A stretch of DNA of 64,000 bases. Origin: Bdellovibrio sp. NC01. GTDB lineage: Bacteria > Bdellovibrionota > Bdellovibrionia > Bdellovibrionales > Bdellovibrionaceae. The stretch spans positions 1,116,001 through 1,180,000 of the forward strand of contig NZ_CP030034.1 of the NCBI RefSeq assembly GCF_006874625.1, given 5' to 3'. Positions 1 through 64,000 of the stretch are shown here, one piece after another. The notes under the pieces were generated by a model. The model did not search any database, was not told the DNA's origin, and saw nothing but the letters and a program-made list of their open reading frames with translations. Position 1 is the stretch's first letter, and every line of letters starts with the position of its first letter. The translations under genes and the position numbers were made by a program.

Positions 1-993
1 GCTGAAGGCTACAACTCTCAAATGACTGAGAGCCAAGTGACTTTGGAAGAAAAGAAAATCGAATTCGAACGCCTTTTGGATGAAGTTGAGCAATTGAAAT
101 TGCAAGCAGCTCGCACAAAAGACGAATACGAAGTGATGTCTGAATCAATTCGCGCTATCGAAGACGAAGCTTCGGCTTCTCAACGTGCACGCAATGAACG
201 TCAGCACAAAATGAACGACTCTCAATTGAAGCTTGAACAAGCTAAGATGAAAGAGCAGTACTTGATCGATTCTATCCGCGAACGTTACATGTTGAACCTT
301 CCGGACGTTATCGAGAAGTACATCAATAAAGAAGGCGACTTCTTGCAAGCTGATGCTCAACTAAAAGATCTTCGCGAGAAATTGGCGAAAATCGGTGAAG
401 TTAATTTGTCAGCGATTGAAGAGTACGAAGAAACAGCAACTCGTTATGAGTTCTTGACGAAACAACACGCAGATTTGACGGAAGCGAAAGAACAACTTCG
501 TAAAGTTATCGATCGTATCAACAGAATCTGTTCAAAACGTTTCAAAGAAACATTCGACTTGGTTAACGAACGTTTCACTCGCGTATTCCCAGTACTATTC
601 GGTGGTGGTGAAGCGTGGTTGGAACTTGTTGAAGAGACAGAAAAAACTGAAGCGGGTATCGAAATCATCGCACGCCCTCCAGGCAAAAAGACTCAAAACG
701 TGTCTTTGATGTCGGGTGGTGAGAAAGCGTTGACTGCGGTAGCGTTAGTATTCTCGATCTTCCTTGTGAAACCTTCTCCATATTGCTTACTGGATGAGGT
801 TGATGCGCCACTTGATGACGCCAACGTATTCCGTTTCAACGACTTGGTTCGTGAGATGGCAAAACGTTCGCAAATCATCGTTGTTACGCATAACAAACAC
901 ACGATGGAAGTAGCGAAGAAACTTTACGGCGTGACTATGCAAGAGCGTGGTGTATCGACGATGGTTTCCGTGTCTCTACAAGACATCAAGTAA
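1..993 (+). CDS. smc: Chromosome partition protein SMC, C-terminal part
   Basis: The 5' end lies outside the window; the reading frame is open from base 1. What is seen is the end of the second coiled coil followed by the C-terminal half of the ABC ATPase head. The head shows the signature motif LMSGGEKAL and a Walker B/D-loop block reading LLDEVDAPLDD. This matches the SMC family, whose dimers condense and segregate the chromosome using ATP, and the ending (TMVSVSLQDIK) is typical of the head. A hairpin terminator follows. In many bacteria smc is adjacent to ftsY; here ftsY lies about 10.6 kb downstream on the same strand. RecN or Rad50 are unlikely given this motif arrangement. Confidence 0.95.
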   Translation, partial: AEGYNSQMTESQVTLEEKKIEFERLLDEVEQLKLQAARTKDEYEVMSESIRAIEDEASASQRARNERQHKMNDSQLKLEQAKMKEQYLIDSIRERYMLNLPDVIEKYINKEGDFLQADAQLKDLREKLAKIGEVNLSAIEEYEETATRYEFLTKQHADLTEAKEQLRKVIDRINRICSKRFKETFDLVNERFTRVFPVLFGGGEAWLELVEETEKTEAGIEIIARPPGKKTQNVSLMSGGEKALTAVALVFSIFLVKPSPYCLLDEVDAPLDDANVFRFNDLVREMAKRSQIIVVTHNKHTMEVAKKLYGVTMQERGVSTMVSVSLQDIK

Positions 994-1021
994 GCCGTTC
1001 AAAATATTGACGCTTAAAACG

Positions 1022-1060
1022 ACCCTGGTGGCTTCCGGCCATCAGGGTTTTGCTTTTTTT
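1022..1060 (+). terminator. Rho-independent terminator after smc
   Basis: Ten-base arms at 1022-1031 and 1039-1048 pair with one wobble, and a T-rich run (TTTTGCTTTTTTT) follows. It ends the smc transcript before the small secreted gene. Confidence 0.85.
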
Positions 1061-1152
1061 CAGGGTCTTGTTAGGATTGGCGCTCTAATATTCCGTTTCT
1101 AGTTCAGTTCTGATAATTTCCCGCGCGAACAATAAACGGAAGGAAATCCCCC

Positions 1153-1497
1153 ATGAAATCCCTAGTTATTACAGCGATCACATTCGCTTCATTGTCATCA
1201 TTTGCAGGAACTAAAACCTCAATCACATGTGCTAACAATTCAAATTCAGATTTGATGATGGACATCATTGTTGATTCAGGAACTGTTGTTGGTGCTTCAT
1301 TATACAACGTTGATTGGAGCCAAACTCCTGAAGCGACATTTAAGAAAGTTGCCGCTGCTGGCGTACCAAATCCGGTAAAAGGCATGGAAATCGTTCTTGA
1401 AGATGGCAACACAATCGCTATTGAATGGTCCGTTTTCAACCCAGGCCACAACGGCGAAGTTCTTTTAAACGGCAAAGATACATATCATTGCTTCTAA
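1153..1497 (+). CDS. Small secreted protein of unknown function
   Basis: 114 residues, starting at an ATG preceded by GGAAGGAAA. An N-terminal signal peptide (MKSLVITAITFASLSSFAG) predicts export. The mature part has two cysteines (in ITCANN near the start and YHCF at the end) that could form one disulphide, and an alternating hydrophobic pattern suggesting a small beta fold. I do not recognise the family. It is flanked by a terminator on the left and a GC-rich hairpin on the right, so it is probably transcribed alone. An overlapping frame on the other strand is also open but has neither a ribosome site nor a signal peptide. Confidence 0.75.
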   Translation: MKSLVITAITFASLSSFAGTKTSITCANNSNSDLMMDIIVDSGTVVGASLYNVDWSQTPEATFKKVAAAGVPNPVKGMEIVLEDGNTIAIEWSVFNPGHNGEVLLNGKDTYHCF

Positions 1498-1514
1498 TTT
1501 CTAACGAGTTCCGA

Positions 1515-1536
1515 TCGGGGCCCACGCAGGCCCCGA
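1515..1536. terminator. GC-rich hairpin between convergent genes
   Basis: Perfect 8-bp arms (TCGGGGCC / GGCCCCGA) with a 6-nt loop lie between two converging genes. There is no T tract on either side, so this is at best a weak or factor-assisted terminator. Confidence 0.4.
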
Positions 1537-1561
1537 CAAGATTTGATTCACAAAGCTAAAA

Positions 1562-2053
1562 CTACATCGGCCAAGAGTTGTTATAGAATACAACTCGATA
1601 TCCTTCGAAGTCCTCAAAAGTCACGCCACCACGATCCCAATACGGATTAAACGAAGTCACTGGTTTGAAACCATTTTTCTTCATGCGATTTAAAGCTGCC
1701 TGATAGGCTGTCGTATCGGGAAGATAAAAAACAATCAGATTATCTTGCGATGGCGCCGCTGGCACCTGGTGTCCCACTTTTTGAGTGAACTCAAAATGGT
1801 AGGGGGCGCCTTTCTTACCAAGCATGACTCCGTTAAATCCTAAGTGCGCGTTGAATTTATAAATCACTTCAAACCCTAAACCGTCCCGGTAAAATTTCAA
1901 AACTTTGTCCATGTCATTTGTAGGGCGGGCGACCCGTAAAGTCGGCATGTCGTTCGCTTCAGGCGGCCAAGATTGTTTCGCCAAAGCGGGAACAGTCAAA
2001 GTCATCGTTACAAGGGGAGCGATAAAGAGGTGAAGATACTTTTTTAGAGACAT
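1562..2053 (-). CDS. Secreted VOC-fold (glyoxalase/bleomycin-resistance) protein
   Basis: 163 residues; ATG preceded by AAGGAGG at good spacing. Residues 1-25 form a signal peptide ending in PALA-K, which is unusual because VOC proteins are mostly cytoplasmic. The rest is one VOC unit: LRVARPTNDMDKVLKFYRDG, then GLGFEV, and a final DFEGYRVVFYN strand typical of glyoxalase-like proteins. A single bab-b unit pair should dimerise and bind a metal or small ligand, but the substrate cannot be told. It is divergent from the MarR gene and shares an operator region with it, so repression by that regulator is likely. Confidence 0.8.
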   Translation of the reverse strand: MSLKKYLHLFIAPLVTMTLTVPALAKQSWPPEANDMPTLRVARPTNDMDKVLKFYRDGLGFEVIYKFNAHLGFNGVMLGKKGAPYHFEFTQKVGHQVPAAPSQDNLIVFYLPDTTAYQAALNRMKKNGFKPVTSFNPYWDRGGVTFEDFEGYRVVFYNNSWPM

Positions 2054-2088
2054 AATGTCCTCCTTGAAGATAGTTTGACATAGAATAG

Positions 2089-2100
2089 TTTGACGTCAAA
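2089..2100. promoter_or_regulatory. Palindromic operator TTTGACGTCAAA in the VOC/MarR intergenic region
   Basis: A perfect 12-bp palindrome. On the minus strand a TATAAT-like -10 box (plus-strand bases 2105-2110) ends just upstream, so the palindrome overlaps the expected start point of the VOC gene: a classic repressor position. A degenerate half copy (TTTGACATAG) lies at about 2074. Confidence 0.6.
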
Positions 2101-2151
2101 GTACATTATAGGAATACGACCATAAGTCTGATAGGGAGGCGTTTAAATTGA

Positions 2152-2163
2152 TTTGACGTTAAA
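2152..2163. promoter_or_regulatory. Second operator copy TTTGACGTTAAA before the MarR gene
   Basis: 11 of 12 bases match the perfect palindrome at 2089. It sits between or over the promoter elements of the MarR gene, with TATTAA at about 2172-2177 as a possible -10. Autoregulation by the MarR protein is inferred. The predicted start point is only a few bases before the ATG, so the mRNA may be nearly leaderless. Confidence 0.55.
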
Positions 2164-2186
2164 ATATTTACTATTAAAGTATCTTT

Positions 2187-2681
2187 ATGAACTATCACGA
2201 GTTTTTTAACAGAATATCGGAAGACTGGAAAAACAAACGCCCGGATTGGGACATGCAAGATGCTATGCTCATCTTGGCAGCTTTACGTTGTGCTTTTGAA
2301 TTAGAAAAACGAACGGAAGAGCTTTATGCAAAGTTCGATCTAAATTCAGCAACTTTTGGGGTGCTCGTAACCTTATATCGCTCAAGTCCCAAAGCGGGGA
2401 TGACTCCGTCTGAATTAGTGAAGCACGTTTTGGTGTCGGCGGGATCAGTTACGAATCGCATTGATCGTCTTGAAGAACGTGGCTTGGTGGTCAGAGAATA
2501 CTCTTCTGAAGACCGCCGCGCACAGTACATCCGCTTAACGAAAGAAGGCACGAAACTTCTTGAGAAGATCATGCCTTTGCATCTTGAAAACGAAGAAAAG
2601 ATGTTAAGTGGTATCAGCTCTGCCGACAAAAAGAAGCTCAAAGAACTTCTTTTTAAAGTGATGGAGAACTTTGAGATCTAA
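2187..2681 (+). CDS. MarR-family transcriptional regulator
   Basis: 164 residues, about the usual MarR length. The winged helix-turn-helix lies at roughly residues 60-125, with LTKEGTKLLEKI after the wing, and the motif SAGSVTNRIDRLEERGLV (recognition helix) followed by SSEDRRAQYIRLT (wing with the conserved D-R-R) is diagnostic. Flanking helices form the dimer interface. MarR dimers bind palindromes and release DNA on binding small ligands. The divergent VOC gene and the two TTTGACGTYAAA sites upstream fit local control. The same palindrome recurs before the acyl-CoA dehydrogenase gene at 34.2 kb. No Shine-Dalgarno sequence is seen. The 3' end overlaps the convergent gene by 29 bases. Confidence 0.92.
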   Translation: MNYHEFFNRISEDWKNKRPDWDMQDAMLILAALRCAFELEKRTEELYAKFDLNSATFGVLVTLYRSSPKAGMTPSELVKHVLVSAGSVTNRIDRLEERGLVVREYSSEDRRAQYIRLTKEGTKLLEKIMPLHLENEEKMLSGISSADKKKLKELLFKVMENFEI

Positions 2682-3396
2682 GATCAAAAGCCGGGTAGAG
2701 ATGAAAGAACGTGTCGACCTCGTCCTGGCTTAGACGTTCTCCATTCAAAGTGTATTCACCATCGGATATTTCAGCGTTGGAACCGATGTTGGTCGTAGCA
2801 CTGACTTGTGCCGTGAATCCTGGGAACTCGACAGTTTGAATCGATGTCACCTGGTTATTACCTGTGACGTTGATTACCGAGTAAGGAATCTTTCCCAAGC
2901 TCTTCGAAATAAAAAATCCCTGTCCTTTTTGATCAACCAAAGACAACTCGGAGCCAACAGCATCGTTCAGCTCTTGGTATTCAGGAAGATTTACTTTCAA
3001 AGAAGTCACAAGGCCGTCTTTTTTATTTGCCGACATCGAATAAGAAACAGGACATTGAGCCCCTGAAATCTGATGAACGTCATAAGGCCAACCATCCTCA
3101 TCACCCGTAGAGACATTTTTAATTTCGCAGTGCTGAGCTTCAATTGCGGCACTCAGAATTTTTGTCATAGCTCCGTAACGTTGACCTAATTCATTATCAA
3201 GGTTCGCAGGAGGCATCTTCATTTCCTGCGCAAGCGCATCGGCGATAGCAATTGAAAGATTTTGCGACTGCCAAGTAAGAAGCGCGAGTTGTTTCTGCGC
3301 CGGAGTCAGCTTCGGCAAAGGGGCTTGTGCAGCAAATACGTAAGATGTCTGAAACAAAGAGCAAGTGAAAGCAAAAGCCGCAAGATGAATTTTCAT
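2653..3396 (-). CDS. Secreted protein of unknown function
   Basis: 247 residues, starting at an ATG after AGGAGACTCCTATG-type sequence. The signal peptide (residues 1-22, ending FAA-Q) predicts export. A helical segment (residues about 28-90) precedes a beta-rich region with two cysteines (HCEIKN and QCPVSY) that could form a disulphide. No catalytic motif is recognised. The gene ends inside the convergent MarR gene, so both ends are transcribed on both strands. Function unknown. Confidence 0.75.
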   Translation of the reverse strand: MKIHLAAFAFTCSLFQTSYVFAAQAPLPKLTPAQKQLALLTWQSQNLSIAIADALAQEMKMPPANLDNELGQRYGAMTKILSAAIEAQHCEIKNVSTGDEDGWPYDVHQISGAQCPVSYSMSANKKDGLVTSLKVNLPEYQELNDAVGSELSLVDQKGQGFFISKSLGKIPYSVINVTGNNQVTSIQTVEFPGFTAQVSATTNIGSNAEISDGEYTLNGERLSQDEVDTFFHLYPAFDLRSQSSPSL

Positions 3397-3507
3397 AGGA
3401 GTCTCCTTAGCCTTCGAGCCTATTTTGCTTAAATAAGACTGTAAAGCGAGGACCAGAGCGAGATGTCAGATTACGCTCTTAAAAGCACATCCAGATAGAA
3501 CAGCAGG

Positions 3508-3771
3508 TTATTCGATTTTAACGACTTGTTTGCTGTGAAGATCAATGTCGAGCATCACTGGATTTCCAGAAGCAAGCCCATTCTTCAAAGGCGCACAAAA
3601 CGGATGCGGTTGTGAAGGATTCAAAGAAGTCTGAAAAAACGCAACTTGCGGAGTCGAACGATCTTCAGCAGTGACAAAGACAACATCACCATAACTCACG
3701 GTCGCAGACCCAATCGTCTGAAACCCACACTGCACTTGAAGAATAAAAGCCAACACCTGAACCATTCGCAA
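3508..3771 (-). CDS. Short hypothetical ORF, possibly a decayed secreted protein
   Basis: 87 residues from a TTG, or 85 from the ATG two codons later; an in-frame stop lies just upstream. The N-terminus is hydrophobic but not a convincing signal peptide, and no good ribosome site is visible. Cys residues at QCGF and FCAP could pair. It may be the remains of a longer secreted protein. Its left neighbour on the same strand is another secreted unknown, and the foldback element lies upstream. Low certainty. Confidence 0.4.
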   Translation of the reverse strand: MRMVQVLAFILQVQCGFQTIGSATVSYGDVVFVTAEDRSTPQVAFFQTSLNPSQPHPFCAPLKNGLASGNPVMLDIDLHSKQVVKIE

Positions 3772-3885
3772 AAAAGCCTAATTCTTACGACTTTTTAATT
3801 CAAGACATTGTCCACACTTATGCAAAGCATCCATCCACACACCAATAGAACTCCACACCCGCCATCTCTCATACCCAGATTTTAA

Positions 3886-4119
3886 TTTTTCTCTTTTTCA
3901 AAAACAAATTCATCGAAGGCAAAGATTCGCAGAAGGCAGAGATGTGCCTTAGCGTATGAGGCCTTCGTCGGCGCCACGATGGCGCGAACCAATGGCCAAA
4001 GGCCATTGGCGACGATTGAGCCCGGATGGCGTGCCGAAGCAGCTAAGGTGCAGCTCTGCCTTTTGCGAATCCCTCGCACAACGATGAACCATTTAATTTT
4101 GAAGAATGAGAAAAAGAAA
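3886..4119 (+). repeat. Foldback element copy A: three-way-junction core on a long self-complementary stem
   Basis: The core at 3960-4036 matches 59106-59182 at 76 of 77 bases. It folds as P1 TCGTCG (3965-3970) with CGACGA (4010-4015), P2 GCGCCA/TGGCGC (3971-3976, 3980-3985) and P3 CCAATGGCC/GGCCATTGG (3989-3997, 4001-4009). Outer arms of about 75 bp (3886-3959 and 4037-4119) are largely complementary: TTCATCG, GATTCGCA, AGGCAGAG and CCTTAGC all find partners. These arms share no sequence with those of copy B. Three of four differences in the well-paired part of the arm (about 3926-3953) are G-U pairs if the plus strand is RNA, which favours plus-strand transcription. Small open frames across it have no ribosome site and are not called. 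Together with the terminator below it fills the 390-base gap between genes. Confidence 0.75.
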
Positions 4120-4151
4120 AAGCCCGGTGCAGGAGGAATTGCACCGGGCTT
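4117..4151 (-). terminator. Terminator of the nitroreductase gene
   Basis: Perfect 10-bp arms (AGCCCGGTGC at 4121-4130, GCACCGGGCT at 4141-4150). Read on the minus strand the hairpin is followed by TTTTCTTTTTCTC, so it terminates the nitroreductase transcript that ends at 4165. Confidence 0.85.
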
Positions 4152-4164
4152 TGTGTGGAGGAGT

Positions 4165-4806
4165 CTACTTTACGTACTGAATTAATTGCTCTTCAGCGAA
4201 GCGGACTTTTTTAAGAGCTTGGAAAGAATCTTCGGAGTGTCTGTACCCCAAAGCAACAGTGGCAACAGATTTCCAGCCTGTGCCTTCGAGACCTAATATT
4301 TTATCGTAGGCGGCAGGGTCGAAGCCTTCCATTGGAGTGGCGTCGATTTTCAATAATGCTGCCGTCTCTAGCAGGAATCCCATCGCGATATAAGCTTGGC
4401 GTTGAGACCAAACGTTAATCTTTTCCTCCGGGCCCTTAGCTAGGTTATTAATCATCATATTTTTATAATCATTCAGTGCTTCCGCAGGGACGCCGCGAAC
4501 TTCAACGATGCGATCGATGTATTTCTGAACGAAAGCTTCATCGATTTCCGCCTTATAAGCGAAGACCACATAGTGGCTCGCATCCGTCACTTGCGTTTGA
4601 TTCCATGACACGGGTTTCAATTGCTCGCGGATTTTAGGGTTTTCGACCACCAAGAATTTCCAAGGCTGAATACCATAAGAGGAAGGGGCTTGAACTAAGG
4701 ACTCCGTTAGAGTCTTCCAGTCTTGAGCTGAAATCTTCTTATTGGCGTCATACTTTTTTGTGGCATAGCGCCATTCTAGAGCTTCTTGGATCTTTGCATG
4801 TGTCAT
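4165..4806 (-). CDS. NAD(P)H-dependent nitroreductase family oxidoreductase
   Basis: 213 residues, the usual length for the FMN-containing nitroreductase family. The N-terminal motif EWRYATKKYDANKKIS holds the FMN-binding arginine/lysine block; LVQAPSSYGIQPWKFLVVEN is the conserved substrate/FMN segment, and MGFLLETAALLKIDATPMEGFDPAAY followed by VALGYRHSED closes the fold. It probably reduces quinones or nitro compounds in the cytoplasm as a homodimer. The ATG follows AAAGGAGA. It is divergent from an Rrf2 regulator, a common pairing for redox-responsive control, and is followed by a strong terminator. Confidence 0.9.
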   Translation of the reverse strand: MTHAKIQEALEWRYATKKYDANKKISAQDWKTLTESLVQAPSSYGIQPWKFLVVENPKIREQLKPVSWNQTQVTDASHYVVFAYKAEIDEAFVQKYIDRIVEVRGVPAEALNDYKNMMINNLAKGPEEKINVWSQRQAYIAMGFLLETAALLKIDATPMEGFDPAAYDKILGLEGTGWKSVATVALGYRHSEDSFQALKKVRFAEEQLIQYVK

Positions 4807-4949
4807 TGGAATCGTCTCCTTTAATGTGACTAATATGGATACAATATCGAACTTGGCAAGGTTAAATGCAACAATAAAAGATACATTTAAGTGATTTTCA
4901 CAATTTTAAAGGGTCCAAAACGGTTTTATGGCGGCCTATTGTCAGGATG

Positions 4950-4978
4950 TTGTTTCTTATTGGTTCATGGGCTATACT
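4950..4978 (+). promoter_or_regulatory. Promoter giving a probable leaderless mRNA
   Basis: TTGTTT (4950-4955), a 17-base spacer and TATACT (4973-4978). The only well-aligned ATG begins at 4986, seven bases after the -10 box, so transcription should start at or next to the start codon. No Shine-Dalgarno sequence is present. Confidence 0.6.
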
Positions 4979-4985
4979 CTTAAGC

Positions 4986-5393
4986 ATGTTAGATCAACGG
5001 TTCGCAGCCTCAGTCCATATTATGACCCTCCTTGCATATCATGCAGGGGAGTTGATGACGTCGGAAAAGCTGGCTGAAAGCATTCGTACAAACCCAACAG
5101 TTGTTCGTCGTCTTTTGGCGAAACTGGTTGATGCCGGTTTAGTGGAATCTTTCAAAGGCAAAGCTGGTGGCGTGCGTATCGCAAAAACAGCGAAAGAGGT
5201 TTCTTTAAAAGACATCTATAAAGCGGTGTCAGATAAAGCCCTTGTAAACTGTCGCGAGAGTGAACCGCAGAAGCTCTGTAAAGTGAGCTGTTCGATCTCG
5301 AAACTTTTCAGCGAAGTCGCTGACGGCATGGAAGCAAGCTCCATGAGTTACCTCTCTAAAGTGAAACTTTCCGATATCACTTCTAAAGTCTAA
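4986..5393 (+). CDS. Rrf2-family transcriptional regulator
   Basis: 135 residues from MLDQRFAASVHIMTLLAY; an upstream in-frame ATG at 4947 would lie within the promoter. A winged helix covers residues about 10-80 (AYHAGELMTSEKLAESIRTN, then PTVVRRLLAKLVDAGLV and GKAGGVRIAK). A cysteine cluster C-x8-C-x3-C near residues 90-104 could bind an Fe-S cluster or act as a thiol sensor, as in other Rrf2 proteins; the spacing resembles the YwnA-like branch more than IscR. The divergent nitroreductase is the likely target. Confidence 0.88.
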   Translation: MLDQRFAASVHIMTLLAYHAGELMTSEKLAESIRTNPTVVRRLLAKLVDAGLVESFKGKAGGVRIAKTAKEVSLKDIYKAVSDKALVNCRESEPQKLCKVSCSISKLFSEVADGMEASSMSYLSKVKLSDITSKV

Positions 5394-5548
5394 GCTGCTT
5401 AGAAATAATTCCTCGAAATAACAAATTACGGCTTCCATTATTGATACATCCTTATGGATCAAGTTGATTTCCATGTTTTCTCCATGTTCATTCGCGAAGA
5501 TGAACCTAGTTCTGCAATGGCGCAGAAACGTTAACTGGAGAGAATCTT

Positions 5549-6166
5549 ATGTCGGCACGGTTCATAGCTCGGGTGATGTTGTTGTCTTTTGCTTTAAGTT
5601 TTCTGTTAATGCCGTTTGTAAACGCGGCGACTTCAGCATCTTCTAACAATGCCCCTCAAGACCGACCTAAAGAAGATGCGATTATGAAGTGCATCTATCA
5701 GCCCGCCGCAGATCAACAAACTTCGTCGTTACCAACAGTAGCGATGGGTTTTAAATTTACTCTGCAAAGGAATGTTTCAGGCGGTGTGGCCGTTGATTTA
5801 TATTCCCTCAATGAGCAACTGCAACCCCTTAAACAAATCGGTCACGCCGACTTAATAAGTTCAGTGCTGGCATCGTTATCTTCTACAATAAATTCCACTT
5901 CTTCTTCGGCGGTAGCGGGTTCCTCCTCGGCACCTTCGATCGCATCCTTAGTGTCGAGTCTGACTATCGCTGAAGATTCTGCTTTCGACTTTAATATCGC
6001 TGTCGGCAGCGATGCTTCGCCGACGGCCGCGAATGCGCGCTTCACAGCGACGATCGATGCACAGACTTTTATTGGTCAGACGTATTCGGCGCTGGGTGTG
6101 CAATGTCGAATGGCGCCAGCTCCAGGGCAACAAGGCAAGGTTGAAAGTTCGACAGTTACACAGTAA
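5549..6166 (+). CDS. Secreted Ser/Ala-rich protein of unknown function
   Basis: 205 residues, ATG after TGGAGAGAA. The signal peptide is residues 1-26 (ending VNA-A). A low-complexity Ser/Ala segment lies near residues 108-135. Two cysteines (MKCIYQ, VQCRMA) bracket the domain and may pair. No family is recognised. It stands alone; a weak hairpin (6176-6194) follows its stop codon. Confidence 0.75.
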   Translation: MSARFIARVMLLSFALSFLLMPFVNAATSASSNNAPQDRPKEDAIMKCIYQPAADQQTSSLPTVAMGFKFTLQRNVSGGVAVDLYSLNEQLQPLKQIGHADLISSVLASLSSTINSTSSSAVAGSSSAPSIASLVSSLTIAEDSAFDFNIAVGSDASPTAANARFTATIDAQTFIGQTYSALGVQCRMAPAPGQQGKVESSTVTQ

Positions 6167-6232
6167 TCTGTCTTCACTCCGGCTCTGTCGGAGTATGACG
6201 TCTATTCATGTTGTATAAGGTAGGACTGTTAA

Positions 6233-6427
6233 TTGGAAAATTCTCAGGACAAGAAAATCAAAGAGCTTCATGATCGTGCGGTTGAACGCGGTGAAGACTC
6301 TTATATAGATCCCGCAACGGGGTACTTGGTTTTCACAGAGCTCTTCCATGAAAAACGGGGGCACTGCTGCCAAAGTGGCTGCAGGCATTGTCCTTGGAAA
6401 AAAGATTTACGATCTCCAAAAAAATAA
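6233..6427 (+). CDS. Small Cys-rich protein, DUF5522 type
   Basis: 64 residues from a TTG start (ribosome site AAGGTAGG). The C-terminal half carries G-H-C-C-x-S-G-C-R-H-C-P-W, the signature of the DUF5522 group of small proteins, presumably a zinc or Fe-S site. The middle segment D-P-A-T-G-Y-L-V-F-T-x-x-x-H is also characteristic. Cytoplasmic, with no signal peptide. The function of the family is not established. Confidence 0.75.
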   Translation: MENSQDKKIKELHDRAVERGEDSYIDPATGYLVFTELFHEKRGHCCQSGCRHCPWKKDLRSPKK

Positions 6428-6567
6428 AACGTATCTTTTTCGATCCTTCACAGACTCGTAAAAAATTTCGACATTTCCACCAAAAGAAATCTACAAGATT
6501 CTGTTTTTGAGTCAGACGCTTTTTTGGCATCCCTGTTATTCTTGGTTGCAGGTGGGGTGTGTTTGTT

Positions 6568-8187
6568 ATGGCGTTTAACTATGAAAAACACAAGGCAAGT
6601 CATTCTCAAGACAGCTTCTGGACTTCGTATTCAGACTTGTTCTTAGGTCTGAGTACAATCTTCCTTTTGCTGTATGTAGTTTCGAGTCTCAGAACGGGAA
6701 CGGACGCCTTGCGCAGTCAGGTAGAGAATCAAAAGCTTACGATGCAAGTCGAAGAGCTTGAGCACCAACTCAAAATGTATGAGTCGGTGAAGAATGATTA
6801 TATGGCTAACCAGGCTCCCAAGGACGAAGTGCAGGAGTATCAAGAGCTTATGGATAAGCTTACGCTACTTCAAGAAGACACGAAGAACGAAAAAGATCGT
6901 TTAGTGCAGGAAGCACTAGAAAACGAAAAGAAAGTGAAGGCACTTAATAAGTACCAACAAATGGTGCGCAACGTGCTTAACGCCAATAAAATGGCGAAAT
7001 CAAAAATCATCAATCGTGATGATTTGATTAAAGACCAAGACGTCGAAATCGAAGGTCAAGCACAGGAAATCACAGGCTTACAAAAGGATATTCAGGCCAA
7101 AAAAGAAGCGATTGCTATGGGTGAACAACAAATCCAAGAAACTCGCCAAGCTTTGCAAAAGCGTTTGAATGAACTTCGTGCGGCTTACAAACAAAACAAA
7201 ATTGCTAAAGGCTTGTTCGAGCAAAAAATGGCGCAAGTTCGCAATGAAGCGCACCAAAAAGTGGTGTCGTTATCGAACACTAATGCCCAATATCAAGCGC
7301 AGTTAAATCAGGCCAATGCTCAATTAGGTAAAACTCAAGGAGAGTTGCAAAAGACTCAAGGATTGCTCGCGCAGAAAGAAGGCGAAGCATTGGGTCTGCA
7401 AGGAAAATTGGGCGAGGCCCAAGGTCAGCTAGGTCAAGTGAAAGGACAACTTGGTCAAGCTCAAGGCCAGCTCGCGCAGGCAAAAGGTCAGTTGTCTAAT
7501 ATGGAAGGACAATTGAATTCGACTCGCGGTGCTTTGGCAGCAACACAAGGAAAGTTAGCATCGACAGAGGGCGCTTTGAACGCCACTCAAGGACAACTTG
7601 CAAAAGCGAAAGCAGAAATCGAAGCACGTAAATCTGTAGCCGGTGAAATCCAAAAAGGTTTCGCAAAAGCAGGTATCAAGGCCGATATCGATATGCAGAC
7701 GGGTGATGTGATTCTTGATTTCGGTCAAGCGTACTTTGAAAGCGACTCGGATCGTTTGAAAACAGAGATGAAAGGTGTGCTTGAAAAAGCCATGCCGATC
7801 TATTCACGCTCGTTATTCGGTAATCCAAAAGTTTCCGAAAAAATTTCTGCGGTAGAGATCATTGGTTTCGCGTCACCGACTTATCAAGGTCGTTACGTTG
7901 ATCCACACAGCAATAAACCTGAAGACAAGCAAGCTTTGAAATACAACATGGATTTAAGTTACCGCCGTGCGAACGCGATCTTCAGTTACATGTTGGATGA
8001 ACAGAATTTGAAGTTCGAGCATCAACACGATTTGCTCGCACGTATGAAAGTGTCTGGTCGTTCGTTTCTTGAGGTTATGAAAGTTCAGAATCGTAACGTC
8101 GCGACGGCAGCAGAATTTTGTAAACAAAACGATTGTAAGAAAGCTCAGCGGGTAATCATCCGCTTCGGCATGGATGCAAAGAAATAA
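6568..8187 (+). CDS. MotB/OmpA-like membrane protein with long coiled coil
   Basis: 539 residues. ATG 6568 is chosen because GGTGGGG lies 11 bases upstream; an in-frame GTG at 6559 is too close to it. One N-terminal membrane segment (SYSDLFLGLSTIFLLLYVVS) resembles the MotB/TolR/ZorB ion-path helix, with the Asp in SYSDLF in the expected place. A coiled coil of about 330 residues follows, including a stretch of seven-residue repeats built on Q-G-x-L (bases about 7320-7610). The last 170 residues look like an OmpA/MotB peptidoglycan-binding domain (VILDFGQAYFESDSDRL, then EIIGFASPT and SYRRANAIFSYML). The next gene encodes the MotA/TolQ-type partner 12 bases downstream, so together they could be a stator-like complex. 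Confidence 0.85.
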   Translation: MAFNYEKHKASHSQDSFWTSYSDLFLGLSTIFLLLYVVSSLRTGTDALRSQVENQKLTMQVEELEHQLKMYESVKNDYMANQAPKDEVQEYQELMDKLTLLQEDTKNEKDRLVQEALENEKKVKALNKYQQMVRNVLNANKMAKSKIINRDDLIKDQDVEIEGQAQEITGLQKDIQAKKEAIAMGEQQIQETRQALQKRLNELRAAYKQNKIAKGLFEQKMAQVRNEAHQKVVSLSNTNAQYQAQLNQANAQLGKTQGELQKTQGLLAQKEGEALGLQGKLGEAQGQLGQVKGQLGQAQGQLAQAKGQLSNMEGQLNSTRGALAATQGKLASTEGALNATQGQLAKAKAEIEARKSVAGEIQKGFAKAGIKADIDMQTGDVILDFGQAYFESDSDRLKTEMKGVLEKAMPIYSRSLFGNPKVSEKISAVEIIGFASPTYQGRYVDPHSNKPEDKQALKYNMDLSYRRANAIFSYMLDEQNLKFEHQHDLLARMKVSGRSFLEVMKVQNRNVATAAEFCKQNDCKKAQRVIIRFGMDAKK

Positions 8188-8199
8188 AGGTGGTGGGTT

Positions 8200-9120
8200 G
8201 TGAATAAGAAGATAGCAGCAGAGTATTTTATCCTCATTCTCCCGTACGTCATGGCAGCAGTATTCCTTGCCGGTTTATTTTTCCGTGCAATGATTTACTA
8301 CACTGTTCGTCGCCACGAATGGTTTTCGAAAGAATTTGAAAAGCGTGTGAATCGCTTTATCGATTCCGAAGTGCCAGGCAAAGTTAAAGATGTGTCTTTT
8401 TATGTTTTGGCGAAGAAGACCCTTGAGCGCACCTATTATGAAGTCTTTGAGATTCGCGATCGTATGAAACGACGCCGTCCTGACGCCATTATGGCTGTGA
8501 GTGATAGGGTTTTTCTAGTTCGCCAAGGTTGTGCATGGCTTGTAAAAGATATCTTGAAACAAGTGAAGTTCTTAAAGTGGACAGAGGAAACTCCAAAACT
8601 TTTGAACATCACCAAAGCGACGTTCCAACACAACCCATGTTTTAACCGCGTCTTTGGCGTCTTGCCAATGGAAGGTTTGAACGACTTGATTTCGATCTTG
8701 CCGGGTTTGTTCGTTGTGGCAGGTATCTTGGGTACCTTCATCGGTATCGCTGGCGGTTTGTCAGAATTGGGTTCGATGAATCTACAAGATTTAGAGAACA
8801 CAAAAAACATCATGGATCGTTTCCTTCATGAGATCTCGTATGCGATGGGAACTTCTATCGCGGGTATTATCTTTTCTTTGGCGTCACACATCACGAATGT
8901 GTTGTTAAGCCCAGAAAGATCTTACGTTTCTATGATTGATCGTTTTGAAAGTGCTTTGGATCTTTTGTGGTACAGAAGTGACAACAATAATTATCCAGAA
9001 CACGAAAGACCATTTGATGAACACCGTGATGCGGTAGAGGCATTAGCGGAAGATGCTTTAAACAAGGAAATAGGTAAGGCCACAGCCACGGCGGCAACGT
9101 CGGTAGCTCGTGTGTCTTAA
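8200..9120 (+). CDS. MotA/TolQ/ExbB-type proton channel protein
   Basis: 306 residues, GTG start after AAAGGTGG. Three membrane segments: residues about 9-30, 165-190 (LPGLFVVAGILGTFIGIAGGL, the conserved MotA/TolQ helix) and 212-238 (MGTSIAGIIFSLASHITNVLL). A large cytoplasmic loop lies between the first and second. The family forms pentamers around a MotB/TolR-type dimer and converts ion flow into rotation or force. The partner would be the upstream MotB-like protein, and the FHA gene follows after 18 bases, so the three are co-transcribed. Its true motor target is unknown. Confidence 0.88.
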   Translation: MNKKIAAEYFILILPYVMAAVFLAGLFFRAMIYYTVRRHEWFSKEFEKRVNRFIDSEVPGKVKDVSFYVLAKKTLERTYYEVFEIRDRMKRRRPDAIMAVSDRVFLVRQGCAWLVKDILKQVKFLKWTEETPKLLNITKATFQHNPCFNRVFGVLPMEGLNDLISILPGLFVVAGILGTFIGIAGGLSELGSMNLQDLENTKNIMDRFLHEISYAMGTSIAGIIFSLASHITNVLLSPERSYVSMIDRFESALDLLWYRSDNNNYPEHERPFDEHRDAVEALAEDALNKEIGKATATAATSVARVS

Positions 9121-9138
9121 TAAGCGGAGTTTTGTAAA

Positions 9139-11523
9139 GTGAATACGTTTACGATCACAATTCATCGCAAAGATCAGATTCTCACGAAAGTCGTGAACAA
9201 GGATTCGTTCACGGTGGGCCGATCTTTGGATTGTGATATCTCTTTGAATGAGTCTTTAATCAGTCGTGTGCATCTTGTGGTGAGTCGCCGTTGGAATCAG
9301 ATTTGGATTGAAGATAAGAACTCATCAAATGGGACTTTTCTGAATGGAACGAAGATCGTTCAAGGCACACCTGTGAACGTGATAAATTCCGACAGAATTC
9401 AACTTGGTAAATCAGAATATATTCTCTTCATTGATTTGCAGACGGAAGAAGTTCAACCCGAACCAGAATTGCCAGAACTTCCACCAGAGCGTGAACCGCC
9501 AGTGGAGGCTTCTGCAACCCCTTCAGGCTTTGAAGAAACTGTTGCGATGCCACCTCCAGCGATGGCACCGTTTCAAGCTGAAAAAATTCTGCACGAAGCA
9601 AAACGTAAAGCGGCACAAATTATTCTTGAAGGTGAAACTCAGGCCGAAAAACGTGTGCAGGTTATTTATCAAAAAGCCCGTGATGCGCAAGCGCAGTCCG
9701 ATATCTATTATCAAACTCGTATGGCCGAAGCCCATAAAGAGGCTGACGCTATTTTGACGGACTTCCAACAACAAGGTCGCGCGTTGCTTGCTGAAGCGCG
9801 CACGATGGCGCAAGAGCTGCGTGAAGAAGTTGACGTCTATGTTCAAAATCTAAAACAAAAAGCCAAAGCCGATGTCGAAAACTTGACGGCGGAAGCCACT
9901 TTGCAGGCTGAAAAATTGAAAGTTGAAGCTTTTGAAGCCGCTCGTGCAAGTGGCCAGGTTGAAGCAGAAGCTTTAGTTAAAAAAGCTCAAGAAAACGCCG
10001 ATCGTTCTGTTGAGTTCGCAAAACTTCAAGTGAACGAAATCCAAGATAAAGTTAAATCCGACAAAGAGCTTCTGCAAACTCTTGAACAGTCTTTGCGTGA
10101 AACCAATCAAGAATTGGAAAGTGCACGTGAAGCATTTGCGACTGTCAAAGCTTCACAAGAAGAGACCAGCAAAACTTTGACGGAACAAAGTGAAGCTTTG
10201 ACGGACTTGACTGCGCGCTATGAAGAATTAAAAACGGTGCATGCACAATTAGAAGTCGAGCATGCACGCATTCAACAAGACCACGCTGAAACGCAAGAAC
10301 GCATTCAGCGCGAGCACGATGAACTTCAATCACGTGTACTTGCTGAACACGAAGAAAATCAAGCGCGCATTAAAGCAGAACATGAAGCTGCCGTGGCGCT
10401 AATGCAAACCGAGCATTCCGCTTTGCAAGAAAAGAATTCTTCAGAACATCAAGCAAATCAAGATCGCATCCAGGCAGAGCACGCCAAAACGATGGAAGCT
10501 TTGAAAGCGGAGCATAAAGCTGCTTTAGAAAAGCAGCAGCAACAGCAAGCTCATTTAGCGATGGATATCCATGATCTTGAAGCGAAGAAGGCCCATCTAT
10601 TTAAAGAATACGATGGCCAAAAGATCTTCTTGAATGAAAAGCTAGAAAAAGAAAAATCACAAATCATGAAATCCGAAGAAGTGCGCCTTGAAGAAATGCG
10701 CATCGAGATGTCAAAACGTCTGCATAAGATGGAACAAGATCTTCTCGACGATTTGATTTGTAAAAAAGCGACGATGGTTAAAGAAATCCACTCGTTGGTT
10801 GAGCGTGAAATCGTGCAGGTGATGGATACCAAACAATGGTCGACGATTTCAGAGCAAGTTGAACATAAAATTCAAGAGGCCATCGATGGTCGTGTCGCAA
10901 CATTGTCGCAATCAAGCGTGAACAATACCGCGAAACCTGTCGATTTGATGAAAAAACGCAAAGCCGAAAAAATGCGTTGGGCAACAGCCGGTCTTGCCAT
11001 GGGAGCCTTGGTTTATTTTGTCAGCCAAGTGGCCGTTGAAAGAGTCAGCTCTGACAAAGCTCCACTGCGCACGATTGCCGCGGCTGAAGCTAAGAAACGT
11101 CAGGATGACTTAGAAAAACGCAAATTCAATCCTCCGCAGGCGGAAGAGTTGAAAGACTCTTATACGGACTCGGTGATTTATACGCGCAACTATCCCGAGA
11201 TTTATTTGGATAACGAATTCCAACAAAAACTTTATAAAGCGACAGCGAACTATTTGCTAAAAACATGGCGTATTGATGAAGACCGCTCTTTGCAAGTGTT
11301 GTCGGCTTCAAATGCCTTGGTGAAAGAGTTGTTGGATCGCAAATCTAAAATCCATCCGGACTTTATCAAAGAGGGCTTGGATAAGATGCATATCTTTGAA
11401 AATCAAACTTTGGCGCGCATGAAGGACCTGTTAGGTTCTGAGGTCCGCTTAGAGTCGTACCGTCGCTTTGAACGCAATTTCTATAAAGAAGAAGTCCAAC
11501 GTCGAAGAATGGCGCAACATTAG
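9139..11523 (+). CDS. FHA-domain coiled-coil membrane protein
   Basis: 794 residues, GTG start after GCGGAG. Residues 1-95 are a forkhead-associated domain: FTVGRSLDCDISLNE, then SLISRVH and NSSNGTFLNG, with the phosphothreonine-binding R, S and H/N residues present. A very long coiled coil follows (about 145-605). Within it residues about 365-470 repeat every 11 residues on the theme x-I-x-x-E-H, a hendecad coil. A single membrane helix (about 613-632, ATAGLAMGALVYFVSQVAV) leads to a 160-residue C-terminal, presumably periplasmic, domain. FHA domains read phosphothreonine, so a Ser/Thr kinase signal may gate the preceding MotB/MotA-like pair. Co-transcribed with them. Confidence 0.85.
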   Translation: MNTFTITIHRKDQILTKVVNKDSFTVGRSLDCDISLNESLISRVHLVVSRRWNQIWIEDKNSSNGTFLNGTKIVQGTPVNVINSDRIQLGKSEYILFIDLQTEEVQPEPELPELPPEREPPVEASATPSGFEETVAMPPPAMAPFQAEKILHEAKRKAAQIILEGETQAEKRVQVIYQKARDAQAQSDIYYQTRMAEAHKEADAILTDFQQQGRALLAEARTMAQELREEVDVYVQNLKQKAKADVENLTAEATLQAEKLKVEAFEAARASGQVEAEALVKKAQENADRSVEFAKLQVNEIQDKVKSDKELLQTLEQSLRETNQELESAREAFATVKASQEETSKTLTEQSEALTDLTARYEELKTVHAQLEVEHARIQQDHAETQERIQREHDELQSRVLAEHEENQARIKAEHEAAVALMQTEHSALQEKNSSEHQANQDRIQAEHAKTMEALKAEHKAALEKQQQQQAHLAMDIHDLEAKKAHLFKEYDGQKIFLNEKLEKEKSQIMKSEEVRLEEMRIEMSKRLHKMEQDLLDDLICKKATMVKEIHSLVEREIVQVMDTKQWSTISEQVEHKIQEAIDGRVATLSQSSVNNTAKPVDLMKKRKAEKMRWATAGLAMGALVYFVSQVAVERVSSDKAPLRTIAAAEAKKRQDDLEKRKFNPPQAEELKDSYTDSVIYTRNYPEIYLDNEFQQKLYKATANYLLKTWRIDEDRSLQVLSASNALVKELLDRKSKIHPDFIKEGLDKMHIFENQTLARMKDLLGSEVRLESYRRFERNFYKEEVQRRRMAQH
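10240..10550 (+). repeat. 33-bp degenerate tandem repeat encoding hendecads
   Basis: About nine units of 11 codons, each with a Glu-His or Asp-His pair at a fixed place (QQDH, QREH, LAEH, KAEH, QTEH, SSEH, QAEH, KAEH). The DNA has diverged while the 11-residue period is kept, which fits selection for coiled-coil geometry. Confidence 0.7.
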
Positions 11524-11581
11524 GCTGCTTTCTCGCCAATAACGCATAATATCAACCAACGACCTCGTTCACAGCCCCGAG

Positions 11582-11609
11582 CAAATAAGTTACAAGAGGA
11601 GCTTATTTG
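11582..11609 (+). promoter_or_regulatory. Hairpin abutting the ftsY ribosome site
   Basis: Perfect 8-bp arms CAAATAAG (11582-11589) and CTTATTTG (11602-11609). The right arm ends at the first base of the GGAGGGG ribosome site, so folding could affect initiation without hiding it. Confidence 0.35.
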
Positions 11610-11617
11610 GAGGGGCC

Positions 11618-12823
11618 ATGTCACCCAGTCACGAAAGCCAAATCGAAATTCTTTTCGGTATCGCTGCCATTCTTTTGACGATCATTTTTGTCGCGATCTT
11701 CTTGAGCTTCATCAAGACACTTCGTCGTGAAAAACAAAAAGAGTTAGAACATCAAGCTAAACGCGATCTTTTGCCGCCAGAAGAAAAGGCCAAAGAGAAA
11801 GTTCTTGAACCTGCAACCGCTGCGGAAGCGGAAGCAGAGGCTTCACATGAAACTCTGGCGCACACGGATTCAACGGGAAATATCGTTTCTGATATTCAAG
11901 CGGTGGATTTGCGCGATGCTTTGAAAAAGACAGAAGAAAATCTTTTCGGTCGTATTCGCAATTTGTTTAAATCGGAATCGAACAACAAACACTTGGATGA
12001 AATCGAAGAGATTTTATACACGAGCGATTTAGGTCCGATCACAGTGCAACGTTTGATGGCGGCACTTGAAGATAAACTTTCAAAGAAAGAGCGCGCCGAC
12101 TACGATCTTGTGCGTGAAACTTTGAAAGAAGAAATTAAAAACATCTTCGCAGGTTCACATTCGGCTTCTTCAAATCACGGTATCCTTGAAAAAATCCGTT
12201 TCGCAGATTCGGGCCCTACAGTGTTGATGATCGTAGGCGTGAACGGGGCGGGTAAAACAACGTCGATTGGTAAAATCGCGGCGCAACTTGCGGGCCAAGG
12301 TAAAAAAGTTTTGGTAGCAGCAGGGGACACATTCCGTGCAGCAGCGGGTGGCCAATTAAAAGTTTGGACGGACCGTGCCGCAGTGGAAATCTTCTCACCA
12401 GAAGGTGTGACAGATCCAAGTGCTGTGGCATTTGATGCTGTCGCAAAAGGCAAGTCGCAAGGTTATGACGTGGTGATCGTCGATACGGCGGGCCGTTTGC
12501 ACACACAAGCAAACTTGATGGAAGAAATCAAAAAAATGAAACGTGTGATGACGAAGGTGATCCCTGAAGCACCACATGAAACATTGATCGTCCTTGATGC
12601 GAACTCAGGCCAAAACGCTTTGATGCAAGCCAAGGAGTTCCACAATGCTTTAGGCTTAACGGGTGCAGTTCTAACGAAAATGGACGGCACAGCAAAAGGC
12701 GGCGTGGCGGTAGGTCTTGCGCAAGAATTGCAGATCCCAATCAAATTGATCGGTGTGGGTGAGCGTATTCAAGATCTTCGTACGTTCTCTGCTCAAGAGT
12801 TCGTTGATTCTTTGTTCCAATAG
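11618..12823 (+). CDS. ftsY: Signal recognition particle receptor FtsY
   Basis: 401 residues, ATG after GGAGGGG. The N-terminal membrane helix (residues about 10-33) is followed by an acidic A segment, then the NG domain. The SRP GTPase motifs are present: P-loop GVNGAGKTT (about residue 207), DTAGR, TKMDGTAKGG and GVGERIQDL near the end. FtsY docks ribosome-SRP complexes at the SecYEG translocon. The membrane-anchored form resembles other deltaproteobacterium-like FtsY proteins, whereas E. coli FtsY has no true membrane helix. A bidirectional terminator follows. Confidence 0.97.
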   Translation: MSPSHESQIEILFGIAAILLTIIFVAIFLSFIKTLRREKQKELEHQAKRDLLPPEEKAKEKVLEPATAAEAEAEASHETLAHTDSTGNIVSDIQAVDLRDALKKTEENLFGRIRNLFKSESNNKHLDEIEEILYTSDLGPITVQRLMAALEDKLSKKERADYDLVRETLKEEIKNIFAGSHSASSNHGILEKIRFADSGPTVLMIVGVNGAGKTTSIGKIAAQLAGQGKKVLVAAGDTFRAAAGGQLKVWTDRAAVEIFSPEGVTDPSAVAFDAVAKGKSQGYDVVIVDTAGRLHTQANLMEEIKKMKRVMTKVIPEAPHETLIVLDANSGQNALMQAKEFHNALGLTGAVLTKMDGTAKGGVAVGLAQELQIPIKLIGVGERIQDLRTFSAQEFVDSLFQ

Positions 12824-12844
12824 TTTTGTAGTACATTTCAAAAT

Positions 12845-12877
12845 AAAAAAGGCTCAGTTCAAACTGAGCCTTTTTTA
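12845..12877. terminator. Bidirectional terminator between ftsY and the converging oxidoreductase
   Basis: GGCTCAGTT (12851-12859) pairs with AACTGAGCC (12862-12870) across a two-base gap. An A run lies to the left and a T run to the right, so it works on both strands. Confidence 0.9.
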
Positions 12878-13552
12878 TTAGTGCTGATGATATTTTCCAT
12901 CCGCGATTTTTTGAATTTCGCCGGAATCGTAAATGAATAATCCCGGATAAAAGTTCACAGTGGCAATGGCCATGGCTTTAGCGATGTCTTTGGCCTGAAT
13001 TGCTTTGTATTTCGCTGGCAGAAGTTTGTTCATGAATGGACTGATTTTTTGCGCGAAACCTTCGAAGGTGCGTTTTTCTTTGCGCTCTCCTAAAATTAAA
13101 GACGGTCTGAAGATTTCGATTTGGGGAATGTTGAACTTGCGCAAATCCCTTTCCATCTCGCCTTTGACGCGATTATAGAAAACACCGGAATTTGCGTTGG
13201 CCCCCATGGCGCTCACCACTAAAAACTTCTGCGCGCCCACTTTTTCTGCGATCTTCGCGAACTTCATCACGTAATCATAGTCGACTTTTTTAAACGCTTC
13301 TTGGCTGCCGGCTTTTTTAATTGTCGAACCCAAGCAGCAAACGAAAACTTTCGCTTTTAAGTTTTCTGTTTGGTTTTCCATTTTGTCGAAATCTAAAATG
13401 ATATTGTCGATCTTTGGGGCAATGCGACCCAAGGGACTGCGCGAAATCGCTTTCACGCTGCTTACAAGATCAAGATAAGAATAAATCATCAGCAGTTCAT
13501 GACCCACAAGGCCCGAACCGCCGACAAGACAGACTTCCGTTGGATATTCCAT
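12878..13552 (-). CDS. NAD(P)-binding atypical short-chain oxidoreductase
   Basis: 224 residues from MEYPTEVCLVGG. An N-terminal extension to 13615 is open but would overlap the upstream transpeptidase gene without a ribosome site. The Rossmann motif is VGGSGLVGHELL, followed by VFVCCLGSTIKKAGSQEAFKKVD, a conserved block of the HTATIP2/YbjT-like group (NAD(P)H-binding, often without the full SDR catalytic set). VVSAMGANANSGVFYNRVKGEME retains a Tyr-x3-Lys-like pair (Y-N-R-V-K). Substrate unknown. It follows the L,D-transpeptidase gene directly and is probably co-transcribed. Confidence 0.8.
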   Translation of the reverse strand: MEYPTEVCLVGGSGLVGHELLMIYSYLDLVSSVKAISRSPLGRIAPKIDNIILDFDKMENQTENLKAKVFVCCLGSTIKKAGSQEAFKKVDYDYVMKFAKIAEKVGAQKFLVVSAMGANANSGVFYNRVKGEMERDLRKFNIPQIEIFRPSLILGERKEKRTFEGFAQKISPFMNKLLPAKYKAIQAKDIAKAMAIATVNFYPGLFIYDSGEIQKIADGKYHQH

Positions 13553-13553
13553 T

Positions 13554-15032
13554 TTAACCTGAGTTACGGTCGTTCTCCTTCGGATACTGAGGTTCCGGTG
13601 GATTATGCTCGCCATCGGTTTCCAAATATCTTGGAATCGAGTCGATAAAATCCGGGAGTCCGCTCACGTGAACTTTCCCTTTCACTGCTGTTGCGTCAGG
13701 ATGAGAGTAATTGATGAAGCGTCCCTCATCAACGAGGAAATAACCCTGAAAGTGCGTATTCGGAGCATCTTCTTCTTTCCCCGAATCGATGCGATAACGA
13801 TCTCCCGAACGACCCGACTGCGAAGCATAGCGATAATCTAAGCCATTAGGATTTGGATATTGATCGACATCGTAAACGCCTTCTTCCAAAAGATTGACGC
13901 CTGGAGTGACCGTGATGTTACGAGCAGTGATCACACGTGCATCTGCCGTCAAACCATTGGCTTGTTGTGCTCCATCCGTCAATAACATGTAATTCCAGTG
14001 CGCAGGATTATTATAATTTTGTGCATAACGGGGATAAGGAGTTATTTTCTTTTTAAAGACACCAGAGACAACTTCTTTTTCACGCGTCGATTCACGCGCA
14101 TACACTCGGTATACATCCGTACCCGGCGCAATGAAGGCTCGCAAAAAAGCAATCGCACGATTTTCTAAACGGGTACAACCATGTGAACCTGGATTGGAAA
14201 AGATATTAATCAAAACTCCGCGAGTAACGTCGATTGTATCAGCGCCATCTTTGCCCCAGCCGATTGTTCCATGCATCCACTGATAGTTCACACCCGAAGT
14301 TTCATCAGCCGGCACAAGCTTCGCCGCATACCAACCGAAAGCCCCATAAACGGTGTCTTTACCATCAGCTCCTTTGACGACCCATTTACGTGAACCCAAA
14401 AGTTTCGTCATGCTATCAGAAATGGGCGTGGGAATCGATTTTACATCTTGGTTTTGTGAATACCAGCTTGGATAACTTTGTTTGCTATCGCTATAAAATT
14501 TAACCCACTGATCGACCTTCGAATGTCCCAACCAAGTCATATAAGCGTAACGATCTTTGTCAGTGCCTTCTTCGTTACGACCCACAACCATTTCCGTTTC
14601 CATCACCAAACGGTGAGGGCAGTTGGGTGCTTCCGTGCAACGCTCGTACACGCGCGTTTTTTCTGTCGCGATATTTTGAATAATAAAATAGCGACTGGCA
14701 TTTGTGATCGGTTGCGGATTTTCGTTCAGATAATCTTTCGTCACATAGAAAGTATCATCAGCAGAAAAGTTCGTACCTGTTGAAGAAATCACGCGCACTT
14801 GTACAAAGGAAGAATAGCCCGGCATGATGTTTGTCAATTCGACTCGGTCATTGGTATTTAAACTGCCGACAATGTTTTTATCTGCCGTTGTCGGTGCCGA
14901 GCGCACATTCAGATAGTAATAAGAAACGTAATAAACTTTTCCTACTTTCAGTTCTGATTTATCAAGCGCAAATGCTAGATTCGAAGATAGCATGACGGTT
15001 AACAGACTCACTAAGAAAATAAATCGTCTCAT
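13554..15032 (-). CDS. L,D-transpeptidase (YkuD) with SH3 domain
   Basis: 492 residues, ATG after GAGGAG. Signal peptide residues 1-22 (ending AFA-L). A bacterial SH3-like domain covers about residues 28-95 (YYLNVRSAPTTADKNIVGSL). The YkuD catalytic domain is central, with HGTIGW and SHGCTRLEN; Cys286 is the expected nucleophile, with the His and Arg of S/T-H-G-C-x-R present. Such enzymes make or edit 3-3 crosslinks in peptidoglycan or attach proteins to it. In a Bdellovibrio-type predator they may act on its own wall or that of the prey; this is inference. Its neighbours are a second transpeptidase and a possible cysteine peptidase. Confidence 0.92.
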   Translation of the reverse strand: MRRFIFLVSLLTVMLSSNLAFALDKSELKVGKVYYVSYYYLNVRSAPTTADKNIVGSLNTNDRVELTNIMPGYSSFVQVRVISSTGTNFSADDTFYVTKDYLNENPQPITNASRYFIIQNIATEKTRVYERCTEAPNCPHRLVMETEMVVGRNEEGTDKDRYAYMTWLGHSKVDQWVKFYSDSKQSYPSWYSQNQDVKSIPTPISDSMTKLLGSRKWVVKGADGKDTVYGAFGWYAAKLVPADETSGVNYQWMHGTIGWGKDGADTIDVTRGVLINIFSNPGSHGCTRLENRAIAFLRAFIAPGTDVYRVYARESTREKEVVSGVFKKKITPYPRYAQNYNNPAHWNYMLLTDGAQQANGLTADARVITARNITVTPGVNLLEEGVYDVDQYPNPNGLDYRYASQSGRSGDRYRIDSGKEEDAPNTHFQGYFLVDEGRFINYSHPDATAVKGKVHVSGLPDFIDSIPRYLETDGEHNPPEPQYPKENDRNSG

Positions 15033-15194
15033 AGGCTCCTCTGCCAGTTTTCAGATTAAGAGTCAGAAATTGATGCGAACCTTCACTGCTAGATGCGTGA
15101 CTGGATGGAACGAAAGTTCTACGAAGAATGAAGGAAGATTTTGACCATCGTCAATTTGTTATTCAACACAAGTTAGTGAAGCACAGGAGGCTAC

Positions 15195-16877
15195 ATGAAA
15201 TGGCTTTTAGGTCTTGTTCTTTTAACTTCGACAGCGCAAGCATTTGCGCAAAGTTCAGAATGGCGTATTACTCGCCCACAATGGACAGAACAAGATGAAA
15301 GAAACTTTGGAGATTTCATCGCACGTATCGGGGCTGCGGTCGAGCGCCGCGAGTGTGAAATGGTTGATGGTTGTTTGCGCAGTGGCGCAAATCCATATGC
15401 GGGCACTGATCCTGCGAGTTTAAGATTGTATGCGGACTGTGCGGATCTTCCGTATTATTTGCGTTCTTACTTCGCGTGGAAAAATGGTCTGCCGATGTCG
15501 GTGGAAAGTTCTATCAGTGCACGTAAGGTCGAAGGCAATACCGGCGACGTTCGTTACACGCCATTTGGAAACTACGTGACGGGTCGTTACGATATTCTGT
15601 CACGCAGTTCTGCGGGACGTAGCGCGTGGGAAGAATTTTTTGGTTGGGGCGATGTCTTCAAAACAAAATATCCAAACGCAGTCAGTCTTTTAAATAGCAC
15701 GATTACGGATCTTACATATACGGCGTCCTTCCGTATGATGGGTGACGTTGATGGCACATTGTTCACAGATTTTTATCCGGTGCGCCTCGATCGGAATGGC
15801 ATTCGTCCTGGAACAGTTATTTACGATCCGAATGGTCACGTCGCTGTTGTCTATAAGGTGACGGATGATGGACATATTTATTACATCGATTCTCATCCAG
15901 ACAACACGCTGACTTCCGGCATGTACAATTCAAAGTTCATGCGTAGTAATCCGTTCCAAGGTGCGGGTTTTAAAAATTTCCGTCCATTAGCTTTGGTTGG
16001 AGCGAAAGTTGATTCCAATGGCGCCTATGTCGGCGGAAAAATTGTCGGTGCGAAAAATAATCAATTAGCGAACTACAGTCTTGAGCAATACTATGGCACG
16101 CAACCCGATCCTGCGGGCGATTGGAAAGCGGGTCAGTTCCTGATCAATGGTAAGCCGATCCCATATTACGACTACGTTCGTGTGAAAATGGCGAGTGGGA
16201 CTTTGCGTATCGATCCGTTGCAAGAGATGCGCGCAAACCTTGCTGATATCTGCACCAACTTGAAGGACCGCGTTGTGGCCGTTAATACAGCTTTAAAATC
16301 GGGTGTGCAAAACAAAGAACATCCATTGCGTTTACCAAAAAATATTTTCGGCACAGATGGCGAGTGGGAAAACTACGCAAGCCCTTCGCGTGATGCGCGT
16401 TTGAAAGTTGCCTACATCGAGATTCTGACGGAATCACAAAACTTGATTAACCGTTATAAAGTCGGTGACCCCACAGTTGTGTATAGTGGAAGAAATTTGC
16501 CGGGCGATATGCTTGCGATTTATCAAAACGAATCGCGCGCGTGTCAGTTCTCTTACACAAATTCGTCGGGCCGTCCTGTGACTTTAGATCTGGATCAGCT
16601 TCGTTTGCGTCTATGGAATTTGAGTTTCGATCCATATCACTGCGCTGAACTTCGTTGGGGTGCAAGCGATCCGCAAGAGTTAGCATCATGCCCTGATAAC
16701 GCCAACAAGCGCGCATGGTACGCACAAGAGCGTTGGTTGCGCTATCAATCAGAGCGTCGTTATGACGTGCGTATGGATTACTCTCTTGAAGAGCTCACAG
16801 GTCCTAAAGAGGGCGTTGGTATCGAATACCCACCAAACATCGATATCGTAAAATACCTCAGCACAGTCAAAATGTAG
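15195..16877 (+). CDS. Secreted protein, possible NlpC/P60-like cysteine hydrolase
   Basis: 560 residues, ATG after GGAGGCTAC. Signal peptide residues 1-18 (ending AFA-Q). Two segments recall the C-x-H arrangement of NlpC/P60-like enzymes: Cys82 in ADCADLPYYLRSYFAW, and His215 in PNGHVAVVYKV followed by IDSHPD. The spacing is wider than in typical NlpC/P60 domains, so this is a fold-level guess. The remainder (residues 260-560) is not recognised and holds further cysteines near the end. It is divergent from one L,D-transpeptidase and lies upstream of another, which supports a role in cell-wall processing. Confidence 0.8.
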   Translation: MKWLLGLVLLTSTAQAFAQSSEWRITRPQWTEQDERNFGDFIARIGAAVERRECEMVDGCLRSGANPYAGTDPASLRLYADCADLPYYLRSYFAWKNGLPMSVESSISARKVEGNTGDVRYTPFGNYVTGRYDILSRSSAGRSAWEEFFGWGDVFKTKYPNAVSLLNSTITDLTYTASFRMMGDVDGTLFTDFYPVRLDRNGIRPGTVIYDPNGHVAVVYKVTDDGHIYYIDSHPDNTLTSGMYNSKFMRSNPFQGAGFKNFRPLALVGAKVDSNGAYVGGKIVGAKNNQLANYSLEQYYGTQPDPAGDWKAGQFLINGKPIPYYDYVRVKMASGTLRIDPLQEMRANLADICTNLKDRVVAVNTALKSGVQNKEHPLRLPKNIFGTDGEWENYASPSRDARLKVAYIEILTESQNLINRYKVGDPTVVYSGRNLPGDMLAIYQNESRACQFSYTNSSGRPVTLDLDQLRLRLWNLSFDPYHCAELRWGASDPQELASCPDNANKRAWYAQERWLRYQSERRYDVRMDYSLEELTGPKEGVGIEYPPNIDIVKYLSTVKM

Positions 16878-16885
16878 CGTTTAGG

Positions 16886-16920
16886 AAAGGCCGACTGCAA
16901 AGTCGGCCTTGTTTCATTTT
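16886..16920 (+). terminator. Terminator
   Basis: AAAGGCCGACT (16886-16896) pairs with AGTCGGCCTT (16901-16910) around GCAA. GTTTCATTTT follows. Confidence 0.8.
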
Positions 16921-17031
16921 GAGACACTTCGGATTCTCAACATTCGTTAAAATCACAGACCGCTGTGCCAATATGGGGCGCTTGTCTAAATCTTGGCCCG
17001 CTGTAATGAATCTAAATAGCTTTCAATAGGC

Positions 17032-17079
17032 ATCTTAATTGAAGCGTGAACCTCGGCGAGGTTTCTATGCAATTAAGAT
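17032..17079 (+). promoter_or_regulatory. Nested hairpin enclosing the ribosome site and start codon of the L,D-transpeptidase gene
   Basis: Outer arms ATCTTAATTG (17032-17041) and CAATTAAGAT (17070-17079) pair perfectly over 10 bp. An inner stem AACCTC (17049-17054) with GAGGTT (17058-17063) holds the Shine-Dalgarno sequence. The ATG at 17067 lies in the internal loop. Such an arrangement could work as an RNA thermometer or another translational switch. Confidence 0.55.
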
Positions 17080-19505
17080 CAGTTCTCAAAAAAACATTCA
17101 TCTATGGTATGAGCATGGCGCTTTTGGCTCCAAGCTTTTCTCATGCAGCTGATAGCGTTGCTGGAACTGAGCAAGCGATTCAATTATCTCGCTACCTTTA
17201 TAATGCTGACTTCGATACGGCTCGTGCGCCGATTAAACCTTCATGGGGCAATTTCCAAATCGTACCTGAGCACCTACGTCCTCTTTATGTGAAGGTTCAA
17301 TATCAACCATTCTGGGTCACAAGCGATGGTCGTCCTAATGAACTCGCGGCAAGTCTTCGTACGCTGTTGTTGGGTGCCGCTCGCCACGGTCTGAATCCAG
17401 GAATGTATTGGGATGCCACGATGGAAAACGGTTACAACAGTAACAACCGCGCTTCGTGGGTGACATTTGAAATGCTTGCGAGTGAAGCATTGATTCGCTA
17501 CGCAACTCATTTAACTACGGGTCGTTTCGATCCAAATTTGATTGATGATGATATCATGTTTAAACGTAAAAAATTAAACATCGATAGACTTTTATCTGCG
17601 ATTCAATCGGGCGCAGGAAATTTCATTAACTCTATTGAGCAAATGGCGCCAACTCATCCACGTTACCGTGATCTGATGTACATGACGGCACAGCTTTATG
17701 ATCAAAAGGCCGCAGGTGGCTGGGAAACAATCACATCTCCTGGTGTGCAATTGAAGCTCGGTGTGAAAAATCCAGTGATTGTGAAACTGCGCAAGCGATT
17801 AAACCAAATGGGTTACTACGTTTCAGATGCCGGTGGACAGTTGTTCGATCAAGAATTTGATGCTGCCTTAAGACAGTTCCAAGCGATGAACGGTCTGACA
17901 GCTGATGGTGTGATCGGTGTAAAATCAGAAGTGCTGCGTGCACTGAACGTTTCGATTGATCAACGTATTCAAGACGTTGCTTTAAATATGGAAAAGCTGC
18001 GTTGGCTTCCTGAAAATCTAAATTATAATCGCAATATTTTCGTGAATCTTGCGACTTCTGAATTCCGCATGACCGATCAAGGGCAGTTGAAGTTCTATTT
18101 TAAAACTATCAACGGTCAAAGTTTCCGTCGTACGCCAACGATGAAGGACTCGTTGTCATCTATTGTAATCAATCCGAATTGGACGGTGCCTGAAAGCATC
18201 GCTTATAAAGATAAACTTCCAAAACTTCGCGCGGATTCGCGTTATTTGGATAAGCACAACATGGTGTTGATGAATAAATCATTAAGCCAAGTTATTGATG
18301 CTTCATCGATCAACTGGCGCTCTGTTGATGAAGCGGAAATGAATCGTTATTGGATCGTACAAAATCCTGGTTACGACAATGCGTTGGGCGTGGTGAAATT
18401 CCAGCTTTCAAATGGCGACGCGATCTACATGCATGACACGAACGAACGCAATCTATTTACAGAGTCAGAACGCCACTTAAGTTCTGGTTGTGTGCGTTTG
18501 GAAAAACCATTGGAAGTTGCGTCTTATATTTTGCAAGACATCGGCATTAGCTATGAGGATCTAGTCAGCATGGTTCCAAGTCGTGTTGATGACGTTAGAA
18601 GAACAAAAGAAACGAAACGTGGTTTCACTCCATGGGAAGTTTATTTCATGTATCTGACGGCAGAGCGTGGTGATAACGGCCAAATGCGTTTCATTAACGA
18701 TGGCTACGGTCAAGACAGTCGTATGGCGCGCACTTTACAGAACTCGGTTGAAGAACAAGGTCTAACTCCAAAAGCGAACGAACGCATGGGTGTGATTCAA
18801 GTGTTGGGTAAAGCTGGCGAATACCAAGTCTTCAAAAAAGTAAAAGCCGTTCGTTGCGATACAACGACACGCGGATCTTGTGATGCCGCGGTTTCGTTTG
18901 ACCTTAACGTCCAAACACAATTGCCAGAGGGTAACTACTTATTGAGCTTTGAAAACTCAATGTACCCAGGTTTCGTGCAAGTGCGTGCGAATGCTCCTGT
19001 CGTTGTGCAGCTACAAACCGTCGCGACGATTCAACCAGTGAAAGCCTCAAACGGTAAGTACGCGTCTTCAACATATATTGTTTACCGCGACTTCACTTCG
19101 CAAATCGAGCAGCAGAAATTATTGTGGGAAATGTTCTATATGAAACGCCACATGAATCGTCTTGAGAAAGACAACTATGGCGCACTTTATCTTGCGGATG
19201 CTTGGAGCCAAGACTTCGTACAACGTTTCAACTTCGATGCATGTTCCAAATTGAACACTTTTGCTGAGCCTTCTTCTCAAGCAAAAGAGATTTGCTCGAC
19301 GTGGAATAATGCCAGATCGCCTAACGATCTTTACCCATTATTTTTTGATGCGAAAACGGGCAATTTGAAAGAAATGTGGGTGACCGCTCCAGGAGATGTG
19401 CTATCCTTTGAGCATCCTCGCCATCTCATTTCGGCACCAATTAAAGGTGCGGGCACTGTTCAAGCTTTTGAAGGTGCTTATAAAACTTTGCAAACATCAA
19501 AGTAG
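17067..19505 (+). CDS. L,D-transpeptidase, YcbB-like, with peptidoglycan-binding domain
   Basis: 812 residues from MQLRSVLKKTF. An in-frame GTG at 17046 lacks a ribosome site, while GGCGAGG lies just before the ATG. The signal peptide ends near SHA-A. A scaffold domain (about 50-220) precedes a peptidoglycan-binding helical domain (about 228-295: VIVKLRKRLNQMGYYV, then GLTADGVIG). The YkuD domain carries HDTNERNLFTESERHLSSGC with nucleophile Cys475 and VRL. This order matches YcbB (LdtD), which makes 3-3 crosslinks in the periplasm. The extra C-terminal 300 residues are unusual and unassigned. The small secreted gene follows after 35 bases. Confidence 0.92.
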   Translation: MQLRSVLKKTFIYGMSMALLAPSFSHAADSVAGTEQAIQLSRYLYNADFDTARAPIKPSWGNFQIVPEHLRPLYVKVQYQPFWVTSDGRPNELAASLRTLLLGAARHGLNPGMYWDATMENGYNSNNRASWVTFEMLASEALIRYATHLTTGRFDPNLIDDDIMFKRKKLNIDRLLSAIQSGAGNFINSIEQMAPTHPRYRDLMYMTAQLYDQKAAGGWETITSPGVQLKLGVKNPVIVKLRKRLNQMGYYVSDAGGQLFDQEFDAALRQFQAMNGLTADGVIGVKSEVLRALNVSIDQRIQDVALNMEKLRWLPENLNYNRNIFVNLATSEFRMTDQGQLKFYFKTINGQSFRRTPTMKDSLSSIVINPNWTVPESIAYKDKLPKLRADSRYLDKHNMVLMNKSLSQVIDASSINWRSVDEAEMNRYWIVQNPGYDNALGVVKFQLSNGDAIYMHDTNERNLFTESERHLSSGCVRLEKPLEVASYILQDIGISYEDLVSMVPSRVDDVRRTKETKRGFTPWEVYFMYLTAERGDNGQMRFINDGYGQDSRMARTLQNSVEEQGLTPKANERMGVIQVLGKAGEYQVFKKVKAVRCDTTTRGSCDAAVSFDLNVQTQLPEGNYLLSFENSMYPGFVQVRANAPVVVQLQTVATIQPVKASNGKYASSTYIVYRDFTSQIEQQKLLWEMFYMKRHMNRLEKDNYGALYLADAWSQDFVQRFNFDACSKLNTFAEPSSQAKEICSTWNNARSPNDLYPLFFDAKTGNLKEMWVTAPGDVLSFEHPRHLISAPIKGAGTVQAFEGAYKTLQTSK

Positions 19506-19540
19506 GCGGGTCAGAACGTAAAGGCACACAAAGGAATATA

Positions 19541-20134
19541 ATGTTTAGTAGGACCCTTCTTGCATCTTTATTTGTGTTAGCTCCAGCGGCGAGTTGGGCG
19601 ACTAAAATAAAACCTATCTCTGTATCCTATGAAAACCTCATGCGCTGTTTTCCTGAACTTCAGGACGACAGCCTGTCTTTCAAAGTGGACCTGAATCGTT
19701 TGAAAGAGGTCGCTGACGAAAAGTTCGTGACCTCGCAATCGCAACTGCGTCAAAGAAAGATCCAGTACGAAGACGCGGACAAACAGACTAACAATTTGAT
19801 TCTGCGCAATACCTTTAGAGGTGAGAAGAAGGTCGAGTCCGAGTTGGTCCTGCAACAAGTCGACAGCAAAGGTGTCGTTACGGACGTCAAACTGACTGAG
19901 AATCAGCGCATCAATCCCAAACAAGAGGTTATTAATAACTTTTTGCTGAATACGACGACAAAATCGGACGAGTACTCCTATATTGACACGAAGCTCAATG
20001 ATGTTGTCGCGACTTACCGCCGGAATTTCAAAGACGTCCAAGAGTACAATCTAAGTGATAAGCCGAATCATCGATCGATTTCCTGCGAAAAACAGAACGA
20101 TCTCGGTATTATATGCACGTGTACTAAAAAATAA
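19541..20134 (+). CDS. Secreted protein of unknown function
   Basis: 197 residues, ATG after AAAGGAATATA. Signal peptide residues 1-20 (ending SWA-T). A charged, mostly beta-strand mature part contains four cysteines: one early (MRCFPE) and three at the end (SCEKQ, ICTCTKK). Not recognised. It probably shares a transcript with the L,D-transpeptidase 35 bases upstream and may assist it. Confidence 0.75.
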   Translation: MFSRTLLASLFVLAPAASWATKIKPISVSYENLMRCFPELQDDSLSFKVDLNRLKEVADEKFVTSQSQLRQRKIQYEDADKQTNNLILRNTFRGEKKVESELVLQQVDSKGVVTDVKLTENQRINPKQEVINNFLLNTTTKSDEYSYIDTKLNDVVATYRRNFKDVQEYNLSDKPNHRSISCEKQNDLGIICTCTKK

Positions 20135-20247
20135 ACTGTTGAATATAGACTCATTACACCTATATACTTTTCGTAGTGTTGTTCTAGGATTTTTCTAGAG
20201 TTTTAAAGGATTTAAACGGTATCAACAGCTTGGTTTGGAGTGCAACG

Positions 20248-20556
20248 GTGACATCAGAGAAAAAGAACTATAATTTCCTCATTGCTGGTGTTCCATACAA
20301 ACTTAAAACTTCTCATGACGATGCGACTGTTCAGGAAATGGTCGACTTCGTAAATAACAAAATGAATCAAGCTATGGCCGTTACAAAAAACGGTTCCTTC
20401 CAAAATGCCGCGGTACTAACTGCGATGAACATTGCTGAAGAACTTATCCTCTTGAAAAGAAAAGCAGCTCGCGAGTTGGAAAAACTCGAAGAGAAGGCTT
20501 TGGCTCTTTCTCAAGAACTAGAAAATTCCAAAGGCAACAAGGTTTTGAACAACTAA
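20248..20556 (+). CDS. zapA: Cell division protein ZapA
   Basis: 102 residues from a GTG with GGAG seven bases upstream; a TTG six codons earlier has no such site. The N-terminal globular domain (KKNYNFLIAGVPYKLKTSHDDATVQEMVDFVNNKM) and the C-terminal coiled coil fit ZapA, which crosslinks FtsZ filaments at the division ring. The gene order zapA then 5-formyl-THF cyclo-ligase is the same as in many Proteobacteria. There is no room (19-25 bases) for the 6S RNA gene often found between them. Confidence 0.88.
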   Translation: MTSEKKNYNFLIAGVPYKLKTSHDDATVQEMVDFVNNKMNQAMAVTKNGSFQNAAVLTAMNIAEELILLKRKAARELEKLEEKALALSQELENSKGNKVLNN

Positions 20557-20581
20557 CTTTGTTTGTACTCTTGGAGTGTCC

Positions 20582-21148
20582 ATGTCTGTTTGGAGCTCTA
20601 AAAAGGAATGTCGTTCCTATTTTAAATCTCTTTGCGCTCAAGAGTTCGCGCAAGGTCTTGTTCAAAATCAACAACAGCTTTCCAAGCATCTGAGTGACTT
20701 TATGTCACGACAGAGCGGGGTGTGGGGCGCATATCGTGCCTTACCTCAAGAGGCCCAGGTCGAAGCGATCTTCGGGATCACTCACATCGAGTGGATTTTC
20801 CCAAGAGCCATCGAAGTCGATCAACACAGGGAGCTTGAGTTTTGTCGGGTTCATCAATTCATTCAGGGTTTCTTCGGAATCCTTGAGCCCGATCAGAAAT
20901 CCCAAGTGGTGGATCATCACCATGTTCAGGGACTGTTGATTCCAGGTTTAGCGTTTAATAAAGACGGCCGTCGGCTGGGTAAGGGAAAAGGCTTTTATGA
21001 TAGAGCCTTGGAAAACTTCTCTGGTTTGAAGGTGGGTATCTGTTTTGATTTTCAAATTTCACAACAGACTCTGCCGTTCGAAGAGCATGATGTGAGGATG
21101 GATGTTCTCATAACCGATTCGGGGCTCATCGACTGTCGTCAGTTTTAG
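20582..21148 (+). CDS. 5-formyltetrahydrofolate cyclo-ligase
   Basis: 188 residues, ATG after TTGGAG. The conserved C-terminal block G-x-R-L-G-K-G-K-G-F-Y-D-R is present (normally GxGGGYYDR), as are an N-terminal KKECRSYFKSL helix and ATP-binding PGLAFNKDG. The enzyme converts 5-formyl-THF to 5,10-methenyl-THF with ATP in folate metabolism. It lies between zapA and the RNase Y homologue on one transcript. Confidence 0.9.
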   Translation: MSVWSSKKECRSYFKSLCAQEFAQGLVQNQQQLSKHLSDFMSRQSGVWGAYRALPQEAQVEAIFGITHIEWIFPRAIEVDQHRELEFCRVHQFIQGFFGILEPDQKSQVVDHHHVQGLLIPGLAFNKDGRRLGKGKGFYDRALENFSGLKVGICFDFQISQQTLPFEEHDVRMDVLITDSGLIDCRQF

Positions 21149-21180
21149 TTGGTCCAGTAAGGACATTGGTAGGAGTTAAT

Positions 21181-22746
21181 ATGGAAATCGTCATTGCCGC
21201 AATTGTGGGACTCATTTTGGGTGCGGTTGTTGTGTTTGTGATCAAGCGTTTGCAAGACAACAATAAAAAGAAATCAGCACGTATCGAAGCAGAACGTATC
21301 GTCAACAGAGCGAACTCTGAAGCTGCGAAATTGAAAAAAGATGCTGAAACAAAAGCAAAAGACTTCGAAGCGCGCGCGCGTAAGAATGTTGAAGCCGACA
21401 TTCACAAACAAAAATCGACTTTGAAAAATAAAGAGTCGCAATTGGAACGTCGCCTGACAGAAATCGATCAACAGTTCAAAGCAAAGATGGAAGAAAACGA
21501 CCGTTATTTGAACACGTTGAAAGACCGCGAAGAAAAAATCGCGATCTCTGAAAATCGTATCAAAGATCTAGAGAAAAAAGGTGAAGCGCACATCGTTGAG
21601 CTAAAACAGAAATTAGAATCTGTGGCAGCGATGACTCAAGAAGAAGCGAAACGCCAGTTGCTGACGGCTCTTGAAGACGAAGCAAAACAAGAAGTTTCAA
21701 AACGTCTGACACAAATCGAAGAAACAGCCCAAAAAGAATCAGAAGCAAAATCAAAACGTATCTTGGCCGTAGCCTTGTCACGTTTCGCGTCTGAGTACAC
21801 GTCTGAAAGAACAGTTTCCGTATTGGCACTTCCGAACGACGAGATGAAAGGTAAAATCATCGGTCGTGAGGGTCGTAACATCAGAACTTTGGAAGCGCAC
21901 TGTGGTGTGGATTTGATCGTCGACGATACTCCAGAAGCTGTAGTGATCTCTGGCTTCGATCCTGTTCGTCGTGAATTGGCGCGCAGAACAATTGAAAAAT
22001 TGATGGAAGACGGTCGTGTGCATCCAGCACGTATCGAAGAAGTTGTAGAGAAACAACGTAACGAATTGATGAAGTCCATCAAAGAAGAAGGCGAACGCCA
22101 CGTAATGGAATTGGGTGTTGCGAACATCCATCCAGAGCTTGTGAAAATCATCGGTGGTTTGAAATACCGTTCGTACCAAGGTCAAAATGCTTTGAACCAG
22201 TCGCTTGAAGTTGCGCAAATCGCCGGTCTTCTAGCGGGTGAATTGGGTGTTAGCGTAAAACAAGCACGTCGTGCCGGTTTGCTACACAATATCGGTAAAG
22301 CGATCGATCACACAGCAGAAGGCAGCTATGCCACTGTGGGTGCTGAAGCCGCTAAAAAATATGGTGAATCTGAAGACGTATGCCACGCGATCCGTGCTCA
22401 CGATGAAGAAGAAAAGCCGCATTCACTTCTTGCGTGGATTGTTCACGCGGCTTACACGTTGTCGACGTCTCGCCCAGGTGCGCGTCGTCCACAAATGGAT
22501 GCCTTCATCCACCGTTTGGAAGATCTTGAAAGCATCGGTAACAGCTTTGACGGCGTTCTTAAAACTTTGGCTCTTCAAGCCGGTAAAGACGTTCGTGTTC
22601 TAGTTGAATCAAGCAAAGTGACTGATGACCAAGCCGTGATGTTGTCTCGCGATATCGCTCGTAAGATCGAGCGCGAAGTACCACAAGCAGGCGCCGTGAA
22701 AGTAACAGTCGTTCGTGAAACTCGTTCAGTAGAACACGCTAGGTAG
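21181..22746 (+). CDS. rny: RNase Y homologue with degenerate HD active site
   Basis: 521 residues from [11 protein letters not shown], the full RNase Y length. A membrane helix (1-25), coiled coil (30-200) and KH domain (about 215-275, [17 protein letters not shown]) are normal. The HD domain is not: family metal ligands appear replaced. His of L-K-H-S is Gln340 (L-N-Q-S), the HD pair is His369-Asn370 (LLHNIGK), the HH pair is His407-Asp408, and Asp of A-D-A-L-S is Tyr425 (AAYTLS). The surrounding sequence and the ending [10 protein letters not shown] are well kept, so it is under selection but perhaps without nuclease activity. It may scaffold an RNA-decay complex at the membrane. tyrS starts 4 bases after the stop. 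Confidence 0.9.
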
Positions 22747-22750
22747 TCGT

Positions 22751-23986
22751 ATGAGTTTTTTAGATCCGAAAGAGCAGTTAGAACGTATTAAGTTTGGTGT
22801 TGCAGAATTCATCAATGATGAAGAGATGCTGAAAAAACTAAAACGTTCGAAAGAGACGAATACTCCGCTGAACATTAAATTGGGCGCGGACCCAACTCGT
22901 CCGGATATTCATATTGGTCACACCGTTGTGATCAATAAGCTTCGTACGTTCCAAGAATTGGGTCACAAAGTTTATTTCTTGATCGGTGACTTTACTGCGC
23001 AGATCGGTGACCCGTCAGGTAAGAGCACAACACGTCCGGTTCTTTCTCGTGAAGAAATCGAAGCGAATGGTGCCACTTACGCAAAACAGATTTTCAAAAT
23101 CTTAGATCCGGAAAAGACAGAGATTGTTTACAACTCTTCTTGGATCAACAAGATGACTCCGGCTGATTTCATTCGTATGTCTGCGCAATACACTGTCGCA
23201 CGCATGCTTGAGCGTGATGATTTCACGAAACGTTATAAATCGGGAACTCCGATTGCGATTCATGAATTCTTGTATCCATTGACTCAAGGTTACGACTCTG
23301 TGGCTTTGAAAGCAGATGTGGAGTTGGGTGGTACGGATCAGAAGTTCAACTTGCTTGTCGGTCGCGATATGCAAGCGGCTTACGGTCAGGAAGCTCAGTG
23401 CGTTTTGACGATGCCAATTCTTGAAGGTATCGACGGCGTAAACAAAATGTCGAAGTCTTTGGATAACTACATTTCCGTTGTTGATACTCCGAAAGATATG
23501 TTCGGTAAAACGATGAGAATCTCTGACGAGTTGATGTACCGTTGGTACGAACTTTTGACAGACGTTGGCGCTTCCGGCCTTGCGCAATTGAAACAAGACG
23601 TTGCTGATCGCAAGAAACATCCGCGTGATGTGAAAGTGAATTTGGCAAAATTCTTGATCAAACGTTTCCACTCGGAAGCAGCGGCACAAAATGCTGAAGA
23701 TGAATTCAATCGTATCTTCGTTGATAAAGGTTTGCCTGACGATATTCCTTCAGTGGAATTCGCAGCAGCTGATATCGGCGCTGACGGAATTGGTATCGCG
23801 CAAGTCCTTGTGAAACTTGGTTTTGCATCTTCTAACAGTGAAGCAAATCGTATGGTTCAAGGCGGCGCAGTTCAAATCGCAGGTCAGAAAGTTTCTGATG
23901 CGAAATTGAAATTGAAGGCGGCGGATCTGCACGACAAAGTCGTGAAGGGTTCGAAAACGAAGTTCGCGAAGATCATCGTAAAATAA
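22751..23986 (+). CDS. tyrS: Tyrosyl-tRNA synthetase
   Basis: 411 residues. Class I signatures HIGH (residues 54-57) and KMSKS (232-236) are exact. [29 protein letters not shown] and the C-terminal S4 RNA-binding domain (about 345-405, [14 protein letters not shown]) identify the TyrRS family rather than TrpRS. The enzyme attaches tyrosine to tRNA-Tyr. It starts 4 bases after the RNase Y stop, indicating translational coupling. Confidence 0.96.
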
Positions 23987-24038
23987 TCTTCGCCGCGTTC
24001 GTAAATTGTTTTTTGGTAGTTAGAGTAAGGATCGATGT

Positions 24039-24908
24039 ATGAAAGTTAAGTTTATTCCGCAGAATGTAGAAGTCGAAGTGTCTCCTGATAAGAGCCTTTT
24101 GCAGATTGCTACGGAAAATCATATTGAGATCCGCTCTATCTGTAAGGGTGTTCCTTCTTGCGCTGAATGCCGTGTGCGTATTCGCGAAGGAGAAAACAAT
24201 ATTCTTCCGCCCAATAAAGCGGAATTAAGCCTTATCGGCACAAGCTATTTCATCGACGGTCGTCGTCTGAGTTGCCAAGTGCATTGCTTTGGTGACGTAA
24301 CTGTCGATTTGACTGAACAAGTTGAGCGCCAAGAAAATCAAACGAAAAAAATCCGCGGCTTTAGAACCAATAAACAAATGGAATCTAAAGCAGTGAACGA
24401 CATGATGTTGTTGGACGAAAAAGAAGCGGCAGCTGCGGCTTCTTCTGCAACACAAAGTTCTGCTGATGAAGGCTCGTCTGAACCTCAACAAGCAAAAGAA
24501 CAAGCTCCAAGAGAGCACAAACCTCAACAGCAACAACACAAGCCGCAGCAGAACAGACCCCAACACCAAAATCAAAAAGGTGGTGGTCAGCAGCAGGGCA
24601 AAGGCCAACAACAACAAGGCCAAAAGCAGAACAATCAGAACCAAAATCAAAATCGCCAACAGAACCAAGGCAAGCAGCAACACAATCAGCAGCAAGCTAA
24701 GGGCGGCGGTCAGCAACAACAGAATAAGCCGCAACACCAAAATCAGAACAAACAAGGTGGGCAGCAACAAGGTAAGGGACAACACCAACAAAAAGGTGGG
24801 AACCCAAACCAACAGCAACCTAAGCAACATAATCAGAATCAACAGCAGCAAAAACCGAAGCCGCAACAAGGCCCAACGGGAAATTCTGATTCTGGCGACA
24901 AGGCTTAG
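24039..24908 (+). CDS. 2Fe-2S ferredoxin with a long Q/N-rich tail
   Basis: 289 residues. Residues 1-95 are a plant-type 2Fe-2S ferredoxin fold with ligands Cys35, Cys41, Cys44 and Cys79 (C-x5-C-x2-C...C). A charged linker (95-150) leads to about 135 residues made almost only of Gln, Asn, Gly, Lys, His and Pro: a prion-like low-complexity tail. A tail like this is not part of any ferredoxin I know. It may mediate self-association or membrane or RNA contact; this is inference. It lies between tyrS and a hydrolase on the same strand. Confidence 0.88.
   Translation: MKVKFIPQNVEVEVSPDKSLLQIATENHIEIRSICKGVPSCAECRVRIREGENNILPPNKAELSLIGTSYFIDGRRLSCQVHCFGDVTVDLTEQVERQENQTKKIRGFRTNKQMESKAVNDMMLLDEKEAAAAASSATQSSADEGSSEPQQAKEQAPREHKPQQQQHKPQQNRPQHQNQKGGGQQQGKGQQQQGQKQNNQNQNQNRQQNQGKQQHNQQQAKGGGQQQQNKPQHQNQNKQGGQQQGKGQHQQKGGNPNQQQPKQHNQNQQQQKPKPQQGPTGNSDSGDKA
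24500..24880 (+). repeat. Low-complexity CAA/CAG/AAC-rich tract
   Basis: Codes for the Q/N-rich tail of the ferredoxin. Mixed CAA, CAG and AAT/AAC codons rather than one pure triplet suggest long-standing selection on the protein, not recent slippage. Confidence 0.8.
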
Positions 24909-24957
24909 TCAAAAGTCCTGTTCATTACCGCAGTTAAAGATCCGACAAGTCTTATAG

Positions 24958-25773
24958 ATGTCTCATCATAAGATCACTTACCGCGAGCGCGGGCAGGGCC
25001 CTATTTTACTTCTACTTCATGGTTACGGTGGAAGTATTCATCATTGGCAACCTGTTGCGGATCTTCTTGAAAGCAAATACCGAGTCATCGTTCCAAACTT
25101 AGGCCATCTTTATCTCAGCACGGACAAACTGACGTTCACTCAACAAATCGAAAATCTTGCTGAGTTTATTACAGTGCATTTTCCAAATGAAAAAGTGAAT
25201 GTGGCAGGTTTGAGTTTTGGTGGGGCGCTGGCGTGGGGCTTAGCCACTCGTTATCCGCATTTGGTGAAACGAACGGCGTTGATTAATCCGATGGTCACTG
25301 ATCCCGTGCGCTCTTTCACGCCGCTGGAATTAAGATTCTTTTTTACGATTCCGCTGAATTTAAAAAGCATCTATGTGATGTTAACGACTCCGATGGGGAA
25401 GGCGTTCTTGCGTCGTTCGGCGCAGATCTTCCGTGATGAGCGTTCTGAAGGTGTCACTGCCGTTGAAAGACTGCAAGGTCGTAAGCTGCAATTCGTCGCC
25501 TATATGATTCATCACTTCGCGTGGGTTTTGCGCAATGAAAACTGGCAGTCGTGGAGTAAAGAATTATTAACTTATCGAGGTGAGTGTCGTTTGATCTTCG
25601 ATAAAGAAGATCTTCTTTTCACAGAGGATTCTTATTATAAGTTTGCGCAATTAATTGGATGCGAAGATGTGATTCGTTTAGAAGGGGCGGGACACTTAGC
25701 TATTAAATCCCAACCCCAAATGATCGCAGAACACTTACTTGAATTTTTTGCGGGAAAAGTTGTAGCAGCTTAA
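24958..25773 (+). CDS. Alpha/beta hydrolase
   Basis: 271 residues. Canonical pieces: LLLHGYGGSIHHW (oxyanion region), nucleophile elbow GLSFGG, acid in FDKEDLLF and His in EGAGHLAIKS near the C-terminus. Cytoplasmic, with no signal peptide. The substrate cannot be told from sequence. No clear ribosome site precedes the ATG; it may be coupled to the ferredoxin gene 49 bases upstream. Its stop overlaps the end of the converging Fe-S carrier gene. Confidence 0.88.
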   Translation: MSHHKITYRERGQGPILLLLHGYGGSIHHWQPVADLLESKYRVIVPNLGHLYLSTDKLTFTQQIENLAEFITVHFPNEKVNVAGLSFGGALAWGLATRYPHLVKRTALINPMVTDPVRSFTPLELRFFFTIPLNLKSIYVMLTTPMGKAFLRRSAQIFRDERSEGVTAVERLQGRKLQFVAYMIHHFAWVLRNENWQSWSKELLTYRGECRLIFDKEDLLFTEDSYYKFAQLIGCEDVIRLEGAGHLAIKSQPQMIAEHLLEFFAGKVVAA

Positions 25774-26096
25774 ACGTTGAACGACGAACCGCAACCGCAG
25801 TTCTTAGATGCATTCGGGTTGTTGAACACGAAACCTTTACCGTTCAAACCACCAGAATACTCCAAAGTCATACCCAAGATGTAAAGCATGCTTTGTGGAT
25901 CAACGACAACTTTTTGACCGTTTGATTCAAACGCTTTGTCACCATCACGAGAGCTCGTGTCGAAGTCCATTTTGTAAGACAAGCCAGAGCAGCCGCCTTT
26001 TTTTACTTCCACGCGAAGAAATGCATCGTCAGCTTTGCCTTCTTCTTTTTTCAATGTCGCAAGCTTTGTAGCTGCTTCCGGGGAAATAGTGATCAT
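25770..26096 (-). CDS. A-type iron-sulfur carrier (IscA/ErpA family)
   Basis: 108 residues from MITISPEAA; AAGGAG precedes this ATG, so the five extra in-frame codons upstream are rejected. Conserved cysteines are in KKGGCSGLSYKM and NCGCGSSF, the three Fe-S or iron ligands of the family. It passes clusters to apo-proteins. It lies downstream of the cysteine desulfurase on the same strand with a 114-base gap that includes a GC-rich foldback (about 26140-26181), so a shared transcript is likely. Confidence 0.92.
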   Translation of the reverse strand: MITISPEAATKLATLKKEEGKADDAFLRVEVKKGGCSGLSYKMDFDTSSRDGDKAFESNGQKVVVDPQSMLYILGMTLEYSGGLNGKGFVFNNPNASKNCGCGSSFNV

Positions 26097-26210
26097 AGAA
26101 AACTCCTTCAAAACGTAACAATGATTGTAGCACAGAAGCGGGCCTGGGGGGAAGGAGCCAGTCCAAGGGGGGCTGAGGCCCTTAAAAGAGTCTCTAAAAT
26201 ACTGAAAATA

Positions 26211-27386
26211 TTACTTATTTTGCTTTGCTATGGCGCTCTGAAGGATGTCGGCAGCACGTAGAACTTCCTCTTCGGTACTCCAGCGTCCTAAGGTCATGCG
26301 CAGCGATCCCTGAGCTTCTTCCAGCGTAAGGCCGATGCTACCCAGAACGTGACTCATCGTCATGGTTCCCGAGGTGCAGGCCGAGCCCATGCTGACACCC
26401 AACTTTTGAATGCGACCCAAGATACTGTCCGTCGTAACAGGCAGAGTGATGTTCAAATTATTTGGAGCGCGCATTGTCGGATGACCGTTGAGTTTTACGT
26501 CAGGAATTTTTTCTTGCAACGTCTTCCATAAAAGATCACGCAGTTTCGTTAAACGAGCAGCTTCTTCTTTCATAACGTGTTCGCAAATTTCCGCAGCAGC
26601 ACCGAAACCTACGATCGCTGGTACATTTAAAGTTCCAGCTCGCAAACCTTTTTCCTGACCACCACCAAAGAACAACGGATTGATCTGAACTTTGGGATCT
26701 TTCGAACGAATATACAACGCCCCAATGCCTTTCGGACCATAGAGTTTATGGGCAGAGAATGACATCAGATCAATTCCCATCTCTGTCACGTTGATTGGAA
26801 TTTTTCCTGCGGCTTGAGTCGCATCAGTGTGGAAATATATTTTATTTTCTTTCGCGATCTTTGCGATTTCTACAATGGGATTGATCGTGCCGATTTCGTT
26901 ATTCACCCAGATGATGCTGATCAATTTTGTATGTGGTTTGATCGCCTTACGAACAGTTTCAATTTCGACTTGGCCGAACTTATCAACAGGCAGAATGTCG
27001 ATTTCAACATGCTGAGCTTTCGCTGCACTCATCGCGTGAATGATTGAATGATGTTCAACCGAAGTTGTGATCATGTGAATCGGTTCATTGGGGTTTTCTT
27101 CGCGTATTTTAGAAATCAAGCCGAAGATCAACCAATTGTTTCCTTCAGTTGCTCCCGCCGTAAATGTGATTTCAGAAGGTTTGCTTCCAATCAATGAAGC
27201 AATTTGTGCGCGCGCTTTTTGAACGGCGTTGTCTGCGGCCCAACCCCAATGGTGAGCAGCACTTGATGGATTGCCGTAGAATTCTTTAAGATAAGGTTCC
27301 ATGACGGCAAAAACTTGCGGGTCAATGGGAGTGGTCGCATTGTAATCGAGATAGACGCCAGAATCTTTGCTAACAGGACTTTCCAT
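26211..27386 (-). CDS. Cysteine desulfurase (NifS/IscS family)
   Basis: 391 residues. PLP lysine in SFSAHKLYGPKGIGALY; N-terminal YLDYNATTPIDPQV; catalytic Cys in MGSACTSGT on the mobile loop near residue 330. It takes sulfur from cysteine for Fe-S cluster assembly or thio-modification of tRNA. The downstream A-type carrier supports Fe-S assembly. No scaffold gene (IscU/SufBCD) is in the window. The ribosome site is weak; it follows the receiver-like gene after 41 bases. Confidence 0.94.
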   Translation of the reverse strand: MESPVSKDSGVYLDYNATTPIDPQVFAVMEPYLKEFYGNPSSAAHHWGWAADNAVQKARAQIASLIGSKPSEITFTAGATEGNNWLIFGLISKIREENPNEPIHMITTSVEHHSIIHAMSAAKAQHVEIDILPVDKFGQVEIETVRKAIKPHTKLISIIWVNNEIGTINPIVEIAKIAKENKIYFHTDATQAAGKIPINVTEMGIDLMSFSAHKLYGPKGIGALYIRSKDPKVQINPLFFGGGQEKGLRAGTLNVPAIVGFGAAAEICEHVMKEEAARLTKLRDLLWKTLQEKIPDVKLNGHPTMRAPNNLNITLPVTTDSILGRIQKLGVSMGSACTSGTMTMSHVLGSIGLTLEEAQGSLRMTLGRWSTEEEVLRAADILQSAIAKQNK

Positions 27387-27427
27387 ACGTACTGTCTAGC
27401 ATAGCAGAAGGGGCGGATGAAAGATAT

Positions 27428-28957
27428 TTATACGAGGACTTTGTCGCGCTCTTTCGCTTGGAATTCGTTAATTTTGTCGTTAAGGAAATTTTGGGCTCTG
27501 TATTTGTCTAGACCCGCTAGCTCAAGGCGTAAAATGTGAAGATGAGACACACCTGAATTAACTAAACGCTCTTTCTGGTTGTGCATGAACGTGCCACCGC
27601 AGGGCGTATAAAGCAGATACTTATTATTACGCGGCAGATAGATGTACACGTTGAACTCAACCGGAATGTCGGAGCTTAATTCATCAATGTGAATGGCAGC
27701 CATTTCTTCATCGCTACAATCAAGAAGTTTTACTTTTAGGTCCCGGCGCGGGAAGAAAGCCATGGCGATCTCTTCACCATTGTGTGCTGATTTACGCAAG
27801 AAATCGGCGTGTTCAAGAGCCCAGTCTTCAAACGGAACTTCTTTAACTTTGATTGGCATTGTTTCGCTATCGGGAAGTTGTTCACCGTTGTCGCGCAAAA
27901 ATTTAAATAAGCGCGAACGAACTTTATCAATGAACAGCGTGTCCATTTTTTTATCTTTAGCCATTGCTGCAATCAAATATCCTGAAAAGCGCGAAGACTC
28001 GACAAGGATGCACGCCATGTTTGTGGCTTTTTCTAATTCGACAACTGGTTCGGTAAAATTGATGCAGGATTTTTCTAAAGCATCACGCGCACCTTGCGAC
28101 ATCAACGAGTCTTGGCCCGCTAAACGCTTGCGATCATAATCCAATGACTCGGCACCAGGGCGTTCTTTCGATGGCGCTGGCATTTCTGTTGGCGCCCAAC
28201 CGGGGCCATTGTTCTTTTTTTGTGACGGATGATAGTCCGCTTGTTTTGGTTCATCTGCTTGCATCGCATTCGCAAAGGGATTGTTTTTTTCTAAAGCAGA
28301 AATGCCATTTGCATTCGAAGGATTCGCGTCAGCTTGAGAACTCGACGACCGAGCGTGCATCGCATCGCCTTGAGAACCTTGTTGTGAAGCATCCAGCTTA
28401 GATGAAAGTGAGCCCATCAAAGCTTGATCATCGTTATCGCCTGCTAAAAATTGCGCTAGAAAATTTGCCGATGCTTCGTTGCTCCCGTTAGCACCTTTGA
28501 TGGAAATCATTCCGGCTTGGCCGCCTTCAGCTTGTCCCCATGAAGAATCACGTGAGGAAGCACTTAAGCCTTTTGTTTGCAGATCCTTATAATATTTATT
28601 CACAGTTCTTTCGATGGAAGGACCTGTGATCGGCGGGAAGATTGCGTATTCTGCGGAAGTCTCTGACAAGATTTTTAAGTTTGCAGCCGACGCGGTTTCA
28701 GAAAAAGCAATAACGACGACGGGGAAGGCTTGAGTCAGAACTTTGGGAAGATTACGTACTTTGCGATTTGGATGATCGATGCTGACCATCACAAATTGCG
28801 GCTGATTTTGCACAAGATAGATCAGGGCCTCTTTAAGGTTCGCGGTCGATTTGATGACCCAATCACGGTTCTTCAAAAAGCTCTCTGCAGGAGCTAGACC
28901 TTGGGCGTGCGACTTGATGATCAGAAGACTTCGCTTTTGTGTAGATTCTTGTTCCAC
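27428..28957 (-). CDS. Receiver-like domain protein with long linker and conserved C-terminal module
   Basis: 509 residues from a GTG with GAAGG five bases upstream; a TTG five codons earlier has no site. Residues about 10-115 look like a CheY-like receiver (SLLIIKSHAQGLAPAESFL, VMVSIDHP), but the usual phospho-Asp is not in its normal context (V-S-I-D-H-P). A disordered Ser/Gln/Asn-rich linker (130-290) follows. The C-terminal part ends in an N-K-Y-L-L-Y...G...L...G-V-S-H-L-H module resembling the N-terminal module of the HD-GYP protein at 50.4 kb. Probably a signalling protein. First gene of a likely operon with the cysteine desulfurase. Confidence 0.75.
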   Translation of the reverse strand: MEQESTQKRSLLIIKSHAQGLAPAESFLKNRDWVIKSTANLKEALIYLVQNQPQFVMVSIDHPNRKVRNLPKVLTQAFPVVVIAFSETASAANLKILSETSAEYAIFPPITGPSIERTVNKYYKDLQTKGLSASSRDSSWGQAEGGQAGMISIKGANGSNEASANFLAQFLAGDNDDQALMGSLSSKLDASQQGSQGDAMHARSSSSQADANPSNANGISALEKNNPFANAMQADEPKQADYHPSQKKNNGPGWAPTEMPAPSKERPGAESLDYDRKRLAGQDSLMSQGARDALEKSCINFTEPVVELEKATNMACILVESSRFSGYLIAAMAKDKKMDTLFIDKVRSRLFKFLRDNGEQLPDSETMPIKVKEVPFEDWALEHADFLRKSAHNGEEIAMAFFPRRDLKVKLLDCSDEEMAAIHIDELSSDIPVEFNVYIYLPRNNKYLLYTPCGGTFMHNQKERLVNSGVSHLHILRLELAGLDKYRAQNFLNDKINEFQAKERDKVLV

Positions 28958-29027
28958 GCTTACCTTCGTCAAAAATGTTCAGAAACGGGCCACATATTTT
29001 CTTAACGGCGGGTGGAGATAAACAAAC

Positions 29028-29067
29028 AAGCTTCGATCGAACATTAGTGCTCCATATTGCGAAGCTT
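29028..29067. promoter_or_regulatory. Inverted repeat before nrdJ
   Basis: AAGCTTCG (29028-29035) and CGAAGCTT (29060-29067) are exact inverted copies 24 bases apart, about 45 bases before the nrdJ start. It could be an operator or a 5' leader hairpin. It does not look like a cobalamin riboswitch or an NrdR box. Confidence 0.4.
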
Positions 29068-29111
29068 TAATGCCCCTACGGACTAGATCCTACACATGCT
29101 AGAGGTTGAGC

Positions 29112-31460
29112 ATGAGTGTTCGAGTCTTTACAATGAAGTCCATGGCAAAAACAACGACACTGCATTCTCCATCTTATTTTGTTCCGGCTGGTAAAAATCC
29201 AGAAAGCCTTTTTCAGTGGAAGAAGGTGGATTGCCAAATCAAGAATCGCAAAGGCGACATCTTTTTTGAGATGAATAACGTCGAAGCGCCTGAAGGTTGG
29301 TCACAACTTGCAGTTGAAATTGCAGCAAGCAAGTACTTCCGCAAAGTCGGAGTGCCAAAAACAAAATCAGAAAAATCTGTGCGCCAGCTCGTGGACCGAG
29401 TGGTGAAAGCCATCGTCGCTTCAGGAATTAAGCAGAAAAATTATTTTGCTTCAAAAAAAGATGCCGACACTTTCGCAAAGGAATTGAAATACATTCTGTT
29501 ATCACAGCGGGGAGCCTTCAACAGCCCGGTGTGGTTCAATGCGGGTTTGTGGGAGTCATATAAAATCTCTTCGCCTAGTGAACACTTCGCGTGGGACGAA
29601 AGAAAAAAATCCATTCAAGCGACTGAAAATGCTTACGAACGTCCACAGTGTTCAGCATGTTTCATTCAAAGTGTTCAGGATTCGATTGAAGATATTTTTG
29701 AACTCGCTAAAACCGAAGCAAAACTTTTCAAATACGGATCGGGCACAGGCAGTAACTTTTCTGCAATTCGCAGTAAGTACGAACCCACTAGTTCAGGCGG
29801 GCACAGTTCCGGTTTAATTTCATTCCTTGAAGTTTTAGATCGGGGAGCGGGCGCGATTAAATCAGGCGGCACCACTCGTCGTGCTGCGAAGATGGTTGTG
29901 GTCGACATTGATCATCCGGAAGTTTTAGATTTCATCGAATGGAAAATGAAAGAAGAAAAGAAAGCCCACATGCTGATCGCAGCGGGTCTTAGTTCTGATT
30001 TCGAAGGGGAAGCGTATCGCACGGTATCGGGTCAAAACGCCAACAACTCTGTGCGTGTGACTGATGCGTTTATGAAAGCGATCTTAGAAGAAAAACCTTG
30101 GAAACTAAAAGCCCGTGTCACTGGCAAGGTTCATCGCGAACTGCCGTCGGGTGAAGTGTGGGAGAAAATCGCGCACTCGGCTTGGGTGTGCGCGGATCCG
30201 GGGATTCAATTCCACGATACTATCAACAAGTGGCACACATGTCCTAATACCGACATTATTCGTTCCAGCAATCCATGTTCGGAATATATGTTCTTGGACG
30301 ATTCAGCCTGCAATCTGGCTTCTATCAACTTAGTGAAGTTCTTAAATCCAGATGGCAGTTTTGATTTTGAATCGTTGATTCACACCGCACGCACTTTGTT
30401 TGTCGCCCAAGAAATCCTGGTCGATTATTCAAGTTATCCGACGGAAAAGATTGCGCAGAATTCTCACGATTATCGTCCGCTGGGATTGGGTTTTGCGAAT
30501 CTCGGTTCGCTGTTGATGCGTAAAGGTTTGCCTTACGATAGTCACGAGGGGCGTGCCTGGGCGGGTGCGCTGACATCGTTGATTCATGGTGTGGCTTATC
30601 TGACGTCAGCGGAAATGGCACGTGCTAAAGGAGCCTTTGCGGGCTTTAAGAAAAATCGTGCCCCGATGATGAAGGTTATGAAAATGCACGCGAAGGCCGT
30701 CAACGGTGTCGAGTGGGCGATGTTGCCACCGGGCCTTGATAAGGCCGTAAAAAATTTGTGGAAGGCTGTGCTTTATAACGGCAACAAGCACGGTTTTAGA
30801 AATGCGCAAGCGACAGTGATCGCACCGACGGGGACGATTGGTTTGTTGATGGATTGTGATACGACGGGGATTGAACCTGATTTCTCGTTGATCAAATTTA
30901 AAAAACTTGTGGGCGGTGGTGAAATTCAAATCGTCAATCAAGCTGTAGAGCCGGCACTTCGTGCTCTTAATTATTCGGACGATCAGATCTCACGTATTTT
31001 AAAATGGGTCGAAGAGCATAACTCACTCGAGCATTGTCCTGATGTGAAGAAAGAGCATTTGCCAGTTTTCGATTGCGCGAATGCAGCCCCCGGCGGCCGT
31101 GTGCTGTCACCTGAAAGCCATGTGAAAATGATGGCAGTGGTGCAACCTTTTATCAGTGGCGCGATCTCTAAAACGGTGAATTTACCGAATGCCGCCACAG
31201 AAAAAGATATTAGCGATATTTATTTCTTGGCTTGGCGTTTGGGCGTAAAGGCCGTCGCGGTGTATCGTGATGGCAGCAAACAAAGTCAGCCGCTTAATCT
31301 TAAAATCAAAGGTGAAACCCTTGAGGGAAAAACCAAAGAAATTAAAGTGGATATTGTCCCCGAATTTACCATGAAATGCCCTGAGTGTGGCAGCGACACA
31401 GTGCTCACAAGTGGCTGTTATCGTTGCCCCAATTGCGGCACTACGGTAGGTTGCTCGTAG
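29112..31460 (+). CDS. nrdJ: B12-dependent (class II) ribonucleotide reductase
   Basis: 782 residues from MSVRVFTM, with AGAGG six bases upstream; later in-frame ATGs at 29133 and 29142 are possible. Core motifs of the 10-strand barrel: [61 protein letters not shown] and [21 protein letters not shown]. The C-terminus has four-Cys zinc-like spacing (MKCPECG...CYRCPNCG) plus a last Cys, probably for re-reduction of the active site. It makes deoxyribonucleotides without oxygen using adenosylcobalamin. Its stop codon lies within the left arm of a long foldback. Confidence 0.95.
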
Positions 31461-31586
31461 CTGGCGTTGAAAAAGGCCGGCTGACTGCGTTGTCGGGACG
31501 CCTTCTCGCTTCGACGTGCTTGCAAGCACGCCTGCGCTGCGAGGGCATCCCTCCGCCTTGCATCCGACCTTTTTGAACGCCAGCTA
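31458..31586. repeat. Foldback element C at the nrdJ stop codon
   Basis: Outer arms 31458-31480 and 31564-31586 match over 21 of 23 bases as inverted copies. Inside, further complementary blocks (GGGACGCC.. / ..GGCATCCC) close on a perfect palindrome CGTGCTTGCAAGCACG at the tip. The whole 129 bp can fold as one long hairpin. It has no T tract, so it is not a simple terminator. The core differs from that of copies A and B. Confidence 0.7.
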
Positions 31587-31690
31587 CCCCGTCTTCGATC
31601 GGGGAGGGCTTGTTCGCTCCGCGAACTCCGCTTTTGGCTGGTTTGCTTTGCAAACGTCGCTTTGGCTGTTCGCTTCGCGAAGACGCGGGA
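31587..31690. repeat. Tandem mini-hairpins between nrdJ and the S1 gene
   Basis: After a small CCCCG/CGGGG hairpin come three units of about 28 bases: 31612-31640, 31641-31667 and 31668-31683. Each opens with a short hairpin: GTTCGCTCCGCGAAC, GTTTGCTTTGCAAAC and GTTCGCTTCGCGAAG. In unit 2 a C:G pair has become T:A, keeping the stem. The linkers (CGCTTTTGGCTG, CGCTTTGGCT) are also alike. Confidence 0.65.
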
Positions 31691-31721
31691 TATGATTGTG
31701 TTTTTAGTTGAGGAAGATTTT

Positions 31722-32921
31722 ATGTCTAAAAAAGATATTTTTGGTGATGATGTTAATGAAGGTAAATCTTTTGAAGATTTTGAGGCGATGTTCTCTAATT
31801 CTGAAAAAAGTTTGAAGACTCGCATGTCTGTGGGTGATCAGTTCCAAGGTGAGATTCTTTCAATCGGTAAAGAAGAATCGTTTGTTTCTACAGGAACAAC
31901 GAACGACGGTTTGATCATGACTAAAGATCTTTTGGACGAAAACAAACAAGTTAAATATCACGTAGGTGATGTTATTGACTGTGTTGTTGTTGCGATCAAA
32001 GGCGGCGAGATTCGTGTTGCTAAAAAAGGCGCGATGTCTGGTGTTTCTACAGATTCATTGGAAGATGCTTTCGACATGGAACTTCCTATTGAAGGTAAAG
32101 TGACTGAAGCAGTTAACGGTGGTTTCCGTGTTGCTATCGCTGGTAAAACGGCGTTCTGTCCAATCTCGCAAATTGATTCTAAATTTGTCACTGACACGGC
32201 TGAATATGTAGGTCGCAAGTTTGAATTCCTCATCACGCAATTCGATGCGAAAGGCCGCAACATTGTGGTTTCTCGTCGTAAACTTTTGGATCTGCAAAAA
32301 GCGGAATTCGAAGGCGCGTTCATGCAAAAACATCAACCGGGCACAATCATGGACGGTAAAATCGTTCGTCTTGAAAAGTTCGGTGCCTTTGTTGAACTTG
32401 AAGGTGGCGTTGAAGGTTTGGTTCACGTTTCTGAACTTTCGTGGTCACGTATTCACGATCCAAAAGAAGTTGTTACTGTGGGCCAACCAGTCACGGTTAA
32501 ACTTTTGAAAATGGAAGAAGTTGACGGTGGCAAATTGAAGATTTCATTGTCAATCAAGCAAGCGGACGGCGAAGGCAATCCGTGGACGACTGTGAATCAA
32601 CGTTTCCCAGTAGGCACTGTTGTTAAAGGAACTGTTGAAAAGAAAGAACAATACGGTTTGTTCGTCACACTGGCTCCAGGTATCACAGGTCTATTGCCTC
32701 GTTCTAAATGGCGCGATTCAGTGGATGCGAACACTTTCGAGAATAAGAAAAAAGGTGACGAGATCACTGTGCAAGTTGATCAAATCCTTTTCGAAGATAA
32801 AAAGATCTCGTTGGGTGTTCCTGGCGAATCTGAAGACGGTGGCTGGAGAGCACACCAATCAGCTTCTTCGGGCGGTTTCGCTTCGTTGGGCGACGCACTT
32901 AAAGGTTTGAAAATTAAGTAG
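31722..32921 (+). CDS. S1-domain RNA-binding protein (ribosomal protein S1-like)
   Basis: 399 residues from MSKKDIFGDDV, after GAGGAAG; open codons before it cover the hairpin region and are not coding. Four S1 (OB-fold) domains lie at about residues 30-95, 105-170, 190-265 and 285-355. The third is the most typical (GTIMDGKIVRLEKFGAFVEL, then GLVHVSELSW). Classical S1 has six domains, so this short form may be an accessory S1/YhgF-like protein or a reduced S1. It binds RNA in the cytoplasm. Confidence 0.88.
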   Translation: MSKKDIFGDDVNEGKSFEDFEAMFSNSEKSLKTRMSVGDQFQGEILSIGKEESFVSTGTTNDGLIMTKDLLDENKQVKYHVGDVIDCVVVAIKGGEIRVAKKGAMSGVSTDSLEDAFDMELPIEGKVTEAVNGGFRVAIAGKTAFCPISQIDSKFVTDTAEYVGRKFEFLITQFDAKGRNIVVSRRKLLDLQKAEFEGAFMQKHQPGTIMDGKIVRLEKFGAFVELEGGVEGLVHVSELSWSRIHDPKEVVTVGQPVTVKLLKMEEVDGGKLKISLSIKQADGEGNPWTTVNQRFPVGTVVKGTVEKKEQYGLFVTLAPGITGLLPRSKWRDSVDANTFENKKKGDEITVQVDQILFEDKKISLGVPGESEDGGWRAHQSASSGGFASLGDALKGLKIK

Positions 32922-32941
32922 GTTGGTCTGGCCTGGTCTGC

Positions 32942-33000
32942 ACTTCGGCTTCGCCGAAGTAACAAAAAAAAGCCCTCTTCATCAGAGGGCTTTTCTTTTC
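32942..33000. terminator. Hairpin plus bidirectional terminator
   Basis: A short hairpin ACTTCGGC/GCCGAAGT (32942-32960) precedes the terminator AGCCCTCT (32971-32978) / AGAGGGCT (32984-32991). A runs on the left and T runs on the right serve both converging genes. Confidence 0.88.
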
Positions 33001-33013
33001 TGCACTTTGAATT

Positions 33014-34111
33014 TTACAAATGTCTAAGCCAAAAAATCATCGCGACTTCAGCGAAATACTGCGCGCGACGTTCGCGCATTGGCATTTGTTTGTACGGACT
33101 ATCAAGAATATCGGCGAAACGCTGATTGCCTTTTTCGATACTCACGACACAGGAATGCTCATCTTTAGGTTGCAACATCAAACGCACTTGCGCGTGATCG
33201 TCGATAACATTATTGGAAAAGCTCCACTGTTTGTTCGTCATATGATCGCGCAACACAGGTATCAAACGGTTCATCAAAAATTGTCCTGTCACAGAATCTT
33301 GCACGCTTAACGAATTAAACGGTGCCAAAGCTTTTGCCAACATCAACGGCACGTCTTCTTGATCGCGTGTGATCAGGCAATGGCCCAGGGCTTGTGTGAT
33401 TTTCTCAATGTACGGTTCGAACTGTTTTTCTTGTGACTTAAAGAAGGACATTTTCACTTCGACGTAAGGCAAATGCACACGATAGCCTTTTTCGACTTCG
33501 ACACCTTTTAAAACGTCTTCGACGATTAACGCTACGTCTGATTCGCCAACACCCATTGTATCCCAGTGACGAGTCACGTAGGGATCAATGTGAGTCGTAT
33601 TGTCGACAAGCCATTGATGAATGGAAGAATTCCACACGGCTTCAACTTCACGTGGAGGTCCCGGTAAAACGAAAAGCTTTTTGTCTTTTGCCTCTAGCGA
33701 AAAACCGTTGGCCGTGCCTTCCATGTTTTTCAAAACCGTCGCGCCTTGCGGATAAAAGCACTGCTGGCGTTGCACGTCTTTCACGACGTAGCCGCGCGGT
33801 TCAAGACGATCTTTAATGTGTTGCCACGAGCCTTCGTCAAAAATCAAAGGCTTATCACTCCATTCGGAAACAATATCACGAGTGAAGTCATCGGTTGTGG
33901 GACCTAAGCCGCCCGTCAGGAACAGAAGATCGCCATAACTTGCGCAAAAATCCATCGCCTCAAGCATGAGTTTTTTATCGTCGGGAACAACCAGATGCAG
34001 AGCCGTTGTCAGACCTAATTGTTTCAGGCGCTCTGAAATCCACGCGGCATTTTTGTTAACTATTTGACCATCGACCAGTTCGGTACCGATACCAAGAACA
34101 GCTGCTTTCAT
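33014..34111 (-). CDS. cinA: CinA-like protein with altered C-terminal domain
   Basis: 365 residues, ATG after GTAGGAGATC. The N-terminal MoaB/MogA-like domain is intact: LGIGTELVDGQIVNKNAAWI, FLTGGLGPTTDD, ANGF and FVLPGPPRE. The C-terminal domain, normally an NMN deamidase with the motif ESCTGG, reads QDSVTGQ around Ser273 and lacks the usual G-x-V-x-Y-S-N-E-x-K and GIAGP blocks, so deamidase activity is doubtful. CinA is linked to pyridine nucleotide salvage. The family length (about 410) is also not reached. Confidence 0.85.
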   Translation of the reverse strand: MKAAVLGIGTELVDGQIVNKNAAWISERLKQLGLTTALHLVVPDDKKLMLEAMDFCASYGDLLFLTGGLGPTTDDFTRDIVSEWSDKPLIFDEGSWQHIKDRLEPRGYVVKDVQRQQCFYPQGATVLKNMEGTANGFSLEAKDKKLFVLPGPPREVEAVWNSSIHQWLVDNTTHIDPYVTRHWDTMGVGESDVALIVEDVLKGVEVEKGYRVHLPYVEVKMSFFKSQEKQFEPYIEKITQALGHCLITRDQEDVPLMLAKALAPFNSLSVQDSVTGQFLMNRLIPVLRDHMTNKQWSFSNNVIDDHAQVRLMLQPKDEHSCVVSIEKGNQRFADILDSPYKQMPMRERRAQYFAEVAMIFWLRHL

Positions 34112-34213
34112 GAAGATCTCCTACGGGGACCATCTAAAAATAGACCTCTCAAACACGAGCGTCCAGGCACTTTGCGTAAGGTTGACGAATTAGCCCTAAA
34201 ACGCATAGCGTTA

Positions 34214-34225
34214 TTTGACGTCAAA
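34214..34225. promoter_or_regulatory. Palindrome TTTGACGTCAAA before the acyl-CoA dehydrogenase gene
   Basis: Identical to the operator-like palindrome at 2089. It contains TTGACG, which may serve as a -35 box with a -10 near GCTATGAAT; a repressor bound here would block RNA polymerase. Confidence 0.5.
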
Positions 34226-34285
34226 CCTTGCCCAACAGCTATGAATTTCACTAGATTCGCAACTCTAATAAAAGGAGCTGAACCC

Positions 34286-35494
34286 ATGTCTTTCAACTGG
34301 AAAGAATTCGACCTCTATAATCCAACACCTGAACACGCAATGTTGCGTGAAACTGTAAAGCAATTCACAGAGGCCGAGGTTGAACCTCAAGCTCACGAAT
34401 ACGATCGTTCTGAAAAATTCAATCTTCCATTGTTCAAAAAAATCGGTGAACTAGGTTTGCTAGGTATCACAGTTCCAGAACAATTCGGCGGCGCGGGTAT
34501 GGACGCGACAGCTGCAACAATCGTTCATGAAGAGTTGTCTGCTTCTGATCCAGGTTTCTGCTTGGCTTATCTTGCGCACTCGATGCTTTGTGTGAACAAC
34601 ATCGCAGTGAACGGCAGTGATGAACAACGTCTTCGCATTTTGCCAAAACTTTGCTCTGGTGAGTGGGTTGGTTCGATGGCGATGTCGGAGCCTGCAGTAG
34701 GTACTGACGTTCTTGGCATGCAAACAAAAGCTGTTAAGAAGGGCAACGAGTGGGTGATCAACGGTCGTAAGATGTGGATCACAAATGGAACTGTTGATGA
34801 AAACAATACTCCTTGTGACTTGGTTTTGGTTTACGCAAAGACAGGCGAAAAACAAGGTCGTGCATTGATCTCTACATTCTTGGTAGAGAAAGAACACAAA
34901 GGTTTCCAAGTTGGTCAAAAGATCAAAGACAAATTGGGTATGCGTGGTTCAAACACAGCAGAGCTTGTGTTCCAAGACTGCCATGTTCCTGAATCGGCAT
35001 TGGTCGGTCATGAAGGTGATTCAATGTTGCACATGATGCGTAACCTTGAAATCGAACGTCTGACTTTGGCAGCAATGAGCTTGGGTATCGCACGTCGTTC
35101 CATCGAAATCATGAATCGCTACGCAACAGAACGTGAAGCATTTGGTAAATCTTTGAACCACTTCGGTCAAATGCAACGCTACATCGCTGACAGCTATGCT
35201 GAATACAAAGCTGCACGCGCTTACGTTTACGAAACAGCTCGTCGCATGGATTTGAACAAAGAAGGCAATCGTTTGGATTCAGACGGTGTGAAACTTGTTG
35301 CAACGACAATGGCGAAAAACGTTGCTGACCGCGCGATCCAAGTTTTGGGTGGTTACGGTTATGTGGGTGAGTACGTTGTTGAAAGACTATGGAGAGATGC
35401 GAAGTTGCTAGAAATTGGCGGCGGTACTCTTGAAGCGCACCAAAAAAATATCACTCGCGATTTGGCTAAAAATCCAGAATCTCTGTATAAATAA
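34286..35494 (+). CDS. Acyl-CoA dehydrogenase
   Basis: 402 residues from MSFNWKEFDLYN after AAGGAGCTGAACCC; upstream in-frame codons overlap the divergent cinA gene and are not coding. FAD-binding motifs are typical: AMSEPAVGTDVLGMQTKA, WITNGT, and near the end GGYGYVGEYVVERLWRDAKLLEIGGGT. The Glu in NLEIERLTLA matches the catalytic base place used by isovaleryl-CoA dehydrogenases. It probably oxidises short or branched acyl-CoA, with electrons going to ETF. A palindrome shared with the MarR region lies upstream. Confidence 0.93.
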   Translation: MSFNWKEFDLYNPTPEHAMLRETVKQFTEAEVEPQAHEYDRSEKFNLPLFKKIGELGLLGITVPEQFGGAGMDATAATIVHEELSASDPGFCLAYLAHSMLCVNNIAVNGSDEQRLRILPKLCSGEWVGSMAMSEPAVGTDVLGMQTKAVKKGNEWVINGRKMWITNGTVDENNTPCDLVLVYAKTGEKQGRALISTFLVEKEHKGFQVGQKIKDKLGMRGSNTAELVFQDCHVPESALVGHEGDSMLHMMRNLEIERLTLAAMSLGIARRSIEIMNRYATEREAFGKSLNHFGQMQRYIADSYAEYKAARAYVYETARRMDLNKEGNRLDSDGVKLVATTMAKNVADRAIQVLGGYGYVGEYVVERLWRDAKLLEIGGGTLEAHQKNITRDLAKNPESLYK

Positions 35495-35497
35495 TTA

Positions 35498-35514
35498 AAA
35501 GCCTTTCGGGCTTT
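35498..35514 (+). terminator. Weak hairpin after the acyl-CoA dehydrogenase gene
   Basis: AAAGCC/GGCTTT stem with a five-base loop and only a short T run. It may reduce read-through into the methyltransferase gene. Confidence 0.4.
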
Positions 35515-35533
35515 ATAGTAAAAGCAGGCAAGA

Positions 35534-36247
35534 ATGTTTCCATACGGGACCGATATTGAAGTGAATACGCACCTGAAGGTGAACTACCAAGTGGTGCTTG
35601 AAAAGATCGGTCCTTTGTTGACGGCAGATCGTGTGCAAAAAATCGAGCGCGTTGTCGCGCAAAGAAATTTCGACACGGCTGTCGTTCTTGAAAGCATCTA
35701 TGACCGCGGAAATATTTCTGCGGTGATGCGTTCTGCGGAAGGTCTTGGCTTCGGCAATTTTCATGTCATTGAAACTCAAGAAAAATTCAAAGAGTCGGCA
35801 CGTGTTACTCAAGGTGCTGACAAGTGGGTTGAAACTAAAAAGTGGAAATCGACTGCCGAGTGCGTGAAAAACTTGAAGTCACAAGGTTATAAAATCTATG
35901 TGACTCACTTGGATGCGCGCTCTAAACCTTTGCATGAAGTGGACTTCACTGGGAAGTGCGCTCTTGTATTGGGTAATGAGAAAGACGGTGTCAGCCCTGA
36001 AATGGTTGCGGCTGCCGATCAAACAATCATCATTCCAATGTCAGGCTTCGTACAGAGCTTCAATATCTCTGTCGCAGGGGCCTTGGCGCTTTATCATATT
36101 TCGCAAGACCGTTTAAAACATTTGGGCAGCAATGCTTCGCTCAATGAAACGGAACAAGCGATCCTTCGCGCTCATTATTACATGCGCACACAAGATTCTT
36201 CGTACAAGGTCTTGGAAGAGCTGTTCGATCGCGGAGCTTTGTCTTAA
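35534..36247 (+). CDS. trmH: SpoU/TrmH-family RNA 2'-O-methyltransferase
   Basis: 237 residues, near the TrmH length. SPOUT motifs: motif 1 N-I-S-A-V-M-R-S-A-E-G-L-G-F-G, motif 2 LVLGNEKDGVSPEM and motif 3 IPMSGFVQSFNISVAGALALYH, the trefoil-knot SAM site. TrmH methylates G18 of tRNA; a 23S rRNA target cannot be excluded. The N-terminal helical segment and short C-terminal extension fit TrmH better than RlmB. Confidence 0.85.
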   Translation: MFPYGTDIEVNTHLKVNYQVVLEKIGPLLTADRVQKIERVVAQRNFDTAVVLESIYDRGNISAVMRSAEGLGFGNFHVIETQEKFKESARVTQGADKWVETKKWKSTAECVKNLKSQGYKIYVTHLDARSKPLHEVDFTGKCALVLGNEKDGVSPEMVAAADQTIIIPMSGFVQSFNISVAGALALYHISQDRLKHLGSNASLNETEQAILRAHYYMRTQDSSYKVLEELFDRGALS

Positions 36248-36309
36248 TCGCGCTTTATTCTAGATTTTCAAGGCTGAATCTTTTACGCTTTTTGTAGAGG
36301 ATTCAACCT

Positions 36310-37197
36310 ATGAAGAAAACAGCCCTGATTCTGCCGTTATTGTTGCTCGCTTGTGCTGAAAAGAAAGTTCAAACTTCTTCAGCGGACAATGCGACTTCTC
36401 TTAAAAATACTGTGGCGAAAACTTCTTTCATGAGCAAGCCTCAACCCACAGAGCCCGTTGAGCCGGTCTTTGACGAAAAATACGAAGGTTCAAAACTTGT
36501 TAATTATCGTAAGAACGACGCCCTTCACATGTCGGGTAGTTCCATGTTCAATCCTAAAAACGTCAAAGAGCTAGCTAAGCCCGCAAAGAAAATGAAGGCT
36601 CCACTTTACATTTTCGATTTGCGCCAAGAATCGCACGGTTTCATCAATGATAAACCTGTGACCTGGCAGGCTCCTAATGATTGGGCTAACGCCGATCTGA
36701 CTCACACTGAAGTTTTGCAACGTGAACGCCGCCTGCTGCTTGATACAGGTATCGGTACGAAGTTCGCCGGGCAAACTGTACAAAGTATTGAAACCGAAGA
36801 AAGTGTCGTGCGCAGTCGTGGTTATGAATACGTGCGTCTGACAGTGACAGACCATCTTCGTCCCGATGACGGTGAAGTGGATCGTTTCATTGAAGCTGTT
36901 CGTGCATTGCCTGAAAAGAACTGGGTGCACTTCCATTGTCGTGCTGGCAAAGGTCGCACTACGACGTTTATGGTCATGTACGATATGCTTCGCAACGCTA
37001 AAACAGATTCCTTGGAAGACATCGTGAATCGTAATGCAAAATTGAGTGATGAATACGACGTGCTTGATGTACCAGCGCAAGATAATTGGAAATATCAATA
37101 CCAAAAAGAACGTGCGCAGTTTATCCGCGACTTCTATAATTATGCGAAAGCTCACCCGAATGGCAGCGATGTTCTTTGGACAGATTGGACGAAATAA
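36310..37197 (+). CDS. PTP-like phosphatase/phytase lipoprotein
   Basis: 295 residues. The lipoprotein signal LLLLAC gives an envelope location. The protein-tyrosine-phosphatase signature H-C-x5-R is HCRAGKGRT with nucleophile Cys210, and the acid would be in the D-H-L-R-P-D-D loop. PTP-type inositol phosphatases share this fold, and a characterised example is known from B. bacteriovorus. It may release phosphate from inositol phosphates or phosphoproteins, possibly of prey. The next gene's ATG overlaps this stop codon. Confidence 0.88.
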   Translation: MKKTALILPLLLLACAEKKVQTSSADNATSLKNTVAKTSFMSKPQPTEPVEPVFDEKYEGSKLVNYRKNDALHMSGSSMFNPKNVKELAKPAKKMKAPLYIFDLRQESHGFINDKPVTWQAPNDWANADLTHTEVLQRERRLLLDTGIGTKFAGQTVQSIETEESVVRSRGYEYVRLTVTDHLRPDDGEVDRFIEAVRALPEKNWVHFHCRAGKGRTTTFMVMYDMLRNAKTDSLEDIVNRNAKLSDEYDVLDVPAQDNWKYQYQKERAQFIRDFYNYAKAHPNGSDVLWTDWTK

Positions 37198-37643
37198 TGA
37201 TGAAACTAGTTTTAGCAGCATTCGCACTTGTGACTTTGTCTTCGTGTGCAACGATTAAACATGCGATTTGCGATTGTGCGCAGCCTGCGAAGGAAGGGAA
37301 GTCTTCGTCATCGACGGCAGAGCATTCTTCTAAAGCAAGCGCGGCTTCTTCTGGGGGCGAAAAAACTGCAACCGGTAAGGAAGCAGGCATCGTCGTTGAT
37401 AATTCCGATATCGAGACCAGCAATCGCATGTCGAAAGCTGTCGATGCTTACGTATTTAAGAATCAAAAAGATGAGTTTACTAATCTATGTAAAGACGAAC
37501 GCTTTGATTGTTTTGTAAATGAAAAGCGCTTTCCTAAAGGCCGTAAAAAGATCAAACGCAAGGTGCCGCCATTCTTAAGCGGATCGAAAATGGGTCTTCA
37601 AGGTGAGACGAGAGTGCGAGTAAAATACGACTTCTATCCATAG
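37197..37643 (+). CDS. Small lipoprotein of unknown function
   Basis: 148 residues; its ATG overlaps the phosphatase stop (TAATG). A second ATG one codon later is equally good. The lipobox is LSSC. A Ser/Ala-rich linker follows, then a basic C-terminal half with KRFPKGRKKIKRKVPPFLSG. It carries several cysteines (ICDCAQ, NLCKD, FDCFV). The overlap implies joint expression with the phosphatase and perhaps a joint role in the envelope. Not recognised. Confidence 0.78.
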   Translation: MMKLVLAAFALVTLSSCATIKHAICDCAQPAKEGKSSSSTAEHSSKASAASSGGEKTATGKEAGIVVDNSDIETSNRMSKAVDAYVFKNQKDEFTNLCKDERFDCFVNEKRFPKGRKKIKRKVPPFLSGSKMGLQGETRVRVKYDFYP

Positions 37644-37660
37644 TTCATACTTAATCTCAG

Positions 37661-37709
37661 TGCATTTGCAAAAGCCGTCTCTTCCAAAGACGGCATTTGT
37701 GCTTTTTTA
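37661..37709 (+). terminator. Terminator after the phosphatase-lipoprotein pair
   Basis: Core stem GCCGTCT / AGACGGC with imperfect outer pairing, followed by GCTTTTTTAG. Confidence 0.8.
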
Positions 37710-37775
37710 GGATAGGATTCCATTTCCACTTGGCCTCCATAATTCGCGCGCATTCTGAGTGCGTGGAGGTTTCGT

Positions 37776-39296
37776 ATGAAAGCATCCGTTTGGGTTAAAG
37801 GTGTTCGTGGTCAGCTACTTTTATTAGCTGCAATTCCAATGTTGAATTTGGCAGCTCTTTATTATCAAGCCGATCAAGGCGTTGAAGTTCTAAAGCAAAG
37901 CAGTCTGACTGCGAATTCGGTGCGTGGTCCCTCAATTCATTATACGGGGCAGATGGCACTTCAGGCGTCGAATCTTCAACGTCATTTACTGCTGGCTTTG
38001 AATAGCTCAACCAAAGACAGTCGTGCTCTAGAGCTTAATAAAGTTCAAGCAGACATCGCTGCATTCAATACCGCAGTTGATGAATACGATAAAATCCCGC
38101 ACAGTCAGGCGACTGCCGATCGCTTTAAAGTGATTACAGATCAGTGGCAGGAAACTTACAAGTTGGGTAGTGATGCATCTTCGTTGTTAGCACTGGGATC
38201 TGATCAAGCCGCATCGGCGATCATTACGGGTGGATTCCGTGATTCATTTAATAAACTGTCTGAATCACTGGAAGATCTTTCAACGCTTCGTTTGAAGTTG
38301 ATGAAAGAAAGTATGGTTGAAGATCAAAAAACTTCGGAGCGTGTCGACGATTCTTTGGCGATTGGAGCACTGGTCGGGTTTATTCTGGTTCTGCTGCTAT
38401 CAACATGGGTTATTCGCAGTCTGACAAAAGCTTTGCAGGCTTCAATTGGTTTGCTTGCGAAATCTTCCGAAAATATGTCGCTTGCAAGTGAACAGCTTTA
38501 CGCAAGCAGTGAACAAACCGCCGAAGGTTCGACTGAAGCTGCTGCTAGTATCGAAGAAACCGTGGCAGCACTTGAAGAAGTGACCTCAATGGTGAAATTA
38601 AATTCCGATACAAGTCAGAAAACAGTGGTTCTATCTAAACAGGCTGTTGGCATTACTGAAACAGGTGAAAAAGAAATCGTCAGCTTGCTTGAATCTATCC
38701 ACGAGATTTCTAGGTCTTCACAACAGATTCAAGAAATCATTCAAGTCATGGACGATATCGCTTTCCAAACGAATCTGTTGTCACTCAATGCGACGATCGA
38801 AGCTGCTCGTGCGGGTGAGCATGGCAAGGGGTTCTCTGCAGTAGCAACGGCTGTGCAAGATCTCGCGCAAAAAAGTGCAGTGTCTGCTAAAAATATCTCG
38901 CATCTGATCCAACAAAGCGCTGCGAAAATCGCTGATGGCGTTCAGATTGCTGAAGCATCCGGTGAAGTATTCAGAGAGATTCATACAATCGTCATGAAAG
39001 TTTCAGAAATGAGTGAACAGGTTGCTTCTGCCAGTCAGGAACAGGCGATGGGTGTGCAGCAAATCAGCCAGGCCATGAATCAACTGGATGCCTCGACGCA
39101 AATGAATTCCGCTTCATCTGAAGAGGTGTCAGCGTCGGCGAAAGAATTAACCAAACTTGCTTTGGATCTGCAAGGTGTTGTTGGTGATTTACAAGTGGTC
39201 TTAGACGGAAAAAGTCAGGACGTGAAAGTGACAACCTCAGAGGACAAAAAAAACTGGAACGTGGTTGCGCTGACAAGAACTAGCCAAGCAAGCTAG
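37776..39296 (+). CDS. Methyl-accepting chemotaxis protein
   Basis: 506 residues, ATG after TGGAGG. TM1 is at about 12-30, a four-helix-type periplasmic domain spans 35-185, and TM2 at about 192-212. The signalling tip reads DDIAFQTNLLSLNATIEAARAGEHGKGFSAVA, the conserved receptor hairpin that contacts CheA and CheW. No pentapeptide for CheR binding is seen at the C-terminus. The ligand is unknown. It ends with a 4-base overlap with the converging fusion gene. Confidence 0.95.
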   Translation: MKASVWVKGVRGQLLLLAAIPMLNLAALYYQADQGVEVLKQSSLTANSVRGPSIHYTGQMALQASNLQRHLLLALNSSTKDSRALELNKVQADIAAFNTAVDEYDKIPHSQATADRFKVITDQWQETYKLGSDASSLLALGSDQAASAIITGGFRDSFNKLSESLEDLSTLRLKLMKESMVEDQKTSERVDDSLAIGALVGFILVLLLSTWVIRSLTKALQASIGLLAKSSENMSLASEQLYASSEQTAEGSTEAAASIEETVAALEEVTSMVKLNSDTSQKTVVLSKQAVGITETGEKEIVSLLESIHEISRSSQQIQEIIQVMDDIAFQTNLLSLNATIEAARAGEHGKGFSAVATAVQDLAQKSAVSAKNISHLIQQSAAKIADGVQIAEASGEVFREIHTIVMKVSEMSEQVASASQEQAMGVQQISQAMNQLDASTQMNSASSEEVSASAKELTKLALDLQGVVGDLQVVLDGKSQDVKVTTSEDKKNWNVVALTRTSQAS

Positions 39297-40861
39297 TTCT
39301 TACGCAGGATAATTGATTTCATCAGTGGTTCTTGATCCGGCAATTCAAAATCCAGTCCCTGGGCAGGGGCTGGAAGAATTTTAAACGAAAATTCGCGCTT
39401 TAGTTTTTCTAACTTCAAATGCAAATCGCCGCTTGTCCATTTTTCGTAGTTCGTACAGAACAACAACAGGCCATTCTTTTCCAAGCAGTACATACAATTC
39501 ACTAAAAGCTCATCGAAGTTTTTGCTGATCGAAAAAACACTGTTTTTCGAGCGACCAAATGATGGTGGATCGCAGACAATCAAACCAAACTTGCGTTTGC
39601 GACGAATGGTACCTTTTAAGAACAACAAACAGTCATTGACCCAGAATTCGTACTTATCGTCTTCAGGATTTAAGCCGTTTAATTCAAAATTGCGTTTGCT
39701 CCACTCGATAAAGTTCTGCGAAACGTCGACAGTACAAACTTCAGTCGCACCAGCCAGAGCCGACACCACGCTAAAGCCACTTGTGTACGAGAATAGATTT
39801 AAGACGCGACGATCTTGAGCGTGTTCTTGCACCCACAGACGGTTTTCGCGTTGATCCAAGAATAAACCTGGCGACAAACCCGTATCACTACGAAGTTCAT
39901 AGTTCACACCGTTTTCTTTGGCAGTCCAACGGGGAGCGGTCGCACCGATATTCCACATGATTTCGGCATTAGGATCTTCACCGCGATTCAACATCTTACG
40001 CACCAGAATTTTCTTATGCAGACGTTTCGAGATCTTTTCGAAGCGCAGAAGATCTTGCACAGTGGGATCGGATTCTTTGTACCAATAAACCCACAAGTAA
40101 TCGCCGTACTGATCAATACGGTAAGTATCGAGCTCACGATGACTTAAACGCAAAGACTCGTCTTTGAGTTCTGTAAACTTGTACATGCGCTCACGACGTT
40201 GGAAGGCTTCGGCTAAGATCAGATCTTCTTCGTGCTCGTTCAACTCCGCCTCACGAGCCCACGCCGGAGTTTCGGTTTCAAATTTCACATCCTGGCCATT
40301 CAAAGTGAAACCCAAAGACAAGGAGTGCAAGCACAGGCGGTGGAAATGGGCGCCATTGTGTTCCGTATCACCTAAAACCGCGATGCCATTGGCTTCCGCA
40401 TGCAGACGAATTTGGTGAGGCTTTCCCGAATGTGGAATCGCTTCCCACAACTGGTAAGGCCCAAGGGACTTCAGCCATGTGAAGGTCGTCTTTGAATTGG
40501 CCTCTTTGTCCTTGCGGCTGACGAACACTTTGTGTTCGCGTTCAATATGCGATTCGTAAGTGAAGTTTTGTTGTGAAATCTTTTTGTCAGTCAGGAACAA
40601 GTAGCGCTTTTGTACGAGATGTTGTTCGAACAAACGTGTCAGTTCCGCAGCAATTTCCGATGACGTCGCGAATACCAAAGCACCCGAAGTCGCTTTATCC
40701 AAGCGATGCACGGTGTAGAGCTTGCGCCCAATTTCATCTTCATACACCTCAACGCATCCTCTTTGACCAAACTCTGGTGTATGCGTGTTTAGGCCTGCAA
40801 TCTTGTCAACAAAGATGCAGCCGGCTGTCTCGGTGTATCGAAGCTTAATTGTCCGTGTCAT
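39293..40861 (-). CDS. Fusion of RluA-type pseudouridine synthase and RlmI/RlmK-type methyltransferase
   Basis: 522 residues. Residues about 10-215 are an RluA-family pseudouridine synthase with catalytic Asp55 in HRLDKATSG and the later SGKPHQIRLH motif. Residues about 230-522 are a class I SAM methyltransferase with RVLNLFSYTSGFSV (motif I) and the DPPSFGRS motif, as in 23S rRNA m5C/m7G enzymes RlmI and RlmK. No S4 or PUA domain is obvious at the junction. One protein could thus place both a pseudouridine and a methyl group on rRNA or tRNA. Both catalytic centres look intact. Confidence 0.9.
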   Translation of the reverse strand: MTRTIKLRYTETAGCIFVDKIAGLNTHTPEFGQRGCVEVYEDEIGRKLYTVHRLDKATSGALVFATSSEIAAELTRLFEQHLVQKRYLFLTDKKISQQNFTYESHIEREHKVFVSRKDKEANSKTTFTWLKSLGPYQLWEAIPHSGKPHQIRLHAEANGIAVLGDTEHNGAHFHRLCLHSLSLGFTLNGQDVKFETETPAWAREAELNEHEEDLILAEAFQRRERMYKFTELKDESLRLSHRELDTYRIDQYGDYLWVYWYKESDPTVQDLLRFEKISKRLHKKILVRKMLNRGEDPNAEIMWNIGATAPRWTAKENGVNYELRSDTGLSPGLFLDQRENRLWVQEHAQDRRVLNLFSYTSGFSVVSALAGATEVCTVDVSQNFIEWSKRNFELNGLNPEDDKYEFWVNDCLLFLKGTIRRKRKFGLIVCDPPSFGRSKNSVFSISKNFDELLVNCMYCLEKNGLLLFCTNYEKWTSGDLHLKLEKLKREFSFKILPAPAQGLDFELPDQEPLMKSIILRKN

Positions 40862-40933
40862 TCGACTAATATAGACCGGTTTTCGTTGAGCGTCACTTAG
40901 AGATTCGATAGAAAGATGTCTGGAGGTTTTCTT

Positions 40934-41539
40934 ATGAAACTCGTTTCGAAAGCTATGCCCAAAGCTTTATTAGTTGCGCTGGTTCTTCCGTTCTTAGCAG
41001 GTTGTGGTTTCCAAGCTATCCCACAAGCTAAAAACTCTACTGAAGCAGCACTAGCTGAAGTATCAAACCAATACAAACGTCGAGCTGACTTGATCCCGAA
41101 CCTTGTGAACGTAGTTAAAGGCTACGCAAAACATGAGGAAGAGACTTTGACTCAAGTTACTGAAGCTCGTGCAAAAGCCACAGCGATGAACATCGATCCA
41201 TCAAAAGTGACTCCGCAACAATTGGCAGAGTATCAAAAAGCACAAGGCGGTTTGTCACAAGCTTTGGGTCGTTTGATGGTTGTCACAGAAAAATACCCTG
41301 ATTTGAAAGCCGATCAAAACTTCCGTGATCTTCAAGCGCAATTAGAAGGCACTGAAAATCGCATTACGGTCGCTCGTCAACGTTACATTGAATCGATCAA
41401 AGAGTTTAACAACTTGGTCGCGGTTCCACCGACAAGCTGGACAAACTCTGTGATGTATCACTACGAAAAAATGCCGCAATGGGATTTAGCTCCTGAAGAA
41501 AAAGCGGCTGCAGAGAAAGCGCCAGAAGTTAAATTCTAA
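40934..41539 (+). CDS. lemA: LemA-family lipoprotein
   Basis: 201 residues from MKLVSKAMPK, with GGAGG upstream; an earlier ATG at 40916 has none. The lipobox is FLAGC. The helical LemA domain is clear: NSTEAALAEVSNQYKRRADLIPNLVNVVKGYA, and later RYIESIKEFNNLVAVPPTSW. LemA proteins are envelope proteins of uncertain role. The gene overlaps the TPM-domain gene by one base (TAATG), the usual lemA-TPM operon. Confidence 0.93.
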   Translation: MKLVSKAMPKALLVALVLPFLAGCGFQAIPQAKNSTEAALAEVSNQYKRRADLIPNLVNVVKGYAKHEEETLTQVTEARAKATAMNIDPSKVTPQQLAEYQKAQGGLSQALGRLMVVTEKYPDLKADQNFRDLQAQLEGTENRITVARQRYIESIKEFNNLVAVPPTSWTNSVMYHYEKMPQWDLAPEEKAAAEKAPEVKF

Positions 41540-42273
41540 TGCGAATATTTTTTCTGTCCCTTTTTTCTTTTTTGTTCTGCTTGGGTTTAAACGCTCAAGC
41601 AGAATTTAAGGTTCCTACTTTGTCGGGACCTGTGATGGACGAGGCGGGAATTCTAACAAGATCTTTCCGCCAAGATCTGTCAGCACTTCTTTATGAATTC
41701 AATCAGCGCGGTAAAGCGCAAATCCAAGTTTTAATTTTGAATTCTCTTGATGGCGAACCGATTGAATCGGCGTCGATCAAAATTACCGACAAGTGGCAAC
41801 TTGGCGATAAGAAAAAAGATAATGGCATTTTGTTTTTGATCTCTATGCAAGAGCGCGCCATGCGCATCGAAGTAGGACAAGGACTTGAAGGTGCTATTCC
41901 CGATATTTATGCAAAACGAATCATCAGCGATAAAGTCATTCCGCTCTTCAGACAAAAACGATTCGAAGACGGCGTTTACACCGGCGTCAGCGAAATCATG
42001 GTTTTGGCTGACAAAGAGTTTGCTGATGAAAAAGCCCCTGCACGTGACGAACACGATGGCGGTGGCATTCCCTTATGGTTGATTATTATTGTTCTGATTA
42101 TCATCTCTATCCTGGGTCGCTTTGGCGGCGGTCGCGGTCGTTATTACGGTGGCGGCGGTTGGGGAGGTGGCGGATCACTCGGCGGTGGTGGCTGGGGCGG
42201 AAGCTCTGGCGGCGGAGGATGGTCCGGTGGTGGCGGCGGCTTCAGCGGCGGCGGCGCTTCGGGCAATTGGTAG
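41539..42273 (+). CDS. TPM-domain protein (YgcG-like)
   Basis: 244 residues. Signal peptide 1-21, TPM domain about 28-165 (VMDEAGILTRSFRQDLSALLYEF, then QVLILNSLDGE and IEVGQGLEGAIPD). One membrane helix (about 176-193) follows and a C-terminal tail of almost only Gly, Ser, Trp and Tyr. It belongs to the lemA operon. The TPM fold is a small envelope domain also found in photosystem-repair proteins; its function here is unknown. Confidence 0.9.
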   Translation: MRIFFLSLFSFLFCLGLNAQAEFKVPTLSGPVMDEAGILTRSFRQDLSALLYEFNQRGKAQIQVLILNSLDGEPIESASIKITDKWQLGDKKKDNGILFLISMQERAMRIEVGQGLEGAIPDIYAKRIISDKVIPLFRQKRFEDGVYTGVSEIMVLADKEFADEKAPARDEHDGGGIPLWLIIIVLIIISILGRFGGGRGRYYGGGGWGGGGSLGGGGWGGSSGGGGWSGGGGGFSGGGASGNW

Positions 42274-42324
42274 GGCCGGCAGGCCACAGAGTGGAGTGCC
42301 AGAGGCACGCAACTGGAGTAACTT

Positions 42325-42966
42325 ATGGCTTGGATTCACAGATACATTTCTGACGAAGACATTCAAAAAATCTCTCATGCCGTGCAAAAAGCGGAAGAGA
42401 AAACCGAAGGCGAAATCGTTCCGGTTATTGTGCAACGCTCATCAACGGTGGGACATGTGCCACTGACATTGACGATGTTGATTCTGTTGATGCTTGTGAT
42501 CGTGGAACTTCCTTACAGTGATTTGCTGTGGGTGAAGCCTTGGGTTTACGCATGGCCGTTTTTGATTGTCGTGATTTACTATCTGTCATTTGCTTTGGCG
42601 CGTTTATCGTGGATTCAAAAAGTTTTTGTTCCTGAGCGTGATGAAGTCGATCAAGTCCATCAACGTGCGCATTTGGAATTTTATTTAAATAAAATCAATA
42701 AGACTCGCAACCATACAGGTATTCTGATTTTCATTTCTGTGATGGAAAAGAAAGCCGTGATTTTGGCTGACGAAGGAATCTCAAGCAAACTTCCGCAAGA
42801 GACATGGAACGAGATTCTGCAAAAATTAGGTGGCCAACTTCGTGGTGGCAATTGGGGCTTTGGCTTCATCGAAGCGATCGAAGCTTGTGGGCACCATTTG
42901 AAACATCATTTTCCTGCGCAAGCAGATAAAACGGATCAATTGAAGAACCAACTCATCATTAAATAA
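42325..42966 (+). CDS. Second TPM-domain membrane protein
   Basis: 213 residues. A split TPM-like domain (residues 8-40 and 110-190: KTEGEIVPVIVQRS, then GILIFISVMEKKAVILADEGIS) is interrupted by two membrane helices (about 48-66 and 76-96). It follows the first TPM gene by 51 bases and completes a three-gene lemA-TPM-TPM operon. ATG after CTGGAGTAACTT. Confidence 0.85.
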   Translation: MAWIHRYISDEDIQKISHAVQKAEEKTEGEIVPVIVQRSSTVGHVPLTLTMLILLMLVIVELPYSDLLWVKPWVYAWPFLIVVIYYLSFALARLSWIQKVFVPERDEVDQVHQRAHLEFYLNKINKTRNHTGILIFISVMEKKAVILADEGISSKLPQETWNEILQKLGGQLRGGNWGFGFIEAIEACGHHLKHHFPAQADKTDQLKNQLIIK

Positions 42967-42990
42967 TTTTTTGATGACGAAAGGATGACT

Positions 42991-43446
42991 ATGAAAAGCG
43001 TCGCTGTGTTTTTAGTTTCCTCATTCATGCTTCCGGCCTTTGCGGGTCCCGTACAAGATGCCAATAAAAAACTTGTGACGGATTTTTATAACATGGCCTT
43101 TAACGATCACAAGCCGACAGAGGCCGCCAAAAAATATTTTGGACCCAAGTACATCCAACACAATCCCAATGTTCCGAATGGTGCGGCGGCTTTTTACAAC
43201 TACTTCGAAGGTCACTTTAAAAAGAATCCGCAATCCAAAGCCATCATCTATCGCACGTTAGCTGACGGGGACTTAGTCGCTTTGCACTTAAATTCAAAGC
43301 TGAACGATAAAGACCCAGGCCGCGCTATTGTCGATATTTTTCGTGTTGAAAACGGCAAAATCGTTGAGCACTGGGATGTTGTTCAGCCCGTTCCAGAGAA
43401 AACAGCGAACGGAAACACAATGTTCGATGGGCAAAACGAAAAGTAG
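42991..43446 (+). CDS. Secreted SnoaL-like protein
   Basis: 151 residues from MKSVAVFLVSSF after GAAAGGATGACT; an ATG two codons earlier is also possible. Signal peptide 1-20 (ending AFA-G). SnoaL-like (NTF2-fold) motifs: VTDFYNMAFNDHKPTEAAKKYF, YIQHNPNVPNG and IVDIFRVENGKIVEHWDVVQPVP. In this family His and Asp residues line a pocket; the reaction is unknown. It follows the lemA operon by 24 bases and could be co-transcribed. Confidence 0.88.
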   Translation: MKSVAVFLVSSFMLPAFAGPVQDANKKLVTDFYNMAFNDHKPTEAAKKYFGPKYIQHNPNVPNGAAAFYNYFEGHFKKNPQSKAIIYRTLADGDLVALHLNSKLNDKDPGRAIVDIFRVENGKIVEHWDVVQPVPEKTANGNTMFDGQNEK

Positions 43447-43479
43447 CTGTTCCTGGGACTAAGTGTTTTCATATTCAGG

Positions 43480-43501
43480 GGCTGTTCTTATTAGAACAGC
43501 C
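43480..43501 (+). terminator. Hairpin after the SnoaL-like gene
   Basis: Perfect 9-bp arms GGCTGTTCT / AGAACAGCC with a four-base loop. TATAAAATTTT follows. Weak terminator. Confidence 0.5.
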
Positions 43502-43626
43502 TATAAAATTTTCGACTTATCCCAATCCTAACAATTCATGAGCTTAAAATTTGTTAGAACCCTTCCTCGGAAGAAGTCTATCCCCCATGGAGGCTTCCAC
43601 TAAACCCGTACTGACCCGAGGAAAAA

Positions 43627-44085
43627 ATGAAAACAAAAATCGCTCTTATGACTCTTTTGACTGTCGTCGCTTCACAAAGTTTTGCTGCTAAATTAGCGTG
43701 CTGGGATCTTTATGCCAAGCGCGGTGATAAACCGACATTCACAGCAGATATCGTTCGTGATGATGAATTGAAAAGTTTCACGATCCAACCCAACCAACAA
43801 TACTGGTCATTCGTAACAACAGATTTGAATAAGTCTGCGCAAGGTTCAGAAATCACAGCGAAGACAAGTCCATATAAAGGTCTTCAAGAGTTTGAAGTGG
43901 CTGACGGTATTCGTTTGATCCTTCCAACAAACTTGAACTCAGATGTTTTGGCAAACACTGAAATCAAAGCAGGCAATGGTAATACATCTCGCCAAAATGG
44001 AGTGTTGGATATTTCCCCAAGTCGCTTCCCGGGTGTTGTGATGGGTGGCCACGGCTATCTGCGTATGCACTGTGTATCTAAATAG
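43627..44085 (+). CDS. Secreted protein of unknown function
   Basis: 152 residues, ATG after GAGGAAAAA. Signal peptide 1-20 (ending SFA-A). Two cysteines (LACWDL at the start, MHCVSK at the end) are placed to bridge the termini. The middle is rich in beta strands. Similar in size and cysteine layout to the small secreted protein at 1153, though sequence similarity is not obvious. Function unknown. Confidence 0.75.
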   Translation: MKTKIALMTLLTVVASQSFAAKLACWDLYAKRGDKPTFTADIVRDDELKSFTIQPNQQYWSFVTTDLNKSAQGSEITAKTSPYKGLQEFEVADGIRLILPTNLNSDVLANTEIKAGNGNTSRQNGVLDISPSRFPGVVMGGHGYLRMHCVSK

Positions 44086-44108
44086 TAAGCTGAGTACCTG
44101 AGTGCTCA

Positions 44109-44143
44109 ATAAAAAAAAGGAGCTGATATAGCTCCTTTTTTTA
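44109..44143. terminator. Bidirectional terminator
   Basis: AAGGAGCT (44117-44124) pairs with AGCTCCTT (44130-44137), with A8 on the left and T7 on the right. Serves both converging genes. Confidence 0.9.
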
Positions 44144-46408
44144 TTGTTCTTTTAAAGTTAACAACGTGTGTGGTTCTTTTTCATCATCACTTTTACTGCC
44201 GGCAAGAAGGAATAATCTTTCTGCTGGAATCTTCTGTGCAATAAGTGCTGTCATCACCGCGCGGCCACGCTCCATGGCTAGATCTTTAAGCTTGTCGTCG
44301 CTGACCTGAATTAAGGGTTGCACTTTCTTTTCAAGTTCAACGGCGATGTCTTTGTCGCTTCCAGCATGTGCGGTTTTGTAGTCGGCGATATATTTATTAA
44401 GCTCTTCGCTTTTCATTGTCTGCTTTGCCAAATTTACGACGGCATGATCGCGATTGCCGTTGGCTTTTTTTAGTTCCGCTTGCAAGCGAGCATCGTATTC
44501 TTCTTCTTGTAAAGTTGCGATGTCAGAATTTTGATACTGCCCTTTGATTTCCAAAGACAAATTCGGACGCTCGTTCAAAGCTTTCGCAAGATTCAGAATC
44601 TTCGCGGATTCATTTGTTGTTAAAGAGGCTGCTCCAGGTTCAAAGAAAACCGTCTGTAAATCTTCGCCGCCCCCGAAAGCACTTGATAAGAAATCAAACG
44701 GTGCCGCCAAAATATTAACGAACATATTTTTGATCGCAGTCCAAACCAGATTGCCCCACGAAAAAGACGGGGAGTTCACGTCGCCTTCTACCGGAAGTTT
44801 GAATTTGATTTGTCCTTTACGATCTTTCATCAACGCTAACGCCAGTTTTAATGGCCAGTGCGGTGCTTTGTCGCTTTCGATCTTGTTACCTAATTCGAAC
44901 TGATCCAATAGGACTTGGTTTTTGCCTTTAATACGGTGATTCACCAGGACGTAATTAAAATCCAGGAAGAGCTTTCCTTTTTTAATTTCGTATCCTGCAA
45001 ACACGCCTGCGTAGGGAGTGAATGTCGTCATCTCGATATTGTGGAAGCTCATATCAAGATTCAGACTTGGATATTTCACGCCAGGGATATAGTAACCTTT
45101 GCCTTGGAATTTACCGTAATCTTCAACCGCACCAGCGATCGCGACATTGATCTTTTGTTGCGGATCTGGAGAGATCGGTTCAATCGTGCCATTAATACCA
45201 TGCACGTGCGCGCGGAAGTTGGGACGAATTTGTTCATCGGCGTAGTCAAGTTGACTGTCGATCAATGTCAATTTTCCGACATTAAAATCGAATGCCGGTT
45301 TCTTTTCTGCAGTTTCTTTGGCAACCACAGCTTTTTTATTTGCAGGAGCTGTGTTGCTTTTAGCCTTTGGCAGTGGCGGAGGGTTTCGTAAAACCGTGCG
45401 ATAGTTCAATGTTCCATCTTTACGCAGAATGATTTCTGTATCGAGCTCTTTCAGGATGGCTTCATCGACTTTCACAGACATCGGTGATGTTTGCACTTCG
45501 ATCTTTTTTAGATCCAAGCGCTTCCATGTCACAACCGGTTGTTCGACTTCTGCTTGATTCAATACCAGATCATGAATATTTGAATCACCATTAAAGATGA
45601 TATTTCCCTTTTGGTATCGCAGTTTGCCTTTAATGTCTGTCGAGCCTTGTTGCAGCACCAAATAAGTTTTATCAGACAAGTAAGCTGTCAAAAACTCCAA
45701 AGGAATTTCTGCCATATCCAGATTTAAATCGGCAGAGAATGGCTTTGGCGTCATCGAACCGCTGACTTTCACGTGACCTTTTTCGCCAACATCAATCGCC
45801 AAGCTGTTGATCGAAGTTTCTGAATCAAGATGAGTGCTGATATCAGATGCACTCAGGCTGACAGGTCCTAACGGCAATGACAGTGGGGTGTTGTGTGTCT
45901 CATCTTGGAAATTCAATTTGCTGTTCGAAATCTTAATGTGTTCGATGAACAGCAGCCAATCAGATCCTTTGTCGTCTTTCTTGCCTTCAGCCTTTTTGTC
46001 AGATGGTAGTTCTTTGATTTCCCAGTTTGTCTCACCATTTTTTAAAATTGTGAACTGACCGTCCGCATGCTTGATGCGAACTTCTGAAAGATAGATTTCT
46101 TTTTTTAGCAAATGCCAGATCGAAAGATTGACATAGAACACGTCAAATTGCAGACGGGGCCTTGTTCCTTTGCCACCAGGTTCTGGCAAAGAAAATCCTT
46201 CAATGGCGGCTTCGAACGTGAATGGATGAAATTTTATTTTTTTGATTTCAGGTTTGGCACCTAGACGTTCTGCAACGTGTTTTTGAATTTCATTCTTCGC
46301 GATCATTGGAACAACGAAAAATCCTGCGATCGTGTAAAGGACGACAAGTCCTACGAAAGTTAAACTTAAATTGCGAATAGTATTTGCTGAAAAACGAATA
46401 AGGCCCAT
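44141..46408 (-). CDS. DUF748/AsmA-like envelope protein
   Basis: 755 residues. An N-terminal membrane helix (about 10-32) is followed by AsmA/DUF748 blocks: KFHPFTFEAAIEGFSLPEP, VNLSIWHLLKKEIYLSEVRI, DVGEKGHVKVSGSMTPKPFSADL and HVHGINGTIEPISPDPQQKINVAIAG. Long beta-rich proteins of this kind are thought to bridge the periplasm for lipid transport or to control outer-membrane assembly. The last 160 residues include an OmpA-like segment (LNERPNLSLEIKGQY). No signal cleavage site; inner-membrane anchored. Confidence 0.88.
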   Translation of the reverse strand: MGLIRFSANTIRNLSLTFVGLVVLYTIAGFFVVPMIAKNEIQKHVAERLGAKPEIKKIKFHPFTFEAAIEGFSLPEPGGKGTRPRLQFDVFYVNLSIWHLLKKEIYLSEVRIKHADGQFTILKNGETNWEIKELPSDKKAEGKKDDKGSDWLLFIEHIKISNSKLNFQDETHNTPLSLPLGPVSLSASDISTHLDSETSINSLAIDVGEKGHVKVSGSMTPKPFSADLNLDMAEIPLEFLTAYLSDKTYLVLQQGSTDIKGKLRYQKGNIIFNGDSNIHDLVLNQAEVEQPVVTWKRLDLKKIEVQTSPMSVKVDEAILKELDTEIILRKDGTLNYRTVLRNPPPLPKAKSNTAPANKKAVVAKETAEKKPAFDFNVGKLTLIDSQLDYADEQIRPNFRAHVHGINGTIEPISPDPQQKINVAIAGAVEDYGKFQGKGYYIPGVKYPSLNLDMSFHNIEMTTFTPYAGVFAGYEIKKGKLFLDFNYVLVNHRIKGKNQVLLDQFELGNKIESDKAPHWPLKLALALMKDRKGQIKFKLPVEGDVNSPSFSWGNLVWTAIKNMFVNILAAPFDFLSSAFGGGEDLQTVFFEPGAASLTTNESAKILNLAKALNERPNLSLEIKGQYQNSDIATLQEEEYDARLQAELKKANGNRDHAVVNLAKQTMKSEELNKYIADYKTAHAGSDKDIAVELEKKVQPLIQVSDDKLKDLAMERGRAVMTALIAQKIPAERLFLLAGSKSDDEKEPHTLLTLKEQ

Positions 46409-46453
46409 TGCCCACCATATTGTGCGGGATTGGGCGCCGACTCAAACGAAAAC

Positions 46454-47335
46454 TTAGGGATGATGTGGCAGGGCATGAGCCTCGCGAATAACATAATCAA
46501 GAACTCGATTATTGGCAGACGACTTCAGCGTGTGCACAAAGACTTCGTAAGAACTTTCAAAGCCGAAAGATTTTACGATTCTATAAGAGTCCTTCTTCCA
46601 ATTCTCAAGCGCAATGTCAGGTAAAAGCCCGATTCCAATGCCTTTTTGTGTAAGCTGGCCAATGACCTCCCAGCTGCTAATTTCAAAAAGAACGGGGAGC
46701 TGGCGGTTAAAACGCTGTTTGTAAGCGGTTTTAAGTTTTTCAGTTTCAAGGCGTGGTTCCGTGACTAGGAAGGGCTGTGTTTCAAGATCGTTCCGCCAGT
46801 TTTTCTTAGGGCCGCTTTCGATCAGAACAAAGTTGCCTTTTTTAATGGCTGTCTGGCGCAGTGTCGGCAGATTCAGTGTTCCAATTGTTAACCCCACATC
46901 GATAGAGCGGTTGGCAACAGCCTCGGTAATTTCGTGGGTCGTCCCAAAGCGAACTTTCGCAGTCGCGTGGGGAAAGGTTTCCTTAAGCCCGTGTAGAAGT
47001 GGCGTAAGGTATGCCTCTGAAAGAGTTCGCGAAAGGCCAATTTTTATTTCGATGGCCTGATCGATATCGCTATGAAGACTTAAAGAGTCAAACCCTGAAG
47101 CTGCAGCCAGCAAAAGACGGGCTTGTTCGGCCACCTTGTGGCCAGCGTTCGTAACTTTGAAACTTTTCTTTTGATGCTCTAACAGAGCTACCCCCAAATG
47201 CTTTTCTAGCGCGGAAATAGCACGACTGATCGCAGGATGTGTCACCAAGTTCTTTTGGGCGGCCCCGCTGATGCTTCCCAGTTCAACGGCATCGACAAAG
47301 TATTTGAGATGATAAAGATTTGGGTAAGTAATCAT
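46454..47335 (-). CDS. LysR-family transcriptional regulator
   Basis: 293 residues. N-terminal winged helix HLKYFVDAVELGSISGAAQ...HPAISRAISALEKHLGVALLEH, then a periplasmic-binding-type effector domain. It is divergent from the YecM-HAD fusion gene, and two palindromes in the shared region are likely binding sites, so it probably controls that gene and itself. Effector unknown. Confidence 0.93.
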   Translation of the reverse strand: MITYPNLYHLKYFVDAVELGSISGAAQKNLVTHPAISRAISALEKHLGVALLEHQKKSFKVTNAGHKVAEQARLLLAAASGFDSLSLHSDIDQAIEIKIGLSRTLSEAYLTPLLHGLKETFPHATAKVRFGTTHEITEAVANRSIDVGLTIGTLNLPTLRQTAIKKGNFVLIESGPKKNWRNDLETQPFLVTEPRLETEKLKTAYKQRFNRQLPVLFEISSWEVIGQLTQKGIGIGLLPDIALENWKKDSYRIVKSFGFESSYEVFVHTLKSSANNRVLDYVIREAHALPHHP

Positions 47336-47338
47336 TAG

Positions 47339-47389
47339 TCACATATTAAGTGAGTTTTATGTAATTTACAATCACATTGAAATATGTGA
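47339..47389. promoter_or_regulatory. Two palindromic sites between lysR and the YecM-HAD gene
   Basis: Site 1 TCACATATTAAGTGA (47339-47353) is nearly symmetrical. Site 2 (47372-47389) has arms TCACAT and ATGTGA six bases apart. They share the half-site TCACAT. The layout is typical of LysR control of a divergent gene. Confidence 0.55.
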
Positions 47390-47400
47390 AATCAAGCCTC

Positions 47401-48561
47401 ATGGAAACAAACAGATTCGATTTCGACAGTTTTAAGCAAGCCGGCGAAGATTTTATCAGATCACTGACTGCAAAGATGGCCAACGTCGGCATTCCGGCGC
47501 AGGACTATGACAGCGACCACATCTGTTTCCGCGTGGGCACTGCCGCAGAGTATGACTATTACAAAGCAGCACTTTCAGCACATGGGAAGTTGCTTACAGA
47601 GGCAATGGTGAACGGCCGCGCGATTTCGACTTTTTTGCTGACGTTACCTTTTCAAACCGAATCACATCAAATTCGCTTGGTCGAACTTCCTTCTCCGAAA
47701 AGTGGAGCGGTTTACACAACCGGATTTGAACATGCTGAATTCGTCACCAGCGAGTGCTTTTCATCGCTGCGAGCGCGCTTTCCACATCTGGAATTCATTG
47801 AAGGTGGCAATAAAAATTTAAATCCGGAATTGTGTCTGAAGTTGGATGGTGGAGTGCAGGTAAAGTTTCATCATCATTCCCTAGAGCGTATCATTGAGCT
47901 TGAAGAAGCAACGATCACCGACGTCGTTTTCGATTTCGATGGAACGCTGATCAAATCGCGGGAAAAAATTTATGAAGTGAATCGCGTGGTGTTTTCAAAT
48001 ATTTTAGGGCGCCAGGTGTCGTTGCAGGAATCTATCGATAATTTCCATCCGGAATTTTCGAAATTGTTTGAAGCTTTTGAAGTTTCTTGTCCCCAAAAGC
48101 GTAGCGAGGCCATCGCAAGTTGGGGAGTGGTCTCTAGCCAGTTTTCTTATGAATTGTTCGACGGAGTTGTGGAAACTCTTGAAGCGTTTAAGGATCGGGG
48201 CTTACGTTTACATTTGTGGACGGCACGTGATGAGTTTTCAGCGCGTAAGATTTTAAAAGATCACGGGCTGGAAGAATTCTTTGCGACATTAAGTTTCGCC
48301 ACAGAAATTGATTCGAAACCTCACGCCAACAGCCTTATTTTTGCTTGGAACCAGGTGAGTAAGGATCGGGCCATCGTTATCGGCGATAGCTCAACAGATA
48401 TCATCGGCGCAAAAAATATCTCCGCCATTCGAGGAGCTGCCATGTGGGATGGCCACGCGAAAAAGAAATCCCTGATTGAGGCCGGGGCGGAGCTCTTTTT
48501 TTACGACCTAGCAAGTTTTAAAGATTGGGTCATTAATTCTGCGGCTATTGCGCAACCGTAG
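47401..48561 (+). CDS. YecM-like VOC domain fused to HAD phosphatase
   Basis: 386 residues from METNRFDF. A TTG eight codons earlier lies within the palindrome. Residues about 5-165 are a YecM-type VOC domain (DYDSDHICFRVGTAAEYDYY, then RAISTFLL and EFVTSECFSSLRARFPHLEF). Residues about 175-375 are a HAD-superfamily hydrolase with FDFDGTLIKS (nucleophile Asp), WTARDEFSA and VIGDSSTDIIGAKN. The fusion suggests a ligand-binding module directing a small-molecule phosphatase. It is divergent from LysR. No clear ribosome site. Confidence 0.88.
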   Translation: METNRFDFDSFKQAGEDFIRSLTAKMANVGIPAQDYDSDHICFRVGTAAEYDYYKAALSAHGKLLTEAMVNGRAISTFLLTLPFQTESHQIRLVELPSPKSGAVYTTGFEHAEFVTSECFSSLRARFPHLEFIEGGNKNLNPELCLKLDGGVQVKFHHHSLERIIELEEATITDVVFDFDGTLIKSREKIYEVNRVVFSNILGRQVSLQESIDNFHPEFSKLFEAFEVSCPQKRSEAIASWGVVSSQFSYELFDGVVETLEAFKDRGLRLHLWTARDEFSARKILKDHGLEEFFATLSFATEIDSKPHANSLIFAWNQVSKDRAIVIGDSSTDIIGAKNISAIRGAAMWDGHAKKKSLIEAGAELFFYDLASFKDWVINSAAIAQP

Positions 48562-48583
48562 AGTAGCCGGGGCGTGTCTTTTC

Positions 48584-48613
48584 TTGCATTGCACAGAGTG
48601 TCCTTGGTAGTCT
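48584..48613 (+). promoter_or_regulatory. Possible promoter of tRNA-Arg
   Basis: TTGCAT and TAGTCT are 18 bases apart, ending 17 bases before the mature tRNA. Only a fair match to consensus. Confidence 0.35.
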
Positions 48614-48630
48614 AAAGGCGTTATCCAAGG

Positions 48631-48706
48631 GCAGTCGTAGTTCAATGGATAGAGCACTTGGCTTCGAACCAAGGGGTTGCAGGTTCGAGTCCTGCCGACT
48701 GCACCA
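48631..48706 (+). tRNA. tRNA-Arg (anticodon TCG)
   Basis: Acceptor GCAGTCG (48631-48637) pairs with CGACTGC (48696-48702), then discriminator A and an encoded CCA (48704-48706). The anticodon stem CTTGG/CCAAG holds the loop CTTCGAA, giving anticodon TCG. The T arm GCAGG-TTCGAGT-CCTGC is canonical. It reads CGA and probably other CGN codons. Confidence 0.96.
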
Positions 48707-48714
48707 TTCCAAAT

Positions 48715-48755
48715 CCCAAGTCAGAAACTCAGCCTCTGACTTGGGCTGAGTTTCT
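48715..48755. promoter_or_regulatory. Mutually exclusive hairpins (possible pseudoknot) after tRNA-Arg
   Basis: Segment A CCCAAGTCAGA (48715-48725) pairs with TCTGACTTGGG (48735-48745). Segment B AGAAACTCAGCC (48723-48734) pairs with GGCTGAGTTTCT (48744-48755). The pairs interleave, so they form either one of two hairpins or an H-type pseudoknot. No T tract follows, on either strand. Confidence 0.6.
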
Positions 48756-49077
48756 AGCGGCCGCGGTGAGAACCGTGGTCTTTGCCGCCTTCGCCTGGAC
48801 GAGTTTTCACTTGTTCAATACAAACGTAACCGCAGTGATAGAAACGCCAGTGCGCTTTATCCCAGCAGTGTTTTCTTGCGACCAAATAATGCTTTGGACA
48901 TGTCGGACGAGCTTCATCGCTGTCAGAGTCATGGTGCCACCACATTGGTTCTACCACATTCTGCATAACTTGCTCTTCGCCAGATGCTGATGACATCGGT
49001 GCTGTTTCGTAAGCTTTTGCGAACGAACCCACAAGCATTGACGCTAAAGAAACCAAAATCAACTTCTTCATTTGCAT
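48754..49077 (-). CDS. Small secreted Cys/His-rich protein
   Basis: 107 residues, ATG after AAGGAGATTTTTT. Signal peptide 1-22 (ending AKA-Y). The mature part has WWHHDSDSDE and four cysteines (PTCPKH, KHCWDK, YHCGYVC), suggesting disulphides or metal binding. Not recognised. Its stop codon lies within the interleaved hairpins next to the tRNA. Confidence 0.72.
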   Translation of the reverse strand: MQMKKLILVSLASMLVGSFAKAYETAPMSSASGEEQVMQNVVEPMWWHHDSDSDEARPTCPKHYLVARKHCWDKAHWRFYHCGYVCIEQVKTRPGEGGKDHGSHRGR

Positions 49078-49166
49078 AAAAAATCTCCTTTGTGTTTGAG
49101 TGCACGAAGGAGATTAAGAATCCTCACCACGATTATCTATGCATTTTATAAGCACGTGATACAAAA

Positions 49167-49203
49167 CAACCGACAGTCTTGGATTTACAAAGAGCTGTCG
49201 GTA
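49167..49203 (-). terminator. Possible terminator of the 80-residue gene
   Basis: CCGACAG (49170-49176) and CTGTCGG (49195-49201) pair. Read on the minus strand TTGTTTTGT follows. Confidence 0.5.
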
Positions 49204-49226
49204 AGATTGAATTATCAAAAATATAA

Positions 49227-49469
49227 TTAGTGCTTGTGTTCGTTCTCGAAAAGACATTCTTCCACGTCACGTTCTTCGACGTCCCAAACCATATCATCTT
49301 GATGAGTATGTAATAGACTTAAAACTGTTTCGCAAGTTTCAACGCCCGGAAGGTGATGAACTCTATTTTTAGCGAGAGAGTATTTGTGATGGGCATTCAG
49401 GCGTGAGTAACGCAGAAGCACGGCCGCTTTATCTTTAAAAGTATTGTGAGTATGGAGAGGTGTGTTCAT
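49227..49469 (-). CDS. Small His/Glu-rich protein of unknown function
   Basis: 80 residues, ATG after a strong TAAGGAGG. No signal peptide. Many His (11) and acidic residues, with two cysteines (VETCETV, EECLF), which might bind metal. Not recognised. It ends in E-N-E-H-K-H. Confidence 0.65.
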   Translation of the reverse strand: MNTPLHTHNTFKDKAAVLLRYSRLNAHHKYSLAKNRVHHLPGVETCETVLSLLHTHQDDMVWDVEERDVEECLFENEHKH

Positions 49470-49579
49470 ATCAGCCTCCTTACTTTCATTCTATTTTAAC
49501 TCTGTGCGGAGCCTAAGGGGGCATCAAATTTTCTTATTGCGAAGAGCAAGACTGGGCTTCACATGGCAGAAGCGAAATT

Positions 49580-50335
49580 TTAGTGGACTGTCGCACCATA
49601 TTTTTTAAATAAAGCCTCTAATTGGCCGCTTGATTTCACTTTTTCTATCGCTTTATCAAGATCTTTCACATTCACAGTTCCAAGTCTGCTGACGGAACAC
49701 TGAATTGGATATTCTTGTAAAAACAAACGCGAGCGACCTTCTTCAATCTTTGGATTTTTCAATTTGAAGTAATCCAAAAAAATCTCATCGGTCACAACAT
49801 ATTGAATGCGACCTTTAACAATTTTGTTCAAATTCGCTTCCTCACTCGAAGCATCTTCGCGGGTAATGCGATGAGAATTAAACAAAGGGTCCAGGCGAGG
49901 ATACACATAATACAAAATCGTCCCAATTGTTTTGCCACCAAGGTCACTGAGCTTTGCGGGCATTGGAGAGGGCCCCAATATCACTTCGCGTTTCATGAAC
50001 AAAGTTTTGGACCAATTTAATTGACCTTTATCCTCGGCCCACGCGCGACTCGAGTAGCAAAGCACATCAGACTTTCCAGACAGCAAAAAGTTGGTGATGC
50101 GATAGCGAGTTAACAACGTTAATGATGTTTTTCTACCTAAAGCATCTCCAATCGCCTTCATGTAATCGGGCAAAAGACCTTCGAGTTTATTAGGATTATT
50201 TTCCATCAAGAGCGGCGCTGCCAAACCTTCGGGAATAGCTGCATGCAACGTCGGAGCCGCATTGCCAGCGGGTTTCGCCGCAGAAGCCACAATGCTTAAG
50301 AAAGTCATAATCGTGAAAAGAAACCGTTTTATCAC
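49580..50335 (-). CDS. Periplasmic solute-binding protein-like (SBP family 3)
   Basis: 251 residues with signal peptide 1-19 (ending ASA-A). The fold elements of family 3 amino-acid-binding proteins can be followed: LEGLLPDYMKAIGDALGRKTSL, DVLCYSSRA, LSDLGGKTIGTILYYVYPRL, RIQYVVTDEIFLDYF and the last LDKAIEKVKSSGQLEALFKKYG helix. No permease gene is near, so it may be a free-standing sensor or chemotaxis ligand receptor rather than part of an ABC importer. Confidence 0.85.
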   Translation of the reverse strand: MIKRFLFTIMTFLSIVASAAKPAGNAAPTLHAAIPEGLAAPLLMENNPNKLEGLLPDYMKAIGDALGRKTSLTLLTRYRITNFLLSGKSDVLCYSSRAWAEDKGQLNWSKTLFMKREVILGPSPMPAKLSDLGGKTIGTILYYVYPRLDPLFNSHRITREDASSEEANLNKIVKGRIQYVVTDEIFLDYFKLKNPKIEEGRSRLFLQEYPIQCSVSRLGTVNVKDLDKAIEKVKSSGQLEALFKKYGATVH

Positions 50336-50428
50336 GCCATTAGCCTGCCTTAAAAAGTGCGGAATTTCAAAGTCTCATTTTGAGCATTCTTGCTACAGCT
50401 TTTGTTCGAAAAACCCGATAAGCAGAGT

Positions 50429-51415
50429 ATGAGCAATGTGCGAGACATTAAGTCAGCTCCAGTCGATCCGGAAGATTTCATGGCTGTGTCCAGGGATGAA
50501 TTTATCCCCGGTACGCAAGTCCCTGTCGATATTTTCTTAAAACTCTCTGAAAAGAACTACGTCATGATCCTTAAAGAAGGTGCAAAGGTCAATTTCGATC
50601 AAATGCACTTTCCAGAAAAAGCAGAGTGGCTGTACGTCAGAAAAGCGGATTATCACAAATGTGTTGGTAAAGCTTTGACAGTGGCGGGTATCGTCTTAGA
50701 TAGCCAGAAAATCAGCATTGAAACAAAGACGGTCGTCTTGTCGCGCGCTGCGGATTCGATTTTTAAAGAGATCGAACATCTTGGTTTCGATCATTTGGCT
50801 CTTGAGCATTCCAAGGTGATTAGTAAATCCATTCAAGCTCTTGTTGATGACAAGCCGGATATCAGTTTCGTTATTAACTTGATGGCGAACTTAAATGAAG
50901 ATCTGATCCGTCATGCAATGATGGTGTCAGCGATTTCCGTGATCATCGCGCGTTCCATGAAGTGGACCATGTCAGCTAACTTGGAAAAACTCGCACTGGG
51001 TGCGCTTCTACATGACGTCGGCATGAAAGAGTTGCCCGATGAGATTCTTGAGATGCCTCGTCACGCGATGAATCGCGAACAAGCAGCAATTTATGAATCG
51101 CACGTTTACCGCGGAGTTGAAATCCTGCGCACGATGCCAAGCATTTCAGATGACATCATCGCGATTGTTTTAGAGCATCACGAAAACTCGCCAGGGCAGG
51201 GCTATCCACGCCGTATTCGCGATTTTAAAATGAATCCATTCGCACGCGTTGTGGCGTTGGCCGATTGCTTTGCGGAAGTCGTTATGAAATCCGTGAACAA
51301 TCCCAATCCAAAAAATGCCGCGGCAGCAGTTGTGTTTATCGAAACAACATTAGGTCAGCCATTCCACAAACCTGCCTTCACGGCGTTGAAGCAGGCGTTG
51401 CAAGTCACAGTGTAA
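50429..51415 (+). CDS. HD-GYP domain protein, probable c-di-GMP phosphodiesterase
   Basis: 328 residues from MSNVRDIKSAPV with AAGCAGAG upstream; an earlier ATG at 50390 has no site. N-terminal module (about 15-75) as found before HD-GYP domains (DIFLKLSEKNYVMILKEGAKV, then EWLYVRKADY). The HD-GYP domain has LLHDVGMKELPDEI, ESHVYRGVEIL, LEHHENSPGQGYPRR and VVALADCFAE. All metal-binding His/Asp positions appear present, and the GYP motif is intact. The usual R-W-D after HHE is N-S-P here. Confidence 0.9.
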   Translation: MSNVRDIKSAPVDPEDFMAVSRDEFIPGTQVPVDIFLKLSEKNYVMILKEGAKVNFDQMHFPEKAEWLYVRKADYHKCVGKALTVAGIVLDSQKISIETKTVVLSRAADSIFKEIEHLGFDHLALEHSKVISKSIQALVDDKPDISFVINLMANLNEDLIRHAMMVSAISVIIARSMKWTMSANLEKLALGALLHDVGMKELPDEILEMPRHAMNREQAAIYESHVYRGVEILRTMPSISDDIIAIVLEHHENSPGQGYPRRIRDFKMNPFARVVALADCFAEVVMKSVNNPNPKNAAAAVVFIETTLGQPFHKPAFTALKQALQVTV

Positions 51416-51518
51416 TCACACACTCGCCTTAGACCTTTGCCTGTGCTTAAGAATTTGTAAGTTCGTGCGCCTCTACCTTCTTCCTATCCTGTCAGGGATG
51501 CCAAATAGGGAGGGCTTC

Positions 51519-52928
51519 ATGCGCGGATTATTCATGCTTGGACTTTCTTGGTGTGTTCTTCTAAGTTCCTGTGCGACGTCTACCAAATCGCAGGTGAAAA
51601 TGGCTTCGCCACAAGAAGCAAAACAGCTGGCATCGGATGCGACTATTTATGCGTATCCGTTAGTGATGTTAGCGAAAACTCGTGATGTACAAACGGCGAC
51701 ACCTTATACGACTAAAATTAAAGCGCCGATCAATCAATTCGTTCACACTCGTAATTTTCCAGATGAAAATGTGAAAGACACAGGGCTTACCACCGACGTG
51801 CTTTATTCGACAGCGTGGTTGGATCTTGCGGATGAACCGATGGTGTTAACAGTTCCCAAATCGAATCGTTTTTATTCGTTGGTGTTCATGAATGCGTGGA
51901 GTGATATCGTCGCCAATCTGGGTTCCACAGAAACAAAAAATAGAGAGCTGCAGGTGTTATTAGCGGGACCCAATTGGAAGGGCCAAGCTCCCGAAGGTGT
52001 TCGTGTTGTCAGAATTGAAACAAACAATGCCTGGCTTGTGACACGCATTCAAGGCAGCAGTAACAAGGACTTTCCCGATATCCATCATTTTCAAAATGAC
52101 CTGGATCTGACGCCATTAAGTTATTACGGAAAAATCTATCTTCCACCATCCAATGTCAGTGTGAATCCGCTTGTTAATAGTAAAACCGAACCGGTCGCGC
52201 AAATGCAGCAGCTAGACGCTAGTACTTTCTTTGGCGATTTTGCAGAAGAATTAAAAAATAACAAACCATTAACCGCAGATACAAAAAAAGTCGAAGAGCT
52301 GCGTCGCTTAGGACTCAACCCAGGACAGGCTTATCATCTCAACAATTTGTCACAAGAAATGCAGGCGGCCATCAACGAAGGCTATCAATTAGGTCTGCAA
52401 CGCTTAAAGCAAGCAGCGACTTTGACTGACGAAGCGACTTGGCAAATTCGTGTGAATGCTAATAACGATTATTTCAATCGCGCAGTCGTCGCCTTTAGCG
52501 GTCAAGCCATTAACAATGATGGCGATTCCATTTGGCTACGCACGGGAAAAGATGTGAATGGCGAACGCCTTTCAGGAGAGCGTCCTTACGTCCTGCATAT
52601 TTCCAAAGAGCAACTGCCACCTGCAAAAGGTTTCTGGTCCCTTTCCATGTATGATGCCGCCAATGCCTTAGTGCCGAATGCCGGTAAACGCTTTAATATC
52701 AGCAGTAAAGAGAAATTGAAATACAACGGCGATGGCTCATTGGATCTGTATATTCAAGAAACAAATCCAGGCCGCGACCGCGTTGCAAACTGGTTGCCTG
52801 CACCAGCAGGAAATTTCCATCTGGTGATGCGTCTTTACGGTGCGAAACAAGAACAACTCAGTGGTTGGAAACTACCTTACGTTGAGAAAGCGATGGAATC
52901 GCGTTTATCAAAAAACGTAGAGTTCTAA
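51519..52928 (+). CDS. DUF1254/DUF1214 lipoprotein
   Basis: 469 residues from MRGLFMLGL after GGGAGGG; upstream in-frame codons lack a site. The lipobox is LLSSC. The DUF1254 part (about 45-180) includes ATIYAYPLVML and NQFVHTRNFPDENVKDTGLTTDVLYSTAWLDL. The DUF1214 part (about 340-465) includes PAKGFWSLSMYDA and NWLPAPAGNFHLVMRLYG. Both are typical of a conserved envelope family of unknown function. It ends inside the converging regulator gene. Confidence 0.9.
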   Translation: MRGLFMLGLSWCVLLSSCATSTKSQVKMASPQEAKQLASDATIYAYPLVMLAKTRDVQTATPYTTKIKAPINQFVHTRNFPDENVKDTGLTTDVLYSTAWLDLADEPMVLTVPKSNRFYSLVFMNAWSDIVANLGSTETKNRELQVLLAGPNWKGQAPEGVRVVRIETNNAWLVTRIQGSSNKDFPDIHHFQNDLDLTPLSYYGKIYLPPSNVSVNPLVNSKTEPVAQMQQLDASTFFGDFAEELKNNKPLTADTKKVEELRRLGLNPGQAYHLNNLSQEMQAAINEGYQLGLQRLKQAATLTDEATWQIRVNANNDYFNRAVVAFSGQAINNDGDSIWLRTGKDVNGERLSGERPYVLHISKEQLPPAKGFWSLSMYDAANALVPNAGKRFNISSKEKLKYNGDGSLDLYIQETNPGRDRVANWLPAPAGNFHLVMRLYGAKQEQLSGWKLPYVEKAMESRLSKNVEF

Positions 52929-54197
52929 AAGTTCATTTTTCGTGATGCGCTCTTTGCTTTTTAAAACTTTCACGGCATTGAGCGCATTTTCCAGCTTATT
53001 TTTTTCGAAATACTGAGTGGCGCGCTCAATCAGACTTCCGCGTAAAGAAAAAGTCTCCGGCGAAAACTTTGCGAAGAACAACGCATCTAACACGGAATAA
53101 GCAAAAAAGTGAATGTAGCGGCGATTCAAGCGGACATGATTTGCCACGAGGTCTCGTGCTTCACGCAATTGGCCCTTAATAGCTAAGTAAATGAACTCGC
53201 GCTGTTCTGCTTTGGTGTTAATGCGTTCTGGGGTTGTGTGGTTACGTAAGACGCGAGCTTTCGCAAAATTACCGCGAACTGTTTCACAGTCACCATTTTC
53301 AAAAATCGTAATGATGCCTAAGCCGAAGTGACTGTAAGATTGGCCACGCACCCAACCGGATTTTTCAGCAATATGAAAAGTCTTTTTTAATGTGGCACGA
53401 GCTTTTGAAAAATTGCGTTGGCGAATGTAGCATTCACTTAAGTGATAATATTTCATTCCCAAGCGGAATAAGTTTAAGGTCGGATGTTTGTATTCAAGTA
53501 GGATAGAGTCACGAATATAGGGAATCGCCTCTTCAATTCTTTCATTGTGATAAAGAACGTGCCCCTTGCGAAATAAAATATCCGCTCGCGCGGTCACGCT
53601 GTCTTTTGCATACTGCAAATGCTGTTCGGCCTGTTCAATCATGCGCATTGCTTCGGGACTATTGCCGGCGAAATCTTCACGCAAAGCCGACCAGCTTAAA
53701 ATCGCAATAATTTTGACTGTATCATTCAGCGAGTAGGCGATTTTCAAAGCTTCATCTAAATAAAGACGACTGGCGCGGATGCGTCCCAAAAAGAAAGTGG
53801 TCGAGCCCAATTGTAAATACAGTGTCAAACGTTGAGCAGAACACAATTCCTGCGCATTAAATGTTTTCAGAAGTTTTAAATATGTCGGAAAATCATCCAT
53901 CGCTCGAATGCGCGCCATAAATGCATCACTGCAAATTTCTTCTAACACGCGATTGATCGGGCGAAGTTCTAACGGGATCGATGATTTGCGAATCCGATCG
54001 GGTGGCACACCCAAGACTTGGGCAACGCGCCCGAGTGTGTCGGGGCGAACTCTTCGCACAGTGCCATTCACCCAACGTTGAATTGTTTTCGTTGAGATGC
54101 CTAACTGCTGCGCGAATTCTTGGCGTGAGATTTCTTTTTCTTTTAAAAGCTCTCGAAGTATTTGTGGATCAAGTTCAATCAGCTCGTTGGTAGTCAT
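52908..54197 (-). CDS. XRE-type helix-turn-helix protein with TPR repeats
   Basis: 429 residues. The HTH is near residues 15-70 (ISRQEFAQQLGISTKTIQRWVNGTVRRVRPDTLGRVAQVLGVPPD). The remainder is helical with TPR-like pairs (LYLDEALKIAYSLND, FSKARATLKKTFHIAEKSG), as in Rgg/PlcR-like regulators that bind peptides or in other TPR-type regulators. Ligand and targets unknown. Overlaps the DUF1254 gene end by 21 bases. Confidence 0.85.
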   Translation of the reverse strand: MTTNELIELDPQILRELLKEKEISRQEFAQQLGISTKTIQRWVNGTVRRVRPDTLGRVAQVLGVPPDRIRKSSIPLELRPINRVLEEICSDAFMARIRAMDDFPTYLKLLKTFNAQELCSAQRLTLYLQLGSTTFFLGRIRASRLYLDEALKIAYSLNDTVKIIAILSWSALREDFAGNSPEAMRMIEQAEQHLQYAKDSVTARADILFRKGHVLYHNERIEEAIPYIRDSILLEYKHPTLNLFRLGMKYYHLSECYIRQRNFSKARATLKKTFHIAEKSGWVRGQSYSHFGLGIITIFENGDCETVRGNFAKARVLRNHTTPERINTKAEQREFIYLAIKGQLREARDLVANHVRLNRRYIHFFAYSVLDALFFAKFSPETFSLRGSLIERATQYFEKNKLENALNAVKVLKSKERITKNELLELYVF

Positions 54198-54242
54198 GAA
54201 GCAAATGTAGCCGATAGAAAAAGTGAGAGTGAGTCTAGCTTG

Positions 54243-54644
54243 TTAAAAAGCAGTCTTCAATTCCTTACATTCACTTTCCGCGACAGCGTTCGCGTTTGCA
54301 TAATAAGGAACTTCGATGATGGAGCGAAAGCCGTGGCGAGCTGTCACAGCAAGAGCCATGTTGCGAAGGCTTGTGATCATCTTGCCTTTGCAGCCCAATA
54401 CTTTTCCAAGATTTCTTTGTGTGCAGTCGATTTTGAAAATCGTCGTCCGTTCACCTTGTTCGACCGAGATCTTGACCTCTGTCGGGTGATCCACGAGTAA
54501 ATGTAAAAAACTTTCGAGTTGTTTGCGAACTGTCTCAATCACTTCGTCTTTGTTACACGCGACGGGTGTGACAGTTGCGGCTGTGGTTTTTTCTACACTA
54601 GCCACTCTTTTGCGGATCACTAGGGGCTTGCTTACTTCTTCCAT
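54243..54644 (-). CDS. KH-domain RNA-binding protein (KhpA-like)
   Basis: 133 residues. The KH domain covers about 40-125: VRKQLESFLHLLVDHPTEVKI, then the GxxG loop in LGKVLGCKGKMITSLRNM. KhpA proteins are about 80 residues, so the N-terminal 35 and a C-terminal extension are extra. KhpA binds RNA and acts with KhpB in some bacteria on growth and division. Starts on its own promoter; no KhpB gene is in the window. Confidence 0.85.
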   Translation of the reverse strand: MEEVSKPLVIRKRVASVEKTTAATVTPVACNKDEVIETVRKQLESFLHLLVDHPTEVKISVEQGERTTIFKIDCTQRNLGKVLGCKGKMITSLRNMALAVTARHGFRSIIEVPYYANANAVAESECKELKTAF

Positions 54645-54810
54645 GCGACTTTACTCTCCTCGATACGAGTCATTCTATGGTTACTCTTCGGAGGACATGG
54701 AATTAAATGTTACAGGCTGGACATGTGTTTCACCCCATGTCCGGAGTGTCCATGGTATTCCTCACATTCGCGCGTTTCAATAACGAGCAGAAGTGAGGAT
54801 ACTCACGAAT

Positions 54811-55692
54811 TTACTCAGGTAAGGGGATGATATCGTCTTCACCCGCGACTTGGGGAAAGCTGCGATCACGCCACGCTTGTTTAGCTTTTTCGATTTTTTC
54901 TTTCGATGACGAGACGTAATTCCAGAAAATGTAGCGAGGTTCAGGGAACGGTTCGCCACCCAGAACCATGAAGCACGTGTCCTCGTCGGCTGTGACGTTA
55001 AGTTTTGAATCGGTATGTAAGATCACGAAGTCATCAGGCGGAATTGTTTTTTCGCCTGCTTTCAAGGACCCCTTGATGATGAAGAACGCAAGTTCATGGC
55101 CGTCTTCCGGTGCATACTCGAAACGATCGCCTTTTTTCAAATTTACTTCCATAAAAAATAACGGCGAGTAAATACCAACCGGCGATTCTTGATCGAAAGC
55201 TTTTCCAGCGATCAAAGTCACATCCGCATTGCCGACTTTGAAAGATGGAATGCTCTCTTTTGGATGGTGAGTAAATTCTGGATCAATATCTTCAGCAGAA
55301 AGTGGCAACGCGACCCAGAATTGCAGCAAGTGCAAACGGTGGGGGATGCCGCGAAGATCTTCAGGCGTTCTTTCAGAGTGGGAAATGCCTTTGCCTGCGG
55401 TCATCCAGTTCACATCACCCGGAGTCAAAACTTGTTTGTTGCCCGAGCTATCATTGTGCAGAACTTTACCTTCAAGCAGATAGCTCAAAGTGGAAAGACC
55501 AATGTGGGGGTGAGGACGCACTTCCATACCCTCATTCGGCCCGAACTCCGTCGCAGGGAAGTAGTCAAAAAAGATGAAAGGTCCAACCATTCGTTTTTCG
55601 CGATAAGGCATTAAACGATGAACTTTGGGGCCACCTAGTGAAACCAAACGTGGAGCAATCTCCATAAGAATATCATTTTGCGTAGAAGTCAT
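54811..55692 (-). CDS. Pirin-family cupin protein
   Basis: 293 residues. N-terminal cupin motifs: GPFIFFDYFPATEF, the metal ligands in RPHPHIGLSTLSYLLEG, and later HSERTP (residues about 60-110). The C-terminal cupin is weaker. Bacterial pirins bind iron and some oxidise quercetin; role here unknown. No clear ribosome site is visible before the ATG at 55692. It stands alone; the 166-base gap to the KH gene holds only short inverted GGACATG copies. Confidence 0.92.
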   Translation of the reverse strand: MTSTQNDILMEIAPRLVSLGGPKVHRLMPYREKRMVGPFIFFDYFPATEFGPNEGMEVRPHPHIGLSTLSYLLEGKVLHNDSSGNKQVLTPGDVNWMTAGKGISHSERTPEDLRGIPHRLHLLQFWVALPLSAEDIDPEFTHHPKESIPSFKVGNADVTLIAGKAFDQESPVGIYSPLFFMEVNLKKGDRFEYAPEDGHELAFFIIKGSLKAGEKTIPPDDFVILHTDSKLNVTADEDTCFMVLGGEPFPEPRYIFWNYVSSSKEKIEKAKQAWRDRSFPQVAGEDDIIPLPE

Positions 55693-55799
55693 AATGTAGC
55701 CCTTTGCTGTCGTACAAAAGGATGCTATACTTGCTCAATTAATCAAGCGAATAAAAAAGTGTTTGCTTAGAAAAAAGCAAAAAGGATTTAGGACGAATT

Positions 55800-56573
55800 A
55801 TGAAGACGAAAAAAGAGATCGTAGAAAATTGGCTCCCACGTTACACAGGTGTTCCTCTTGATGAGTTTGGTCATTATATTTTGCTGACAAACTTTGGTGG
55901 ATACGTGAAGTCTTTTGCAGAGCGTTTTAATGTTCCTGTTCGCGGTCTGGATAAACCGATGCAATCTGCAACGGCGGAAAACATCACGATCATTAACTTC
56001 GGTATGGGCTCTGCCTTGGCCGCGACGTGCATGGACTTACTAACAGCGATCAACCCTAAAGCGGTTTTGTTCCTTGGTAAGTGCGGCGGTATCAAAAAGA
56101 AAAATCAATTAGGTGACTTCATTCTGCCAATCGCTGCGATTCGTGGTGAAGGAACTTCGAATGAATACTTACCAGCAGAAATTCCAGCATTGCCTTCATT
56201 CCGTTTGCAAAAAGCGGTTTCATCGATGATCGCGAAAAACGGTTGCGATTATTGGACGGGCACTGTGTACACGACAAACCGTCGCGTTTGGGAACATGAT
56301 GATCATTTCAAAGAATACTTGGCGAAAACTCGTGCGATGGCTGTCGATATGGAAACAGCGACGATCTTCGTAACAGGTTTCGTGAATGAAATTCCGCGTG
56401 GTGCTTTGTTGCTTGTCTCTGACAACCCGATGGTTCCAGAAGGTGTGAAGACAGAAGAAAGCGATAAGAAGGTCACAACAAACTTTGTTGATAAGCACAT
56501 TTCAATCGGTATTGATGCGCTTCGTGAGCTTCGTGATTCCGGCGAATCTGTGAAACACATGCGTTGGGATTGA
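55800..56573 (+). CDS. AMP nucleosidase (short form)
   Basis: 257 residues, as in the short bacterial AMP nucleosidases. PNP-superfamily motifs: NFGMGSALAATCMDLL (phosphate/ribose site), LFLGKCGGIKKKNQLGDFILP and MAVDMETATIF, where Met-Glu binds the ribose, then LLLVSDNP with the catalytic Asp. It cleaves AMP to adenine and ribose 5-phosphate. For a predator that feeds on host nucleotides this would help recycle purines, but that is inference. Confidence 0.92.
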   Translation: MKTKKEIVENWLPRYTGVPLDEFGHYILLTNFGGYVKSFAERFNVPVRGLDKPMQSATAENITIINFGMGSALAATCMDLLTAINPKAVLFLGKCGGIKKKNQLGDFILPIAAIRGEGTSNEYLPAEIPALPSFRLQKAVSSMIAKNGCDYWTGTVYTTNRRVWEHDDHFKEYLAKTRAMAVDMETATIFVTGFVNEIPRGALLLVSDNPMVPEGVKTEESDKKVTTNFVDKHISIGIDALRELRDSGESVKHMRWD

Positions 56574-56671
56574 TTTAAAACAAGTTTTTCTTTCCGCAGT
56601 TCAAAAGTCTAAAGGCCCCGCCTATTTTGGTGAGTAATGTTTTACTCGCAAATCATTATCAGGAGGGGCTT

Positions 56672-57163
56672 ATGACGAAGTGGTTCGTTTTTCTAGTCAC
56701 AGTATTGTCGTTAAATACAAGTTTTGCATGGAATGATCTTCCGCAGCCATTGCCGGAAGAGCCAGGCACACAGCTTCCGCAGCCTCCACCTCAACAACCG
56801 AATCAACCTCCTCAGCCGCCACCAACGGGTGAGCAAGTTCGCTACAGTCTGGGAAGTGCCGATCTGACGCGTTTTAAAGAGCGCGAATTTACCTTCTATC
56901 CGCAGGCAGGGTTGAATCGTTTGGCGCGTTTAAGCCTGACGTGTGGGCGTAATAACATCGAAATCAAAGAAGTGCGCATTCAATATGCAGACTATTTTGA
57001 TGAACGCTTGGATTATGTGCTGCCTGGTGATCTGGATTCGGGTCATACGCGCACAACGGGTTTAGATGGACGTCCTATTTACAAGATCACAGTGAAAGCA
57101 CATGCGAAGTATTTTTGGAAAAAACCAGGTAACTTCCGTGTGGACGTAGCGGCTTATAAATAG
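56672..57163 (+). CDS. Secreted protein with Pro-rich N-terminus, DUF2541-like
   Basis: 163 residues from MTKWFVFLV after AGGAGGGG. Signal peptide 1-19 (ending SFA-W). A proline/glutamine-rich linker (about 20-52) leads to a beta-rich domain (LGSADLTRFKEREFTFYPQ through to the end) that vaguely recalls DUF2541. The family assignment is weak; no catalytic residues are apparent. Confidence 0.78.
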   Translation: MTKWFVFLVTVLSLNTSFAWNDLPQPLPEEPGTQLPQPPPQQPNQPPQPPPTGEQVRYSLGSADLTRFKEREFTFYPQAGLNRLARLSLTCGRNNIEIKEVRIQYADYFDERLDYVLPGDLDSGHTRTTGLDGRPIYKITVKAHAKYFWKKPGNFRVDVAAYK

Positions 57164-57180
57164 GTTTCTGTAAAATAGGG

Positions 57181-57208
57181 TGAGCATACTGATTCACCAG
57201 TATGCTCA
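57181..57208 (+). terminator. Hairpin after the Pro-rich secreted gene
   Basis: Perfect 10-bp arms TGAGCATACT / AGTATGCTCA with an 8-base loop and short ATTTGT tail. Probable weak terminator. Confidence 0.6.
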
Positions 57209-57385
57209 ATTTGTACGCACGAAAAGGTTTCAAAAAACTGAATATAAATTCGTCTTTCCGGGGATGCTTTTGCGATTTTCACCTTTTTTCATGCAATTAA
57301 CATATTGTGTCATTTTGAAAGTTGCGATATAACCTTCCCACTTCAATCAGTTTTAATATGAATTGCACTTTTGGGGAGGCTCGCT

Positions 57386-57931
57386 TTGATCAATCCAGGC
57401 TCTAATGTTCAAGCCGACGAAATGGATAACGACTTCGACTCCGAGATGGAGAACGAGAAGGAGATGAAGAAAACCTCTGCTTTTGAAGCAGATATGGACG
57501 AGGACCTTGAAAGTGAAGCCGCGTTAGCGCAAATGGCAGGCAGCCTTCTTATGGAAGGTGAAGAGGACGACACGAATCTTGATGAGATCGAGAACATCCT
57601 TGAGTTGCCGGATACAGGTTATCCAAAATTCACTTTGGCAAAAAATAAAGCTCGCTTCTTAAGAATGGTGAGCTGGTATCGTGGTAAAGAAGAGTGGATC
57701 GAAGTTGCTCCATTGTCTGGCGTAACAAAACTTTTCAAACAACAAACGAAAGAATTGGAAGGTATCCGTTCTTCTAAGTTGGACTACGAAATGGAACTTG
57801 AAACTGGCACTTTGACTCCGTCACAACGCTCATACCGTCGCGACGAACTTAAAATGTGCAGAGTCCAAGAAAAAATGGCCGTACATTTGATCTCTAAACT
57901 ACAAGTTAAGATCAAATCTGGTCGCCGCTAA
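57386..57931 (+). CDS. Acidic protein of unknown function
   Basis: 181 residues from a TTG with GGGAGG seven bases before it; the ribosome site rules out the earlier in-frame TTG. The first 70 residues are strongly acidic (NDFDSEMENE, MDEDLESEAA, EGEEDDTNLDEIE) and likely disordered. The second half is basic and helical (KFTLAKNKARFLRMVSWYRGKEEW onward), ending KSGRR. A charge-split protein of this kind could bind nucleic acids or the ribosome. Not recognised. Unusual: no signal peptide, TTG start. Confidence 0.75.
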   Translation: MINPGSNVQADEMDNDFDSEMENEKEMKKTSAFEADMDEDLESEAALAQMAGSLLMEGEEDDTNLDEIENILELPDTGYPKFTLAKNKARFLRMVSWYRGKEEWIEVAPLSGVTKLFKQQTKELEGIRSSKLDYEMELETGTLTPSQRSYRRDELKMCRVQEKMAVHLISKLQVKIKSGRR

Positions 57932-57957
57932 TTCGCTTCAATTCGAATTCGGAAATT

Positions 57958-57993
57958 TAAAAAAGGCTGTCGTAAGACGGCCTTTTTTTTTAC
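57958..57993 (+). terminator. Terminator
   Basis: GGCTGTC / GACGGCC stem (one wobble) with GTAA loop, followed by T8. Ends the acidic-protein transcript. Confidence 0.88.
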
Positions 57994-58118
57994 CCTGAAT
58001 TCGTGGCTTTCGCTCACCCAGCGCAGCACACGCAGAGTTTCGCATTGACTCATATGGAGTCCGAAATGAAAGTGAAGCATCAAAAAAAATTGCGCGGTTG
58101 TCAGAGGAAGAGGGGCCT

Positions 58119-58811
58119 ATGAAAAAGATCGGTTTGCTTGGTGGTATGAGTTGGGAATCAACGGTTCCGTACTACAAGATCATCAATGAACACATCAAAA
58201 CCAAAATGGGCGGCCTTCATTCTGCAGAGCTGATGTTGTACAGCATGGACTTCCAAAAAATCGCAAACCTCCAAAAAGCAGGGGACTGGGAAGGCGCAGG
58301 TAAAGTGCTAGGCACTGCTGCCGCAACCATGAAGCACGGAGGCGCTGAAGCCATCGTCGTGTGCACAAACACCATGCACAAAGTAGCAGAACAAATCGAA
58401 CACCACAGCGGCTTACCAATCCTGCACATCGCCGATGCAACAGCCAAAGAAATCAACAACAAAGGCATCAAAAAAGTCGGCCTGCTTGGCACATGCTACA
58501 CAATGGAACAAAACTTCTACCGCGGAAGACTTGCCGATAATTTCAAAATCGAAACCGTCATTCCAAACGAAGAAGCCCGCCAAAAAATCAACAAAGTCAT
58601 CTTCGAAGAACTGTGCCTAGGCACAATCAAAGAAGACTCAAGAAAATTCTTCCAAGCAGTGATCCAAGACCTAGTAGACCAAGGCGCCGAAGGCGTAATC
58701 CTAGGCTGCACAGAAATCGGCATGCTAATCACACACCAACACACAAACGTCCCAATCTTCGACACAGCAATAATCCACGCCAACTATGCAGCCGAATTCA
58801 TGCTGAGCTAA
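58119..58811 (+). CDS. Aspartate/glutamate racemase family protein
   Basis: 230 residues from MKKIGLLGGMSWEST after GAAGAGGGG. The two catalytic cysteines are Cys82 (VVCTNTMH) and Cys197 (LGCTEIG), as in aspartate racemases. The N-terminal GLLGGMSWEST is family-typical. It may supply D-Asp or D-Glu for peptidoglycan. The second half of the gene has a marked excess of A and C on the coding strand (third bases mostly C or A), unlike its own first half and unlike neighbouring genes; the protein is not disturbed. Confidence 0.9.
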   Translation: MKKIGLLGGMSWESTVPYYKIINEHIKTKMGGLHSAELMLYSMDFQKIANLQKAGDWEGAGKVLGTAAATMKHGGAEAIVVCTNTMHKVAEQIEHHSGLPILHIADATAKEINNKGIKKVGLLGTCYTMEQNFYRGRLADNFKIETVIPNEEARQKINKVIFEELCLGTIKEDSRKFFQAVIQDLVDQGAEGVILGCTEIGMLITHQHTNVPIFDTAIIHANYAAEFMLS

Positions 58812-58837
58812 AAAAAGAAATTTAATTTAAAAAAATC

Positions 58838-58877
58838 AAAAAGGCTCTGAGCAAGAAAAACTCAGAGCCTTTTTATT
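58838..58877 (+). terminator. Terminator after the racemase gene
   Basis: AAGGCTCTGAG / CTCAGAGCCTT stem, A-rich before and TTTTTATTTT after. Confidence 0.9.
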
Positions 58878-59038
58878 TTCAAAACCACAAAAATTAAATT
58901 CCACCAATCGCACTCAACAAAAGAAACCAATCACACCAACAACTTTTTTCGTTTGAGCACTAAACCGTTGAAGCACAATCTCTAAACAGATCAGCAACCT
59001 AAATTGCTTTCGTTCATCATGAAAACCTTCTCAGTACA

Positions 59039-59256
59039 TATATAAGACAAATGATGGTCATCAAAAGCAATTTGGCTCTCTTATTAAGGAGGAGCCTCCG
59101 AAAGCGGCCTTCGTCGGCGCCACGATGGCGCGAACCAATGGCCAAAGGCCATTGGCGACGATTGAGCCCGGACGGCGTGCCGCTGAAGCGAGGCACCTCC
59201 TTAATAAGAGAGACAAACCCCGCTCGAAGCGATGACCAAACCCCAAGTCTTATATA
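59039..59256 (+). repeat. Foldback element copy B: same core, different stem
   Basis: The core at 59106-59182 is 76/77 identical to copy A and folds in the same three-way junction. Its outer arms (59039-59105 and 59183-59256) are complementary to each other (TATATAAGAC, TGGTCATC, CTCTCTTATTAAGGAGG, GCCTC and AGCGG all pair with partners) but share no similarity with the arms of copy A. It occupies the middle of the 640-base gap between the racemase terminator and the Fis-type gene. Bases 58878-59038 are A/C-rich with nothing else clear; 59257-59451 show only a ribosome site for the next gene. Confidence 0.75.
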
Positions 59257-59451
59257 AGCGACCCGAAGGTTCTCAAGAAAGAACGAAAAAGCAATAGAGA
59301 TTGCAGGACTGGTTAAAAGGCCAGTGTTTCAAAGAGTTTAAAGTGTCTCAAAAAAAAATTGCATCTGGCTCTTTAGTCTCACGATGGAACGCCGATAGGT
59401 ACAAAGTGAGTCAAATATCATTCGATAATGTTTCAAAAGGGGAGGACTAGA

Positions 59452-59892
59452 ATGTCACGCACAGTAATGATCGTGGTGAGCGATAACCAGGAAACCGTAG
59501 ATAGCGCAAAGAAGTACTGGGAGAACCATGATGTCACTGTTCATGCTTATTCTTCAGCGCAATGGCGCGAAGGTTTGGACAATGCATTTTTCAGACAACA
59601 ACTAGCTGCAGGTGTTCCAGCTTTGGTTTCAGGCAATAGCCCTGTAACTACAGACGGCGGTGGTAACGTTCTTCAGTTCCCATCAGCGACATCAACTTCT
59701 TCTAACGTACAAAAAATGGAAGAGTTGGAAGCACAAGCAATTGAAAATGCAATCGTTCAATACAAAGGCAACTTGACTGAAGCTGCAAAAGCTTTGGGTA
59801 TCGGTCGCGCAACTTTGTATCGTAAAGTGAAGCAATACCACATTGATCCTTCTGCAGCTCGCAAGAAGAAATCAACTCCGGTTGCTGCTTAA
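59452..59892 (+). CDS. Fis-type DNA-binding protein with receiver-like N-terminus
   Basis: 146 residues from MSRTVMIVVSDNQE after GGAGGAC; an earlier ATG at 59428 has no site. The N-terminal 60 residues resemble a response-regulator receiver without its phospho-Asp. A Ser/Thr-rich linker follows. The C-terminal part (ELEAQAIENAIVQYKGN, then LTEAAKALGIGRATLYRKVKQYHI) is the Fis/HTH_8 helix-turn-helix as at the end of NtrC-type activators. It lacks an AAA+ domain, so it does not activate sigma-54 on its own. Confidence 0.88.
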   Translation: MSRTVMIVVSDNQETVDSAKKYWENHDVTVHAYSSAQWREGLDNAFFRQQLAAGVPALVSGNSPVTTDGGGNVLQFPSATSTSSNVQKMEELEAQAIENAIVQYKGNLTEAAKALGIGRATLYRKVKQYHIDPSAARKKKSTPVAA

Positions 59893-59915
59893 TCTGATTT
59901 CACAATTAGGTTTAA

Positions 59916-59953
59916 GAAAAAATGGACTTCGCAAGAAGTCCATTTTTGTTTTT
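59916..59953 (+). terminator. Terminator after the Fis-type gene
   Basis: Thirteen-base arms AAAAATGGACTTC and GAAGTCCATTTTT around GCAA, then GTTTTTAG. Confidence 0.9.
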
Positions 59954-59982
59954 AGATTCTGTAGTAGAATGTAAAGACCAAG

Positions 59983-61188
59983 ATGCAAAAGCTATCCGCC
60001 ATCCTCTTTACTTTGGTATGTGCCGCGGGCGCATTTTATTTCGCGATTCAAAAGTCATTCGTGAATCCGTATCCTATTGTCTGCCGCTTTGTCGCAGAAA
60101 AAATCTATCTGACTGACGATAAGATCAAAGACTGGAAGCAAACGTGTTTGCATCGCGCTCGTTTGGTCACGCCCTTTTCGGCAAAAAATCTGATCATCAA
60201 AGATCTGAATAATATGTTCGATGTTTTGCAGGTTTCGCATTTGGAAATCTATGATGCCAAAGAAGTGCAAAACATCTGGCAAGGAGAATCAACAGACACC
60301 GGCATTGAAGGTGACTTCGTTGATAGTGAGTTCGTTATTTTTAAAATCCATCCTCAGTCACCGGCTGCTAAAGCGGGATTAAAAAAAGGCGACGTCGTTA
60401 AAAGTCTGAATGGCGGGCAACCCAGCTCCTGGACGGTGGCTGGTGAGTCAGGCCACTACAAAATCTTGCGTGGAACAGAAGAACTGCTCGTTGATGTACA
60501 GCCGGGTAGTTTTCATCGTGACGACAGTCCGTCGATAGAGCAAATCAAAGAAGTAACACTTATGCGAATCCCTTCCTTCCGCGGTGATTTTTTTGAAACG
60601 GAAGCGATGCAAAAGTATGCACAGAAATTAAAAGGATCACGTGATGTGATTTTGGATCTGCGTGGCAATGCTGGCGGCAATTTCGTTGCGGGCCTGCGTT
60701 TGTTGTCGCTGTTTATTTGTGAACCCACGACCGTGGGCAAGCTTGTGAAAACACGCGCGCCGATGTCAACAAAAGCAGATCTGCCAAATCTTTTGAAAGA
60801 CGAAGATCAGTTGCAGGTGCTTGAACACAATAAAGTCGTTGCTCTTAAAACATTTAAAAACAGTGACTGCTTTAAAGGACGCGTGAAAGTTTTGGTCGAC
60901 GGAAAAAGTTCTTCCGTGGCTGAGATGGTAGCGCAAGCATTCAAAGAAATTAAACACAGCTCTTTGCAGGGGGCTCCTTCGCGAGGTCAGTTGTTAGTAG
61001 GTGTGTGGTACCCATTGGATGAAATTGCACCGGGTGTCCAGATCTCTGTGCCCGAAGCTTACTACGAAAGCGCTGCAGGACATCGCATCGAAGGCCAGGG
61101 TGTACAGGTTGATAAGATCTTGTATTATCATTTGCCGCAAATGCAGGCGGGGATTGACTCTTGGGTTGATCAATTGCTGCGGAACTAG
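59983..61188 (+). CDS. S41-type peptidase homologue lacking the catalytic lysine
   Basis: 401 residues. Signal anchor 1-20. PDZ domain about 100-165 (FKIHPQSPAAKAGLKKGDVVKSLNG). The S41 (CtpA/Prc) protease domain follows with LDLRGNAGGNF and the Ser block VLVDGKSSSVAEMVAQAFKE. In E. coli Prc the Ser and Lys of the dyad lie 25 residues apart (Ser452, Lys477). Here the position 25 residues after the corresponding Ser is Gln (GAPSRGQLLV instead of G-x-x-T-x-G-K-G). It may thus be an inactive chaperone-like or inhibitory homologue. No ribosome site precedes the ATG; TAGAAT 12 bases upstream suggests a short leader. Confidence 0.85.
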   Translation: MQKLSAILFTLVCAAGAFYFAIQKSFVNPYPIVCRFVAEKIYLTDDKIKDWKQTCLHRARLVTPFSAKNLIIKDLNNMFDVLQVSHLEIYDAKEVQNIWQGESTDTGIEGDFVDSEFVIFKIHPQSPAAKAGLKKGDVVKSLNGGQPSSWTVAGESGHYKILRGTEELLVDVQPGSFHRDDSPSIEQIKEVTLMRIPSFRGDFFETEAMQKYAQKLKGSRDVILDLRGNAGGNFVAGLRLLSLFICEPTTVGKLVKTRAPMSTKADLPNLLKDEDQLQVLEHNKVVALKTFKNSDCFKGRVKVLVDGKSSSVAEMVAQAFKEIKHSSLQGAPSRGQLLVGVWYPLDEIAPGVQISVPEAYYESAAGHRIEGQGVQVDKILYYHLPQMQAGIDSWVDQLLRN

Positions 61189-61361
61189 AGGCAAGTCCAG
61201 CTGACTTTTTGTGTTTCAACATGAGATACTCAGATTGAAACGTCTATCGTCTTTTGTACGACTGTAAATGCCTTTTACGACGAGAAATAATATATTAGAA
61301 ATAATGCCGGCATACTCCTGGCAATGACAATTTATGACGATAACATTGCGAGGGAGATCAA

Positions 61362-61976
61362 ATGGGGAACGCTAAGGTGATTGAATTTCCGAAAGAAAAA
61401 TCTTTGAGAAAAAGATTGCAAGACAAAGCGCAAGAGCAAAAAGCTGCTTTGATTCTTTCCATCGCATCAATTCTTCTAATGACTGTTTTCGTAAATCAAT
61501 GGTTGGTCGACAACGATCATCATTCATTGGCAGCAGGCGGTACTCGTAACGTAGCGAGCTTTGAACCTGCGGTATTTGCACGCGATGTAAAATGGGAACA
61601 TGAACTAGCAAAACGCTTAAATGGTGAAACAGCTTTTGCTGCAAACTTGGCAGAGCGCCCAACTGTTCGCGATGAATTGGTATTTGGTTACCTTGAAGGT
61701 AAATACGGCATGAAGTTGGCGAAAGGCCGCATTCAAAGCCTTGAATTCATCGATGCCCAAGCCGGTGAACAACCAATGGCTATTAAAGATGAAGCTCAGT
61801 TCTTGAAAAAATATGCAGATGCTTTCGGCGTACAATACTCTGAAGTATCCGCTACAGAGAGCAGCAATCTTGAACACGTTTTCAATCTGATCGACTCTTC
61901 CAAGACTATCGTAGGGCAAGCGCACTTCAGCTTGGACGATCAAGGTCGAGTTCAGTCCCTTCGCTTTACACAATAG
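61362..61976 (+). CDS. Single-pass membrane protein of unknown function
   Basis: 204 residues, ATG after GAGGGAG. A basic cytoplasmic N-terminus (1-27), one membrane helix (about 28-46, AALILSIASILLMTVFVNQWL) and an exported 155-residue domain. The exported part (ELAKRLNGETAFAANLAERPTV onward) is not recognised. It lies 40 bases before the RDD gene and could form an operon with it and the rhomboid gene. Confidence 0.78.
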   Translation: MGNAKVIEFPKEKSLRKRLQDKAQEQKAALILSIASILLMTVFVNQWLVDNDHHSLAAGGTRNVASFEPAVFARDVKWEHELAKRLNGETAFAANLAERPTVRDELVFGYLEGKYGMKLAKGRIQSLEFIDAQAGEQPMAIKDEAQFLKKYADAFGVQYSEVSATESSNLEHVFNLIDSSKTIVGQAHFSLDDQGRVQSLRFTQ

Positions 61977-62015
61977 TCGCTTTAGTCTTTTCTGTTTCAA
62001 GCCGATACAATCTGT

Positions 62016-63221
62016 ATGTTATTTCCAGATTTATCGGCTCCAGAAATTTGTAGCAAAAAAATCGATACGTCGAAACCAGCGATCGCTTTCGTAGCCGATC
62101 GCTTTTTGGCTTTGGTGCTAGATTTTTTAATCATGTCACCGATTGTAAGCCTCTTCCTTGCGGGCTTAATTAAAAAAACCAAAACATATTTCCTATTAGA
62201 TGGCCAATCTCCTGAAGGTTTTGTTTCAGGCGTGATTGTGTTTATCGTTGGTGCTGTTCTGATCATGTTATTGCAGTCGGTCTTCATGTACTTCTGGCAG
62301 GCGACACCGGGGCAGTTCTTTATGCAAATGCGTGTGGTATCGTATCCGCACGCGCGTGCACGCCTGAGTTTTTCGCAATGCCTTTTGCGTTCGTTTTGTT
62401 TCAGTTTAAATTTCGTGGCTTTGGGAATTCCATTCTTGGAAGTTCTAAGTCATCCGCTGCGTCGTGCTTTTCACGAAAGAGCTTCCGACACATTGGTGAT
62501 TACTTTGAAGAAAGAAGCCGACGACGGTCCTTTCGAATTAGAAGAAAGATTTATCTCGTCATGGTTGCGCATGAGCTTCATCATCTTTGCGATGGTGGGG
62601 GCCGTGGCACTTGCGAAAATGTATTATTCGATGCATGACGGCTCTTACAAGTCAGCGGCTGTCGTCGGTGGACAATGTAAAGAGATTGCCGATGCAGAGC
62701 TACATGGCACGGCACGTTTGGATGCGGCTTTAGCTTTATTCATGTTGAATGAAGTTTCTGAGGAATGCTTGCGCAAAGAAGCCGAAGCTTCGTTGTGGGG
62801 TGATCCTGTGAATTCGCAAGATATGGCTTATCTGGCGAAGTACTTGGTTTCTGATAAAGCGGAACAAGAAGAGTATTTTAAATTGATTTGTAAAGACATC
62901 TCATCAAGTGCCTGTGTGATTGCTTCTTATATGAGTGAAGGCGGCGATGAGGGTGTGCTTGGCAATGCCGATCAAAAACTTTTGGTGACACAGGTTTTGA
63001 TGATGGAAGAAAAATTCAATGCCCATCAGTACGTGGCAAGTCTTGAAGCCATTGAGAAATTGCAAAAAGTGACGGCGATGCGTTCGGCGATGGATAAAAA
63101 ATATGTGCGCTCGATCTGGGCGATGAAAGAATCTCTAACTCGTAAATCGGGTCGTGTGCCAGCCAGTGCGGACTCTGCAACTTGGATTGAAGAATTCAAA
63201 GACAAGTACGGGTTGCAATAA
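62016..63221 (+). CDS. RDD-family membrane protein
   Basis: 401 residues. The RDD domain (about 30-165) has its marker residues in AFVADRFLALVLDFLI, then FYWQATPGQ-like FWQATPGQFFMQMRVV and HERASDTLVITLK, with three to four membrane helices. A further helix near 192-210 precedes a helical soluble domain (215-401). RDD proteins are proposed ion/compound transporters. The rhomboid start codon overlaps its stop by one base (TAATG), so the two are translated together. Confidence 0.88.
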   Translation: MLFPDLSAPEICSKKIDTSKPAIAFVADRFLALVLDFLIMSPIVSLFLAGLIKKTKTYFLLDGQSPEGFVSGVIVFIVGAVLIMLLQSVFMYFWQATPGQFFMQMRVVSYPHARARLSFSQCLLRSFCFSLNFVALGIPFLEVLSHPLRRAFHERASDTLVITLKKEADDGPFELEERFISSWLRMSFIIFAMVGAVALAKMYYSMHDGSYKSAAVVGGQCKEIADAELHGTARLDAALALFMLNEVSEECLRKEAEASLWGDPVNSQDMAYLAKYLVSDKAEQEEYFKLICKDISSSACVIASYMSEGGDEGVLGNADQKLLVTQVLMMEEKFNAHQYVASLEAIEKLQKVTAMRSAMDKKYVRSIWAMKESLTRKSGRVPASADSATWIEEFKDKYGLQ

Positions 63222-64000
63222 TGATTTTACCTAATCCTGCGAATATCAAAGATTATACGCGTTTCCCACTGACGATTACGTTGGTGTTGTTAAATGTGTT
63301 TATCTTCATTTTGATTTTCAGCGGGAATCAATCGGCGATCTCTAACAATAATCTTTTGCAAGAAGATGGCTTGGCGTTATCAGGTCGCATTTATTATCAG
63401 TATCTGCAAAAATTATCTTCGAAAGATTTGTTTCGAAAGCCGGAGTGGGTGCATGCAATGCGCTCTGATAATTCGGATCAGATGACGGTGTTGGGTTCGT
63501 ATGCTTTACGTGATGCTGATTTTTTGAATGTCGCAGAAAAACTTTCCTATCGCGGTGACCAAGTGCAAATCGCTTCTTGGAAAACCGACATGCATGATTT
63601 TAGAAAACAATATTCAGAGCAGTTGTTGTTCCGCTTTGGTTTAAGCTCTTTGGAAAAAGGGCCGCTGTCGTGGTTAACATATCAGTTTTCGCATTCTACG
63701 TGGTTGCATCTGGCTTCGAACTTGATGTTCTTAGTTGTGATTGGTGCTGCCGTTGAATCATTGGCAGGCAGTTTTGTTTTGTTGTTAGTGTATGTGATTG
63801 GTGGACTTGCGGGGGGCTTAGGCTTTTTACTTTCGCAAAGTTCAGGCACGGTTCCTATGGTGGGGGCGAGTGCTTCGATCAGTGCGCTTTTAGCATTTTA
63901 CTGTGTGGCAGAGCTGCGTAGTCGTGTGCGCTTTTTCTATTTTGTGTCTCCTATGCCGGGCCATCATGGCTCGATTTATCTGCCGACTTTCATGATTTTT
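63221..64000 (+). CDS. Rhomboid-family intramembrane protease, 5' part
   Basis: 260 residues are visible before the window ends. The N-terminal membrane helix (about 15-35) and soluble region precede the rhomboid core: HLASNLMFLVVIGAAVE (H-x-x-S-N), then PMVGASASISALLAFY with the catalytic Ser in the G-x-S place. The C-terminal catalytic His lies beyond the window. Rhomboids cleave membrane proteins; the RDD neighbour may be substrate or partner. Confidence 0.9.
   Translation, partial: MILPNPANIKDYTRFPLTITLVLLNVFIFILIFSGNQSAISNNNLLQEDGLALSGRIYYQYLQKLSSKDLFRKPEWVHAMRSDNSDQMTVLGSYALRDADFLNVAEKLSYRGDQVQIASWKTDMHDFRKQYSEQLLFRFGLSSLEKGPLSWLTYQFSHSTWLHLASNLMFLVVIGAAVESLAGSFVLLLVYVIGGLAGGLGFLLSQSSGTVPMVGASASISALLAFYCVAELRSRVRFFYFVSPMPGHHGSIYLPTFMIF

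Follow-up and report, generated by a model that had tools for sequence, protein, structure and literature searches.

A dispersed Bdellovibrio foldback repeat with a fixed three-way-junction tip, a possible one-way transcription-stop cassette

Two foldback copies in the window

The window is the whole stretch of DNA analysed here, 64,000 nt from the genome of Bdellovibrio sp. NC01 (G000), and positions follow its own numbering unless another genome is named. A covariance model search of this window found exactly two foldback copies, A and B, whose parts are as follows.

3690-3885, plus strand: leader of copy A, rut-like, A/C-rich and G-poor on the core strand
3886-3953, plus strand: left arm of copy A, with outer helix, distal internal loop and variable helix; partner 4042-4119
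3960-4036, plus strand: core of copy A, the three-way junction tip (BLAST, fold and covariance model)
3960-3963/4031-4035, 3965-3970/4010-4015 and 3971-3976/3980-3985, plus strand: helices P1, P2 and P3 of core A
3989-3997/4001-4009 and 4020-4022/4028-4030, plus strand: helices P4 and P5 of core A
4042-4119, plus strand: right arm of copy A, with 46 nt between its end and the stop codon of minus-strand ORF 4165-4806
58850-59038, plus strand: leader of copy B, A/C-rich and G-poor, regularly spaced C absent by the rule used
59039-59099, plus strand: left arm of copy B; partner 59190-59256
59106-59182, plus strand: core of copy B, the three-way junction tip, with a single difference from that of copy A
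59190-59256, plus strand: right arm of copy B, upstream of the plus-strand ORF at 59428

As the initial annotation had claimed, the two copies share a 77-nt core with a single difference (76/77 identical, 99% by BLAST). This core folds into the three-way junction described there, and an additional small hairpin (GCC-CGGAU-GGC) is also present on its 3' side. The covariance model matched copy A at 3950-4046 with 92.5 bits. Copy A had an MFE of −114.8 kcal/mol (z = −11.2) and copy B of −109.5 kcal/mol (z = −9.4), and for each of them 0 of 200 shuffles folded equally well. In G003 and G019, the gene of the plus-strand ORF beside copy B also has an adjoining foldback copy. Searching the window with Rfam 15 gave only a tRNA above the gathering threshold, and a relaxed search gave nothing credible; a known RNA family was set aside, since no Rfam family fits.

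Extent, anatomy and insertion of the family

A covariance model built from 46 cores found 26 copies in the genome of NC01, where BLAST listed 19 (L019 and L020 in the BLAST list are two pieces of a single copy). Foldback copies were present in 22 of 24 Bdellovibrio species genomes, which establishes a real multi-copy family; G013 and G015 have about 30 each, and B. bacteriovorus HD100 (G001) gave 14 covariance model matches. Outside the genus, matches occurred only in one genome of the same family, with a weak case in the same class. Pattern and BLAST searches returned no match in viral contigs and phage records and one weak partial match in plasmids, and a phage or plasmid origin was discarded on these grounds. 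The Rfam MIR918 match in HD100 was a chance match to the long hairpin. Literature searches, whose coverage was partial, found no described Bdellovibrio repeat of such kind. We are nearly certain of the family itself, which is previously unrecorded and reaches about 30 scattered copies per Bdellovibrio genome.

On the core strand, a copy opens at its 5' end with the A/C-rich leader, which is followed by the left outer arm and the distal internal loop. A helix of 20-30 bp, free in sequence, then leads to the proximal loop and on to the fixed tip, which is made up of P1, the P2/P3/P4 three-way junction and the small P5 hairpin. The proximal internal loop, next to the core, reads CCGAAG... / ...ACCGAAGC. 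The distal loop reads ...GCAAA/CAGATTTG, or alternatively ..CGAAGGCAAA, on its left side and CAAATCC.CGC..CGAAG on its right side. Sequence freedom is limited to the helix between these two loops. The earlier statement that copies have no similarity outside the core is thus right for this variable helix, which differs freely, but not for the two internal loops, where short motifs recur. Some copies carry about 30-80 nt extra in the tip, often self-complementary, namely L020 (G000:C1:2549050-2549153), L264 (G006), L117b and L163b (G009) and L156 (G013).

The left and right arms of the same copy had a median complementarity score of 60 (147 copies), against a mean of 14 and a 95th percentile of 19 for arms taken from different copies, and 145 of the 147 scored above 19 for their own arms. 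Arms were unrelated between most copies, and covariance analysis of the cores revealed extreme covariation in the family. The self-complementarity of unrelated arms, noted at first for copies A and B, therefore extends to almost every copy above chance, and the test set beforehand, a search for further core copies with pairing arms, yielded many. On the core strand there was no T enrichment after the stem (T fraction.18-.21 at +40 to +80 past the core); an intrinsic terminator was rejected, as a U-tract directly 3' of the hairpin is absent.

The foldback inserts as a unit. At the locus of a 358-codon gene, the convergent stop codons are 4-48 nt apart in 12 genomes without the element, and the convergent genes are 223-278 nt apart in 5 filled genomes. 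Between the sister species G003 and G006, one copy (L261) amounts to 241 bp inserted at a stop codon, with the 6-bp duplication AAAATA, and another (L258) is an insertion of about 384 bp with an 8-nt overlap in an A-run, its own A/C-rich leader included. Comparison with genomes lacking the insert, as the initial annotation had proposed, thus revealed whole-unit insertions with apparent short target duplications in sister-species pairs. The same comparison refuted its suggestion that the arms were copied from flanking DNA, because both arms arrive with the 200-400 bp insertion at filled versus empty sites. At other loci the foldback had been deleted or P3 had been lost.

In five species the foldback sits inside an IS1-like insertion sequence (IS), whose inverted repeat is AAACTGATCC; it lies between the transposase stop codon and the right inverted repeat. 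The transposase, of 290 aa, is related to NCBIfam IS1 (E = 2e-11, below the curated cut-off). Such IS copies with a foldback are L168, L182, L109 and L110 (G002), L169 (G016), L170 (G017), L172 (G020) and L171 (G023). Three copies in G002 represent a single IS1-like insertion sequence and have their arms in common; at L110 a putative 9 bp target duplication, GATTCTTTA, was read off. The tip is altered in the G023 copy, and more distant IS1 relatives lack the foldback. The IS1-like transposase is absent from the window's own genome, and the octamer of the IS inverted repeat was found at 8 of 147 copies against 7 expected, the IS copies themselves being four. We rejected solo copies as IS remnants or MITEs, since the terminal inverted repeat of the IS-like element is absent from them. 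A retron, a DGR or reverse transcriptase snap-back was likewise rejected, as no RVT_1 reverse transcriptase was found in G000 and 19 other genus genomes (including G003, G006 and G015).

Stem turnover, leader composition and gene context

Two sister-species pairs supplied about 40 orthologous pairs, in which the arms differed by 16-21% and the nearby flanks by 7-15%, the copies and orthologue pairs being phylogenetically non-independent. Arm divergence was very uneven, with many pairs unchanged and others 30-70% changed. In the 15 pairs that had changed and could be aligned, the inner 30 bp contained 107 compensated doubles versus 26 singles, and the helix changes clustered (40 adjacent versus 27 expected; 1/2000 shuffles). 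About half of the compensated changes were of transversion type, for which there is no route via a single G-U step. As the changes are unpolarised, these data are indirect evidence of simultaneity. Replication template switching has been proposed to explain multi-base compensated changes and perfect stems in RNA hairpins (Monttinen and Loytynoja 2022, PMC8794818). The compensated and clustered helix changes seen here probably reflect DNA-level template switching plus selection, judging from the sequence comparison; block replacement through conversion from another copy may be an alternative route of stem turnover.

The initial annotation had taken the G-U pairs of copy A as a hint that the plus strand is the RNA. 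Among the variable core pairs, however, about 2,700 were Watson-Crick, and G-U (8 pairs, 0.3%) was as rare as A-C (9 pairs), so G-U pairs are a weak mark of an RNA. We also abandoned the G-U strand test as evidence of direction: it gave 30:2 in G000 by eye, 36:14 for isolated mismatches and 145:152 for whole helices over all copies, and with 30:2 set against 145:152 it is indecisive. The choice of strand survives on other grounds, the leader and the end of an HD100 RNA, which identify the core strand as the functional direction, while the G-U argument for it is weak.

The left flank on the core strand is A/C-rich and G-poor (A.36, C.27, G.15, T.21), a bias that the right flank lacks (A.27, C.23, G.23, T.28). 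This leader lies 5' of most copies and had escaped the initial annotation. The skew averaged 0.237 in leaders versus −0.007, was positive in 90% of copies and faded over about 500 nt. It was present in all gene contexts, whatever the direction of the left gene, and replication direction had no effect on it. Several exceptions are head-to-head pairs with overlapping leaders. For the left gene at the 358-codon locus, the third positions of its last 60 codons had A.31, C.53, G.06 and T.10 where the element is present (5 genomes), versus A.21, C.35, G.18 and T.26 where it is absent (17 genomes).

Head-to-head copies, separated by a few hundred nt and with their leaders pointing towards one another, include L007/L008 (G000:C1:588981-589456). 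L265, L246, L271, L249, L049, L129, L166, L117, L163 and L044 are also arranged head to head, and leader skew tends to cancel there; HD100 has such pairs at 1191855/1192180 and 2138259/2138542.

We applied a published 78-nt rut rule, with a threshold of C/G > 2 and spaced cytosines (PMC6407284). It picked out 52% of leaders; the rate was 4% in random windows, 9% in right flanks and 1% on the opposite strand. Leaders were also less structured (−0.177 vs −0.236 kcal/nt). The leader of copy A (3651-3885; A.36, C.31, G.12, T.21; MFE −0.121 kcal/nt vs −0.236 for random) passed the rule with a top 78-nt C/G of 5.17 and regularly spaced C, and that of copy B (58820-59034; A.41, C.24, G.10, T.26; MFE −0.155 kcal/nt) failed its spaced-C part.

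In orthologue pairs, all substitution types in the left flank were raised about 2-3 fold after correction for composition, with a transition fraction of 0.48 versus 0.57 on the right. Deamination or an R-loop was rejected as the origin of the leader skew, as this spectrum has no transition bias; the skew could still be partly mutational in origin. Comparison of L245 (G006) with L308 (G003) showed that the leader in one of these sister species has acquired a 213-nt A/C-rich stretch.

A copy usually lies just before its right-hand gene, and where that gene is on the minus strand its stop codon is a median of 73 nt from the core. By crude ORF calls, gene order at 144 copies was convergent in 63, ++ in 36 and -- in 34. 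The left gene is mostly in sense orientation and runs in the opposite direction in about 29% of copies. In several clusters, the right-hand gene was common to species more often than the left-hand gene. An EF-G-like gene (by eye) stands on the right of L005, L023, L027, L102 and L107, in at least 5 species, with the copy just past its terminator; the left neighbours differ between those species, which suggests a recurrent or long-kept site.

Contact between a transcript and the element, which the initial annotation had asked about, can be seen in published RNA data from HD100. APsRNA6 is an attack-phase RNA of this strain, mapped to 1338787-1339441 on the plus strand (PMC3627812). We checked the HD100 coordinates by finding the c-di-GMP-I riboswitch where merRNA was mapped (PMC3627812). 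APsRNA6 passes through an antisense-oriented copy (1339150-1339244). Its end, 1339441, lies 4 nt inside the core of another copy, which is sense-oriented, partly deleted and preceded by an A/C-rich leader, at one locus taken from a published table, where coverage can drop at a strong hairpin for technical reasons. Other sense-oriented copies of HD100 lie, for instance, at 1480776, 1033013 and 976190.

APsRNA6 contains a 92-codon ORF (HD100 1338822-1339090; GTG start; membrane segment predicted by eye), followed by the antisense and the sense copy; instead of an sRNA it could be a small mRNA under FliA control. The merRNA riboswitch itself scored 54.3 bits, slightly below the Rfam gathering score of 59.

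Proposed function and relation to known systems

We propose that the family is a dispersed, insertable, one-way and probably Rho-dependent transcription-stop or 3'-end cassette, a reading to which we give an even chance, with moderate confidence in its mechanism. Transcription of the core strand would first yield 60-300 nt of unstructured, A/C-rich and G-poor RNA that would offer Rho a rut-like landing site, and then the long hairpin with its fixed three-way junction cap. Rho loaded on the leader would halt the polymerase at the hairpin or just beyond it. The hairpin would mark and protect the RNA 3' end, while the fixed tip and the GAA loops probably bind a protein; Rho action, 3'-end protection and protein binding are the steps that we infer. 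Read-through from the left-hand gene, or antisense transcription, would in this way be ended just before the right-hand gene. Arm-to-arm template switching at replication would copy changes between the arms and selection would remove broken copies, so that the helix could change fast and stay paired. In the roughly 29% of copies with an opposite left gene, the cassette would act on antisense RNA only, and so few G-U pairs (0.3% of the variable pairs in the core) are surprising in a structure selected purely as RNA. More tentatively, this may be a mobile one-way Rho-terminator cassette across the genus, its stem continually rewritten by DNA template switching and its tip read by a putative protein.

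A structured ncRNA or a protein-recognised 3'-UTR module, acting in mRNA stability or as an sRNA without any Rho link, is rather unlikely in our view. Strong covariation, a conserved tip and loops and the HD100 transcript that touches the element would suit it, and a leader of low structure would then only prevent misfolding. However, the leader has a rut signature (C>G, spaced C) that goes beyond low structure, core G-U is as rare as A-C, and a conserved promoter was not seen. We regard as unlikely, too, a DNA-level hairpin with no role in transcription, in which a transposase or recombinase would act on the folded strand of a MITE-like or single-strand recombination element. Strict Watson-Crick pairing with triloops, insertions with apparent short target duplications and the foldback-bearing IS1-like element of five species argue for it. 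Against it stand the solo copies, at which the IS inverted repeat is no commoner than expected, and the host genome of the window, which lacks such a transposase; the rut-like leader, the codon effect in the neighbouring gene and the tight gene-end placement would also go unexplained.

The smooth decay of the skew over 500 nt, and its entry into coding sequence in every context, could instead reflect local mutational asymmetry, in which a leftward R-loop or strand displacement and deamination of the exposed strand make a functionless A/C-rich flank. This we consider improbable, since all substitution types are raised with no transition excess and an A/C-rich leader already arrives with inserted units. 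Snap-back copying of flanking DNA or RNA, for example by a reverse transcriptase, would build inverted arms around a fixed tip, as the nearly identical cores and unrelated arms of L001 and L002 might suggest. It is hardly credible: the empty sites contain no such flank, which refutes it at the loci tested, recent duplicates in G002 share their arms, and RVT_1 is missing from the genomes searched.

Bacteria commonly carry dispersed palindromes next to gene ends; their role and the upkeep of their stem pairing are long-standing questions. Here one genus, including the model predator HD100, offers more than 100 natural copies at every stage, empty, filled, rewritten and decaying. This makes testable whether a mobile repeat is a source of ready-made one-way terminators, and whether template switching or slow compensatory mutation keeps long hairpins paired. 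Any protein found to read the tip would count as a new RNA-binding or termination factor.

The family resembles Rho terminators and REP/MITE repeats, none of which matched it on all the defining features tested. With Rho-dependent terminators it shares an unstructured, G-poor leader with C>G and a hairpin less than 150 nt downstream, on one strand, and 52% of leaders pass the rut rule; unlike known rut sites, it is a dispersed repeat with a conserved foldback, whose Rho dependence is putative. Insertion as a unit is likewise not known for rut sites. As with intrinsic bidirectional terminators between convergent genes, the position is convergent in 63 of 144 copies, but the foldback is far longer and has a structured tip, no U-tract after the stem and a sense-strand leader. 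Like MITEs of the IS1-like family, the copies are short and many, appear to make short target duplications and have a counterpart inside an IS1-like IS, whereas the terminal inverted repeat of the IS is absent from solo copies.

The hallmarks of REP elements are a conserved 20-40 nt palindrome, a GTAG/CGTC tag and a RAYT transposase. REP/BIME repeats, too, are numerous palindromes that lie between genes at gene 3' ends and have been suggested to act in termination or mRNA stability; REPs measure 20-40 bp and are conserved in sequence (PMC3733652), whereas the foldback stem is 70-80 bp and sequence-free, and only its tip and loops are fixed. Compensated multi-base changes and perfect stems are shared with template-switch hairpins, which were described for microRNA and rRNA stems (PMC8794818), whereas here a long-stem repeat family turns over in blocks.
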